Assembly (NCBI GenBank): GCA_013373425.1
Contig: JABXHW010000041.1
Coordinates: forward strand, 1 to 48,154
Reading direction: 5' to 3'
DNA length: 48,154 bases
From: Flavobacteriia bacterium
GTDB lineage: Bacteria > Bacteroidota > Bacteroidia > Flavobacteriales > Schleiferiaceae
Both the position numbers and the translations under genes were made by a program. Under the pieces are notes generated by a model. That model did no database searches, had not been told where the DNA came from, and worked only from the letters and a program-made list of their open reading frames with translations. Each line of letters begins with the position of its first letter. Position 1 is the stretch's first letter. Below, in pieces: positions 1 to 48,154 of this stretch.

Positions 1-69
1 GCAGGTATTTACATGATTCAGATTGAATCTGGAAATGCACAGAAGACGATGAGAGTCGTGCTTCAGTAG
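1..69 (+). CDS. C-terminal end of a type IX secretion cargo protein (partial)
   Basis: The last 22 codons of a gene that begins outside the window are readable and end at TAG (67-69). The peptide reads GIYMIQIESGNAQKTMRVVL followed by Q. This matches the end of type A Bacteroidota sorting domains: a G-[IV]-Y start of a beta strand, then a Lys/Arg-containing final strand. Family knowledge says such domains direct export by the type IX secretion system (PorSS) and are then cleaved. The functional domain of the protein is not visible. A strong terminator follows 23 bp downstream, so this is the end of its transcript. Confidence 0.75.
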   Translation, partial: AGIYMIQIESGNAQKTMRVVLQ

Positions 70-92
70 GCGTTGAACAACGGATATATGAG

Positions 93-123
93 AGCCGCCC
101 TGGGAAACTGGGGCGGCTTTTTT
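93..123 (+). terminator. Rho-independent terminator after the type IX cargo gene
   Basis: A perfect 8-bp GC-rich stem (93-100 pairs with 111-118, AGCCGCCC/GGGCGGCT) with a 10-nt loop is followed by a run of T up to 123. The sequence after the T run is G-rich (GG at 127, 130, 136, 146 and 149). Confidence 0.85.
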
Positions 124-369
124 GTTGGTGGAAGTGGAGAGAACAGGAGGTTGACTTGACACTAGTTCCCGGGGCCGCCAACCTCCTCCCCAACATTAAG
201 TTACGATATCTCCCACGGCTAGTCGGATGGTAAACGTCTACAATCGGCTAGTTAAGAACAGTTGAAGTTTAAAAATTGCGGGATGAGATTCCTGTCAGTT
301 CGGATAGGATTTCCGAACTTGAGACTGGGCGGGGCTGAGAAGCCCCAAGTCAGAACATCATTCGCTCTC
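124..369. other. Intergenic region before the repeat-flanked lipoprotein gene
   Basis: No convincing gene is seen here. The stretch holds a small inverted repeat (AGGAGGTTG at 146-154, CAACCTCCT at 179-187) and the first copy of a 39-bp direct repeat (308-346). An in-frame ATG at 262 would extend the next ORF upstream, but the extension has no signal peptide and runs through the repeat, so it is not taken as coding. Confidence 0.5.
308..346 (+). repeat. 39-bp direct repeat, copy 1 (contains a GAGA-loop hairpin)
   Basis: Positions 308-346 are identical to 868-906. The last 16 bases form a perfect hairpin: GGGGCT (331-336), GAGA loop, AGCCCC (341-346). GAGA is a GNRA-type tetraloop. The copy ends 23 bp before the start codon of the lipoprotein gene at 370. 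No other copy was seen in this window. Confidence 0.9.
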
Positions 370-867
370 ATGAGAATATTCACCCTTCTATTGGTAGTCA
401 TAGGTCTGCTTGCCAGTTGTGCAAGTATAACCTCGAACCGCCGTGTTGAACTGTCCGAGCCACAGGCATTCATCCTTCGTGGTGTTGACACGTTAGAAGA
501 CGGCAATATGGTGCTCACAGCAGATATGTGTGGCACATCTGTTAAGATTTCTTGCATAACAAGTATTTGCCCATACGAAGAAGCCGATACGGGTAAAGTG
601 TTCTTCGATTATCTCGTTATGGGCTTGATGAACGATTCACTTATTGCGGAGTACGAAAAGGAGTTCGATTTAGAACTGTCCGCTAAACAGAAGAGAGTAT
701 TTCAAGTGCGATATCACTTAGATTCCGTATTGGTGCAGAGTGATTTTGATGATTTTCAGTTTATGTATCGAGTAGATGAAGCACGTTATTCCGGGCTTGT
801 ATTTGACATCGATTGCACGACCTTCATCGTGAAGGATATAGGGTATTGGCCTTTAGACTGTGAATAA
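370..867 (+). CDS. Small lipoprotein of unknown function, flanked by direct repeats
   Basis: The preferred start is ATG 370, giving 165 aa beginning MRIFTLLLVVIGLLASCAS, a textbook lipoprotein signal with lipobox L-A-S-C, so the mature protein should be anchored by Cys in a membrane. An ORF also extends upstream to 262, but that start puts a long non-signal leader in front. The remainder is a soluble acidic domain with several Cys (for example CGTSVKISCITSIC) that could form disulfides in the periplasm. No family is recognised. The gene is bracketed by two identical 39-bp repeats, the second beginning directly after the TAA stop, which suggests a cassette-like acquisition or a duplicated regulatory hairpin. 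Confidence 0.6.
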   Translation: MRIFTLLLVVIGLLASCASITSNRRVELSEPQAFILRGVDTLEDGNMVLTADMCGTSVKISCITSICPYEEADTGKVFFDYLVMGLMNDSLIAEYEKEFDLELSAKQKRVFQVRYHLDSVLVQSDFDDFQFMYRVDEARYSGLVFDIDCTTFIVKDIGYWPLDCE

Positions 868-906
868 GATTTCCGAACTTGAGACTGGGCGGGGCTGAGA
901 AGCCCC
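868..906 (+). repeat. 39-bp direct repeat, copy 2
   Basis: Identical to 308-346. It starts on the base after the TAA stop (865-867) of the lipoprotein gene and includes the same GGGGCT-GAGA-AGCCCC hairpin (891-906). It sits next to the terminator at 910-943. Confidence 0.9.
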
Positions 907-909
907 CAC

Positions 910-943
910 AAAAAAACCGCCCCAATTCACATCGAGGCGGTTT
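910..943 (-). terminator. Terminator of leuS, possibly bidirectional
   Basis: Stem AAACCGCC (914-921) pairs with GGCGGTTT (936-943) around a 14-nt loop. On the minus strand the stem is followed by a run of T (complement of the A-run at 910-916), placed 24 bp after the leuS stop. On the plus strand the 3' side has only a short T-rich tail, so termination of the upstream lipoprotein gene is possible but weaker. Confidence 0.75.
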
Positions 944-966
944 ACTTTATTTCGACACGTAGTTCT

Positions 967-3912
967 CTAGTTCACTACAATATTCACAATCCTTCCTGGA
1001 ACCACAATCACTTTGCGAACTGTCAAGCCTTCAATCCACTTGGCGCTGCGCTCGTCGGCCATTACGGCTTCTTCGATTCCCTTTCGGTCGAGGTCGGCTG
1101 GAACAGCGATGTTAAAGCGCGTCTTGCCGTTGAATTGCACTGGATACTCAATGGAAGATTCCACCAAATAGTCTTTGTTGTGCGTCGGGAATTCCTGGGT
1201 GGTAACGCTTGGCGCATGACCCAATTTCTCCCACAACTCCTCAGCGGTATGTGGAGCAAATGGCGAAAGAAGGATGGTCAAAGGTTCTAAGATGGCTCTC
1301 TTGCTACACTTTTGCTCGGTGAGCTCGTTCACACAAATCATGAAGGCACTCACGGAAGTATTGAAAGAGAAGTTCTCAATATCCTCGTTGATCTTCTTGA
1401 TGCACTTGTGCAAAGATTTCAATTCATCGGCAGTTGGCTCGTCGTTGGAGAGGTTCTCAAACAAACGCGACATCTTGCGCAAGAAGTTCGAAACTCCTGT
1501 TATGCCCTTGGTGTCCCATGGTTTGGCGTGCTCAATCGGACCGAGGAACATTTCGTACATGCGAAGAACGTCGGCGCCGTATTGTTCAACAATCTGGTCA
1601 GGGGTTCTTACATTGTACTTTGATTTGGACATCTTCTCAACTTCTGGAGTTGTTATGAACTCAGAATTTTCAAGAATGAAGTGGCAATTGTCACCTAAGA
1701 GACGAGGGTCTTCAACCTTTGCTCTGTCACTATCAAGAACATGATTTGGACTAACGTATTCAACATTCATATTGAATGGAATAGTCAGAGTCTTACTGCC
1801 TAGACTGAGACTTCCCTTTATTTCAGGGTTCAGTTCTTTTTGGCGATTCGTCTCCTTTTGTAGAATCTCGTTGATAGTATCAAAAATAGGTGTCAAATCA
1901 CCGTCCGACTGTCCGTTGATTATTTCACCCCAACTTTTTGAAACGAATATTTGTATTGCTGAAGGGTCAGGTAGTTGATCTTTATCTCCTCCACCAGGTA
2001 GTTTTGCTATAATCAAGAGCTTCGCAGCTATTTCGCTTTGTCCCTGAATCATACCCTGATTCACCAATTTCTTAAACGGCTCCTGAGTGGTTACAAAACC
2101 ACGGTCGGCCAAGAACTTGTGCCAGAAACGAGCATACAACAAGTGCCCGGTAGCGTGCTCGGAACCGCCTACGTATAAATCAACGTTCTGCCAGTAGGCG
2201 ACTTTTTCTTTGCCAACGAACTCGGTTACATTGCCCGCATCCATGTAGCGCAAGAAATACCACGAGCTACCCGCCCAACCCGGCATGGTGGTCGTTTCCA
2301 AAGGATGTCCCTCCGGAGTGTGCCACTCGTTCGCACGAGCCAATGGAGGCTCGCCGTCTTCCGTTGGCAAGTATTTATCTACTTCGGGAAGTGTAAGCGG
2401 CAACTTGTCTTCCGAAAGGGTCTTCGGAATGCCGTTCTCGTAATACACCGGAATGGGTTCGCCCCAGTAACGCTGTCTTCCGAAGATCGCATCACGCAAG
2501 CGGTAGTTCACCTGACCTGCACCAATGCCTCTATTTTCTATTTCTGAAATCGCCTTTGCGATGGCTTCCTTCACGTCCAATCCGTTCAAGAAGTCGCTGT
2601 TCATCATCTTGCCTTCCTTGGCGTCTACAGCAGCTTCGGCAACATCGCCACCTTCCACTACTTGCACAATTGGCAACTCAAACTTCGAAGCAAAGGCATG
2701 GTCGCGGCTATCGTGACCCGGTACGGCCATAACAGCGCCAGTACCATATCCAGCCAAGACATAATCGCCAATCCAAACGGGTACTTTCTCCCCGCTAAAT
2801 GGATGAACTACATACGCTCCAGTGAATGCACCGGTAACCGTCTTCGTGTCCATCATTCTGTCGCGCTCACTCTTACGCGCTGCTGCTTCTTGATAGGCAG
2901 TAATCTCTTCGCGTTGAGCATCCGTGGTAATCTGATTTACCAACTCGTGCTCTGGAGCCAATACCATGAAGGTCACCCCAAAAATGGTATCAGGGCGAGT
3001 GGTGAATACTTCGATTTGCTCATCGTGTCCGTCGAGCTGGAAGTGAACACTGGCTCCTTTAGATTTACCAATCCAGTTGCGCTGTGTTTCCTTGAGCGCA
3101 TCCGACCAATCAATATCATTTAGGCCTTGAAGCAATCGCTCTGCATAGGCAGAAATACGCATGCTCCACTGCATCATCTTCTTTTGAACTACAGGATATC
3201 CACCGCGTTCCGATACTCCGTCTTTCACTTCGTCGTTGGCGAGAACGGTACCTAAATCTGGACACCAGTTCACCATGCTTTCAGAACGGTAAGCCAAGCG
3301 ATAATTCAACAGGATGTCGCTTTGCTTTTTTTCAGAATAACCCGACCAATCTTCAGCGGTGAAGTCCATCTCCTCTCCACAATGCGTATTGAGCTTCGCG
3401 GTTCCGAAGGCGTTGAAGTGATCCACCAAATCGTCGATGGAACGCGCCTTATCCGCATCCTTGTCGTACCAAGAACTGAAGAGCTGGATGAAAATCCATT
3501 GTGTCCATTTGTAAAAATCTGGATTGCTCGTTCTCACCTCGCGGTTCCAGTCGAAGCTAAACCCAATCTGGTCGAGCTGCTGACGGTAGCGCGTGATGTT
3601 GTTCTCGGTGGTTATCGCGGGATGTTGACCGGTTTGAATGGCGTACTGCTCGGCAGGAAGTCCGAACGAGTCGTATCCCATCGGGTGCAATACGTTGAAT
3701 CCTTTATGGCGCTTGTAACGCGCAAAGATGTCGCTCGCAATATACCCCAGTGGGTGTCCAACGTGCAGGCCAGCCCCCGATGGATACGGGAACATGTCCA
3801 ATACGTAAAACTTGGGCTTGTCGCTGTTTTCCTCAGCGGCATACGTGTTATTCGCAGCCCAATACTGCTGCCATTTCTGGTCTATTTCGCGATGATTCTC
3901 CATTTCGGTCAT
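967..3912 (-). CDS. leuS: Leucyl-tRNA synthetase
   Basis: Charges tRNA-Leu with leucine in the cytoplasm. The class I signature is present as HVGH within PYPSGAGLHVGHPLGY near residue 45, and the KMSKS loop lies near residue 747. The connective editing domain (TTRPDTIFG, GTGAVMAVPGHDSRD) and the C-terminal anticodon-binding domain are present. At 981 aa it is longer than the roughly 920-945 aa usual in Bacteroidota. The excess lies in the insertion before KMSKS (about residues 629-740), whose sequence does not resemble the usual phylum-specific insertion and is AT-richer than the rest. The ABC permease gene ends 53 bp upstream on the same strand, and a promoter-like sequence lies in that gap. 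Confidence 0.97.
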   Translation of the reverse strand: MTEMENHREIDQKWQQYWAANNTYAAEENSDKPKFYVLDMFPYPSGAGLHVGHPLGYIASDIFARYKRHKGFNVLHPMGYDSFGLPAEQYAIQTGQHPAITTENNITRYRQQLDQIGFSFDWNREVRTSNPDFYKWTQWIFIQLFSSWYDKDADKARSIDDLVDHFNAFGTAKLNTHCGEEMDFTAEDWSGYSEKKQSDILLNYRLAYRSESMVNWCPDLGTVLANDEVKDGVSERGGYPVVQKKMMQWSMRISAYAERLLQGLNDIDWSDALKETQRNWIGKSKGASVHFQLDGHDEQIEVFTTRPDTIFGVTFMVLAPEHELVNQITTDAQREEITAYQEAAARKSERDRMMDTKTVTGAFTGAYVVHPFSGEKVPVWIGDYVLAGYGTGAVMAVPGHDSRDHAFASKFELPIVQVVEGGDVAEAAVDAKEGKMMNSDFLNGLDVKEAIAKAISEIENRGIGAGQVNYRLRDAIFGRQRYWGEPIPVYYENGIPKTLSEDKLPLTLPEVDKYLPTEDGEPPLARANEWHTPEGHPLETTTMPGWAGSSWYFLRYMDAGNVTEFVGKEKVAYWQNVDLYVGGSEHATGHLLYARFWHKFLADRGFVTTQEPFKKLVNQGMIQGQSEIAAKLLIIAKLPGGGDKDQLPDPSAIQIFVSKSWGEIINGQSDGDLTPIFDTINEILQKETNRQKELNPEIKGSLSLGSKTLTIPFNMNVEYVSPNHVLDSDRAKVEDPRLLGDNCHFILENSEFITTPEVEKMSKSKYNVRTPDQIVEQYGADVLRMYEMFLGPIEHAKPWDTKGITGVSNFLRKMSRLFENLSNDEPTADELKSLHKCIKKINEDIENFSFNTSVSAFMICVNELTEQKCSKRAILEPLTILLSPFAPHTAEELWEKLGHAPSVTTQEFPTHNKDYLVESSIEYPVQFNGKTRFNIAVPADLDRKGIEEAVMADERSAKWIEGLTVRKVIVVPGRIVNIVVN

Positions 3913-3922
3913 TTACTGACCG

Positions 3923-3953
3923 CGAAAATAGGTCTTTCTTCACGTTTGCTCAA
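3923..3953 (-). promoter_or_regulatory. Putative promoter of leuS
   Basis: On the minus strand, TTG (3951-3953) is followed after 20 nt by TATTTTCG (3923-3930), close to the Bacteroidota TTTG-N19/20-TAnnTTTG pattern. It lies 11 bp upstream of the leuS ATG. The last part of the -7 element deviates (TTCG for TTTG). Confidence 0.4.
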
Positions 3954-3965
3954 GTAGATGCGGCC

Positions 3966-4802
3966 TTATCGCAAGTCGCGTTTCGTTGTGAGCAATGCAT
4001 TGAAATAGAAGATTAAGCCGGTCCAAATCAAAGCGACGTAAACCCGTGTAGCATCCAAGTGCGGTGCCACATACATCATCAAGTACTTTTGGAATGGAAT
4101 GGATGGCACGGCTCTCCATGATGCCTCGAGAGGGAAGAAGTGCGTGTAATTCACCCAATCGTTCTCGTGATGCATGTACAGGAAGAACCCGCCCAAAATA
4201 AGCGGCTCGAAGATGTACATATAGGCCATGAACAGCAGCACCGTCAATCCCACTTTTCGGAACACATTGATGAACAACATGGCTACCGATAGATGGAGGA
4301 ATAAGTGCAAGCTGTACCCGAAAAGGAAATCGATATTGCCCGTGATGGCCGACCAAGACATATCCTGTTCTGTAGTGGCTGCGAGAATCATCCCGAGTAT
4401 AAAGAGAAGCAGTGTACTGATGATAGTGAACCCAACGAGAAGGAGGGTCTTCGACATGAAGTACTCCATTCTACTCATGCCGTCAATCACATTCTGACGG
4501 ATGGTTTTCTCCTCCCATTCTTGCCCCACATTCACAATGACGATGATGCACAAGAAGACCGTGGTCAGTTTGTACACGTAGGCCAAGTTGTGCCAAATGT
4601 CAGAGAAGTGGAAGATGGGAAAGGCTGATGGGGAGATGTTCAGCTCATTTTGCATGAAATCCCCATTCCGTTCTAGGAAGTCCAAGAATTGGTCGACACC
4701 AAGTGGAACGATGAGGAAGGTGAGCAACCAAGCGCCCATCATCCATTTGAAGTATCTCGACCTCGAAACTTTGAGCCATTCGATGTAGAAGAGGCGCATC
4801 AT
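3966..4802 (-). CDS. ABC-2 type transporter permease
   Basis: A 278-aa integral membrane protein with about six hydrophobic segments (for example around residues 20-35, 75-95, 115-140, 150-180, 190-210 and 255-270). This is the layout of ABC-2 permeases that pair with a separate ATPase to export lipids, drugs or peptides. The start codon overlaps the stop of the ATPase gene by 4 bp (ATGA at 4799-4802), so the two should be translated together. The substrate cannot be read from the sequence. leuS follows 53 bp downstream. Confidence 0.85.
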   Translation of the reverse strand: MMRLFYIEWLKVSRSRYFKWMMGAWLLTFLIVPLGVDQFLDFLERNGDFMQNELNISPSAFPIFHFSDIWHNLAYVYKLTTVFLCIIVIVNVGQEWEEKTIRQNVIDGMSRMEYFMSKTLLLVGFTIISTLLLFILGMILAATTEQDMSWSAITGNIDFLFGYSLHLFLHLSVAMLFINVFRKVGLTVLLFMAYMYIFEPLILGGFFLYMHHENDWVNYTHFFPLEASWRAVPSIPFQKYLMMYVAPHLDATRVYVALIWTGLIFYFNALLTTKRDLR

Positions 4803-5689
4803 TGGTTTGTCTTTAAGAGTTCGAGGAACTTCTGTTCCAATGTATTTTGAGATGGCGAAAGCTCGGAAAGGACAATGCCCTTATCCATAAACGCGTTGTT
4901 GAGATCCGATCCAGGGATGGAATTTTCAGGCTTCACGATGAGCACGTTTCCGTCCTTGCTTACTGATTTGAAAATCGACATTTCTTGAGCCGTTTTTTGA
5001 AGGAGGTCGAGATCATTGCTCTTGATTCTCCATCCGCCATCGCCCAGCAAATCGGATTCCACATTGCCCTTGTGAATGCACTTTCCCTTCTTTAAGACCG
5101 CGTAATCGGAACAGACCTTTTGAACTTCATCGAGTAGGTGAGAAGCCAATACAATGGTCTTACCGGTTTGAGCGATTCGAACAATCAAGTCGCGCATATC
5201 GTGGATACCTTCCGGATCTAGGCCGTTCGTCGGTTCATCGAGTATGAGCACGTCAGGATCTGCAACTAGAGCGGAAGCGATGGCAAGTCGCTGCTTCATC
5301 CCAAGTGAATACGCCTTGAAAGGGTCTTTTTTCCGTTCGTGCAACCCAACGAATTCCAGCACTTGATGGATGTCCGATTTCCCCTTGCGCTTAATTTCAG
5401 CGCTGATCTTCAAATTCTGCTCACCGGATAGGTGAGGGTAGAATACGGGGTGTTCGAGGATGGCGCCGATTCTTCTTCGAAGGTGCGGTGAGTTACCCGT
5501 TCCGAACCATTTGAATTGTCCTGCAGACGGACGGATAGCGCCGAGGACCATTCCGAGTGTGGTGGTTTTTCCGCTGCCATTCGGGCCGAGTAGCCCGAAG
5601 ACCGTCCCTTGCGGAATGGATAGGTCGAGTTCATTTACGGCGGTAAGCTTGCCGTACTTTTTAGTGAGCTTTTCGGTTTCAAGTATCAT
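4799..5689 (-). CDS. ABC transporter ATP-binding protein
   Basis: A 296-aa ATPase subunit that drives the adjacent ABC-2 permease. Visible motifs are Walker A GPNGSGKT (residues 35-42), a signature-like YSLGMKQR (127-134) and Walker B VLILDEP (147-153) followed by TNGLDP. The C-terminal ~80 residues form the extra domain typical of ABC-2 exporter ATPases. The first codon overlaps the upstream lipoprotein gene by 4 bp and the last overlaps the permease by 4 bp, giving a three-gene translationally coupled unit. Confidence 0.93.
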   Translation of the reverse strand: MILETEKLTKKYGKLTAVNELDLSIPQGTVFGLLGPNGSGKTTTLGMVLGAIRPSAGQFKWFGTGNSPHLRRRIGAILEHPVFYPHLSGEQNLKISAEIKRKGKSDIHQVLEFVGLHERKKDPFKAYSLGMKQRLAIASALVADPDVLILDEPTNGLDPEGIHDMRDLIVRIAQTGKTIVLASHLLDEVQKVCSDYAVLKKGKCIHKGNVESDLLGDGGWRIKSNDLDLLQKTAQEMSIFKSVSKDGNVLIVKPENSIPGSDLNNAFMDKGIVLSELSPSQNTLEQKFLELLKTNQ

Positions 5690-6216
5690 GGGCGGAAGAA
5701 TGGGATATCGAGATTACCACCGCTCAACATGGCCTGCATCATGAGTTGTGAAACTGTTTTTTGAAGGGAGTCGCCTCGAACTTCATAGACTGAAACTCCA
5801 GGGTTTTGATCGATGGCTACCATCACGTAATTGAGGTTGCCGTTGTCGTTATGTCCAAGCACGCGAATCGTTGAAGAATCTTGTTTGATTGTTGGAAGGA
5901 TAGGAGATAGTCCCAGGCTGTCAATATCGTCGAAGAACTTCATGCACATTGGTTTGTACACGTATTCATCTTCCATTTCCGGCTTGATGGTGAAGATCGC
6001 AAAGTCGTGTACTCTGCTGAGAAGCTTGCCATATCGACCTGATTCGTCGAGAGCAATGCCAGCGTCCACCATGCTCGGTGAGAAATATTGCAGGGAGGCT
6101 CGGTTCATGTCTTTTTTCCATTGCACCGATTGAAGCTCTGGGTAAGAGTCGGAACATGAAATACAAAAGACGATTAGGAACGCTCCGAGAAGCGCTGAGC
6201 TAATTCGATTGTACAT
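5686..6216 (-). CDS. Lipoprotein, DUF4252-like
   Basis: A 176-aa protein with a lipoprotein signal (LLGAFLIVFCISCSD, Cys at about 21). The body resembles DUF4252 proteins of Bacteroidota: an N-terminal region on the fate of a short helix, a central segment about local regulation (SRVHDFAIFTIKPEM), and a C-terminal strand-rich part ending in SLQKTVSQLMMQAMLSGGNL. That assignment is from general resemblance only. It is the first gene of the unit with the ABC-2 exporter (4-bp overlap), so it may assist the exporter at the envelope. Confidence 0.6.
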   Translation of the reverse strand: MYNRISSALLGAFLIVFCISCSDSYPELQSVQWKKDMNRASLQYFSPSMVDAGIALDESGRYGKLLSRVHDFAIFTIKPEMEDEYVYKPMCMKFFDDIDSLGLSPILPTIKQDSSTIRVLGHNDNGNLNYVMVAIDQNPGVSVYEVRGDSLQKTVSQLMMQAMLSGGNLDIPFFRP

Positions 6217-6302
6217 AGGTAGTTGGGTTGTTACAACTAATATCTGAAAAAATCAGTTGTGGCAGAAGGGTGATACCGAAACGCAATGTATATCTTTCTG
6301 GT

Positions 6303-6797
6303 ATGAGTTGGAATGGCAAACAAGAAAAATTGATTCGGAAGCTCAGCAGTCCGTTTCTCTTTCGAATGTACACACGAAAGATGGTTCCGGCAGCCTCACA
6401 CGCCGGGGTACGATTTGTGTCGCTCAACGATACCGAGTGCATCATCAAAATGCCTTACCGACGAAGAAACAAGAACCCATTTAGAAGCATGTACTTTGCG
6501 GTACAGAGCATGGCCGCTGAGATGAGTACGGCATTGCCCGCTATGATTCACTTGGCCGGACACGATGTTTCTATCGCATGGATTGTGCTCGATTTCGAAG
6601 CTTCATTTCCAAAGAAAGCCACTGGGGATGTCACCTTTACCTGCAGTCAGGTGGCTGAGATTAAGGATGTGGTGAATAAGGCCGCCGCATCGGGAAATGC
6701 CGAAACACTCAAGATTGAAACCGTGGGAAGAATGGCGGATGGTACCGAGGTGAGTCGGTTTGTATTCCATTGGTCGTTTAAGCGGAGATCGCGCTAA
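6303..6797 (+). CDS. DUF4442 hotdog-fold protein
   Basis: A 164-aa protein from ATG 6303 (MSWNGKQEKLIRKLSS). The features PYRRRNKNPFRSMYFAVQS and AAEMSTALPAM match DUF4442, a hotdog-fold family related to acyl-CoA thioesterases. The substrate is unknown. A longer reading to 6228 has no family similarity and crosses the intergenic region. A -7-like TATCTTTC (6291-6298) ends only 4 nt before the ATG, so the mRNA may be leaderless. It is divergent from the DUF4252-like gene and convergent with the lipoprotein that ends at 6798. Confidence 0.85.
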   Translation: MSWNGKQEKLIRKLSSPFLFRMYTRKMVPAASHAGVRFVSLNDTECIIKMPYRRRNKNPFRSMYFAVQSMAAEMSTALPAMIHLAGHDVSIAWIVLDFEASFPKKATGDVTFTCSQVAEIKDVVNKAAASGNAETLKIETVGRMADGTEVSRFVFHWSFKRRSR

Positions 6798-7235
6798 TTA
6801 TTCCTTCGTAAAGTAGAGGTGGGTCACACCGCTGATGGAAGTCCTTCCTTTATCATACACATGATGTTGAATGAGGTGAAGGGATGAATCGTTCACTTCT
6901 TTCAGTTCGAATTCCATACTCACATTGCTTTCGGCTAATCGCAATTCGAGTTGAGATTTCTCCAACGTGTATATGGCTTCGAGAAAATATGCGCCGTCCT
7001 CAATAATGTATGTACAAGAAGAATCCGCTCTAAAAACTAAAGTCGACTTTCTGTGACGGTCGACATTAGATGCCAAGCTATTCACGCTAGGAGCTGTTGA
7101 AGATGGCTCAGGTTCATATCGATACTCGGAACCATTCCATGTGCCTTCAATGTTCAGAAGCTTTTCTGGAGATGGAGCGCAAGATGTAAGAATTGCAAGT
7201 CCGAATACTACGAACAGGGAGTAGACGTTGCCCAA
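6798..7235 (-). CDS. Lipocalin-like lipoprotein (TTG start)
   Basis: A 145-aa lipoprotein: signal VYSLFVVFGLAILTSC followed by a small beta-rich domain beginning IEGTWNGSEY, which resembles the lipocalin-like G-x-W start. The only usable start is TTG at 7233-7235, just after the TGA of the upstream lipoprotein gene, which implies coupled translation. It looks like a diverged paralogue of that neighbour: both have a short signal, G-T-W near the N-terminus, a phrase of the type STLxF(K/R)(A/S)D, and a C-terminal strand with Phe-Glu or Tyr-Phe. The ligand is unknown. Confidence 0.7.
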   Translation of the reverse strand: MGNVYSLFVVFGLAILTSCAPSPEKLLNIEGTWNGSEYRYEPEPSSTAPSVNSLASNVDRHRKSTLVFRADSSCTYIIEDGAYFLEAIYTLEKSQLELRLAESNVSMEFELKEVNDSSLHLIQHHVYDKGRTSISGVTHLYFTKE

Positions 7236-7236
7236 A

Positions 7237-7641
7237 TCAATCCAATCTTTCGAAGTAACTGTGCATTACGAATTGTTCACCGTCTTGCCCCGGAATGTCG
7301 ATGATCTGAGTCAGTTTCAAAGTCTTTCCTGTAATCGACCATTCGTATGCCGTTGTGTCGAATGGTGAGAAGATCTTTAATTCAGACCCATTAGCTTGAA
7401 ACGAAGATGTATCCGACATCATCATGCTACTCACTTGAATGATACTGCTATGGTCAGATTTGAATTCCAATGTGGAGTTTTCATGTAGTTCTTGACCACC
7501 TTCCAAAAGCGCAGGATTGATGGTCTCTGATTCTACAACTAGTGTGGTTCCTTTCCAAGTTCCGTATAAGTCGGATTCACTTGGGCTAGAGCATGAAATA
7601 AAGATAGAAGAGGAGAGAAGGAATAGAGCTAAGTTTTTCAT
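7237..7641 (-). CDS. Lipocalin-like lipoprotein
   Basis: A 134-aa lipoprotein: signal LALFLLSSSIFISCSS, then LYGTWKGTTLV and a beta-rich domain (NSTLEFKSDHSS, KTLKLTQII). The G-T-W motif and repeated strand pattern fit small lipocalin-like Bacteroidota lipoproteins. Its ATG overlaps the rlmN stop by 4 bp (7638-7641), and the next lipoprotein starts 1 bp after its stop, so rlmN and the two lipoproteins form one unit. No catalytic residues are apparent. Confidence 0.7.
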   Translation of the reverse strand: MKNLALFLLSSSIFISCSSPSESDLYGTWKGTTLVVESETINPALLEGGQELHENSTLEFKSDHSSIIQVSSMMMSDTSSFQANGSELKIFSPFDTTAYEWSITGKTLKLTQIIDIPGQDGEQFVMHSYFERLD

Positions 7642-8687
7642 TCTGCTTCGAGTTCAGTTTTATTGGCAAGTTGTCCGCAGGCCGCGTCGATATCCTGTCC
7701 GCGACTTTGGCGTACTTTGGCAATTACGCCTACTTCGTCCAAAGCTTGAATATACGCATCCACTTTTTCTTGAGAGGCTTGGGTATAATCCCCGTTTTCA
7801 ATGGGGTTATATTGAATGATATTCACCTTCGAAGGCACTTTCTTTACAAAGCACACCAAAGCTTGAATTTCTTCCGGGGTGTCGTTCACACCTCTCCAAA
7901 CCACAAACTCAAATGTCACTTTACGCCCGGTATGCTTGTACCAATATTGAAGTGATTCCAGTAATTCATCAAGATGATTCTTAGAAGCAAGGGGCATGAT
8001 GCGTTCACGGGTGCTCTGAATAGCAGAGTGCAGCGATACGGCAAGGTTGAAACGGACGCCATCGTCTGCCAATTTCTTGATCAGCTTGGGAATGCCTACG
8101 GTACTCAAGGTGATACGACGAGCGGCCATACCTAGCCCTTCAGGAGAGGTGACTTTGTCTAGTGCCTCAATAACGTTCTTGTAGTTGAGCAAAGGTTCCC
8201 CCATGCCCATCATAACGATATTGGTCAATGGGCGGTCGAAGTACTTCTCTGCCTCTTGCTTGATGGCAACAACTTGATCGTAAATCTCGTCGGGGTTAAG
8301 GTTGCGCATGCGCTTCAAACTGGCTGTGGCGCAGAAGTCGCAATCCAAGCTGCAACCTACTTGTGAAGAGACACAAGCCGTTATGCGCTTTTCAGTAGGG
8401 ATAAGCACAGACTCAACGATTTTCCCATCGTGTAATCGGACGGCATTTTTGATGGTGCCATCCGTGCTGCGTTGCATTTGGTCTACTTCGATATGGTTGA
8501 TGGCGAAGTGCTGGTCGAGTTCTTCGCGGAGGTCTTTGGAGAGATTCGACATCTCATCAAACTTGATGTGCGATTTGTTCCACAGCCAGTCATACACCTG
8601 ATTTGCTCTGAATGCAGGGTGACCGTGTTCCGTAAACCATTCTCTCAACTCCTCACGGGAAAGTGCTCGGATGTCTTGTTTCGCCAT
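7638..8687 (-). CDS. rlmN: Dual-specificity RNA methyltransferase RlmN
   Basis: A radical SAM enzyme that methylates C2 of A2503 in 23S rRNA and A37 in some tRNAs. The radical SAM cluster motif C-x3-C-x2-C is at residues 112-119 (CSLDCDFC), followed by the family phrases MGMGEPLLNY and TLSTVGIPK. Start chosen at ATG 8687 (MAKQDIRALSREEL, 349 aa). The longer reading to 8795 would overlap the neighbouring lipoprotein and includes the promoter. The -7 element TACCTTTG (8692-8699) ends 4 nt before this ATG, suggesting a leaderless transcript. Confidence 0.96.
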   Translation of the reverse strand: MAKQDIRALSREELREWFTEHGHPAFRANQVYDWLWNKSHIKFDEMSNLSKDLREELDQHFAINHIEVDQMQRSTDGTIKNAVRLHDGKIVESVLIPTEKRITACVSSQVGCSLDCDFCATASLKRMRNLNPDEIYDQVVAIKQEAEKYFDRPLTNIVMMGMGEPLLNYKNVIEALDKVTSPEGLGMAARRITLSTVGIPKLIKKLADDGVRFNLAVSLHSAIQSTRERIMPLASKNHLDELLESLQYWYKHTGRKVTFEFVVWRGVNDTPEEIQALVCFVKKVPSKVNIIQYNPIENGDYTQASQEKVDAYIQALDEVGVIAKVRQSRGQDIDAACGQLANKTELEAE

Positions 8688-8691
8688 GCGG

Positions 8692-8699
8692 CAAAGGTA
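8692..8699 (-). promoter_or_regulatory. Putative -7 element of rlmN
   Basis: The minus strand reads TACCTTTG, matching TAnnTTTG of the Bacteroidota primary sigma factor. It is 4 nt from the rlmN ATG. No good -33 TTTG was found at the usual distance. Confidence 0.5.
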
Positions 8700-8746
8700 C
8701 AAAGAGTTAGATGTGAAGAAGGCGCTTTGCGAATATCCTTGTGCGT

Positions 8747-9199
8747 CTAACGGTATCCTTTCATCCCTGACCAAGTCTGACAGGTTCGTCCGCACATGAC
8801 ATACCGGCTTATGGCCACCATCCCCGGCTCACAAGTGCCAAACGCTTCTCCATAGTAGGTGCCTTCATAAAAGGATCCTCTAAAAGTTCCAGCAGTGTCG
8901 ATGTTGCATTCTACCGACCACTGGCCAGCAAGGGTGTCTGGAGCTACAGTAAATACAATGCAGCTGTCGCATGTTCCTTTAGAAAGGATCAAAGTGGCAT
9001 TATCATAAGCTACTCCAGTATATGTCCCCCATGTGACGCTGTCGATTTGATAGGGATATGAGATGGTTGTTGAGAAGAGTCCGGTATAGGTGCCTAGGTA
9101 TTCATTCCTGTAATCATTATTGTCGTCTACAGGTACAATATCATCCTTACAAGCAGTAAGTATGATAATGGATAAGAGGAAGAGTGCATGTGGCTTCAT
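8747..9199 (-). CDS. Lipoprotein of unknown function
   Basis: A 150-aa lipoprotein from ATG 9199 (MKPHALFLLSIIILTACKDD, lipobox L-T-A-C). The mature part is beta-rich with repeated Gly/Tyr/Thr phrases (YLGTYTGLFST, YEGTYYGEAFG) and five Cys, including CDSC, suggesting a small barrel or sandwich at the cell envelope. An upstream reading to 9316 lacks a signal and would run into the type IX cargo promoter region. The gene ends 59 bp before the rlmN start, with the rlmN promoter in the gap, so it is likely a separate transcript. Confidence 0.65.
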   Translation of the reverse strand: MKPHALFLLSIIILTACKDDIVPVDDNNDYRNEYLGTYTGLFSTTISYPYQIDSVTWGTYTGVAYDNATLILSKGTCDSCIVFTVAPDTLAGQWSVECNIDTAGTFRGSFYEGTYYGEAFGTCEPGMVAISRYVMCGRTCQTWSGMKGYR

Positions 9200-9322
9200 G
9201 AGAGAGTAGTTTGTTAGAAGGTACGGAGAATTAAAGATTGGTGGGCAACTTTTCTTTTTAAAATGCCGTAAGGACTCATAGAAGTAGGCGTCTACAGCGA
9301 CGGTCACCTTCAACAAAATGAC

Positions 9323-10270
9323 ATGAAAAAACTTCTACTTTCTCTTCTCGCATTGATGGCTGTTGATACAGCAGCTCAGGTTCCACGTGCTATCGTGGTG
9401 GAGCACTTCACCAATTCGAGATGTTCTATTTGTGCGAATCGCAATCCTTCGCTCTTCAGCAATTTGGACAACAACCCAAATGTGATGCACATCGCTTATC
9501 ACCCGTCTTCTCCCTACTCAACGTGCATTTTTAGTCAGCACAATTCTTCGGAGAACGACCTACGCACTAATTTTTATGGGATTTATGGAGGTACACCGCG
9601 CATCGTTATCAACGGCGATGTAACGAACAAGAACTTCGGGGATCAAACCCTCTTTGATAATTATCAGAATCAAACTTCGGCATTCGACATTCGAATGAGT
9701 CATACGGCCACAATGGACAGTGTCTTCATTCGTGTAGTCGTAGAAAAAGTTTCAAGTGGAGATAATCAGTACGCCTTAACCGTGGGTTTGGCAGAAGACA
9801 CCATCCACTACAATGCGCCAAATGGCGAAGACCTACACCGCAATGTATTCCGTGAGTTCGCCGTTCACAATCAAACTGAAACTGCAGCCAGTGTTGGCGA
9901 CTCAGTAGTTTACAATTATGCGCTTGAGCGACGTGGAGCGTGGAACGAGAATGCACTCTATGCATACACTCTTCTTCAAGATCCAACATCAGACGACTTG
10001 CTTCAAGCGAGTCGATCTAACAAACAGTCTAATTCAGTAGGCATGGGTGAAATGACTGCGGATAACTTCCGTGCCTATCCCATCCCAGCAAAGAGCACCG
10101 TCACCTTCGATAAATTCGTTCACTATCGCCTCATCGACCTATCGGGAAGAGTTTCCTTGGAAGGCTTCAGCGATCACATGGACGTTTCAAGCATCCCGAA
10201 CGGGATTTATCTGTTAAACGTAAACATCGAAGGCGTGCAAAGAACACTGCGTTTGCCCGTAGTGCATTGA
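9323..10270 (+). CDS. Secreted thioredoxin-like (Omp28-type) protein with type IX sorting domain
   Basis: A 315-aa exported protein. A signal peptide (MKKLLLSLLALMAVDTAAQ) is followed by VEHFTNSRCSICANRNP, with CxxC CSIC in a thioredoxin-like fold typical of Bacteroidota Omp28-like proteins, and then GGTPRIVINGD as the cis-Pro-like segment. The C-terminus (about residues 245-315, FRAYPIPAKSTVTFDK to VQRTLRLPVVH) is a type A sorting domain with the central SSIPNGIYLLNV. It should be delivered to the surface or medium by the type IX system. Its role as a thiol exchanger is inferred from CSIC. A strong terminator follows. Confidence 0.85.
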   Translation: MKKLLLSLLALMAVDTAAQVPRAIVVEHFTNSRCSICANRNPSLFSNLDNNPNVMHIAYHPSSPYSTCIFSQHNSSENDLRTNFYGIYGGTPRIVINGDVTNKNFGDQTLFDNYQNQTSAFDIRMSHTATMDSVFIRVVVEKVSSGDNQYALTVGLAEDTIHYNAPNGEDLHRNVFREFAVHNQTETAASVGDSVVYNYALERRGAWNENALYAYTLLQDPTSDDLLQASRSNKQSNSVGMGEMTADNFRAYPIPAKSTVTFDKFVHYRLIDLSGRVSLEGFSDHMDVSSIPNGIYLLNVNIEGVQRTLRLPVVH

Positions 10271-10296
10271 TTCGCGAGAATTGAGAGAGAGAGAGG

Positions 10297-10326
10297 AACC
10301 TCGGCAGAAATGTCGGGGTTTTTTTG
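10297..10326 (+). terminator. Rho-independent terminator of the Omp28-like gene
   Basis: Positions 10297-10320 fold into a complete 10-bp stem with a GAAA tetraloop (AACCTCGGCA, GAAA, TGTCGGGGTT; two G-T pairs), then a run of T to 10326. The octamer array begins directly after the T run. Confidence 0.9.
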
Positions 10327-10328
10327 TG

Positions 10329-10400
10329 TGTGGACGGGCGGACGTGTGGACGTAGGGAGGTGCGGAAGTACGGAAGCGTTGAGGTATAGGTAGTGGACAG
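10329..10400 (+). repeat. Degenerate octamer array A (G-rich on plus strand)
   Basis: Consecutive octamers starting at 10329 read GTGTGGAC, GGGCGGAC, GTGTGGAC, GTAGGGAG, GTGCGGAA, GTACGGAA, GCGTTGAG, with weaker units to 10400. GG or GGA recurs every 8 nt with substitutions but no length change. It follows the terminator T run at once. No plausible ORF is present. Confidence 0.75.
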
Positions 10401-10416
10401 TTCAAGTTCCATCCAC

Positions 10417-10454
10417 TAGCTCACAAGGTCACCAGCTAATCAGTTCACCTGGAA
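10417..10454. repeat. 38-bp repeat copy 1, itself built of octamers
   Basis: Units AGCTCACA, AGGTCACC, AGCTAATC, AGTTCACC (10418-10449). The 38-bp block matches 10602-10639 with four differences, all transitions. This suggests an older duplication of the block. Confidence 0.75.
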
Positions 10455-10457
10455 TTT

Positions 10458-10494
10458 ACCCACATCCGCACGCCCCTACGTACCTACCTCCACT
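10458..10494 (-). repeat. Octamer array C (G-rich on minus strand, after the queA terminator)
   Basis: On the minus strand, directly after the T run of the queA terminator, GG recurs about every 8 nt (GTGGAGGT, AGGTACGT, AGGGGCGT, GCGGATGT). The strand bias therefore follows queA transcription, opposite to array A. Confidence 0.65.
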
Positions 10495-10518
10495 AAAAAA
10501 CCCCCACCGATTTCTCGG
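10495..10518 (-). terminator. Rho-independent terminator of queA
   Basis: On the minus strand CCCC and CCGA on one side pair with TCGG and GGGG on the other around a TTTC/GAAA loop, with one internal mismatch. A run of T (complement of the A run at 10495-10500) follows. It lies about 140 bp beyond the queA stop, so the 3' untranslated region contains the second repeat block. Confidence 0.75.
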
Positions 10519-10536
10519 CAGGGGTAGAAGATTCTA

Positions 10537-10650
10537 GTGCGGAAGTGTGGAGGTGTTGAAGTGCGGAAGTATGTTTAGAAGGCAGGTCTCCTACCACATA
10601 TTAGCTCACAAGGTCACTAGCTAACCAGCTCACCTAGAACTCATCCACGT
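10537..10650. repeat. Octamer arrays D and E, second copy of the repeat block
   Basis: Units GTGCGGAA, GTGTGGAG, GTGTTGAA, GTGCGGAA, GTATGTTT (10537-10576) repeat the array A pattern. AGCTCACA, AGGTCACT, AGCTAACC, AGCTCACC (10603-10634) repeat the 38-bp block. So the order A then 38-bp block occurs twice, 185 bp apart for the 38-bp part, with the queA terminator between the copies. The whole gap 10271-10656 contains no gene. Confidence 0.7.
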
Positions 10651-10656
10651 CCCTAC

Positions 10657-11712
10657 TTAAATCACCATAATCGCGTCGCCGTAACAAAGGAACTTATAGC
10701 CCTCTTTGATGGCCACGTCGTACGCGTGCATTGTGAGTTCGTGACCCGCAAATGCAGAGGTCATCATCAACAATGTGCTTTGTGGTGGGTGGAAGTTTGT
10801 AATCAAGCTGTTCCCTACCTGGAAGTCGAATGGAGGGAATATGAATCGATTGGTCCATCCTTCATACGCCTTCAACTTACCGTCGGTGGTTACGCTTGAC
10901 TCCATCGCGCGCATTACAGTAGTGCCAACAGCACAAATGCGTTTCTTGCCTTCGATGGCCTTGTTTACCTTCTCAACCGTGTCATCGTAAATCCAGTATT
11001 GCTCGCTGTCCATTTTGTGCTTGCTGAGGTCTTCTACCTCAACTGGACGGAACGTACCAAGACCTACGTGCAAGGTCAATTCAGGAAACTCAATGCCTTT
11101 GATTTCCAAACGCTTCATCAACTGCTTGGAGAAGTGAAGTCCAGCTACTGGAGCAGCAACTGCACCTTCTACACTCGCAAAAATCGACTGGTAGCGCTCA
11201 GCGTCTTCTGGACGAGGCTCACGATCGATGTACTTTGGAAGCGGAGTTTCACCCAACTCGTTGAGCTTTGCGCGGAACTCGTCGTAGCTACCGTCGTAAA
11301 GGAAACGAAGGGTACGGCCACGGCTTGTTGTATTGTCGATTACCTCAGCTACCAAGCTGTCGTCTTCACCGAAGTACAGCTTGTTGCCAATTCTAATCTT
11401 GCGTGCAGGATCTACGAGAACGTCCCACAATCTTGATTCGGAGTTCAATTCGCGAAGGAGGAATACCTCGATGCGCGCTCCAGTTTTTTCCTTGTTACCC
11501 CATAGACGAGCAGGAAATACTTTGGTGTTGTTGAGCACCATGGCATCGCCATCGTCGAAGTAATCAATAATCTCGTTGAATTTTTTGTGCTCGATTTCAC
11601 CGGTATCTCTGTGGACTACCATCAATCGTGAATCGTCACGGTGCACAGGAGGCTCCTGCGCAATGAGCTCTTTGGGAAGCTCATAACTGAAGTTCGATAA
11701 CTTCATTTTCAT
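10657..11712 (-). CDS. queA: S-adenosylmethionine:tRNA ribosyltransferase-isomerase
   Basis: Transfers and isomerises the ribosyl group of SAM onto preQ1 in tRNA to form epoxyqueuosine, in the cytoplasm. The 351-aa length is normal. Family phrases are present: [12 protein letters not shown] at the N-terminus, [49 protein letters not shown] and [14 protein letters not shown]. Two starts are possible (ATG 11712 or ATG 11706, [10 protein letters not shown]). It appears monocistronic and ends in a terminator beyond a repeat-containing tail. Confidence 0.97.
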
Positions 11713-11877
11713 AGCTTACGGGCTTTGAAAGTGGAACAAAAAAGAACGGCGAATATAGGAATTATTCTCTTGCCATTCTGGAATCATACGTAGTCGGCAA
11801 TCATTTTGAAAAATCCACAACCGCTTGAACATTAGGAAGTGTTTATTGGTTCTCAGTATATTGAAGTGTGATTTGAA

Positions 11878-12618
11878 ATGACAAGGATTATGATGCAGGT
11901 CAACTTACCCACCGCCCTCAAGAAAATCAGAAGAAAGTCGAAGGATTACAGAGAGGTAGATATCCTCGAAGCATATCGCGAAATGATTGCGCAGGACGGA
12001 CAAATGGAAGGTGAATTGAAGAGCGCTCTATCATCTGTGCCTTCTGGAGAAGCCCCTCGGCTGGATGCTTCTCAACTCGATGAAGAACACGTGTTTCACC
12101 TGGCCCACATCAAGGAGTTGGCAACTACTTACCGACTTCGCTTCCTGGATGCACATCTCTTCAAAGGAGAGATTCCAGATGAGGCATTGTCGAAATTGAA
12201 AGCCGTACAACGCCGTCAATCCAAAGATCTGACACACTTCAAAATCATGGCTCCTGCAGAGCTTTTCAAACTTTCTTATCAAGATAAAGATCCAATGCTC
12301 TTCGTGCCGATTGGCAAGAATCTCTATTACCTCGTTCACCAATGGGGAAACGATATGAGTATGTGGAGAAAGTTGTTGGTCTACCCATTTAGAAATGTAG
12401 GCACGCTGATCCGCACCATGCTCATTGTAGCATTCGTTTTCCAAATGGCCATTCCAACAAGTATCATGAATGGTGGATTCGAAGGTCAATCGCTGACCAT
12501 CCGCATTTGGATGACTTTGCACACCTTCATCGCATTGGCTGGGATGATTGCACTCTTTGGATATCCGAGTTTGAAGAATTTCAACTCGGTTCTCTGGAAC
12601 AGTAAATACTCGGATTAA
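11878..12618 (+). CDS. Conserved-looking membrane protein of unknown function
   Basis: 246 aa. The first ~165 residues are soluble and charged, rich in Lys/Arg and Glu. Two hydrophobic segments follow, about residues 179-197 (TLIRTMLIVAFVFQMAIP) and 211-228 (IWMTLHTFIALAGMIALFGY), and a short tail. There is no signal peptide, so the N-terminal domain is probably cytoplasmic. I do not recognise a family. ATG 11890 or 11893 are alternative starts. The stop overlaps the truB stop by 3 bp in convergent orientation, with no terminator between. Confidence 0.65.
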   Translation: MTRIMMQVNLPTALKKIRRKSKDYREVDILEAYREMIAQDGQMEGELKSALSSVPSGEAPRLDASQLDEEHVFHLAHIKELATTYRLRFLDAHLFKGEIPDEALSKLKAVQRRQSKDLTHFKIMAPAELFKLSYQDKDPMLFVPIGKNLYYLVHQWGNDMSMWRKLLVYPFRNVGTLIRTMLIVAFVFQMAIPTSIMNGGFEGQSLTIRIWMTLHTFIALAGMIALFGYPSLKNFNSVLWNSKYSD

Positions 12619-13319
12619 TCGGCCTGGCGAATCGCCTCGCAGATATCGTCGACTTGCAACGCGTCGGCCACATTCCAATCTCCGATTTCGGTTCTTCGAA
12701 GCTCTAGTAAGTAGGCGCCGCTATTTAACGCCTTACCGATGTCGTGCGCCAATGAGCGGATATACGTTCCCTTTCCACATTTCACGTCTATCGTGAGAAT
12801 GTCGTTTTCCAGCGAAAGTATGTCGATGCTATGAATGGTGATAGGCCGAGCGCTGACCTCTACTTCCTTTCCAGCTCTTGCCATTTCGTACAGACGCTTT
12901 CCATCTTTCTTCAAAGCCGAAAAAATCGGTGGTACTTGCTGAATCTCACCGATGAACTGCGGAAGAATATTTTCCACACTTTCCATTGTGATATGGTCGG
13001 TTGGGAATTGTTGATCCGGTTCCGATTCGGTATCGTAACTCGGGGTAGTTTCGCCTAATTTGATGGTAGCTACATAGCGTTTAGCTTGCCCCATCAGTTC
13101 GGGAATTGTCTTCGTTGCTCTGCCGATGCAAATGATGAGAAGTCCAGTGGCTCGTGGATCGAGTGTGCCCGCGTGACCAACTTTGAACTTTTTGATTTTG
13201 TGCTGTCTACGAATCGTCAGCTTGATCTTGTTCACTGCATCAAACGACGTCCAATCCAATGGTTTATCTACCGGAAGGACCTTTCCTTCGCGCATACCTT
13301 CGAGCGACCAATCCGACAT
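12615..13319 (-). CDS. truB: tRNA pseudouridine(55) synthase TruB
   Basis: Makes pseudouridine 55 in the T loop of tRNAs. 234 aa from ATG 13319 (MSDWSLEGMREGKVLPVDKP). The catalytic Asp is D54 in GHAGTLDPRATG, and KGTYIRSLAHDIG is the conserved later motif. The longer reading to 13370 would overlap uppP by more than 50 bp; the chosen ATG overlaps the uppP stop as TAATG, indicating coupling. Last gene of the ftsX-DUF3098-uppP-truB cluster. Confidence 0.96.
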   Translation of the reverse strand: MSDWSLEGMREGKVLPVDKPLDWTSFDAVNKIKLTIRRQHKIKKFKVGHAGTLDPRATGLLIICIGRATKTIPELMGQAKRYVATIKLGETTPSYDTESEPDQQFPTDHITMESVENILPQFIGEIQQVPPIFSALKKDGKRLYEMARAGKEVEVSARPITIHSIDILSLENDILTIDVKCGKGTYIRSLAHDIGKALNSGAYLLELRRTEIGDWNVADALQVDDICEAIRQAD

Positions 13320-14125
13320 TAGAAATTGAAGTAAACAGACCCAAGGGCGATAAGGCCTGCGATGAAGCAATAGATGGCGAAGTACGTGAGCTTAGCTCTT
13401 TTCACGAGAGCAATCATCCACTTACAAGCGAACAGACCCACCACGAAAGCTGCGATAAATCCGGCGATAAGCGATACCTGAGAAGTTTCAGCAACTACAA
13501 TATCACCGCTGAAAATGTCCTTTAAATCGATGAGCATTTTGCCCAAAATGAGCGGCACAACCATCAAGAATGAGAAACGAGCCGCTTTATCGCGATCGAT
13601 TCCCAAAAGCACAGAGGTGCTAATTGTCGCCCCTGACCTTGAAACGCCTGGAGCGATTGCAATCGCCTGAGCAACTCCAATTACAATTGCTTCAAATCCA
13701 GAAACTTTTTTGTGCGTCTTTTTGGCTCTGTCGGCCAAGACCAGAAGAAGGCTGGTCACAATAAGCATCAACCCAACTAATGTCAGGTTTGTTTCAAAAA
13801 TGCCATCAATTTGATCTTCGAAAAAGAGGCCGACGATAGCAGCTGGAATCATGGAAAGGACGATGAATAGTGCAAACTTCGTTTCATCATTCCACTTGAA
13901 CGCTAGGAGTCCTTTGAAAATACCAGCGATGTCTTTTCTGAAAATAACGATGGTGGAAAGTGCCGTTGCGCCGTGAAGAAAGACCAAGAAGAGCTTGTTA
14001 TCTTCTGGGTTCAATTCCCCTTCCATGAGTGCTTCCGCAAGAATAAAGTGACCGCTTGAGCTCACCGGAAGGAACTCCGTTAAGCCTTGAACGATACCAA
14101 GGATGATGGCCTCTAAAATGCCCAT
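13319..14125 (-). CDS. uppP: Undecaprenyl-diphosphatase
   Basis: Integral membrane enzyme that recycles undecaprenyl diphosphate for cell wall synthesis and can confer bacitracin resistance. The 268-aa protein carries both family motifs: QGLTEFLPVSSSGH (residues 13-26, catalytic Glu17) and PGVSRSG (159-165). About eight hydrophobic segments are seen. It overlaps truB (TAATG) and follows the DUF3098 gene by 21 bp. Confidence 0.96.
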   Translation of the reverse strand: MGILEAIILGIVQGLTEFLPVSSSGHFILAEALMEGELNPEDNKLFLVFLHGATALSTIVIFRKDIAGIFKGLLAFKWNDETKFALFIVLSMIPAAIVGLFFEDQIDGIFETNLTLVGLMLIVTSLLLVLADRAKKTHKKVSGFEAIVIGVAQAIAIAPGVSRSGATISTSVLLGIDRDKAARFSFLMVVPLILGKMLIDLKDIFSGDIVVAETSQVSLIAGFIAAFVVGLFACKWMIALVKRAKLTYFAIYCFIAGLIALGSVYFNF

Positions 14126-14146
14126 TTAAGTGCAGTTAGTGTGATA

Positions 14147-14401
14147 CTAGTTGTCTTGCTCTGCAGCTTCACGTACCGACTTTGGGTGGTACATGATGGC
14201 GAAAATTTCAACCACAAATCCCAAAACGAGAAGGATAGGAGCAACGCCAATTCTCTGTTTGCTAAAGATCTCTTCGTTGAATACAGCAGGATCGTCTGAA
14301 CCACCGCCAATCATCAAGATATAACCCAATGCAATGAGGGCTAGACCCACGAAAAGGAGGATGTAATTAATTCGACCAAACAGGAAAGTTGCCGTCTTCA
14401 T
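14147..14401 (-). CDS. DUF3098 family small membrane protein
   Basis: 84 aa with two hydrophobic segments (about residues 11-31 and 51-70), with the phrase FGRINYILLFVGLALIALGYILMIGGG that is typical of DUF3098 in Bacteroidota. The function is unknown. It sits 3 bp after ftsX and before uppP, a conserved order in the phylum, which suggests a link to division or envelope synthesis. Confidence 0.88.
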   Translation of the reverse strand: MKTATFLFGRINYILLFVGLALIALGYILMIGGGSDDPAVFNEEIFSKQRIGVAPILLVLGFVVEIFAIMYHPKSVREAAEQDN

Positions 14402-14404
14402 AAC

Positions 14405-15286
14405 TCAATAATATAATTCGTCAGTTTTCAATTTGAGGTAGCGCTTCACAGCTACAAATGTGCAGCTCCACGCCAGGAAGGTGCCAAATAAAATGATGGC
14501 TCCGCTAATCATCAACATGAGTTCCATGTCGATAGTAAGTTCTTCTGTAGTAAATCCTTTGCTATTGGAATAGTACGCCATGCCGGTCAAGATAGCCGAG
14601 GCGATTAAGCCACCCACTGCTCCGAGAACAGCGCTTTGCTTCATGAAAGGACGTTGAATAAAGGTCTTTGTTGCGCCTACCAATTGCATTGTCTTGATGG
14701 TAAATCGCTTGGAGTAAATCGATAGACGTATGCTGGAGTTGATCAGTGCAATGGAGATAAAGATCATCACAATCCATACAATCAAGGTGATGGTGCCATA
14801 GCGTTTCACGAATGCGTTTACGCTATCCAATACATTTGGATCGTAGGCGATATCAGAAACTACACCGCTTTCGAGAAGTTCATTTTTGAAGCTCTCCACG
14901 TCGTTGGTGTTAACGAAGTTGTACTTCATGCGGATTTCGATGGCATCGCTCAATGGGTTGTAGCCGAGGAAATCCACGAAGTCTTCTCCGAGTGTTTCCT
15001 GAAATTCATTCGCCGCTTCTTCTTTAGTGATGAACTCGGTTGAGATTACCTGATCGGATAAATCGAGTTGCTTTTGAAATTGACGAACATCTGCTTCTGG
15101 AGCATCGTTTTTCAACATCACGGTGAAGGCATATTCTTCGAGGAGTTTCTTGGTGATGTCATCGAGTTTCAAACCCATAACACCCACAGCTCCAAGCATA
15201 AGCAGAACCGCTGTGATGCTCATCACAACGGAGAGATAAGAAGAGCGCAATCGGCTCTTGTGGAATTTCTCTTCTGTTTTCACCAT
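14405..15286 (-). CDS. ftsX: Cell division protein FtsX
   Basis: Permease-like subunit of the FtsEX complex that couples ATP hydrolysis to activation of cell wall hydrolases at the septum. 293 aa: one N-terminal membrane segment (about residues 19-40), an extracytoplasmic domain (about 41-165) and three C-terminal segments with an FtsX core (IRLSIYSKRFTIKTMQLVGATKTFIQRPF). ftsE is not adjacent and must lie elsewhere. It is the first gene of the four-gene cluster. Confidence 0.94.
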   Translation of the reverse strand: MVKTEEKFHKSRLRSSYLSVVMSITAVLLMLGAVGVMGLKLDDITKKLLEEYAFTVMLKNDAPEADVRQFQKQLDLSDQVISTEFITKEEAANEFQETLGEDFVDFLGYNPLSDAIEIRMKYNFVNTNDVESFKNELLESGVVSDIAYDPNVLDSVNAFVKRYGTITLIVWIVMIFISIALINSSIRLSIYSKRFTIKTMQLVGATKTFIQRPFMKQSAVLGAVGGLIASAILTGMAYYSNSKGFTTEELTIDMELMLMISGAIILFGTFLAWSCTFVAVKRYLKLKTDELYY

Positions 15287-15295
15287 ATCGACGGC

Positions 15296-15308
15296 TAATG
15301 TACGGAAT
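15296..15308 (-). promoter_or_regulatory. Shared 13-bp motif upstream of ftsX
   Basis: The minus strand reads ATTCCGTACATTA, ending 9 bp before the ftsX start. The identical 13-mer occurs at 27273-27285 upstream of the sigma-54 regulator gene. It contains TACATTA, which resembles a -7 element. Function is inferred from position only. Confidence 0.35.
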
Positions 15309-15363
15309 GGTATCCTAAGGGTGAATGTAAGGGAAAGTTAAATTGAGGTCGCTTTTTGTAGGA

Positions 15364-15383
15364 AGATTCGAGCTGTCGAATCT
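15364..15383. other. Perfect 8-bp inverted repeat upstream of mrp
   Basis: AGATTCGA, GCTG loop, TCGAATCT forms a perfect 8-bp hairpin or operator-like palindrome. A second palindrome AGGGTT-TT-AACCCT lies at 15447-15460. Neither is followed by a T run, so terminators are unlikely. They lie in the 272-bp gap between the divergent ftsX and mrp genes and could be binding sites. Confidence 0.5.
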
Positions 15384-15526
15384 ACTTTGGCAATCGTAAA
15401 ATGACTTCAAGAACAAATCTGTTCCTCACAGGTTGAACTTTTTAAAAGGGTTTTAACCCTGATAGACCCGCTCGATATATGGGGTCTCGAAAGGGGCCGT
15501 GATGTCTGAGTCTGAGGTCTATTTCA

Positions 15527-15534
15527 TACCTTTG
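15527..15534 (+). promoter_or_regulatory. Putative -7 element of the mrp operon
   Basis: TACCTTTG matches TAnnTTTG and is followed by a 24-nt leader to the mrp ATG at 15559. No clear -33 TTTG is seen at the usual spacing. Confidence 0.5.
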
Positions 15535-15558
15535 CGTAACTATATTTGAAGCACATCA

Positions 15559-16713
15559 ATGAAGTACGATAAAGCGCAGATTTACAAGAGTTTGCAAGAG
15601 GTTCAAGCCACAGAAGGAGACCAGAATTTGATCGAGGCTGGACACGTTAGAAATATTCAAATTTTTGGGGATGAAGTTGAGTTGGACGTGATTAGCATGA
15701 ATCCAACGCTTCAAGCGAAGAAGAAACTCGAGGTTTCTATTATGAAGGCGGTTCACGACCACGCGTACCCAAAAGCCAAAGTGAAAGTAAATATTACCGT
15801 TCCAGAAGAAGTGAAGGAGCGTGCTGCTGCTCAACAGCAACTGAAAGGCGAGGAGCTTCCTGGGGTGAAGAATATCATTGCCGTTGCCTCTGGTAAAGGT
15901 GGTGTTGGTAAGAGCACAATTACATCAAACCTAGCTGTTGCCCTTGCGAAAATGGGCTTCAAAGTAGGATTGGTAGATGCCGATATTTACGGACCTTCAG
16001 CGCACATCATGTTTGACGTTCAGCATGAGAAGCCGGGCAGCATTGAAGTGAACGGGAAGAAGTTGATGGACCCCGTTGAGAACTACGGAGTGAAATTGCT
16101 TTCAATCGGATTCTTCGCAGGTGTCGATCAAGCTGTGGTTTGGAGAGGTCCAATGGCGACAAAGGCTTTGAATCAGCTGATTCGCGACGCGCACTGGGGA
16201 GAGCTTGATTTCCTTCTAATCGACTTGCCTCCGGGGACAGGTGATATCCACTTGAGCTTGGTTCAAGCGGCTCCGGTTACAGGCGCAGTTGTAGTGAGTA
16301 CGCCACAGGCAATCGCATTATCGGACGCCAGAAAAGGAGTTGCCATGTTCAACATGGACGCTATCAATGTTCCGGTATTGGGTATTGTTGAGAATATGAG
16401 CTACTTCACTCCTGACGAGCTTCCTGATAACAAATACTATATCTTCGGAAAGTCGGGTGCAAGAAACCTGACCGAAGAATTGAATGTGCCTTTCTTGGGC
16501 GAGATTCCACTCGTCCAATCGGTACGCGAAGCAGGCGACATTGGCCGTCCAGCTGTCCTGCAAGAGAACACTCCAATTGCGGAGTCTTTCAAAGAGATGG
16601 CGAAGAATGTTGTGGCCTCTTTGGTAGAGAGAAATGATAATCTTCCTCCAACTGAAGCGGTTCGAATTACCACAATGGCCGGATGTTCGCCTAAACAAGA
16701 GAAGACAGTATGA
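15559..16713 (+). CDS. Iron-sulfur cluster carrier protein Mrp/ApbC
   Basis: A P-loop ATPase that loads Fe-S clusters onto target proteins. 384 aa: a MIP18-type (DUF59) domain about residues 5-85, then a deviant Walker A SGKGGVGKS (111-119) and PPGTGD. The CxxC found in many homologues is absent; the region reads FTPDELPDNKYYIFGKSG, which from memory is normal for Bacteroidota Mrp. It overlaps the NifU-like gene by 4 bp and heads an operon with the Fe-S enzyme KorAB. Confidence 0.93.
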   Translation: MKYDKAQIYKSLQEVQATEGDQNLIEAGHVRNIQIFGDEVELDVISMNPTLQAKKKLEVSIMKAVHDHAYPKAKVKVNITVPEEVKERAAAQQQLKGEELPGVKNIIAVASGKGGVGKSTITSNLAVALAKMGFKVGLVDADIYGPSAHIMFDVQHEKPGSIEVNGKKLMDPVENYGVKLLSIGFFAGVDQAVVWRGPMATKALNQLIRDAHWGELDFLLIDLPPGTGDIHLSLVQAAPVTGAVVVSTPQAIALSDARKGVAMFNMDAINVPVLGIVENMSYFTPDELPDNKYYIFGKSGARNLTEELNVPFLGEIPLVQSVREAGDIGRPAVLQENTPIAESFKEMAKNVVASLVERNDNLPPTEAVRITTMAGCSPKQEKTV

Positions 16714-16970
16714 GCAATCAAATCATGATCGATAAAATCCACGTTGCACTTGAGGAAATCAGACCTTTTCTCAAGTCGGATGGCGGGGATATCTCATTTG
16801 TAGAGTTGACCGACGAGAACGTTGTTCGCGTTCAGTTACACGGTGCATGCACAGGTTGTTCTGTCAACCAGATGACTTTGAAGTCTGGCGTTGAAATGAC
16901 CATCAAGAAGCACGTGCCTGAAGTTGTTCGTGTAGAACAAGCGGAAAGTTCACAAGTCAGTGCCTCATGA
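16710..16970 (+). CDS. NifU-like Fe-S scaffold protein
   Basis: An 86-aa stand-alone NifU C-terminal domain. The cluster-binding motif CTGC is at residues 47-50 within GACTGCSVNQMTLKSGVE. It can hold a 4Fe-4S cluster and hand it to clients. Its ATG overlaps mrp by 4 bp and its TGA overlaps korA by 4 bp. Placement between mrp and korA suggests it matures KorAB, which is inference. Confidence 0.93.
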   Translation: MSNQIMIDKIHVALEEIRPFLKSDGGDISFVELTDENVVRVQLHGACTGCSVNQMTLKSGVEMTIKKHVPEVVRVEQAESSQVSAS

Positions 16971-18808
16971 ACGCCCAAGAACTCTCCAAAGTAACCATAC
17001 TTTTTTCTGGAGATTCAGGCGATGGGATTCAATTAACGGGTTCTGAATTTTCACATACTGCGGCGTTGTACGGCAACGACCTAAGTACGTTTCCAGATTT
17101 CCCAGCAGAGATTCGCGCTCCGCAAGGAACGGTTGCTGGTGTGTCCGGATTCAAACTCAACTTTGGTAGTGATGCCATTCACACTCCTGGCGGACGCGTG
17201 GATGTGTTGGTGGTGATGAATGCTGCCGCCCTCAAGAAAAATCTTCGTGAGCTCAAGGAGACAGGATTCATCGTTGCAAACACTTCCGGCTTTGACAAGC
17301 GAAACTTGAAATTGGCAGGTTATGATGAATCTGTCGATCTCCTCGCTGAAATCAAGTCGAAATATCGAGTGATTGAAATCGATATCACAAAACTGACTCG
17401 CGAAGCATTGAAGGAAACTTCCCTTGGAACCAAGGACAAGGATCGTTCAAAGAACATGTTCGTGCTTGGATTCCTGTACTGGCTTTATGGTCGTTCATTG
17501 GAGCGCACGAGTGCATTTTTGGAGACTAAGTTTGCTAAGAAGCCGGAAATCGCAGAAGCAAACGTATCCGTATTGAAAGCCGGATATCATTACGGCGAGA
17601 CAGTAGAAGCTAGTTTGCCTCGCTATGAGGTAAAGCCAGCTAAACTTCCAAAGGGTACATATCGAAATATATCGGGTAACCAAGGTTTGGCCATGGGGCT
17701 TATTGCAGCTGGACGACAGTCTGGTTTGGAGGTCTTCTATGGTTCCTATCCAATTACACCCGCAAGTGACATTCTTCACGAGCTTGCAAAGCAGAAGAAT
17801 TTCAACATCAAAACCTTCCAAGCAGAAGACGAAATCGCTGCTGTAACAAGCGCTATAGGAGCAAGCTTCGGTGGCTCTTTAGGAGTTACGGCTTCGTCCG
17901 GACCTGGCATTGCACTAAAAACCGAAGCCATCGGATTGGCGGTTATTCTTGAATTGCCATTGGTGATTGTGAATGTGCAGCGAGGAGGTCCATCTACAGG
18001 ACTTCCAACTAAAACTGAACAAGCTGATTTGCTTCAGGCTATTTACGGTAGAAACGGAGAGGCGCCTTTACCAGTAATCGCGGCCAAAAGTCCTTCCGAT
18101 GCATTCGATGCTGCTCTTGAAGCGTCGAAAATTGCAGTGGAGCACATGACTCCGGTAATACTATTAAGCGATGGCTACATAGCCAACGGCTCTGAGCCTT
18201 GGAGATTCCCTATGTCTTCTGAACTCGCAAGTATAACTCCTCCAATGGTATCCGGTGAAGGAGAAGAGTACTTGCCTTACAAGAGAGATGAGAAGGGCGT
18301 TCGCGAATGGGCTATTCCAGGTCAAGCTGGATTCGAGCACCGTGTAGGCGGTTTGGAAAAGGAGAAGGACACCGGAAATGTTTCCTACAGTCCTGAGAAC
18401 CATGAGTACATGGTGAAAGTGCGCGCTGAGCGAATTGAACAGGTGGCAGATGGCTATGCCCCGCTTTCTATGGAGGAAGGAGAGATGAGTGGTGATGTAT
18501 TGCTGCTCGGCTGGGGTTCAACTTTCGGAGCGCTAAAAGTGGCGGCTCAGGAATTACGACTTCGCGGTGAAAAAGTAAGTCACTTGCACCTTAGAAATTT
18601 GAATCCGTTGCCAAAGGATTTAGGTGAGATTCTGTCCAATTTCGGAACGGTTATCATCCCAGAATTGAACAACGGTCAGCTTGTGAAGTTGATTCGCGAC
18701 AAATACTTAGTGGATGCACAATCCATCACTAAGATTCAAGGTCAGCCTTTCAAATCGGAAGAGCTGGTGAATCAGGTGGAGTCAATCCTACAAAAATCAA
18801 CGAATTAA
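16967..18808 (+). CDS. korA: 2-oxoacid:ferredoxin oxidoreductase, alpha subunit (gamma-alpha fusion)
   Basis: Subunit of the enzyme that oxidatively decarboxylates 2-oxoglutarate or a related 2-oxoacid to acyl-CoA with ferredoxin. 613 aa: an N-terminal gamma domain (ILFSGDSGDGIQLTGSEF, residues 10-190) and an alpha domain (GNQGLAMGLIAAGRQSGLEVF to the end), with YPITPASDILHELA and SGPGIALKTEAIGLAV as family phrases. It overlaps nifU by 4 bp and is 1 bp from korB. Oxoglutarate specificity is likely but not proven. Confidence 0.93.
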   Translation: MNAQELSKVTILFSGDSGDGIQLTGSEFSHTAALYGNDLSTFPDFPAEIRAPQGTVAGVSGFKLNFGSDAIHTPGGRVDVLVVMNAAALKKNLRELKETGFIVANTSGFDKRNLKLAGYDESVDLLAEIKSKYRVIEIDITKLTREALKETSLGTKDKDRSKNMFVLGFLYWLYGRSLERTSAFLETKFAKKPEIAEANVSVLKAGYHYGETVEASLPRYEVKPAKLPKGTYRNISGNQGLAMGLIAAGRQSGLEVFYGSYPITPASDILHELAKQKNFNIKTFQAEDEIAAVTSAIGASFGGSLGVTASSGPGIALKTEAIGLAVILELPLVIVNVQRGGPSTGLPTKTEQADLLQAIYGRNGEAPLPVIAAKSPSDAFDAALEASKIAVEHMTPVILLSDGYIANGSEPWRFPMSSELASITPPMVSGEGEEYLPYKRDEKGVREWAIPGQAGFEHRVGGLEKEKDTGNVSYSPENHEYMVKVRAERIEQVADGYAPLSMEEGEMSGDVLLLGWGSTFGALKVAAQELRLRGEKVSHLHLRNLNPLPKDLGEILSNFGTVIIPELNNGQLVKLIRDKYLVDAQSITKIQGQPFKSEELVNQVESILQKSTN

Positions 18809-18809
18809 G

Positions 18810-19823
18810 ATGGAGGAGAATCAGAGCTATACGGCCAAAGATTTCGCCACCGATCAAGATGTTCGTTGGTGTCCGGGGTGTGGAGATTACTCCATCCTCA
18901 AGCAGGTTCAAACGGTAATGCCAGATCTTGGTTTGCCGAGAGAAGACATTGTGTTCATCAGTGGAATTGGGTGCTCTTCACGCTTCCCGTACTACATGAA
19001 CACTTACGGGATGCACAGCATTCACGGCAGAGCGACGAGTGTGGCTACTGGATTGAAGGCTGCACGCCCTGAGTTGAGTGTTTGGATTGTTACTGGCGAC
19101 GGCGATGGATTGTCGATTGGTGGCAATCATCTCATTCACTTGCTCCGGAGAAACTTAGACGTGAACATTCTCTTGTTCAACAATGAGATTTACGGTCTGA
19201 CGAAGGGACAATATTCACCTACCTCTCCTGAAGGTCAGGTGACTAAGTCGAGTCCGATGGGCGCCATTGATCATCCATTCAATCCGTTGGCGCTTGCCAT
19301 GGGGTCGGATGCCAGCTTCATCGCCCGCACTGCCGATAGAGATCCGCTGCATCAGCGAGAGATGCTCAAGCGTTCTCATCAACATAAAGGAGCGAGTTTC
19401 TTGGAGATTTATCAGAATTGCAACGTCTTCAATGATGGCGCATTCGAGATGATGACCGACAAGAAGGGGAAGCCATTCCATACGCTCTATCTCGAGCATG
19501 GTAAGCCGCTTGTATTCGCCAATGGAGAGAAGGGGATTATTCTGGATGGCTTGCAGCCTAAGGTTGTTGAGATAGGGACAGATTACTCTGAATCTGATCT
19601 CTGGATTCACGATGAGCACGATGGAATGAAGGCATATATTCTCACGCGAATGTTCGACAATCCAGCAGATGGACTACCCAGACCATTCGGTGTGATTTAT
19701 TCGGCAGATCGACCAACTTATGAAGACCTTATGGAGGGGCAAATTGCTGCTGCTCAAGAGATCAAAGGGGAGGGTGATTTGGACGAGTTGATCGCTGGCA
19801 GAAATACGTGGGTTGTAGAGTGA
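18810..19823 (+). CDS. korB: 2-oxoacid:ferredoxin oxidoreductase, beta subunit
   Basis: 337-aa thiamine-diphosphate and 4Fe-4S containing subunit. Cluster ligands are visible as WCPGCGD (Cys21, Cys24) and GIGCSS (Cys55); the fourth probably is Cys in YQNCNVF. The TPP site is GDGDGLSIGGNHLIH. It lies 1 bp after korA. Its stop abuts the convergent 99-aa gene with no terminator visible. Confidence 0.94.
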   Translation: MEENQSYTAKDFATDQDVRWCPGCGDYSILKQVQTVMPDLGLPREDIVFISGIGCSSRFPYYMNTYGMHSIHGRATSVATGLKAARPELSVWIVTGDGDGLSIGGNHLIHLLRRNLDVNILLFNNEIYGLTKGQYSPTSPEGQVTKSSPMGAIDHPFNPLALAMGSDASFIARTADRDPLHQREMLKRSHQHKGASFLEIYQNCNVFNDGAFEMMTDKKGKPFHTLYLEHGKPLVFANGEKGIILDGLQPKVVEIGTDYSESDLWIHDEHDGMKAYILTRMFDNPADGLPRPFGVIYSADRPTYEDLMEGQIAAAQEIKGEGDLDELIAGRNTWVVE

Positions 19824-20123
19824 TTACTCGACTGGACTTACCCAAATATTCAGGTTGAGTGTATCAATATCTACTTCCTGAACAATGTCGTTGATGAAAC
19901 CGGGAAGAATTCGAACAATTCTCTGTTCGATAACACCTTCCACTTCTCGTTCCTGACCTACGATATGGTCGCCCGTCATGCCTTTGCGGACATACAGTAC
20001 TTTCTTGGTTTCCCAACCATCGATTTTGGCTGCCGGGTCGAAGTTGTCTTTCATCCAGAGAACGAAAAGCGTGCATACGACTGCGGTGACTGCGATAAGA
20101 AGAAACTGTGAACGGGCTTTCAT
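19824..20123 (-). CDS. Small membrane-anchored protein of unknown function
   Basis: 99 aa with an N-terminal hydrophobic segment (about residues 7-23, LLIAVTAVVCTLFVLWM) and a short extracytoplasmic or soluble tail with no Cys outside the membrane segment. No family recognised. A -7-like TACCTTTG occurs on the minus strand at 20164-20171, 40 bp upstream, which supports independent expression. The stop directly abuts the korB stop. Confidence 0.55.
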   Translation of the reverse strand: MKARSQFLLIAVTAVVCTLFVLWMKDNFDPAAKIDGWETKKVLYVRKGMTGDHIVGQEREVEGVIEQRIVRILPGFINDIVQEVDIDTLNLNIWVSPVE

Positions 20124-20163
20124 GTCTTGAAGAGTTGTAGAAAGTTTGAATCTAACTGGACAT

Positions 20164-20171
20164 CAAAGGTA
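20164..20171 (-). promoter_or_regulatory. Putative -7 element of the 99-aa gene
   Basis: Minus-strand TACCTTTG matches TAnnTTTG; a 40-nt leader follows. A -33 TTTG at the usual distance is not obvious. Confidence 0.45.
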
Positions 20172-20279
20172 GCAACTACAAAGGAGGCTTTCATGTTTAA
20201 ATACGATGCCTTGTATTCTTTGATATTGAACTTCCTAGGATAGGAAATTGTAGTAGTTTAGACTTCTTAAGATTTCATT

Positions 20280-21533
20280 TTGAATAGACTAAAAATTCTC
20301 TACCGCGATCCGCGCAGAAAGCAACCTCTTTCGGTACTCGTTGGTGCGGTTGTACTTCATATCGTTTTGCTCATCCCAATCTTGATGCTTTATCAATCGG
20401 AATGGATGGCTGAGAATTTCTACGATATAAATGATAGTCAGATTATGGAGGTAGCCCGGATTATTCCCGCGGGTTGGCTCTTTATATTGATGGCAGTTGC
20501 AGCGCCCCTGTGGGAAGAGACTGTTTTTCGTCTTTGGATGGGCCTTCGAGGTAGAGCACTGCCCGTGTTCACTACCGGCGCCACCATTGTCACGTTCTTG
20601 AATTATTCCATGCCTCTTGCCTTGGGCGGTGGTGTTCTGGTTTTGATCCTTACGTATACCAATCTTCATCGACTTAAACATCACATGGATATTCATTTCA
20701 GGTGGTGGTTCTATGGTTCTGTCTTCCTTTTTGGATTGGCACACTTGGGCAATTTTGAATTGACGATTTGGGCGCTACCCTTAATCATGCCGCAATTGCT
20801 TTTGGGGTTGGCCATCTCATTTATCCGAGTTCAGCGAGGATTTTGGATGGGAGTGCTTTTTCATGCTGGGTGGAATGGAGCCCTTGGACTGATAATTATC
20901 GTACCCTACTTGTTCGCCAGCGAAGGGAGTTTCGAGAATAATACACATAAAGCCAATTGGGAAGTTGGGAACGCATGGTCGAATTCGACCTCTATGACTT
21001 CATCGGATACTGCGGTACAATTCTCAAATGCCGACGTTGGTCGAGTACTCAGATGGATGATCCATCAATATGAAGGCTATGCGTTAGTCGATGCCAACGA
21101 AGTAATTACTACACGCGTAGATTTCGATCTTAGAGGACCTCTCGCATCCGATTTGTCAGAAGTGGTGTTGGCTTTCAGTTCAGACTTCGGTCTTCGAATT
21201 GACACCGTTAATGAGTTAGAATTGAGCTACGAATTAAGTATAGATACGGCTTGTTCGCCTCTCGGAGTAACACGAGAAGACAAGACAATCAATGAGTTCC
21301 TTGGTCTGTATTACGGCAATCAGAATATGGATCAAGTAGCTTCAATTCTGCAATCGGAGTACGGCATTCGGTTCAGCAGCCCCATGAATGAAAGTGACGA
21401 TCGTTTTAACTTCTTCTTGTCTCCCGACGGGATTGAGGAGACTTTCCGCTTGCTTCATTTGAAGAACTGTATTCGGGTCGATACGGTGGAGCGTGAAGTT
21501 CTTCGCTATCAAATCTCAGCGGATTCCTTCTAG
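20280..21533 (+). CDS. CPBP-family intramembrane metalloprotease with unusual C-terminal half (TTG start)
   Basis: 417 aa. Residues 1-215 form a multi-pass membrane domain with the CPBP/Abi motifs: EExxxR (E79, E80, R84), His155 in FGLAHLGNF and His195 in FHAGWNG. The C-terminal ~200 residues lie outside the membrane. They include YALVDANEVITTRVDFDLRG, which resembles the phrase around P-V-V-D-x-T-G-L-x-G-x-Y-D-F in DUF3738/TIGR03435 modules, and a second region (NMDQVASILQSEYGIRF). Such a fusion is not usual for CPBP proteases. The first codon is TTG (20280-20282); no in-frame ATG lies upstream. Confidence 0.75.
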   Translation: MNRLKILYRDPRRKQPLSVLVGAVVLHIVLLIPILMLYQSEWMAENFYDINDSQIMEVARIIPAGWLFILMAVAAPLWEETVFRLWMGLRGRALPVFTTGATIVTFLNYSMPLALGGGVLVLILTYTNLHRLKHHMDIHFRWWFYGSVFLFGLAHLGNFELTIWALPLIMPQLLLGLAISFIRVQRGFWMGVLFHAGWNGALGLIIIVPYLFASEGSFENNTHKANWEVGNAWSNSTSMTSSDTAVQFSNADVGRVLRWMIHQYEGYALVDANEVITTRVDFDLRGPLASDLSEVVLAFSSDFGLRIDTVNELELSYELSIDTACSPLGVTREDKTINEFLGLYYGNQNMDQVASILQSEYGIRFSSPMNESDDRFNFFLSPDGIEETFRLLHLKNCIRVDTVEREVLRYQISADSF

Positions 21534-21578
21534 CTATTTAGAGAGATTCGCTACTTGAGAAATTGACCAAATCAAACT

Positions 21579-21586
21579 TATCTTTG
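21579..21586 (+). promoter_or_regulatory. Putative promoter of the yebC gene
   Basis: TATCTTTG at 21579-21586 matches TAnnTTTG. TTG at 21555-21557 lies 21 nt upstream as a possible -33 element. The leader to the ATG is 19 nt. Confidence 0.55.
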
Positions 21587-21605
21587 TCAAAATTAAGCAC
21601 ACACT

Positions 21606-22331
21606 ATGGGACGCGCGTTTGAATATCGCAAGGCAAGAAAGATGAAGCGTTGGGCATCGATGTCCAAAACGTTTACTCGCATTACAAAAGATATCATCAT
21701 GGCAGTGAAGGAGGGGGGCGACAGTCCGGAATCCAACTACCGCTTAAAGATGTTGATGCAGAACGCCCGCGATGCAAACATGCCGAAAGACAACGTCGAG
21801 AGAGCCATTAAAAAGGCGATGTCGAAAGACCAGCAGGACTACAAAGAAGTAGTTTTTGAAGGCTACGCTCCACATGGTATTGCTGTGTTGGTTGAAACAG
21901 CTACCGACAACAATACGCGTACAGTAGCGAATGTGCGCTCTTACTTCAACAAGCACAACGGTAGCTTAGGCGTGAGTGGCTCGGTTGATTTTATGTTCGA
22001 GCACAAGTGCCACTTTAAGATTGCGGCAGAAGGAATCGATATCGAGGAATTCGAGCTTGAGATGATCGATTACGGCGTTGAGGAGATTTTCGCAGATCAC
22101 GACGAGGAGAAGGAGCAAGATATCATCATGCTCTATGGAGCTTTTGCCGATTATGGAAACATCGCTAGTGGTCTTGATGAAAAAGGAATCGAAGTACTGT
22201 CCTCAGGATTTGAACGTATTCCTATGGATCACAAGGAGCTCAGCGACGAGCAGCGTGAAGAGGTGGATAAGCTCATTGAGCGCATTGAGGAAGATGATGA
22301 CGTTCAAGCGGTGTATACGAATATGGCTTGA
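21606..22331 (+). CDS. YebC/PmpR family protein
   Basis: 241 aa, MGRAFEYRKARKMKRW at the start, then KDNVERAIKKAM and YEGYAPHGIAVLVE-type phrases (here FEGYAPHGIAVLVETATDN) that define the YebC family. Members bind DNA as regulators, or help ribosomes through proline-rich stretches in some bacteria; the role here is unknown. It appears to be a single gene with its own promoter and terminator. Confidence 0.94.
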   Translation: MGRAFEYRKARKMKRWASMSKTFTRITKDIIMAVKEGGDSPESNYRLKMLMQNARDANMPKDNVERAIKKAMSKDQQDYKEVVFEGYAPHGIAVLVETATDNNTRTVANVRSYFNKHNGSLGVSGSVDFMFEHKCHFKIAAEGIDIEEFELEMIDYGVEEIFADHDEEKEQDIIMLYGAFADYGNIASGLDEKGIEVLSSGFERIPMDHKELSDEQREEVDKLIERIEEDDDVQAVYTNMA

Positions 22332-22358
22332 TACCAACAGAAATAGAATATTGAAGAG

Positions 22359-22385
22359 CGCTCGGTATTACCGGGCGTTTTTTTT
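22359..22385 (+). terminator. Rho-independent terminator of the yebC gene
   Basis: Stem CGCTCGGT (22359-22366) pairs with ACCGGGCG (22370-22377) around a 3-nt loop, including a G-T pair, followed by eight T (22378-22385). The octamer array starts on the next base. Confidence 0.88.
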
Positions 22386-22585
22386 GTGGAGGGCTGGAAG
22401 GTTGGAGAGCTTGGGCACTGGAAAACTGGAGGACTGGAGGACTGGAGAGTTGGATGAGTGGATGACTGGATTTTCGGACAGCTGGACAATTGGACAACTG
22501 GAGAATTGGAGAATTGGAGAGCTGGAGAGCTGGAGGATTGGAGAGTTAGATGGTGGCAGGTGTGGATAAATGGAAAGTTGGTGAG
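22386..22585 (+). repeat. 200-bp degenerate octamer array (25 units, consensus YTGGANRR)
   Basis: From 22386 to 22585 the sequence divides into 25 consecutive octamers without a single insertion or deletion. Examples: CTGGAAGG, TTGGAGAG, CTGGAGGA, CTGGAGAG, TTGGATGA, CTGGACAA, TTGGAGAA. TGGA occupies positions 2-5 in 20 of the 25. Period 8 is not a multiple of 3, so this is not conserved coding; reading frames across it (for example 22078-22569) are artefacts. It begins on the base after the terminator T run. Confidence 0.9.
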
Positions 22586-22980
22586 GGTTGAATGGAAGAA
22601 CGAATATGGAATTGGGTTGAATGGTGGTGTTTTCGGGAGTTTATACCATTGGGAAAACCCCCAACCCCCTTGGAACAAGGTACTGATTCACTCTCGGAGA
22701 AAGCGAATTCTCACTTAGTGATTTATTAGATTAATCGGTTAGAAACTAGCCGTTTGTAAACGTTTTATTTACGGCTTACATGATAAGTTTTGTGCAATTT
22801 CGCCCCATGGAGTGGGCGGAGTGGGCCCCATACCTTTATATAGCCTACCCCCGGGAGCAAGCCATAATTTAAGTTCTCTTTCCAAGCCCACTTCCTTTTT
22901 CGAACGCCATCTTCAAGAAAGTGATTTCCATCACCTTTTAACCGCTCACGTTTTCCTACCTTTTTTCAAAATTCAACCTC
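22586..22980. other. Intergenic region with inverted repeats, before the OsmC gene
   Basis: No gene is supported. It contains a fading tail of the octamer array, a hairpin CCTTG-GAA-CAAGG (22668-22680), an inverted repeat AGCCGT...ACGGCT (22748-22753 and 22771-22776), and a C-rich stretch around 22650-22672. A -7-like TACCTTTT lies near 22958, upstream of the OsmC gene. Together with the array, the stretch 22332-22980 is the longest gene-free gap in the window. Confidence 0.5.
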
Positions 22981-23409
22981 ATGGAAAAGAAGGAAGTAAC
23001 GGTAGATTATACCGATGGGATGGCCTTCAACGGAAAGGTCGCTCAATTTGATATCCACATGGATGCGAAACCTGAAGTGGGAGGACTTGATAAAGGGCCA
23101 ACGCCAAAGCCATTATTGCTTGTTTCTCTAGGAGGATGCACCGGTATGGATGTGGTGAGTCTTTTGAAAAAGATGCGACAAGAGTACGACTCGTACAAGA
23201 TGAAAATTAGCGGGGAGCAAACCGATGAGCATCCAAAGCACTATCACAAGATTCATGTGGAGTATATCTTTGAAGGGGAATCACTCGACGAAGGCAAGGT
23301 TAAAAAGGCGGTAGACCTTAGTCAGGAGAAATATTGTGGAGTAAGCTATATGCTCAAGCAGGCCGCTGAGCTGACTTATTCAATCACCATTAACGGATCA
23401 ACGATTTAA
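22981..23409 (+). CDS. OsmC/Ohr family protein
   Basis: 142 aa. The two peroxidatic-type Cys are visible, in LLVSLGGCTGMDVVSLLKKM and QEKYCGVSYMLKQAAE, matching OsmC-like thiol peroxidases that act on organic hydroperoxides in the cytoplasm. It ends overlapping the convergent serine hydrolase gene by 12 bp. Confidence 0.92.
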   Translation: MEKKEVTVDYTDGMAFNGKVAQFDIHMDAKPEVGGLDKGPTPKPLLLVSLGGCTGMDVVSLLKKMRQEYDSYKMKISGEQTDEHPKHYHKIHVEYIFEGESLDEGKVKKAVDLSQEKYCGVSYMLKQAAELTYSITINGSTI

Positions 23410-24498
23410 TACTGCATTCAGTTCGACCCAAAGTGCTTCCGGGTAGTCAACAGGTACTTCCGAACCTGAAGGGTCTTCGCCGAGGCGGACGACTACAAGC
23501 TTGAGAGATGGCACGACCATCATCAGCTGACTGTTCAAACCGATAGCGGCATACATATCGGCCGGCGCAGAGGGAGTGAGTGAGCCGTTGAACTGTAGTT
23601 GAGAACCAGGAAGTCGGAACGATGATTTACCATTGAGCCAATAGAGATAGCCGTAACTTTCATTGAGCGACTGACTGCTGGTGACTAAGGTGCTGTGATT
23701 CGCCGCCGATAAAATCTCCTCTCCATTCCATGTTCCTTCAGATAGGTTGAGCAGTCCAAAGCGTGCCATGGAGCGAGCCGAGCTAAAGTACACGTGATTA
23801 TCTCCGAGCCAGAACCAAGTGCCAGCCACTCCAATCTTTCCCATGATTGAATCTTGAACAAACCCTTCGAAGGACGCGCCAATGGCATTGGAAATCACGT
23901 CGTGCGATAATGTGTATGGCGCATTGTGATAGGCCCAGCGAGTGCCAGGGTCTGCTAGATATTCCAAACAGCTCGGGTCGGTACAGTCAGAGTTGGCCAC
24001 ACCATCATCCAATCCAGAGGTCATGGTGAGCAAGTGTCGGACGAGAATATTGTTTTCTTGCTGACTAGAAGCAGATGTCCAGCCACTGCCCAAGTAGTTG
24101 GCTACGGGCTGTTCGTAGTCAAGTAACCCATGCTCTTCTGCGACTGCTGCAGCAAAGCCGGCCAAGGATTTACCTGCAGACGCCCAGTACCAGTTGGAAC
24201 CTCTGTCGAAAGGTTGACCATTTAGTTGATTGCCATTGTAGTGTTCCAAAGCGATTTCCCCATTGTGTAGTACAACGAATCCTCTTGTATTACTGCTGTC
24301 TAGGAAGTTGTATAAGTCGGAGATTGCGCCTGTATTCCAGCCTAGTTCCTGGGGGTCGACTTCCTCCCAACCTCCTGTCCAATTCTGTGGAAAGTAGGTA
24401 GCCTCAGGACGAGGTTCCGGTTCAGGATCTTCTTTTTTGCAAGAAATCACTACGAGCAAGATGGAAAAAAGGGCCGCGTACTTCATATCAATCTTCAT
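23398..24498 (-). CDS. Serine hydrolase lipoprotein (beta-lactamase/class C-like)
   Basis: 366 aa. Lipoprotein signal (LFSILLVVISCKKED) followed by a Pro/Glu-rich spacer and a serine beta-lactamase-like domain. The SxxK nucleophile motif reads SAGK in WYWASAGKSLAGF and the YxN motif reads YHN in WAYHNAPYTL. Likely a periplasmic or surface esterase or peptidase of the penicillin-binding fold; true lactamase activity is unlikely. ATG 24498 overlaps the kinase gene by 11 bp and ATG 24486 is an alternative. The overlap suggests co-expression with the two-component pair. Confidence 0.88.
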   Translation of the reverse strand: MKIDMKYAALFSILLVVISCKKEDPEPEPRPEATYFPQNWTGGWEEVDPQELGWNTGAISDLYNFLDSSNTRGFVVLHNGEIALEHYNGNQLNGQPFDRGSNWYWASAGKSLAGFAAAVAEEHGLLDYEQPVANYLGSGWTSASSQQENNILVRHLLTMTSGLDDGVANSDCTDPSCLEYLADPGTRWAYHNAPYTLSHDVISNAIGASFEGFVQDSIMGKIGVAGTWFWLGDNHVYFSSARSMARFGLLNLSEGTWNGEEILSAANHSTLVTSSQSLNESYGYLYWLNGKSSFRLPGSQLQFNGSLTPSAPADMYAAIGLNSQLMMVVPSLKLVVVRLGEDPSGSEVPVDYPEALWVELNAVLNR

Positions 24499-25891
24499 TG
24501 AGAGTTCTCTCTTGTACTACGTTGCTCAAGGCATGATTGGGGAAAACTAGGGCAAAAGTTGTTTCGATATCCGGTGAGGATTGAACAGTGATATTACCTT
24601 GATGAATCTTCATGATATTCTTGCTCAAACTTAAGCCAATCCCCGTGCCGTCTCGTTTAGTACTATAGAATGGAATGAAAATTCGCTCAAGTTTCTCCTT
24701 TTCAACTCCCGCTCCATTGTCTGTTACATTAAGGATTATTCGATTTTCTGTCACTATGTTGTGCAGACGAATTACGGGGTTGTCGGTATTTTTGAGAGCT
24801 GCGAAACTGTTTGTGATGAGGTTAATCATCACTTGTTCTACAAGCTTTCTATCACACCGAATGACCAAGTTTTTGTTTTTGCAGTGAACGTCCATGGTGA
24901 TCCCACGTCGTTCTGCTTCAGATTGTAGCAGTGAGTGGATGTCGCCAAAGAGATCACAGACGCGAACAATCTCAAACGTGGGAGCAGGAATCTTCGTCAA
25001 TTTTCTGTAATCATTGACAAATTCGAGCATACCGACACTTCTTCTATGGATAGTGTTGAGTGCCAACAATACATCACCTACCGTTTCATCGTCGAGCTGC
25101 GAGGCTTCCACCTGTTTGCCGTCTTCACCCTGAAGGAGGCTTTTCATGGTTTCGGTCAATGACGTAACTGGCGTAATCGAATTCATAATCTCATGGGTCA
25201 AGATTCGAATCAATTTATGCCAAGCTTCAATTTCCTTTTGTTCAATTTCATCCTTAATATCCTGGAAAGCGATGATGTAATGTGTGGTTCCCGTGAGTCG
25301 AACTGGATTCACATCCACCGAAACCTCCTTGAGACCAGTTAAGTCTTCAATTTGAATCAACTTTCTACCTCCGTACTTCAGTTCATCCACAGCTGAGCAG
25401 AACTCTGGATGACGAACTCTCAATCTATCCCACTGCTGAACTTGTGGAGTATTTAGCAAAGCTCCGGCAGCTTGATTGATAATTCCAATCTGACCTGATT
25501 CATCTAAAGTGATGATGCCAATATTGATTTTCTCAAGAATGAGTTTGAAGAGTTGATACTGACTCTCTTTCTCAATTCGCGCATGCTTGAACTTCTCGAT
25601 TATCTCGTTGAATGTCTTGTTCAAGTCGGTAAAGCTCCTGCCCATCTTTGGGTCTGAGAAGCTCACCGAATAGTCTTCGTACTTCACCGCATAAAGGAAC
25701 TTTGTCAGCTCACGATTGGTGCGATTGACGTAGTGTACAATCTCGTAAATCTGTATAAAGAGCAAGATGAGCACACTGGCAGACGTGAACCAGAAATTGC
25801 CATCGCTGATGAGCAGTGCTAGCAAGACCAGGTTCAACAACATGAGAACCAGCCGAACGATGAGGAAGATGTTGAACCGACTAAATTCCAT
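24488..25891 (-). CDS. Sensor histidine kinase (NtrY/NtrB-like)
   Basis: 467 aa. Two membrane segments near residues 10-29 and 36-52 with almost no periplasmic loop, then a HAMP-like linker, a PAS domain (about 115-215, IGIITLDESGQIGIINQAAG), a HisKA domain with phospho-acceptor His233 in ILTHEIMNSITP and a HATPase_c domain (NLITNSFAALKN, DNGAGV, GTGIGLSLSKNIM). The short loop suggests it senses membrane or cytoplasmic signals. It overlaps the response regulator by 11 bp. Confidence 0.93.
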   Translation of the reverse strand: MEFSRFNIFLIVRLVLMLLNLVLLALLISDGNFWFTSASVLILLFIQIYEIVHYVNRTNRELTKFLYAVKYEDYSVSFSDPKMGRSFTDLNKTFNEIIEKFKHARIEKESQYQLFKLILEKINIGIITLDESGQIGIINQAAGALLNTPQVQQWDRLRVRHPEFCSAVDELKYGGRKLIQIEDLTGLKEVSVDVNPVRLTGTTHYIIAFQDIKDEIEQKEIEAWHKLIRILTHEIMNSITPVTSLTETMKSLLQGEDGKQVEASQLDDETVGDVLLALNTIHRRSVGMLEFVNDYRKLTKIPAPTFEIVRVCDLFGDIHSLLQSEAERRGITMDVHCKNKNLVIRCDRKLVEQVMINLITNSFAALKNTDNPVIRLHNIVTENRIILNVTDNGAGVEKEKLERIFIPFYSTKRDGTGIGLSLSKNIMKIHQGNITVQSSPDIETTFALVFPNHALSNVVQERTLNED

Positions 25892-27248
25892 GTTTCTCTA
25901 TTCTTCTATATAGCGCAGCGCGGGTCAAACCTAAATCTGAAGCTGCCTTACTAATGTTGCCTTTGTGCTTTCTCATGGCTTTATCGATGAGGAATTTCTC
26001 CATCTCATCCAGATTCAGTGTATCGATTGCGTCGTCTCCTGTGCTAGAGTTGAAGTTGACCATATCCAGCGTTAAGTGCGAGGAGTCGGAAAGAATGATC
26101 ATTCGCTCTATGGCATGCTCGAGTTCACGAATGTTTCCTGGCCAGTGATAATCCATCAAGCTGTTGAGTACTTCTGGTGCTACGGTTAAGTCGAACTTGT
26201 TGTACTTCTTCCCATAGCGCTGAAGGAAGTGGTCGACCAAGATTGGGATGTCTTCCACGCGTTCGCGGAGTGGTGGAATAATCAACTCTACGGTATTGAC
26301 GCGGTAAAGGAGGTCTTGTCGGAAGTCACCTTTACCTACCATTTCATGGATGGGCATGTTGGTTGCGCAAATCAATCGGACATCAAAGCTGAATTCCTTC
26401 GTGTCGCCAAGGCGAGTTAATCTTCTATTTTGGAGTACGGTGAGCATTTTAGCTTGAAGGTGAAGTGGCAAGTTGCCAATCTCATCCAGGAAAAGTGTGC
26501 CACTGTCTGCCAATTCGAATCGACCTGCACGATCTTGATGCGCATCGGTGAAGGCGCCTTTCTTATGACCGAAGAGTTCACTTTCAAATAAGTTCTCGTT
26601 TAGCGCACCTAAGTCGACATGTATAAATGATTCATTCTTTCTTAAGGATGCTCTATGAAGCGCGCGAGCTACAAGTGTTTTACCTGTACCGTTTTCACCG
26701 AGGATGAGAACATTCGCGTCGGTGTTACCTACCTTGTCAATTGTCTTCATGAGGTTTAGCATCGCCTGACTCTCACCGATGAAATCGCCCAGGGCCAAAT
26801 CGCGATCTTCTTCCATGCTCTTGCGAGTAGCCTCGAGTTTAGTGGCCTTCTTGTTCGATTGCTGCAGTTGAAGTGCAGAGTTTATTGTGGCCAGCAATTT
26901 CTCATTCTTCCATGGCTTCAACACGAAATCGGTTGCACCGCGCTTGATAGCACTCACGGCCAATTCCACATCTCCGTATGCTGTCATTAATATAACGAGC
27001 GTGTTGGGAGATACCTCTTTAATATGGTTGAGCCAGTAGATTCCTTCTCGTCCATCATTGTCACCCTTGGTGAAGTTCATGTCGAGGAGTATAAGGTCTA
27101 CTTCTGATTTACTCAATGCCGTATTGAGTTCGCGCGGGTGTTTTTCTCCATCCACCTGTGTGAAGTGGTGCTTTAAAAAGAGTCTTGCACTAGTGAGTAC
27201 ATCTGGATCGTCATCTATGATGAGGATATGAGCTTCGGTTTTCTTCAT
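25881..27248 (-). CDS. Sigma-54-dependent response regulator (NtrC family)
   Basis: 455 aa: receiver domain with phospho-Asp56 (ILLDMNF), AAA+ domain with Walker A GENGTGKT (183-190), the sigma-54 contact loop as GAFTDA (230-235) instead of GAFTGA, and a Fis-type helix-turn-helix at the end (ISKAASDLGLTRAALYRRIEKHGI region). The GAFTDA variant is, from general knowledge, common in Bacteroidota homologues. Co-transcribed with the kinase; divergent from the exported protein gene and the ABC transporter that follow. Those may be its targets. Confidence 0.95.
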   Translation of the reverse strand: MKKTEAHILIIDDDPDVLTSARLFLKHHFTQVDGEKHPRELNTALSKSEVDLILLDMNFTKGDNDGREGIYWLNHIKEVSPNTLVILMTAYGDVELAVSAIKRGATDFVLKPWKNEKLLATINSALQLQQSNKKATKLEATRKSMEEDRDLALGDFIGESQAMLNLMKTIDKVGNTDANVLILGENGTGKTLVARALHRASLRKNESFIHVDLGALNENLFESELFGHKKGAFTDAHQDRAGRFELADSGTLFLDEIGNLPLHLQAKMLTVLQNRRLTRLGDTKEFSFDVRLICATNMPIHEMVGKGDFRQDLLYRVNTVELIIPPLRERVEDIPILVDHFLQRYGKKYNKFDLTVAPEVLNSLMDYHWPGNIRELEHAIERMIILSDSSHLTLDMVNFNSSTGDDAIDTLNLDEMEKFLIDKAMRKHKGNISKAASDLGLTRAALYRRIEKHGI

Positions 27249-27272
27249 TCTGATAGGGGCTTTCCTATCCGT

Positions 27273-27285
27273 TAATGTACGGAAT
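27273..27285 (-). promoter_or_regulatory. Shared 13-bp motif upstream of the response regulator gene
   Basis: Minus-strand ATTCCGTACATTA, identical to the motif upstream of ftsX (15296-15308). Here it ends 24 bp before the ATG. It may be an extended -7 region. Confidence 0.35.
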
Positions 27286-27470
27286 CGGACGCCATAGTGT
27301 TCGTATCCGAACAGTTTTAAATAAAGTAGCAGAAGTGGAAAAATCGTAAATACCTAAAAATCAGGTCTTTAACATTTTGGCACGGGGTGATTAGGGTAGC
27401 GGCACACCGATTGACTAATACTTGGCATCAACAACAAAACACAGTGCTCGGGAAGGCCTCGGGGACAAAA

Positions 27471-27836
27471 ATGAAAAAACTAACTGAAATGAAAAATTTG
27501 CGCCACCTTCTTATGATTGGAGCTTTTATGGCAGGTTCATTTGCTTCTTATGCAGATGCTGCTCCACGCCCAATCCGTCAAGTCAACCAGTTGAAAACAA
27601 CTATGTTGCAGAAAGTTTCAGAGCTCAGCCTTGATGCTTATGATATCGACGAAGTCGAGCTTCAAGTATCGTACGTTGTCAGCCCAACCGGGGAAGTAGA
27701 AGTAACTGAAGTATCAGGTTCAAGCTGCTTCGTGAACGAATACGTTCGCATGATGATTGAAAAAGATGAGGTTCGTGTAGACGACTCTCTTATCGGTCAG
27801 GAAGTGACCATGAACATCAAATACGCTCGAATCTAA
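27471..27836 (+). CDS. Small exported protein of unknown function
   Basis: 121 aa from ATG 27471, with a likely signal peptide (MKKLTEMKNLRHLLMIGAFMAGSFASYADA, cleavage after ADA). The body VELQVSYVVSPTGEVEVTEVSGSSCFVNEYVRMMIE has the pattern of a TonB C-terminal-like fold (partner of outer membrane receptors or a degenerate version). The alternative ATG at 27387 gives an N-terminal region without a recognisable signal. Divergent from the response regulator, so possibly controlled by it. Name not assigned. Confidence 0.65.
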   Translation: MKKLTEMKNLRHLLMIGAFMAGSFASYADAAPRPIRQVNQLKTTMLQKVSELSLDAYDIDEVELQVSYVVSPTGEVEVTEVSGSSCFVNEYVRMMIEKDEVRVDDSLIGQEVTMNIKYARI

Positions 27837-28232
27837 TACGAGATACTTTGAGAGTCGTGATCACTAATGAGCAATAAAATTTAATTCGAACAGCCCTAGA
27901 AACTGGCTAGTCAGCGTTCTTCAAGCCAAGTATAACAGTCAGTTCAAGTAGCAGAACATTAGGGTTTTGACGTCGGTTTCGACGGGCCGTTTCGAGTTAA
28001 AGATCACGATACAAAAGAGCTCCGACTATCACGGATGCGTCCACCTTCAGTAATCAACACGGGTAAATTTTGTGTTAAACGTGCTTCATTCACCCGAAGA
28101 GATCAATGAAAACTACAGACGCTCTTCAATCCAAGATAGCGGGGCTTTTTCTTTTGTTAGGTGATTGAGTAGGGAATGGGTGTAGAGTCAATTCTACGTT
28201 CCTTATTTTCGAAATGACAAACCCTAACGCAG
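27837..28232. other. Structured intergenic region before the ABC operon
   Basis: 396 bp without a convincing gene. It has several short stems: CGTCG-GTTT-CGACG (27971-27984), TCCG...CGGA (28021-28035), AACAC...GTGTT (28057-28076), GAAGAG...CTCTTC (28096-28127) and a T-rich tail near 28145. Two tiny overlapping ORFs (28035-28109 and 28106-28168, ATGA overlap) could be leader peptides but have no support. A -7-like TATTTTCG lies at 28204-28211. It may encode an untranslated RNA or a long leader. Confidence 0.4.
28182..28211 (+). promoter_or_regulatory. Putative promoter/operator of the ABC operon
   Basis: TATTTTCG (28204-28211), the same variant as upstream of leuS, lies 21 bp before the ATG at 28233. 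It is preceded by the inverted repeat GTAGA...TCTAC (28182-28186 and 28193-28197), which could be an operator. Confidence 0.35.
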
Positions 28233-28916
28233 ATGATAGAGCTAAACAAGCTTTCTAAAACCTACCGTTCGAACTCAGTCGAAACGGTTGCCCTTCATAA
28301 CGTGTCCATCTCCATCCAACAGGGAGAATTTGTCTCCATCATGGGGCCATCCGGATGCGGCAAGTCCACCCTACTCAATCTGATGGGGATGCTGGACAAT
28401 CCTACCGACGGGAGCTATACCTTTAATGGTACGAACGTCTTCTCATTGAAAGAAGCAGATCGCGTCGCCTTGCGAAAGGAAAACATCGGATTTGTATTCC
28501 AAAGTTTTAATCTGATTGATGAACTCACAGTAGCTGAGAACGTCGAACTGCCACTAGTATACCTCAAACGCCCAAGTAGCGAGCGCAAGAAGCTGGTTGC
28601 AGAAATGCTCGAGCGAATGGGAATGATGCATAGAGCACAACACTTTCCGGGTGAATTGAGCGGCGGACAACAACAGCGCGTAGCTGTGGCGAGAGCAGTG
28701 ATTTCCAATCCAAAAGTCATTCTAGCCGACGAACCCACAGGAAACTTGGATTCCGTTCACGGTAATGAAGTGATGGAACTGCTCAGTGAACTGAATAATC
28801 AAGGGACCACTATTGTGATGGTAACCCACAGTTCGCACGATGCGAGTTACTCAAAACGGGTAATCCGATTAATGGATGGTGAAGTAATCTCAGAAAACAA
28901 CTTGATGCATGCTTAA
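28233..28916 (+). CDS. ABC transporter ATP-binding protein (MacB/LolD type)
   Basis: 227 aa. Walker A GPSGCGKS (38-45), signature LSGGQ (142-146) and Walker B region ILADEP (163-168) followed by TGNLDS. This type of ATPase drives FtsX/MacB-like permeases that move or extract lipoproteins, lipids or peptides through mechanotransmission. The next gene overlaps it by 8 bp, and two permeases follow, so they form one transporter operon. Confidence 0.95.
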   Translation: MIELNKLSKTYRSNSVETVALHNVSISIQQGEFVSIMGPSGCGKSTLLNLMGMLDNPTDGSYTFNGTNVFSLKEADRVALRKENIGFVFQSFNLIDELTVAENVELPLVYLKRPSSERKKLVAEMLERMGMMHRAQHFPGELSGGQQQRVAVARAVISNPKVILADEPTGNLDSVHGNEVMELLSELNNQGTTIVMVTHSSHDASYSKRVIRLMDGEVISENNLMHA

Positions 28917-31323
28917 TACCTCCTGGCGGTTTTTTATTCGCGCGGTTTTTCAACACCGTGCGTATACGCTCCTGAATGTTCTGGGGCTGGCCGTAGGTTT
29001 GGCGGTAACGCTATTGGTAACATTGTATCTCAAGGCTGAGCTCACTTATGATGAGCACTATCCCGACTCTGACCGAATCTACCGATTGACGAGTCAGTTT
29101 TATTTTGAGAATGAACAGAATCACTATGCATGGACCGGACTAGGTCTTGCGCCGCTACTCCAAGAGGAAACCGATGCGATTCAGCAGTTCGTCCGCATCG
29201 GAAGGGCAGGTGATAATGTACTCTTAAAAACATCCACACAAGCCTTTTATGAAGATGAGATCTTCTACGCGGACACGACTTATTTTGAATTGTTTCCGGC
29301 CAAGTTCATTCAAGGTGATGCTCAGTCCGCTTTTAACTCTTCGAATAATATCATCCTCACGGAGTCTCTGGCTTGGACCCTCTTTGGAGAGGAGGATCCA
29401 ATGGGGCAGACGATTCGAACAAACAATAATCAGTTCAAGGTTTCAGGGGTGATTGAAGATCTGCCTGAAAACAGTCATATTCGATTCAAAGCCCTGCTTC
29501 CAGCCTTCGTAAGCGATATACCTCGGGAGAAATTGATTGAAAGTTTGTGGGCAGCTTCAACCTACACCTACATCATGCTCAAGCCTAATCGCAAGGTGAA
29601 TGAGGTTGAAGTGGCGTTTCAAACTTTGCACGACCGACACATGGTGAGCGTGGCAAGGGCTATCAATTCCGATTACGACATCAAAACAGAGGCGCTCACA
29701 AGTATTCATTACTCTTCAACCGCCGATTACGATTTACCTAAGGGGAAGACATCTTACCTCTATGTGTTTTCTGGAGTGGGTCTGTTGATTCTCTGCCTTG
29801 CCATGATCAATTACATCAACCTTTCTACGGCAAGGGCTTCAGGAAGAGCGAAGGAAATTGGCATGAGAAAAGTTCTGGGCAGTACGCGTCGAGATTTAAT
29901 TTGGCAATTGATACTCGAGTCGGTACTTCTCACATTTATCGCCTTGTTCCTCTCGGTTATCATGGCAGAAATCATCACACAAACCTCCTTCTTCGAACAG
30001 CTGATTCAAAAGGATCTGTCGTTGAATATTCTGGCTGACCCATGGCTGATTTATGGAGGCATCCTCGTAACCTTTGTGGTAGGGGCCATTTCAGGTGTGT
30101 ATCCTGCCTTCTGTTTGAGTAAAATTCCCGTAGCGAAGGCCTTGAAGGGGAGTTATAAAACGGGGTCGCGAAGCAAGAAGCTGCGTTCTTTCCTTGTCGG
30201 TACGCAGTTTACCATTAGTATTTCAGTAGTGGTCCTCGCCCTTTTGATGGCTGGCCAGATGGAATTTATGAGTGATCGTTACCTCGGGTTTAACAAGGAG
30301 GATATCATTCTCGTTCCCGTGCAGGACACTTCTCTCCAAGGTGACATCCCCAATTTGCTCGATGAAATTCAGTCTCAGAGTAAAGTCATTTCTGCCACCA
30401 TCGCGAAGAACACTCCAGGTGGAGTGGTTGGAAGAACACTTATGTCGAACATGGCCGATGGCGCTACCGCAAAGCGTGAAGCAGTTGATTTCATGCATGT
30501 GGGATACAACTATTTTGAGACCATGGAAATGGAGTTCGTTCAAGGTGGAGATTTCCGTTTGGATAAGCACACCGATTCCACCACAAGCATCGTGGTCAAT
30601 GAAAAATTAGTAGAGTTCTATGGGTTTGATGACCCTATAGGAAGCCGCTTGCATTGGGGGTTGAAAGAGTCTAGTGGCCTGCCTATGTCTGCCGAAATTG
30701 TCGGGGTTATAAAAGACGTGAATATCTCAAGCCTTCATTCCGAAGTCAAGCCTATGGTCTTCTTCAATTTTAATAAAGACGACGGGATGGGGTCGCTGCA
30801 CATTCGTGTAGAGTCAGAAAACTTGAAGGGCGCTCTAGCTCAAATAGAAGAAGTGTGGAATCAATACAATGTAGGTCGACCTTTCGAATTCAGTTTCTTG
30901 GATAAAACCTTGGCTGAGCTCTACGCTGAGGATCGTCGACAAACGCGATTGATATCTACGTTTACCCTGGTCACGATACTCATATCCTCATTGGGTTTGT
31001 TAGGCCTCACTTCGTACACCACCCAGCAGCGATACAAAGAGATTGGCGTGAGAAAAGTACTTGGTGCTTCAGCGAAACAAATCGTTGGATTGCTCTTCAA
31101 AGATGTAGCCGTCTTGGTAACAATTGCGGTTCTCATCAGCATTCCTTTGAGCTACCTCGCCTATCAATCCTGGGTGAGCAACTTTGCCTATCTCGCCCCA
31201 ATGCACTGGTCGGTGTTCTTTATCACGGGCATCTTCGCAGTAACCATCGCCTATACCATGGTGAGTCTACACTCTCTGAAAGCAGCTAAGACCAATCCTG
31301 TCCATTCCTTGAAGTACGAGTAG
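28909..31323 (+). CDS. ABC transporter permease, FtsX/MacB type (1)
   Basis: 804 aa with two halves. Each half has a membrane segment, a periplasmic MacB_PCD-like domain and an FtsX core (GRAKEIGMRKVLGSTRRDLIW near residue 315, and YKEIGVRKVLGASAKQIVGLLF near residue 710). Eight membrane segments in total are expected. Likely pairs with the upstream ATPase. It overlaps the ATPase by 8 bp and the next permease follows after 1 bp. The substrate is unknown. Confidence 0.92.
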   Translation: MLNTSWRFFIRAVFQHRAYTLLNVLGLAVGLAVTLLVTLYLKAELTYDEHYPDSDRIYRLTSQFYFENEQNHYAWTGLGLAPLLQEETDAIQQFVRIGRAGDNVLLKTSTQAFYEDEIFYADTTYFELFPAKFIQGDAQSAFNSSNNIILTESLAWTLFGEEDPMGQTIRTNNNQFKVSGVIEDLPENSHIRFKALLPAFVSDIPREKLIESLWAASTYTYIMLKPNRKVNEVEVAFQTLHDRHMVSVARAINSDYDIKTEALTSIHYSSTADYDLPKGKTSYLYVFSGVGLLILCLAMINYINLSTARASGRAKEIGMRKVLGSTRRDLIWQLILESVLLTFIALFLSVIMAEIITQTSFFEQLIQKDLSLNILADPWLIYGGILVTFVVGAISGVYPAFCLSKIPVAKALKGSYKTGSRSKKLRSFLVGTQFTISISVVVLALLMAGQMEFMSDRYLGFNKEDIILVPVQDTSLQGDIPNLLDEIQSQSKVISATIAKNTPGGVVGRTLMSNMADGATAKREAVDFMHVGYNYFETMEMEFVQGGDFRLDKHTDSTTSIVVNEKLVEFYGFDDPIGSRLHWGLKESSGLPMSAEIVGVIKDVNISSLHSEVKPMVFFNFNKDDGMGSLHIRVESENLKGALAQIEEVWNQYNVGRPFEFSFLDKTLAELYAEDRRQTRLISTFTLVTILISSLGLLGLTSYTTQQRYKEIGVRKVLGASAKQIVGLLFKDVAVLVTIAVLISIPLSYLAYQSWVSNFAYLAPMHWSVFFITGIFAVTIAYTMVSLHSLKAAKTNPVHSLKYE

Positions 31324-31324
31324 G

Positions 31325-33724
31325 ATGTTACGGCACTACTTCAAAATAGCATGGAGAAATCTCACTCGTGATCGGGTGTATACCCTCGTGAATATTTTCG
31401 TTTTGGTCATTGGCATGGCTTCATTTCTTCTCATCGCCTTGTACATCAAGGATGAGATGAGCTACGATGAGTTCCATGAAAAAAGTGATCGAATCTATCG
31501 AGTATGGACAAATCTCGATGCATCCGGACCGGGCGAGCAAAGTGCTTCTTTGAGCTTTCCAGCGGGTCCTGCCCTCAAGGAAGATTTTCCAGACATGGTT
31601 GAACAGAGCGTTCGGTTCTTCAACATGCAAACGCCTTATGTTACGCTTAGCAAGGATAGCCTAAGATTTAACGAGCCTCATATTTACTTTACGGATGAAA
31701 GCGCATTGGACGTGTTCACCTTCAAGTTCTTGGTGGGTGGGCCGAAAGATGCATTGAACGATTCCACAGATATTATCCTGACTCGTTCTTTAGCAATGAA
31801 GTACTTCGGTGATATCGATGTGCTCGGCGAAGAAATGGCCGCGGAAACAGGCATTCCTCTAGTGGTTTCTGGAGTTATAGAAGATGTCCCTTCAGGTACG
31901 CATATGCCCATTGATGCGCTTATTGCACTACCTGCCATTTCGAATTTGTTCAGTGAATCGCTCACAACTTCGAACTGGGTTTGGAACCCGTGCTGGACCT
32001 ACGTCTTGTTGAAGAATGAATCCTGCGCAATGGACCTGGAAGAGCAATTGCCGAGCTTCATTGCCGACCATTATCCGAGTATTATTGGAGGTAGGATGAA
32101 TGCGCACTTGATGCCCTTGGAAGACATCCATCTGAATTCCCACCTGCAATATGAAATCAAAGCGAACGGTTACGTGGCAAATGTCAGACTGTTCAGCATT
32201 GTTGGCATATTTATATTAATCGTAGCCTGTATCAACTACACTAATTTGGCCACGTCCAGAGCTACACGGAATGCTCGTGAAGTGGGTGTGTCGAAAGTGC
32301 TTGGCGCCACCCGAAAGGAATTGATTTTTAGATTCCTCGGTGAGTCGGTTCTCACCAGTGTAATTTCGATTTTCGCATCCCTCGTTTTAGTGGAGGTCTT
32401 TCTTCCTGTTTTCAATCAACTCACAGGGAAAGACCTCGTGAGTGCAGCGCTGTTTGAACCTATCAACATTCTAGTCATCTTCACTGTAGCGATTGGCGTA
32501 GGCATTCTTGCAGGTATCTATCCGGCTTGGATGATGAGCAAGCTTTCACCGACGGTCATTCTGCGACCTTCTCGAAGAAACGCGGGTGGAGTCCGCGTTC
32601 GAAAGGCATTGGTACTCGTTCAGTTCTGCGTAGCGCTCGGATTGATAATCGGAACGAGCGTGGTAAACCAACAGTTCGATTATCTCCAAAGTCAGGATAT
32701 AGGTTTTGAATCGGAGCACCTTGTTATGGCTCCGGTGAAGTGGAATGCTGCTCGATCATACCGAAGTATGCGCAGGGAGCTATTGGAGCACGACGCGATT
32801 GAGAACATGACCCGCATGAACGATGTAGTTGGAGTTCGCCATAACATGCATGAGTACAGTCATGAAGGCGTGAAGAACGGCGACTTCATGTATTTCGCCT
32901 CGCTGATTACAGATGAGCATTTCACTTCCACGATCGACCTTGAAATCGTGGCGGGAAGGACTTATGGTCGTCCAGGAGATGATACCACGGCTATGCTAGT
33001 GAACGAGACTTTAGTTCGTGATATGGGATGGGGCTCGCCGGAAGATGCACTGGGTAAGGAGTTTTCTACGCCAGCAGGAAGAGAGCGAGTAGTTGGCGTG
33101 GTGAAGGATTTTCACTTCGTTTCACTTTCAGAGCAGATTCAGCCCTTCGCTATCGATCTCGTTCAAGGAAATGCAGAAGTATTCTTCACCCGATATTTTT
33201 GCGTCAGACTCAAAGAAGGTAGAGTGGATGAGGGTTTGACCTTGTTCGAGAATACGTGGGCAGAATATTTCCCCAATCAGCCTTTAGATGATTTTTTCCT
33301 GAGTGATGCCATCAACGAAGCCTATGAAGCTCAGAATACGCTGAGGTACCTCATGGGTATCTTCTCGATTGTAGCCGTGGCCATCGCCTGCTTGGGACTG
33401 TTCGCGTTATCGGCTTTCACGGCCGAGCAGAAAACTCGAGAGCTAAGCATTCGTAGAATTATTGGTGCTTCAAACTCTGAGCTCTTCCGCGTTATCGCCA
33501 TTGATTTCGTGCGAATGGCCATCTTCGGAATTCTTATAACTGCCCCAGTAGCCTACGCGATTCTTTACAACTGGCTTCAAGGCTTCGCCTACCATATCAG
33601 TTTGGATTGGGTGAACTTCGTGGCGGTCTCCTTGTTTGGTGGTACATTAGCGCTTCTCGCTGTTGCGTTTCAAGCGTGGAAAGCTGCCCGCCTGGATCCA
33701 ATAGCCGCTCTTAGATACGAATAG
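31325..33724 (+). CDS. ABC transporter permease, FtsX/MacB type (2)
   Basis: 799 aa, a paralogue of the preceding permease: the same N-terminal phrase type (LIALYIKDEMSYDEFHEKSDR), the core NAREVGVSKVLGATRKELIFR, and a second core in KTRELSIRRIIGASNSELFRV. Duplicate permeases in one operon fit a heterodimeric transporter or two alternative partners. No separate membrane fusion protein is seen, unlike MacAB. The peptidase gene starts 7 bp after the stop. Confidence 0.92.
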   Translation: MLRHYFKIAWRNLTRDRVYTLVNIFVLVIGMASFLLIALYIKDEMSYDEFHEKSDRIYRVWTNLDASGPGEQSASLSFPAGPALKEDFPDMVEQSVRFFNMQTPYVTLSKDSLRFNEPHIYFTDESALDVFTFKFLVGGPKDALNDSTDIILTRSLAMKYFGDIDVLGEEMAAETGIPLVVSGVIEDVPSGTHMPIDALIALPAISNLFSESLTTSNWVWNPCWTYVLLKNESCAMDLEEQLPSFIADHYPSIIGGRMNAHLMPLEDIHLNSHLQYEIKANGYVANVRLFSIVGIFILIVACINYTNLATSRATRNAREVGVSKVLGATRKELIFRFLGESVLTSVISIFASLVLVEVFLPVFNQLTGKDLVSAALFEPINILVIFTVAIGVGILAGIYPAWMMSKLSPTVILRPSRRNAGGVRVRKALVLVQFCVALGLIIGTSVVNQQFDYLQSQDIGFESEHLVMAPVKWNAARSYRSMRRELLEHDAIENMTRMNDVVGVRHNMHEYSHEGVKNGDFMYFASLITDEHFTSTIDLEIVAGRTYGRPGDDTTAMLVNETLVRDMGWGSPEDALGKEFSTPAGRERVVGVVKDFHFVSLSEQIQPFAIDLVQGNAEVFFTRYFCVRLKEGRVDEGLTLFENTWAEYFPNQPLDDFFLSDAINEAYEAQNTLRYLMGIFSIVAVAIACLGLFALSAFTAEQKTRELSIRRIIGASNSELFRVIAIDFVRMAIFGILITAPVAYAILYNWLQGFAYHISLDWVNFVAVSLFGGTLALLAVAFQAWKAARLDPIAALRYE

Positions 33725-33731
33725 TGTTATA

Positions 33732-36602
33732 ATGAATCCTCAATTCATGAAGTACATTACTTTACTTGCGTTAGCACTGCCCATGTTCTCTTTTGGCCAG
33801 TTGCAACCGCTCACTCACGACGATTACGACCAGTGGGAATCCATTGCTGCTTATCCAACTACACACGACGGAAGTCTTATCGCTGTTCAAACGGATCCAC
33901 AGGAAGGCGACTCGCATGTCGACTTGATACGAGTTCGAAACGGCAGACGAGTGGTTCGACTTGAACGTGCTTCCAAGCCTGCATTTACGAGTGACGGAGC
34001 TTGGCTTTTTGCTCAAGTTAGTCCGCCATACGCGGAGGTGCGTGAGCTCAAGCTCAAAGACACTGACAAAGAGGATATGCCGAAAAACCACCTCGTTCGT
34101 GTGAATACGAGGAATGGTGCGATTGATACAATTTTCAACGTGGCGCGGTTTGAAGTGCATCCATATTACTACGCTAACATAGCTATCCTTCTAGAAGATG
34201 AGCCCGAGGTTGAAGAAGAATCGGATTCAACTGAGGTGGAAGAGACGACAGACTTTGTTTGGGATGGTGAGGATGAACACGGCGAGGGTTACTACTCCAA
34301 AAATGCCAAGCGATTGGTGGTTTGGGATGTGTATCGCAATGTGTCTGATACTATAGAACGCGTCACTGATTTTAAGTGGGCCAAGCAAGTCAATACCATT
34401 GTTGGAATTCAGTCAGCAGGTGATTCTACAGAACCTGCGAGGTACTTTAGCTTCGATTTGTCGGCTATGAAAGTTCCATCGGATTGGATGGATGCCTATC
34501 AAGTTCTACAAGAGGGCTTTGAAGATATCGCTCAATTCAGCATCGACCGCCTCGCGTACAGAACGGCGTGGTTGGGCACTTCAGATTCAGATGATGCCGA
34601 TGTGCGCTACTACGATTTGAATGTGAGTCACATGCAGGCTGGAAGCAGTCAACGTGTGTTTGAGCGAACTCGGCTACCGGAAGGGTGGATGATGTCGCCA
34701 CACAACAGCCTGAACTTCTCCCAAGACTTGAAAGTGCTATACTTCGGAACGATGAAGGTTCCATTCGTGCCCGAAGAAGACACAACTATTTTAGACGAAG
34801 AGAAAGTAAGCTTGGATATTTGGTCGTGGACCGATGTCGAAATCCAGCCGATGCAACAGGTGAATGCCTCAAGTGAAAAGAAAAAGTCATTTGAAGCGCG
34901 TTGGGATTTAGAATTGAACACCTTCGTCCAAATTGAAGACGAAGATTTGGAAAGCGTGAGCATTAGCCCGAGATACACTCAGAAGTATGCGATTGGCTAC
35001 CAAACACCAGATGAGGAGCAGTTGGCTATTAGCTGGTACTGGCCTCCCCGTCAGGATTTCTACATCGTGGATGTGACCAACGGAGATCGATCTAGAATTG
35101 CTAGCGGTGTGCGTTCTTTCCCTTCTTTGAGCCCGAATGAAAAGTACGCTTACTGGTGGGATGGAAGCACTCGTGAATGGAAGGGATATAATCTGGAAAC
35201 AGGTCAGACTTACGTTCTGAGTGCGAACATTCCGAATCCGGTGTACGACGAAGAGCATGACACGCCAAGCGAGCCAGGTTCATATGGTATTGCAGGCTGG
35301 ACCGAGAACGATGAGGCCATTTTGATTTATGATGCCTTCGATATCTGGAAAGTAACCCCAGGCGGTCGAGCAGTAAACATGACCAATAGAGGCCGAAGAG
35401 AGAATACGCGCTATCGCTATGAGAATGTGGTAGACTACGAACGAAACATTTCAGGAGAAGAGTGGATTCTATCTGCTTTCAACGAATCGGATAAGTCGAT
35501 GGCTTACGTTGAGTACGACGTGGAAGATGCAGAATTCGAAGAGTTGGTAGGAGGTGATTATCGTCTGTCTAGCTTGCGAAGAGCTGACTCTGCGGACGTT
35601 TATTTCTACAGAATCTCTACGATCAGCGAGTACCCAGAAATCTACGGTGTGCGCGGAGATGATTTGGAGGATGCTAGAAAACTCACAGAGACCAATCCAC
35701 AACAATCGCAGTACCGTTGGGGAACCAGTGAATTGGTGGAATGGACGAGTCCGAAGGGAATCGAACTTCAAGGCATCCTGTTAAAGCCTGAGGATTTCGA
35801 CCCAAATAAGAAGTATCCGCTCTTGGTATATTTCTACGAGACTTACAGTGACTTACTCCACAACTATTGGAGTCCGCGTCCATCTGCGAGCACCATCAAC
35901 TTCCCATACTTCTTAAGCAACGAATACATCATCTTCATTCCAGATATCGTGTATGAAGAAGGATACCCGGGAAGAAGCGCTGAGGAATGTATCATAAGCG
36001 GAACCCAACATGTTGCGCAGAACAATTGGATTGATGCGTCTAGAATGGCCATTCAAGGTCAGTCTTGGGGAGGTTACCAAGTGGCCCACCTCGTAACGCG
36101 TACAGATATTTATGCCTGCGCAATGGCAGGTGCGCCAGTGAGTAACATGACTTCTGCGTATGGCGGTATCCGTTGGGGCTCAGGAATGAGTCGAGAGTTC
36201 CAATACGAAAGAACTCAAAGTCGCATTGGCGGTACGCTTTGGGAAAGAACCGATTTGTATCTCGAGAATTCGCCAGTATTCTATGCCGACCAAGTGACCA
36301 CTCCACTTTTGATGATGCACAATGATGGCGATGGAGCAGTGCCTTGGTATCAAGGAATTGAGTACTTCATGGCTCTGCGTCGACTTCAGAAGCCAACTTG
36401 GATGCTCGTATACAACGGCGAAGAACACAATCTAATGCAACGTCACAACCGAATGGATTTGAGCATTCGAATGGGACAATTTTTCGATCACTATCTCAAG
36501 GGTGCTCCTGCGCCAGCTTGGATGGTAAATGGACGACCTTATCTTCAAAAGGAATACAACCCAGCAACAGATCTAATAGATGAAAACGACACAAATGATT
36601 AG
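33732..36602 (+). CDS. S9 family (prolyl oligopeptidase-like) exported peptidase
   Basis: 956 aa with a signal peptide (MKYITLLALALPMFSFGQ, from ATG 33747; ATG 33732 is an upstream alternative). A long N-terminal beta-propeller-like region holds an acidic insert (about residues 160-190, EDEPEVEEESDSTEVEE). The C-terminal alpha/beta hydrolase domain has catalytic Ser778 in GQSWGGYQ, Asp in NDGDGAVPW and His in NGEEHNL. Likely cleaves oligopeptides in the periplasm or outside. The M61 gene overlaps its end by 23 bp. Confidence 0.9.
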   Translation: MNPQFMKYITLLALALPMFSFGQLQPLTHDDYDQWESIAAYPTTHDGSLIAVQTDPQEGDSHVDLIRVRNGRRVVRLERASKPAFTSDGAWLFAQVSPPYAEVRELKLKDTDKEDMPKNHLVRVNTRNGAIDTIFNVARFEVHPYYYANIAILLEDEPEVEEESDSTEVEETTDFVWDGEDEHGEGYYSKNAKRLVVWDVYRNVSDTIERVTDFKWAKQVNTIVGIQSAGDSTEPARYFSFDLSAMKVPSDWMDAYQVLQEGFEDIAQFSIDRLAYRTAWLGTSDSDDADVRYYDLNVSHMQAGSSQRVFERTRLPEGWMMSPHNSLNFSQDLKVLYFGTMKVPFVPEEDTTILDEEKVSLDIWSWTDVEIQPMQQVNASSEKKKSFEARWDLELNTFVQIEDEDLESVSISPRYTQKYAIGYQTPDEEQLAISWYWPPRQDFYIVDVTNGDRSRIASGVRSFPSLSPNEKYAYWWDGSTREWKGYNLETGQTYVLSANIPNPVYDEEHDTPSEPGSYGIAGWTENDEAILIYDAFDIWKVTPGGRAVNMTNRGRRENTRYRYENVVDYERNISGEEWILSAFNESDKSMAYVEYDVEDAEFEELVGGDYRLSSLRRADSADVYFYRISTISEYPEIYGVRGDDLEDARKLTETNPQQSQYRWGTSELVEWTSPKGIELQGILLKPEDFDPNKKYPLLVYFYETYSDLLHNYWSPRPSASTINFPYFLSNEYIIFIPDIVYEEGYPGRSAEECIISGTQHVAQNNWIDASRMAIQGQSWGGYQVAHLVTRTDIYACAMAGAPVSNMTSAYGGIRWGSGMSREFQYERTQSRIGGTLWERTDLYLENSPVFYADQVTTPLLMMHNDGDGAVPWYQGIEYFMALRRLQKPTWMLVYNGEEHNLMQRHNRMDLSIRMGQFFDHYLKGAPAPAWMVNGRPYLQKEYNPATDLIDENDTND

Positions 36603-38430
36603 AAATACAATCGCCTTGGTGTTGCTATCGACGATGGCCTCCTATGCGCAGTTTCGTCCGATTCAACATTCCGACCGCTACCATGCCGAAGTGGATGTTG
36701 TGGATATGACCGATGATGAGGTAAGCGTTACCGTGGTGCCTCCGGTTCAAAATGAAAACGTGGCCACATTTGCCATGCCGAAGATCATCCCGGGAACGTA
36801 TGACATCTCAGATTTCGGCCGATTCATCAAAAACTTCCATGCCTATGATTCGTACGGCAATGAATTGGAAGTGGAGCACACAGATGTAAACCGATGGGTC
36901 ATTCAAAATGCAAAGTCGCTGTATCGTATTACTTATGATGCAATCGACACACAAGAGGAATACGACAAAGGTATCTTCCTTCCAGGTGGAACTGCGATTA
37001 GTGACAGCGCTTGTATGATGAATCTCTTTGGATTCGTGGGCTTCATGGAAGGGCAAGACGATATGCCTTTCGAACTTGAAGTGAAGAAATTCCCGGGTCT
37101 AAATGCGACAACCGCTTTGGATATCATGGATCAGCAAGACAAGCGCGACAAGTTCTACGCACAGGACTATTTCGAGCTTCACGACCGTCCTATTTTGTAT
37201 TCAACTCAGGCCAATGCTAGCGTGATGGTCGCTGGGGCTGAGGTGATGGTGGGAACTTATTCTCCATCTGGAGCATTGGTTTCTGAGGATATTCTAGATG
37301 AAATCATGCCGGTTTTCACTGCAACTCGTGATTATCTCGGCGGAACACTTCCAACCGATCGATATGTAGTTCTCGTTTGGGGTAAGCAGCTTTCGGAGTT
37401 TGCTCGTGATGGATCTGCCGGTGCATTGGAGCACTTTACCAGTACCACTTTGGTTTGGCCAGATATGCGAGGTCAGGAGGAAGGCATCCGCCACGTGACA
37501 GCGCACGAGTTCTTCCATATCATCACACCGTTGAACATCCACAGTGAGCACATTCACAGTTATGATTTCATGAATCCACAAATGTCCAAGCACTTGTGGT
37601 TCTACGAAGGAGTAACCGAATACAACAGTTTGATTGCCCAAGTGAGAGGTGGAATCATGAGCGAGAGTGAGTTCATGAATGAGATGGTGGGCAAAATGAA
37701 CGCCGCAGATAATTACGATGAGCACATTCCAATGACATTGAGAAGTGAGCACGCACTCGATATTTTCGCGGATCAATATGGCGATGTGTATCAGAAAGGT
37801 GCCTTGATCGGGATGGCCCTCGATATGCACCTCAGAAAGGAAACCAACGGTGAAGAAGGACTAGTCGATTTGCTCATCAAGCTAAAAGACATGTACGGTC
37901 CGGATACATTCTTCGTGGACAATAACTTCTTCGATATCATTGTAGATCACACACCTGCCGGTACAGAGGAATTCTTGTACAACTATATTGCAGGAACGCA
38001 CCCACTGCCATTTGAAGAGCTTTTTGATGCCATGGGCTACTCCTACATGGAGTCTGTTCCTGAGTACGAAGTGAGGCGCCCAGATTGGTCGACCAGCTTC
38101 ATCTCAAGTAGAAGTCGCTATTACTTCGTTTCTCGCGTGGATAACAGTGATCCCTTCACAGCGGAATTTGGTCTTCAGAATGGAGACTATATCAAAAGAT
38201 GGAACGGAGAGCGCGTTCGTCAGGGCGAGCTAGCCGAGGTGTTGAATGAGTGGGCTGAAAATGCTACAATCGGAGGCGAAGTGACCATCGAAATTGAACG
38301 CGATGGAGAAGAACTGGAGTTGTCGAGTACCGTTACCCTTGAGGTCAATGAAGAGCGACACATTTTGAATAAAGATGAGAATCCGACAGCGGAAGAGCTA
38401 CGCCTGTTGGCACAATGGCTCAACTTGTAA
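36580..38430 (+). CDS. M61 family peptidase (glycyl aminopeptidase-like) with PDZ domain
   Basis: 616 aa. Signal peptide [19 protein letters not shown]; starts at ATG 36580 or 36595 are both possible. The zinc site is HEFFH (309-313) followed by IITPLNIHSE, typical of Bacteroidota M61 proteins. A PDZ-like domain is seen in the C-terminal part (SRVDNSDPFTAEFGLQNGD). Overlaps the S9 gene by 23 bp, so likely co-expressed. Both should act on exported peptides. Confidence 0.92.
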   Translation: MKTTQMIRNTIALVLLSTMASYAQFRPIQHSDRYHAEVDVVDMTDDEVSVTVVPPVQNENVATFAMPKIIPGTYDISDFGRFIKNFHAYDSYGNELEVEHTDVNRWVIQNAKSLYRITYDAIDTQEEYDKGIFLPGGTAISDSACMMNLFGFVGFMEGQDDMPFELEVKKFPGLNATTALDIMDQQDKRDKFYAQDYFELHDRPILYSTQANASVMVAGAEVMVGTYSPSGALVSEDILDEIMPVFTATRDYLGGTLPTDRYVVLVWGKQLSEFARDGSAGALEHFTSTTLVWPDMRGQEEGIRHVTAHEFFHIITPLNIHSEHIHSYDFMNPQMSKHLWFYEGVTEYNSLIAQVRGGIMSESEFMNEMVGKMNAADNYDEHIPMTLRSEHALDIFADQYGDVYQKGALIGMALDMHLRKETNGEEGLVDLLIKLKDMYGPDTFFVDNNFFDIIVDHTPAGTEEFLYNYIAGTHPLPFEELFDAMGYSYMESVPEYEVRRPDWSTSFISSRSRYYFVSRVDNSDPFTAEFGLQNGDYIKRWNGERVRQGELAEVLNEWAENATIGGEVTIEIERDGEELELSSTVTLEVNEERHILNKDENPTAEELRLLAQWLNL

Positions 38431-38447
38431 TTAACACACATAGAAAC

Positions 38448-38483
38448 ATCCTCAGAACAATTTCTGGGGATTTTCTCTTTTTA
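38448..38483 (+). terminator. Rho-independent terminator after the M61 gene
   Basis: A 10-bp stem (38448-38457 pairs with 38462-38471, CAAT loop, including one G-T pair) is followed by a T-rich tail to 38483. It separates the M61 gene from the M13 gene, so M13 has its own promoter in the last 30 bp. Confidence 0.85.
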
Positions 38484-38509
38484 GAACATTGCATTAAAAT
38501 AACCGAGAT

Positions 38510-40552
38510 ATGAAAACAAATCGCCTACTACCGATTGGGTTATTAGCGGCTCTTGCAGCTTGTAAGTCGGAGTCAAAAGTGGATACTGGAGATCCTAACA
38601 GAGGATTTGAACTTGCTTCAATTGACAGCTCCTATGCACCCTGTAATGACTTTTTCCATTTCTCAGCTCAAGGCTGGTTGGATGCCAACCCAATTCCTGA
38701 AACAGAGACTTCCTGGGGGAGATTCAGCATCCTCGGACGTGAAAATGAAAAGCGTGTTCGTGCCATTTTTGACGAGCTTGTAAATGCAGAGGAGCCTTTT
38801 GCACAAGGCTCCGATGAGCAACTTGTAGGCGACTTGTACGTGTCGGGAATGGACTCCCTTCAGATTGAAGAGGCGAAGTTTGCTCCTGTTCAGGGAATGG
38901 TGAATGAAATGGCCCATGTTACTTCAGTGGATGAGTGGTTCAAGCTGGCATCACAGTATCAAAATTTGGGGGTCACGATGCCGATTAGCGCTCGTGTTTC
39001 ATCTGATGACAAGAATGCCGGAATGAACATATTGCACATCGGTCAGAGTGGACTTGGCATGCCTGACCGTCAGTACTATGTAGCTGAAGATTCTATGTCT
39101 TTATTTATTCAACAGAAGTATCGTGAGCATATCGCTTCTATGCTGCATAGCTTAGGAGCTACAGAGGATTTAGCAAAGGCTTCGGCAGATGATATTTACG
39201 CCTTTGAAAAGTCACTTGCGATGTATCATTTAACGAGAGAGGAAAGACGCGATCCAGACACGACCTACAACAAAATGTCAATGGAAGAACTTAAAGCACT
39301 TGCTCCTGGGGTTCCATTCGACACTTATTTTGAGGCTAAGGGTATAAAACCTGAAGTTGTTATCGTCACTTCTATAGCCTATATCGATTATTTGGGTTCT
39401 GCTGTTCAAAATTGGGACCTCAAAACACTTGAGGCTTACTCGGTGTGGCAAATTATCAATAGCTACGCCTCTACACTTCATCATGAAGCCGTGATGGCTG
39501 ATTTTAATTTCTTTGAAAAGACCCTTCAAGGTCGACAGAAAATGCAGCCCCGCTGGAGAAGAGTGCAAAACTCGATGAGAGGGTTGCAAGAGCAAATCGG
39601 TCACCTTTACGTGGACCGCTACTTCCCAGCAGAGCACAAGGCACGCATCGAAGGAATGGTAGAAGACTTGAGGTCGGCGTTCCGTGTTCGCATCAACAAT
39701 CTAGAATGGATGTCGGGCGAAACCAAAGAAAAAGCTTTGGAGAAACTCGAGGCTTTCACGTACAAGATTGGTTACCCCGACGAGTGGAAAGATTGGAGCG
39801 ACCTCGCTATCTCAAGAGAAGGCTATACGCAGAATATGATGACTTTGTCTCAGTACATGACCAATGAGAACCTAGCGAAAATGGACCAACCAGTAGACCG
39901 TGGTGAATGGTACATGGGCGCGCACATTGTGAATGCTTATTACAATCCGAACAACAACGAAGTCGTGTTCCCGGCGGGCATTCTTCAGCCTCCATTCTTT
40001 ATGCCGGATGCCGATGACGCGATTAACTACGGTGCGATCGGTGGTGTAATTGGACACGAGTTCACGCACGGTTTCGACGATCAAGGTTCGAAGTACGACA
40101 AGGATGGAAACTTGAACAGCTGGTGGACCGATGAAGATAGAGCTCGGTTTGAAGAACTCACTCAAAGAGTGGTTGCTCAATACGACGGGTATGAAGCCTT
40201 GCCGGGTGAATATGTAAATGGCGGTTTGACCTTAGGGGAGAATATCGCTGACCTCGGTGGGTTGACATTGGCATATCATGCCTACTTGTTACATATGGAA
40301 GGTGAAGAGCGTCCAGCTCCGATTGGCGGCTTCACAGATGGCCAACGTGTATTCCTCGGTTGGGCACAAGTGTGGCAAGTCGACTACAGGGAAGAAGCGC
40401 TGAGATATCGACTGAACAATGATGTACACTCTCCAGGCATGTTCCGTGTGATCGGTCCTATGAGTAACATTCCGGAATTCTGGGAAGAGTTTGGATGTGG
40501 CGAAGGGGAAGAGATGCACTTGCCAGAGGATGAGCACGCCCTGATTTGGTAG
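38510..40552 (+). CDS. M13 family metallopeptidase (neprilysin/PepO-like) lipoprotein
   Basis: 680 aa. Lipoprotein signal (RLLPIGLLAALAACKSES). N-terminal M13 domain with ASIDSSYAPCNDFFHFSAQGW, C-terminal metallopeptidase with HEFTH (516-520, in GHEFTHGFDDQGSKYD) and GENIADLGG providing the third zinc ligand. Likely an extracytoplasmic oligopeptidase. It is third in the run of exported peptidases but separated from the others by a terminator. Confidence 0.95.
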   Translation: MKTNRLLPIGLLAALAACKSESKVDTGDPNRGFELASIDSSYAPCNDFFHFSAQGWLDANPIPETETSWGRFSILGRENEKRVRAIFDELVNAEEPFAQGSDEQLVGDLYVSGMDSLQIEEAKFAPVQGMVNEMAHVTSVDEWFKLASQYQNLGVTMPISARVSSDDKNAGMNILHIGQSGLGMPDRQYYVAEDSMSLFIQQKYREHIASMLHSLGATEDLAKASADDIYAFEKSLAMYHLTREERRDPDTTYNKMSMEELKALAPGVPFDTYFEAKGIKPEVVIVTSIAYIDYLGSAVQNWDLKTLEAYSVWQIINSYASTLHHEAVMADFNFFEKTLQGRQKMQPRWRRVQNSMRGLQEQIGHLYVDRYFPAEHKARIEGMVEDLRSAFRVRINNLEWMSGETKEKALEKLEAFTYKIGYPDEWKDWSDLAISREGYTQNMMTLSQYMTNENLAKMDQPVDRGEWYMGAHIVNAYYNPNNNEVVFPAGILQPPFFMPDADDAINYGAIGGVIGHEFTHGFDDQGSKYDKDGNLNSWWTDEDRARFEELTQRVVAQYDGYEALPGEYVNGGLTLGENIADLGGLTLAYHAYLLHMEGEERPAPIGGFTDGQRVFLGWAQVWQVDYREEALRYRLNNDVHSPGMFRVIGPMSNIPEFWEEFGCGEGEEMHLPEDEHALIW

Positions 40553-40743
40553 ACGTGGTTACGTGGGGACTTAGGGATGTAAAGCGGAAGTAGTCTCTGA
40601 ATTAGTGGAAAGGCCTATGACTTAAGCCAAAACCCATACGCGCCCTCAAGCCCCTCGGCCCTCGTTCCGTGATGAAAGTCACGGAACAATTGAACGAGTC
40701 GCGCTTAATTTGCAGCGTAAATAGAAACACAAATCATTTAGAT
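40553..40743. other. Intergenic region between M13 gene and rhodanese cluster
   Basis: Not more than 191 bp. The first ~40 bp after the M13 stop show a weak GG-every-8 pattern (GTGGTTAC, GTGGGGAC, TTAGGGAT at 40555-40578), a possible decayed relative of the octamer arrays, without a terminator before it. An in-frame ATG at 40669 could extend the rhodanese ORF, but that extension has no family similarity. Confidence 0.35.
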
Positions 40744-41016
40744 ATGAACGAAATCATCAATCACCCTAACGCGACTATTGTAGACGTGCGAACAGAAGGG
40801 GAGTTTGCAGGAGGCAATGTACAAGGGTCAGTAAACATTCCTTTGGACCAAGTTCCACACCGTGTGGAGGAGTTCAAGAACATGAGTAAGCCATTGGTAG
40901 TTTGCTGTCTTTCAGGCGGACGCTCTGGTCAGGCAGTTGAGTTCTTGAAAGCTCAAGGTGTAGAAGACATTTACAACGGAGGCGGCTGGTCACAGGTTGC
41001 TGTTCACAAGATGTAA
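40744..41016 (+). CDS. Rhodanese-like domain protein (1)
   Basis: 90 aa from ATG 40744 (MNEIINHPNATIVDVRTEGEF). The active-site Cys is in VVCCLSGGRSGQA, the loop of single-domain sulfurtransferases, which relay persulfide sulfur. No signal peptide, so cytoplasmic. Two more rhodanese genes follow, at 3 and 29 bp spacing, so the cluster is an operon candidate. Confidence 0.9.
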   Translation: MNEIINHPNATIVDVRTEGEFAGGNVQGSVNIPLDQVPHRVEEFKNMSKPLVVCCLSGGRSGQAVEFLKAQGVEDIYNGGGWSQVAVHKM

Positions 41017-41018
41017 TT

Positions 41019-41327
41019 ATGGGATTGTTAGGAAAGATTTTCAATCGTTCAACACCCGACTACAACCAGTGGTTGGAAGAAGGAGGAGTTATTGTTGATG
41101 TGCGCACACGTGGCGAGTACAAGTCGGGCCACATCAAAGGAAGCAAGAACATTCCTTTGGATGAGATTGCACGAAGCATGCACAAACTCGACAAGAACAA
41201 GCCAGTCATCGTTTGCTGCCGAAGCGGTATGCGTAGCGCACAGGCTATGAACGTTCTTCGTCAGAATGGATTTGAGCGTGTACACAATGGAGGTGGCTGG
41301 GCCAACCTTCAGAACAAACTCGGATAA
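41019..41327 (+). CDS. Rhodanese-like domain protein (2)
   Basis: 102 aa, MGLLGKIFNRSTPDYNQWLEEGG followed by VIVDVRTRGEYKSGHIKGSKNIP and the catalytic loop CCRSGMRSAQAM. Close in pattern to the preceding gene but not identical. Cytoplasmic, since no export signal is seen. Starts 2 bp after the stop of the first rhodanese. Confidence 0.92.
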   Translation: MGLLGKIFNRSTPDYNQWLEEGGVIVDVRTRGEYKSGHIKGSKNIPLDEIARSMHKLDKNKPVIVCCRSGMRSAQAMNVLRQNGFERVHNGGGWANLQNKLG

Positions 41328-41355
41328 TTCCGAATACTCGTTATAATTTTAAGAT

Positions 41356-41808
41356 ATGAGAACAACACTATTTGCTTTAGCGATATCAACATTCGCTTTC
41401 ACTGCTTGCGCACAGAGTGAGAATTCAAGTTCAGAGACTACATCTGAATCCAATGAGATGACCACTACTCAGGAACAAGAAGCTGAGGCTACGGTTCAGT
41501 CTGTTGGTCCGGCAGACTTTGCTTCGATGATGGAGTCGAATCCAGGCGTACTGGTAGATGTACGTACTCCAGAAGAGTATGGCGCTGGTCATTTGGAGGG
41601 TTCACAACTCATCAACTACTATGAGTCTGACTTCGAAGCAAAAGTGAGTGAGCTAGATCGTGATGTTCCTGTATACGTTTACTGCCGTTCAGGTGGTAGA
41701 AGCGGACGTTCAGCCAGTCAGTTGCACGACATGGGTTTCAAGACTGTGATTGACCTCAGTGGAGGCATTATGGCTTGGGAGTCTGCCGGTAAGGAAACGG
41801 TTAAGTAA
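41356..41808 (+). CDS. Rhodanese-like lipoprotein (exported sulfurtransferase)
   Basis: 150 aa with an export signal MRTTLFALAISTFAFTACAQS, lipobox-like T-A-C, then a Ser/Thr/Glu-rich spacer and a rhodanese domain (VLVDVRTPEEYGAGHLEGS, catalytic loop YCRSGGRSGRS). It would sit in the periplasm or anchored to a membrane, in contrast to its two cytoplasmic neighbours. The trio could carry sulfur on both sides of the membrane. Confidence 0.9.
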   Translation: MRTTLFALAISTFAFTACAQSENSSSETTSESNEMTTTQEQEAEATVQSVGPADFASMMESNPGVLVDVRTPEEYGAGHLEGSQLINYYESDFEAKVSELDRDVPVYVYCRSGGRSGRSASQLHDMGFKTVIDLSGGIMAWESAGKETVK

Positions 41809-41822
41809 GCGTCCACTGCTTC

Positions 41823-42038
41823 ATGAGCAAACTATTAGTCAATAGATATTTCTGGTGGGGCGTCGGTTTGTCCATCGGCGCCCTAGCTGGATACATTTAC
41901 TATCTCGAAGTGGGGTGCGCTTCGGGTTCGTGTGCCATCACCTCAAACCCTTGGAGAAGTTCTCTGTATGGAGGCGCCATGGGTGTGTTGTTGTTTGATG
42001 GCTTGCACAAAAAGGATATGTGGAGAAAGAACAACTAG
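41823..42038 (+). CDS. DUF6132-like small membrane protein
   Basis: 71 aa with two hydrophobic segments (about residues 11-28 and 47-60) and the Cys-containing phrase YYLEVGCASGSCAITSNPW, which fits DUF6132. Its two Cys between the segments could bind sulfur or metal. It follows the exported rhodanese by 14 bp, a common association in Bacteroidota by general knowledge. Confidence 0.85.
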   Translation: MSKLLVNRYFWWGVGLSIGALAGYIYYLEVGCASGSCAITSNPWRSSLYGGAMGVLLFDGLHKKDMWRKNN

Positions 42039-42064
42039 TTCTATTCGTCTCCCTTTCGGGTTCT

Positions 42065-42072
42065 TATCTTTG
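42065..42072 (+). promoter_or_regulatory. Putative -7 element of the DUF3365-thioredoxin unit
   Basis: TATCTTTG matches TAnnTTTG and lies 26 bp before the ATG of the DUF3365 gene. It suggests a separate transcript from the rhodanese cluster. Confidence 0.5.
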
Positions 42073-42098
42073 TAGGTAACCAACGATAATCGCTCGCT

Positions 42099-42710
42099 AT
42101 GAAACGCCTACTTCTTCTTCTTTTTATCCCAGTTGTTATAACGTCTTGTCAGTGTTCTGAACAACCTTCGGAGTCGATTACCCCTGAGTCATCTTTTACC
42201 GAACAGGATGCAATGACTGAAGGTGCAAAGATTTCTGGTCAGAGTCAGTCGGTACTAGCCGGAGTACTTCAGCAAAAGATTCAGGAGAGCGGCTTCGAAC
42301 ATGCAGTCAATTTCTGCAATGTGAACGCGCGAGCACTTGCGGACAGTCTATCCTTGGAATACAACGCAACGGTAAGAAGAACGTCTTTCCGAGTTAGAAA
42401 TTCGGAAAATACACCCGACTCACTCGACAGAGTGATGCTTGCCAAGTTCGAGTATGCTTTTGAAAATGATGAGAAGCCTGTTCAATCGGTTATTCAAGAT
42501 GAACAAGGCAATTACAGATACTACAATCCAATTCTAATCGCACCGGTTTGCCTCAATTGTCATGGCATGCCAGGCGAAGAGTTATCCGCTGATCTCCACG
42601 CACTCATCTTGGAGAAGTATCCTGAAGACGATGCTGTGGAATATGAGCTGGGTGACTTAAGAGGAGCGTGGGTTGTAGAATTCGCAATCGCTGTTAACGA
42701 TATTCAATGA
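42099..42710 (+). CDS. DUF3365 (Tll0287-like) c-heme lipoprotein
   Basis: 203 aa. Lipoprotein signal (LLLLLFIPVVITSCQCSEQ) then a sensory-type DUF3365 domain. The heme-binding motif CLNCH is within APVCLNCHGMPGEELS. FCNVNARALADSL is another family-like phrase with a Cys. Likely an exported redox or gas sensor or electron carrier. Overlaps the thioredoxin gene by 4 bp. Confidence 0.88.
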   Translation: MKRLLLLLFIPVVITSCQCSEQPSESITPESSFTEQDAMTEGAKISGQSQSVLAGVLQQKIQESGFEHAVNFCNVNARALADSLSLEYNATVRRTSFRVRNSENTPDSLDRVMLAKFEYAFENDEKPVQSVIQDEQGNYRYYNPILIAPVCLNCHGMPGEELSADLHALILEKYPEDDAVEYELGDLRGAWVVEFAIAVNDIQ

Positions 42711-43003
42711 GTTCGTTTAAAGAGATAATTGGAAAGGGAAATGTGTTGGTCGATTTTCACGCCACCTGGTGTGGGCCTTGTCATTCGCTCGCTCCTATTT
42801 TGCAGGAGTATGCAAAGGAGAACAGCGGTAAAGTCAAGGTGATAAAAATTGATATCGACAAGAACCAAGCACTAGCCGCGCAGCTCGGTATTCAAGGAGT
42901 GCCTACCATGATTTTGTACAAGGGTGGATCGCAGGTTTGGCGCAAGTCGGGTGTACTTCCAAAGCACATGCTTGAGGCGGAGCTCGCGCCGTTCGTGGAT
43001 TGA
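42707..43003 (+). CDS. Thioredoxin
   Basis: 98 aa with the active site WCGPC (in FHATWCGPCHSLAP) and cis-Pro in GVPTMIL. No signal peptide, so cytoplasmic. It reduces protein disulfides. Its ATG overlaps the DUF3365 gene, coupling it to an exported heme protein. Convergent with the SPOR gene, 0 bp spacing. Confidence 0.95.
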   Translation: MSSFKEIIGKGNVLVDFHATWCGPCHSLAPILQEYAKENSGKVKVIKIDIDKNQALAAQLGIQGVPTMILYKGGSQVWRKSGVLPKHMLEAELAPFVD

Positions 43004-43489
43004 TTACTCTTCGCGAATATCCTGCGGACTTAAGCGATGCATGTCTTCCACATCGAGTCTATTCTCATCCTCCTCTTCATCTTCGGTTTCCGGTCCGATC
43101 AGTGCCGGTGGGGCAATGGCGGTCTTCACTACAAACGCACCTGGGAAGGTTTCTCTAATTTCATTCAATGCCGCTTCGGCTTCGAAAGCTGAGCGATAGT
43201 TGCCAATTTGAATCTTATAGTCTGGGGTTTCAAACACCACATTCACCTCCATGTCAGGTAGTGAACGAATTACTTGGGATTTGAATCGGTTAGCACCTTG
43301 TCCTGTTCCATTGAAAACTTGCACGCGATACCCTTCCAAGGTTCGTCTCTCATTCACGCGTAAATAGTTCTCATACGACCGCGTAAAAGCCGGATTGGCT
43401 CTTTGACGTAATTCCCCTTGATTTTGCCCATAAGTAGGCTGGAAAACGAGAAACGCAAGGGTGCAGAGAATGAGACGAATGACCTTCAT
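43004..43489 (-). CDS. Exported SPOR domain protein
   Basis: 161 aa. Signal peptide MKVIRLILCTLAFLVFQPTYGQ. The SPOR-like part (about residues 52-125, GYRVQVFNGTGQGANRFKSQ to YKIQIGNYRSAFEAEAALNEI) binds denuded peptidoglycan in known members. An acidic tail (PETEDEEEDEN) follows. A -7-like TATCTTTG lies on the minus strand at 43507-43514. Confidence 0.88.
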   Translation of the reverse strand: MKVIRLILCTLAFLVFQPTYGQNQGELRQRANPAFTRSYENYLRVNERRTLEGYRVQVFNGTGQGANRFKSQVIRSLPDMEVNVVFETPDYKIQIGNYRSAFEAEAALNEIRETFPGAFVVKTAIAPPALIGPETEDEEEDENRLDVEDMHRLSPQDIREE

Positions 43490-43506
43490 GGGGTGCTAAA
43501 TTTTTA

Positions 43507-43514
43507 CAAAGATA
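43507..43514 (-). promoter_or_regulatory. Putative -7 element of the SPOR gene
   Basis: Minus-strand TATCTTTG, 17 bp before the ATG at 43489. No convincing -33 element is seen. Confidence 0.45.
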
Positions 43515-43618
43515 AAGAACGTTCAATTGTCGATGCTATGCGGGAGAGAACACAATTTAGAACGAGTATAAATTAAGTTTTCGTGACCAGAAGTGATGCT
43601 TCGAGGCCTTCTGTGTGT

Positions 43619-43626
43619 TAAATTTG
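43619..43626 (+). promoter_or_regulatory. Putative -7 element of the ACIII operon
   Basis: TAAATTTG matches TAnnTTTG, followed by a 38-nt leader to ATG 43665. It would drive actA and the genes behind it. Confidence 0.45.
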
Positions 43627-43664
43627 CCCACCGAAGTACGAAATCGTATCATTTGAGGTCCCTT

Positions 43665-44981
43665 ATGAAAAATCTTTACCGATTTCACGTTCGCTTCATC
43701 CCATTGATGCTTAGCATTTTTGCGATGAGCTTTACAGCGAACTCCGCAGACATCGAAGGTGATGTTATGGCGGGAAAGGATAAATTCAAAACCTATTGTG
43801 CCGCTTGTCACAAACTGGATGCTAAGGCTGTTGGCCCTGCTCTGGGAGGCGTAACTGATCGCCGTGATGAGGAATGGCTGTATGCTTGGATTAAGAACAA
43901 CGTTGAACTTAGAGCGTCTGGCGATGCTGATGCTATTGCCATTTTCGAAGAGTACAATGGTTCTGCAATGCCTGTGTTCCCGTACCTAACCGATCAGGAC
44001 ATTGCTAATATCTTGGCGTACACAGCGAATCCTCCGGTTCCAGCAGCTCCAGTAGGTGGAGGTGATGTAGCCGATGGTTCAGGCGCTGCAGCGGCTGACA
44101 ATGACATGGCCCTTTGGATCATGATCATTCTCGGCGCAGTGTTGATTGCACTGATTGCTATCCTATCTACCGTTAGAAACACACTCAAAGTAGTTAAAGG
44201 CGAAGATCCATCTACCGTTTTGGAAGATGCATCTAAGTATACTCGCTTCCTTGCGAAGAATACCGGCTTTATGACCGTCTTCACTGCTGTAGTAGCGATT
44301 GCGTTCTTGAACGTAGCTTACTGGTGGATGATGGGTGTTGGTGTTGAAGAAGGGTATATGCCTGAGCACCCAAGCGCAGGTCAGGTAGCCGAGCACGGTG
44401 TACAACCTATTGCCTTCTCACACGAGTTGCACGCGGGTCAGAATGAAATCGACTGTAACTACTGCCACAGTAGCGCACGTCACAGTGCCACTTCAGGTAT
44501 TCCATCAGCTAACGTTTGTATGAACTGTCACATGTATGTGAATGGTTCTGAAATCGTTGACCCAGCTACGAATCAGCCTAAGTACGGCGGTGAGCGTTCA
44601 CCAGAGATTCAGAAAATCTACAACGCTGTAGGTTGGGATCCAGAAACCATGTCTTACATCGAGGATTACGAGGTGCAGCCAATCAAATGGGTGCGCATTC
44701 ACAATCTACCTGATCTTGCATACTTCAACCACGCACAGCACGTAACTGCTGGCCAGATCGAGTGCCAAGAGTGTCACGGTCCGGTTGAAGAAATGGAAGT
44801 GATGTACCAATATAGCCCACTGACTATGGGATGGTGTATCAACTGTCACCGTGAAACTAAAGTCCAGTTGGGCAATGGTTTCTACGAAGACCAGCACGAT
44901 GCATTGGTTGAAAAGTATCACGGAGAAGACATCACCGTTGAAGACATCGGAGGTCTCGAGTGCGGTAAGTGTCACTATTAA
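43665..44981 (+). CDS. actA: Alternative complex III multiheme cytochrome c subunit ActA (with N-terminal monoheme domain)
   Basis: 438 aa from ATG 43665 (MKNLYRFHVRFIPLMLSIF). An N-terminal class I cytochrome domain has heme motif CAACH (45-49). A membrane segment (about 150-172) follows, then a second one, and a pentaheme domain with CNYCH, CMNCH, CQECH, CINCH and CGKCH. ACIII oxidises menaquinol and passes electrons to cytochrome c. The ORF can be read from 43593, but that extension lies before the signal peptide. From memory the fused form is standard in flavobacteria, so the fusion is not itself unusual. Confidence 0.92.
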   Translation: MKNLYRFHVRFIPLMLSIFAMSFTANSADIEGDVMAGKDKFKTYCAACHKLDAKAVGPALGGVTDRRDEEWLYAWIKNNVELRASGDADAIAIFEEYNGSAMPVFPYLTDQDIANILAYTANPPVPAAPVGGGDVADGSGAAAADNDMALWIMIILGAVLIALIAILSTVRNTLKVVKGEDPSTVLEDASKYTRFLAKNTGFMTVFTAVVAIAFLNVAYWWMMGVGVEEGYMPEHPSAGQVAEHGVQPIAFSHELHAGQNEIDCNYCHSSARHSATSGIPSANVCMNCHMYVNGSEIVDPATNQPKYGGERSPEIQKIYNAVGWDPETMSYIEDYEVQPIKWVRIHNLPDLAYFNHAQHVTAGQIECQECHGPVEEMEVMYQYSPLTMGWCINCHRETKVQLGNGFYEDQHDALVEKYHGEDITVEDIGGLECGKCHY

Positions 44982-44999
44982 TAACCCGGATCATTCATA

Positions 45000-47900
45000 A
45001 TGGCTACGACTAAGAAATATTGGAAGAGCTTCGACGAACTGGCAGAAACACCTACTGCCCAGAAGCTCGCTCAAAATGAGTTTGCTGAAGAGATTCCGGT
45101 TGAGGATTTCCTCGGTAACGACAACCTATCGAATTCAAACACTACCCGTCGTGACTTCTTGAAGTACTTGGGCTTCACTACGGCTGCCGCTACATTGGCT
45201 GCTTGTGAATCTCCTGTGGTAGAATCTATCCCATACGTAGTAAAGCCTGACGAGATTACTCCAGGCATGCCTAACTACTATGCGTCTACGTATAGTGATG
45301 GCAACGACTACGCTAGCGTGTTGGTTAAAACACGTGAGGGTCGCCCTATCAAGATTGAACCGAACGACATGGCCGCTTTCAACGGTGGGACTAATGCACG
45401 TGTTCAAGCTTCAGTTCTATCCCTTTACGATTCTGCTCGCCTTCGTGAGCCGATGAAAGGAGAAGAGGCTGCTTCTTGGGGTGATGTTATCGCTTCTCTT
45501 CGCGACGAGTTGAAGAGCGCAGATAACGCTGGTAAAGATGTTGTTCTTTTGACTTCATCCATCATCAGCCCATCTACTAAGCAAATCATCGCTGAGCTTG
45601 CGGCTCAGTACACCAACTTCCGTCACGTTACTTACGATGCCGTTTCTTACTCCAACAAGTTGGACGTTTGGGCGAACATCATGGGTCAGCGTGCACTTCC
45701 ACACTACAAGGTGGAGAATGCCGACTTGATTGTTGGCGTTGGTGCTGATTTCTTGGCGAACTACACAGGTCAGGATATGGCGAAGGCTTACGCTGATCGT
45801 CGCACTCCGGGCGAGGGTATGAACCGCCACATTCAAATTGAAACTCAATTGAGCCTTACCGGATCTAACGCCGATAAGCGCATCAAGGTAAAAGCTTCTC
45901 AGCACGGTGCCGTTTTGCTTCACCTTTACAATACCATCGCTTCTAAGATGGGCGAGGCTACCTTGGCTGGGTCGGAGCTTTCAGAAGAGCTTAAGACTAC
46001 AGTTGCAGGTGTAGCTGAAGAGTTGATGAACGCCGCAGGCAAGTCGCTTGTACTAGCTGGTAACAACAACTTTGCTCAAGAAGCATTGGCTGCCGGTATC
46101 AACCGCATGTTGGGCAACTTTGGCTCAACCGTAGATACTTCAGTAGCTGTTTACCTGCGTTCAGGAAACGACAACGATGTTTCTGCATTGTTGAGCGACA
46201 TGAACAGCGGTAAAGTAGGTGGTTTGATCACTTGGGGAGTTAACCCAGCGTACAGCTTGAACGGTTTTGCAGAAGCTGCCGCTAAAGTGGATACGACTGC
46301 AGCATTGACCGACAAGGTGGATGAGACTGCATCGGGTATGACTTACAAGCTTCCTGTGAATCACAACTTGGAGAGCTGGGGTGACTTCATGCCAACTTCA
46401 AATGTGTATTCAATCTCACAACCAACGATTCGTCCACTCTTCGACAGCATGCATGCTCAAGAGGTGTTGATCGCTCTCGCTGGTGGAGATCAGGATTACT
46501 ACTCTTACTTGAAAGGATTCTTCGGTTCGAAGATTCAGATGAACGCTCCTTTGCTCTCTTGGAACAAAGTGGTTCACGATGGATCAGCTGAAGTGCCAAA
46601 TATGTACAACGCTCCAGAAGCTATGGGTACCATCGACTGGGCCTCTTTAGCTGCTGCAGCTAACCAAGACGCAACATCTGCGGGTAGCATGGAAATCTTC
46701 TTCTACCAGAAAGCAGGTTTGGGTAACGGTAATCAGGCGAACAACCCATGGTTGCACGAACTTCCTGATCCAATTAGCCGTGTTTCTTGGGATAACTATG
46801 CTACTATCTCTTGGGCAGACGCTCAGAGCGAAGAAGATGGTGGTATGGGCCTTATGACAGATACAAACAGTGCAGGTGCTTACAACGGTAAGACTATCAC
46901 CATCACTGTTGGAGATAAAGTATTGAAAGAAGTTCCCGTATTCGTTCAGCCAGGTCAGGCTCAAGGCACAATTGGTCTTGCAGTAGGTTACGGTAGAACA
47001 ATGACGGGTAAGGCCGGAGACGATGTAGGTAAGAATGCTTACGAGTTGATGGACTTCGATCACTATGCTAACGACGTTGCTATTTCTGAAATCAGCAGCG
47101 GCCACCCACACGAGTTTGCCAGCATCCAGCTTGCACACACAATGATGGGTCGTAAGATTGTTAACGAAACAGATCTCAACACATTCCTCGGAGAAGATTC
47201 ATCAGCATGGAACGAGCTTCCATTGTTTGCTTCTCACAAAGGAAAGTTGACTTCTGGTGAAGCTAATCTTTGGGAAGACCACGATCACGAGACCGGAAAC
47301 ATGTGGAACATGTCAATGGACTTGAACAAGTGTATCGGTTGTGGTGCCTGTGTGGTTGCTTGTCACCTTGAAAACAACGTTCCTGTAGTAGGTAAGGAAG
47401 AAGTGCGCAAGCACCGCGATATGCACTGGTTGCGTATCGACCGCTACTACAGCAGTGACATGACTGAAGAAGTTGCTGAAGAAGAAGGAATTGGCGCAAT
47501 TGACAAGTTCAATGCCATGGAAGACCCGTCTGACAGCCCTTCTGTAGTATTCCAGCCAGTTATGTGTCAGCACTGTAACCACGCTCCTTGTGAGACTGTG
47601 TGTCCAGTAGGTGCTACCGTACACTCGAAGGAAGGTTTGAACCACATGGCGTACAACCGTTGTATCGGTACACGCTACTGTGCAAACAACTGTCCTTACA
47701 AAGTGCGTCGATTCAACTGGTTCAACTACCAGGGTAATGATGACTTCGCGAACGTGAATCCTGCTCAGGATGACTTCGGTCGCATGGTACTCAACCCAGA
47801 CGTTACTGTACGTGCTCGTGGTGTGATGGAGAAGTGTTCTCTATGTATCCAGCGCATCCAGTACAACAAGTTGGAAGCCAAGAAAGCAGGTCACCCAATT

Positions 47901-48086
47901 GAAGATGGTCAGTTCACTACCGCTTGTGCTCAAGCATGTGGAACAGGAGCTATCACATTTGGAGACGTAAACAATACCGAGAGCGCCGTATATGCAGCGA
48001 AGCAAGATCCTCGCGCATACCACTTGCTCGAAGAGGTAGGTACACAGCCATCTGTGTTCTATCAAACTAAAGTAAGAAACAAATAA
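45000..48086 (+). CDS. actB: Alternative complex III iron-sulfur/molybdopterin-like subunit ActB
   Basis: 1028 aa. Twin-arginine signal with RR at 50-51 ([19 protein letters not shown]) and a possible lipobox Cys69, preceded by the usual ~45-residue leader. Residues ~75-750 form a molybdopterin-oxidoreductase-like domain, though ACIII members lack cofactor. The C-terminal part binds Fe-S clusters ([39 protein letters not shown]). It follows actA by 18 bp. Function in electron transfer from quinol, with ActC. Confidence 0.95.
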
Positions 48087-48094
48087 CCTGACTA

Positions 48095-48154
48095 AAGGAG
48101 ATCGCTGATGCATTACGAAGCGCCTATACGTGAGCCCCTTATTATAGGAGACAA
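48095..48154 (+). CDS. actC: Alternative complex III NrfD-like subunit ActC (partial)
   Basis: The window ends after the first 15 codons of a gene at ATG 48108, reading MHYEAPIREPLIIGD, the familiar start of ActC, the integral quinol-binding NrfD-like subunit. A purine-rich AAAGGAG sits just before (48095-48101), a strong ribosome site for this group. It follows actB by 21 bp, confirming the ACIII operon order A-B-C. Confidence 0.85.

Follow-up and report, generated by a model that had tools for sequence, protein, structure and literature searches.

Intergenic arrays of 7- and 8-nucleotide repeats show a common strand polarity relative to genes in a Schleiferiaceae genome

The octamer array that follows yebC in this Flavobacteriia genome belongs to a population of 7- and 8-nt intergenic repeats, of many unit sequences, that is spread across the genome. 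The G-rich strand of these arrays points outward from the adjacent gene at both 3' and 5' ends. This mostly outward orientation suggests a role at gene borders, perhaps that of barring stray transcription. We tentatively favor a reading in which the arrays are slippage-grown repeats with a selected polarity, most likely one-way insulators of the Rho type.

The window is the whole stretch of DNA that was analyzed, 48,154 nucleotides of contig JABXHW010000041.1. Its array on the plus strand at 22386-22585 has 25 units of consensus YTGGANRR in 200 bases; both coordinates and sequence were verified. A recount agrees with the initial annotation that TGGA occupies octamer positions 2-5 in 20 of the 25 units. 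The array matches itself at 0.66, 0.63 and 0.64 at lags 8, 16 and 24, compared with 0.25-0.27 for the whole window at the same lags. The yebC terminator closes with eight T, the last of them at 22385, and unit 1 opens at 22386, so the array does start on the first base past the T run, as had been described. A register unbroken by any indel had been claimed as well. This holds in that all 20 TGGA units share one phase, but the perfect register is partly an effect of the chosen boundary, because the next TGGA occurrences beyond the array end, at 22593 and 22607, are both out of phase. Constraint on the array had also been proposed, and its columns do look constrained: over the 24 steps between neighboring units, the four TGGA columns change 4, 4, 2 and 3 times and the other columns 16, 12, 12 and 12 times (chi-square p = 7e-4 for the inequality). 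Plain neutral slippage would not give such unequal variability.

The gap between yebC and the osmC-like gene that holds the array is 649 bp long. Three ORFs overlap the array (22307-22678 on the minus strand, 22458-22715 and 22078-22566 on the plus strand), and none has a Pfam family; ORF 22458-22715, the only one of the three run against NCBIfam, has no family there either. In the window no Rfam family reached its gathering score. The stem of the yebC terminator is also part of the computed fold of 22332-22600, which has z = -3.0 with the terminator included in the folded stretch; a consensus terminator scan listed none there. Type IX secretion sorting tails gave weak matches below cut-off, which fit a Bacteroidota host.

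A second array gap of the window, at 10271-10656, lies between convergent genes, the weakly Omp28-like gene and queA, and contains four more segments made of other octamers. The order in this gap is a plus-strand terminator, G-rich octamers, C-rich octamers, a minus-strand terminator, and then a second pair of G-rich and C-rich arrays (Table 1). By eye, C-rich octamer-like sequence at 10460-10494 immediately precedes the second terminator on the plus strand.

Table 1. Features of the two array gaps of the window and their flanking genes, and loci of CTGGATRR arrays in other genomes. Positions are those of the window except in the last two lines, which give locus labels.
Feature	Position	Strand	Basis
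Gene with weak Omp28-like matches	9356-10270		matches below cut-off
Intrinsic terminator of gene 9356-10270, 7 T	10299..10325	+	read from sequence
Second array, units such as GTGTGGAC, GTGCGGAA; starts two bases past T run	10328..10376	+	
Array, units such as CTGGTGAC, CTTGTGAG on minus strand	10414..10451	-	
Intrinsic terminator, queA side	10495..10524	-	from sequence; queA by profile matches
Array, unit GTGCGGAA	10536..10570	+	
Array, units such as CTGGTTAG, CTAGTGAC on minus strand	10603..10634	-	
yebC (YebC/TACO1 family), precedes array	21606..22331	+	NF009044, TIGR01033, PF01709, PF20772 over cut-off
yebC intrinsic terminator: 7-bp stem with one G-T pair, 5-nt loop, 8 T	22359..22385	+	from sequence
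25-unit degenerate octamer array YTGGANRR; G-rich strand is the yebC coding strand	22386..22585	+	
C-rich strand of array, read toward yebC; Rho-utilization-like	22386..22585	-	
C-rich, G-poor side ahead of osmC; 59% of windows are rut-like in the direction of osmC	22781..22980	+	
osmC-like gene, beyond gap	22981..23409	+	PF02566 over cut-off
CTGGATRR arrays, D14_bin-1408	L112, L129, L137, L141, L150, L154, L165		
CTGGATRR arrays, LacPavin MAGs	L088, L102, L122, L126, L148, L149, L151		

The initial annotation would have lost its footing had the genome held no other arrays, but the 75 kb of intergenic gaps within 848 kb of this genome (G000) contain 57 lag-8 and 35 lag-7 segments. Shuffles gave 0-2 segments per sample, and the other lags from 4 to 13 gave 0-3. 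The first sample (448 kb; 199 gaps, 36.7 kb) has 30 lag-8 and 19 lag-7 segments in gaps (about one in shuffles), where multiples of 7 and 8 are also raised, and only 2 lag-8 and 6 lag-7 segments in its coding DNA, which is far larger than the gaps. The second sample (400 kb; 190 gaps, 38.3 kb) has 27 and 16, with 0-3 at other lags. Raw autocorrelation of the gaps peaks at lag 8 (z 9.7), with lower elevations at lags 6 and 4 (5.7 and 4.3). With the DNA of the window array as query, the genome yielded 24 further matches with E <= 10, and for ten of these E was below 0.001. A three-unit YTGGA pattern has 39 matches in this genome, 9 of which are the window array and 30 of which are in 14 other places, versus 7 for the reversed control. 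The octamer units seen are YTGGANRR, TTAGACTG, CTGGTGAG, CTAGTAAC, AGGTGCGC, AGGAACGC, GTGCGGAA and GTAGGGAC, and the heptamer units are GTACTGG, GATACTG, CGAGTAA and ACGCAGA. The 62 arrays with a length of at least 35 nt have a slight folding advantage over shuffles, whichever strand is folded (p about 0.001).

Genes were called by a hexamer ORF caller trained on ORFs of at least 350 aa. It misses some small genes, and one counted gap has the gene of a 23S rRNA intervening-sequence protein inside it (PF05635, L064 4332-4718). That gene lies between inverted octamer arrays with the common unit GGTGCTCA (L064 4155-4813). A GC-rich motif, GAACTTGATGGAGGGGTCGAGGGACTCGGCCCCCGGGGGC with variants, recurs in gaps near arrays (L005, L010, L011, L038) and is possibly another small repeat family.

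Arrays are more frequent between convergent genes (15 of 50 gaps) than in other gaps (37 of 339, p = 0.001). The position of the window array directly behind a terminator had raised the idea that such arrays generally start at terminators. In 11 of 90 arrays, five consecutive T occur in the 20 nt ahead of the array, an enrichment over the 4.3% of random placement in the same gaps (one-sided p = 0.002), but these arrays are a minority and the idea fails as a general rule.

The variety of units also bears on what might read the arrays. A protein or RNA recognizing GGA every 8 nt, with the array as its binding site, would account for the conserved TGGA columns of the window array. Such a reader is quite unlikely, since the period and the polarity are common to many unit types; YTGGANRR is only one of these, and recognition of a single fixed sequence cannot account for all the arrays. 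A GGA-reading protein of the CsrA type is unlikely as well, because CsrA (PF02599) has no match in G000 (96% complete) or in G001 and G002, two genomes of the same genus.

The polarity was scored with the G-rich strand defined as the strand with more G; the counts omit 2 of the 92 arrays, in which G and C are equally frequent. Of the 42 arrays that lie within 50 bp of a gene end, 39 have their G-rich strand directed away from that gene, made up of 27/29 at 3' ends and 12/13 at 5' ends. At 51-100 bp the counts are 13/18 and 9/12; beyond 100 bp they are 5/12 at 3' ends, where the rule is gone, and 5/6 at 5' ends. By gene setting, they are 12/15 for tandem 5', 14/16 for divergent 5', 26/35 for convergent 3' and 19/24 for tandem 3' ends. 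Arrays within one gap are not independent, and therefore per-gap tests were used, with gap halves for the second sample and the nearest gene end for the combined set. In the combined set 37 gaps are for the rule and 8 against, with 7 ties (p = 1.5e-5). Split by gene setting, all four tests lean the same way, one being significant alone (p = 0.003) and the others giving 0.11-0.15. The second sample reproduces the polarity: G-rich arrays are in the left and right halves 16 and 6 times and C-rich arrays 3 and 17 times (19 versus 5 gaps, p = 0.007). The idea of a polarity arose from inspected loci, and three gaps of the second sample were among those already viewed, hence a recount without them: 14/6 and 2/13, with 17 versus 5 gaps and 2 ties (p = 0.017). 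Array-free gaps of at least 80 bp have a weaker left-right skew than array gaps (0.097 versus 0.370), and the array-free convergent gaps (n = 14) show no polarity skew. The polarity had not been seen in the initial annotation, whose interpretation is thus supported in part.

Where G-rich and C-rich arrays form ordered pairs, the G-rich array precedes the C-rich one in 31 of 32 (20/21 in the first sample and 11/11 in the second, or 8/8 without the three gaps viewed earlier). This order would also result if broken ends were healed by a polymerase, template-carrying or untemplated, that put G-rich units on both 3' ends of a break before these were joined. We consider this origin highly improbable. 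Sharing of units between the arms of one gap is not above chance (permutation p = 0.17), and 35 of the 52 array gaps have a single arm type while 17 have both. Ku (PF02735) was not found in any of G000, G001 and G002, so end-joining by Ku is unlikely, and an RVT_1 match is present in G000 only, although G002 also has arrays. A hairpin model was considered separately, as L062, L064 and L060 resemble nested inverted arrays. Arms of the same gap are no more alike than others (15 pairs, p = 0.81; the permutation over 17 gaps gave the p = 0.17 above), and the model was rejected as a general rule.

A stand-alone reverse transcriptase of 283 aa is encoded at L269 1366-2217; it is the sole RVT_1 match in G000-G002, and its best PADLOC model is RT_VI (E 5.6e-57). 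Matches to Y1 (REP-type) transposases number one in G000 (C61:57159-57491, L267), three in G002 and none in G001. The Y1 genes are thus in two array-bearing genomes and absent from G001, a weak association given that only three genomes are involved.

Several described repeats resemble the arrays. The short tandemly repeated repetitive sequences (STRR) of cyanobacteria have 7-nt tandem units, with three types reported in one genome, whereas here period 8 dominates and the units are degenerate. REP elements, which are intergenic hairpins mobilized by RAYT (Y1) transposases, are likewise intergenic repeats, but they are hairpins rather than direct octamers. The likeness to cyanobacterial short repeats noted in the initial annotation proved a good lead, in that intergenic heptamers are the nearest described kind found (PMC4692102, PMC4679880). 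Rehm 2015 describes GGGNATC and GGGGA(C/T)T heptamer repeats in Xanthomonas and Nostoc that are intergenic and form quadruplexes in vitro, and mentions Calothrix heptamers among short repeats (PMC4692102). The G-rich strand of the heptamers is the coding strand within 50 bp past stop codons and the non-coding one in the 50 bp that precede genes, a polarity that the paper discusses in quadruplex terms (PMC4692102). The heptamers and the arrays share the intergenic location, the polarity, the occurrence singly or as inverted pairs, and a length and sequence that vary between relatives (PMC4692102). They differ in that the heptamers have 7-nt units, a preference for four units and quadruplexes, whereas the arrays have 7 and 8 nt, are degenerate, come in many types and mostly lack a G3 motif; the arrays are also, unlike the heptamers as described there, enriched between convergent genes and mostly missing from relatives at the gaps compared (PMC4692102). 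The TAACTGA direct repeats of Beggiatoaceae, cyanobacteria and five Bacteroidetes (MacGregor 2015) are intergenic like the arrays, and two of the Bacteroidetes have long arrays beside other heptamers, while the corresponding gaps of relatives are shorter and have no obvious repeats (PMC4679880). These repeats differ in being one fixed heptamer that is not G-rich, with the Beggiatoaceae copies mostly just upstream of start codons (PMC4679880). Among the matches listed, literature searches found no report on such octamers in Bacteroidetes or Flavobacteriales and no later report of the polarity of GGGAATC.

The arrays belong to a kind already known and are a variant of it, set apart by the period of eight, the degenerate units, the diversity of unit types and a polarity that occurs without G3 quadruplex motifs. 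They consist of head-to-tail units of 6-9 nt in several copies, are mainly non-coding and are present in many copies per genome. The definition in PMC4692102 asks for perfect or near-perfect units, whereas the window array is degenerate, with a lag-8 self-match of 0.66, and it is for this reason classed as a variant and not a plain member of the 6-9 nt intergenic tandem repeats. The same polarity and position in the Xanthomonas and Nostoc heptamers (PMC4692102) could mean that the arrays are G-quadruplex elements, as proposed for the GGGNATC heptamers. The outward G strand within 50 bp is shared with that class (39/42), but a motif of four G-tracts of three or more is found in 3 of 92 arrays, at least four GGG in 5, and 3 have no GG at all. 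Quadruplexes of the G3 type consequently cannot be the general cause, and this explanation is very improbable.

A simple common denominator of the polarity at both gene ends is that the C-rich strand is in the RNA that enters the gene. In the reading that we tentatively favor, arrays would grow inside gaps by slippage or unequal duplication and then mutate, and selection would filter their orientation. The C-rich strand would end up in RNA transcribed into a gene, antisense at 3' ends and read-through at 5' ends, and the orientation may be selected because any RNA running into the gene then carries it. C-rich, G-poor RNA with pyrimidine-C (YC) steps every 7-8 nt may be a good loading site for Rho, and the arrays would act as one-way insulators. 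If only the period and the excess of C over G matter, unit sequences could drift freely. The repeat class, the excess at periods 7 and 8, the polarity and the lineage-specific gain at the gaps compared are observed; growth by slippage and the role of Rho are what we infer.

Rho utilization (rut) was scored in 78-nt windows as C over G together with spaced YC in a chain of six. The minus strand of the window array, which reads toward yebC, is rut-like in 123 of 123 windows with a mean C/G of 4.3, and the other strand in 0. When the same bases are shuffled, an average of 62% of windows still contain the YC chain, and in 5 of 100 shuffles every window does; the rut score of the window array is mostly compositional. 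In the 160 nt beside 5' ends, rut-like windows face the gene in 24 of 47 array gaps and away from it in 4 of 47, while the values for array-free gaps are 23 and 9 of 205. At 3' ends, the setting of the window array, the strict test is weak (13/55 toward, 9/55 away), and the 78-nt test window exceeds the length of most arrays. Rut sites resemble the C-rich, G-poor strand toward the gene with its spaced YC. They are not tandem repeats, however, and an E. coli descriptor counts YC dimers 9-13 bases apart (YC-N9-13), compared with one YC per 8 in the arrays (PMC9160355). Rho is present in G000, G001 and G002. Since the sample of G001 has no array, Rho does not explain the presence of arrays.

About as likely as the Rho-type insulators is that the arrays are neutral simple-sequence repeats, functionless products of slippage with a preferred step of 7-8 nt, whose orientation reflects what the gaps tolerate, for example if G-rich leaders or the loss of a stop codon are harmful. 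That the arrays are gap DNA mostly missing from relatives at the gaps compared is in keeping with this, and a heptamer step was earlier proposed to be the DNA segment held by polymerase (cited in PMC4692102). Stops in all three frames are found on the G-rich strand of 28 of 90 arrays and on the C-rich strand of 5 of 90, which would make an array that lands on a stop codon safer with its G-rich strand outward. Against neutrality, the polarity is equally strong at 3' ends (27/29 within 50 bp) as at 5' ends, and the TGGA columns of the window array are more conserved than its remaining columns.

Relatives in the genus show that arrays were gained in a lineage-specific manner at the gaps compared. 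G001 and G002 keep yebC and osmC adjacent, with YebC 92% and 90% identical. The gap between them is 64 bp in G002 and, in G001, 21 bp by the ORF caller or about 80 by eye; neither holds an array, which makes the window array a lineage-specific addition. The gap before queA is 59 bp without segments in G001 and 897 bp in G002, where five segments have a different unit. A third array gap measures 126 bp in G000 and 44-45 bp in both relatives. Across the three array gaps with matched neighbors, arrays are missing in 3 for G001 and in 2 for G002. Segments of lag 7 or lag 8 are absent from the 60 sampled gaps of G001, and the sample of G002 (63 gaps) has one lag-7 and five lag-8 segments; all five of the latter are in the gap before queA, in a stretch chosen as the orthologue of the window and outside the evenly spaced sample stretches. 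G002 has TTGGAGGG arrays at other places. The exact YTGGANRR pattern is rare; among 60 relatives, only G000 and G002 have four such units.

The G002 gap orthologous to window 10271-10656 has a structure of its own. Its octamer stretches (L230 7402-7737) lie within a head-to-tail cassette of about 93 bp with a hairpin (CCCGAATCGG...CTCTCGGG), and the hairpin part recurs in L080 and L084.

Similar arrays occur in other bacteria. A phylum-wide draw found four YTGGANRR units in 5 of 395 genomes including G000, and the reversed control in 2; with 4 genomes other than G000 against these 2, an excess outside the genus is not clear there. A scan of named species for five YTGGANRR units, without a control pattern, gave at least 117 stretches, of which 80 loci were examined, several sharing a genome. 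Seventeen are inside open frames and 2 have no ORF nearby. For 35 of the listed loci the closest ORF boundary is a 3' end no more than 50 bp away, and in 31 of these the coding strand is the G-rich one. The period score counts masked bases as matches, which affects five listed loci, and without the five that have masked bases nearby the count is 28/31. The 17 loci with ORFs running through arrays were set aside; as many as 7 of them may conceal inward arrays at 3' ends, or 3 if the longest open frame is taken. At 5' ends of these other genomes the rule does not hold, since the listed loci read away in just 4 of 7.

The 3'-end polarity, strong here and in the listed loci of other genomes (31/35), could have arisen by an orientation-dependent expansion, in which G-rich read-through RNA forms R-loops and a repeat expands only if the coding strand behind the gene is G-rich. 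This is unlikely, as the polarity holds upstream of genes in tandem settings (12/15), where the read-through RNA is C-rich.

Arrays of CTGGATRR were observed in a Bacteroidales genome and in two MAGs of Bacteroidetes (Table 1). TGA, TAG or TAA follows TGGA in 141 of 173 units and TGG in one, which places stops in every frame on the G-rich strand.

The polarity spans many unit types, mostly without G3 motifs, at 3' and 5' gene ends. It shifts the question from how quadruplexes act to why the C-rich strand must face the gene. A broader reading, more doubtful than the Rho-type insulators within this genome, is that outward-G arrays of 7 or 8 nt are a general and largely sequence-independent gene-border insulator that has arisen repeatedly in bacteria, with selection on period and strand composition and on neither sequence nor quadruplexes. 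If true, it would unite the octamers of this genus, the GGGNATC heptamers and the TGGA octamers of other phyla.
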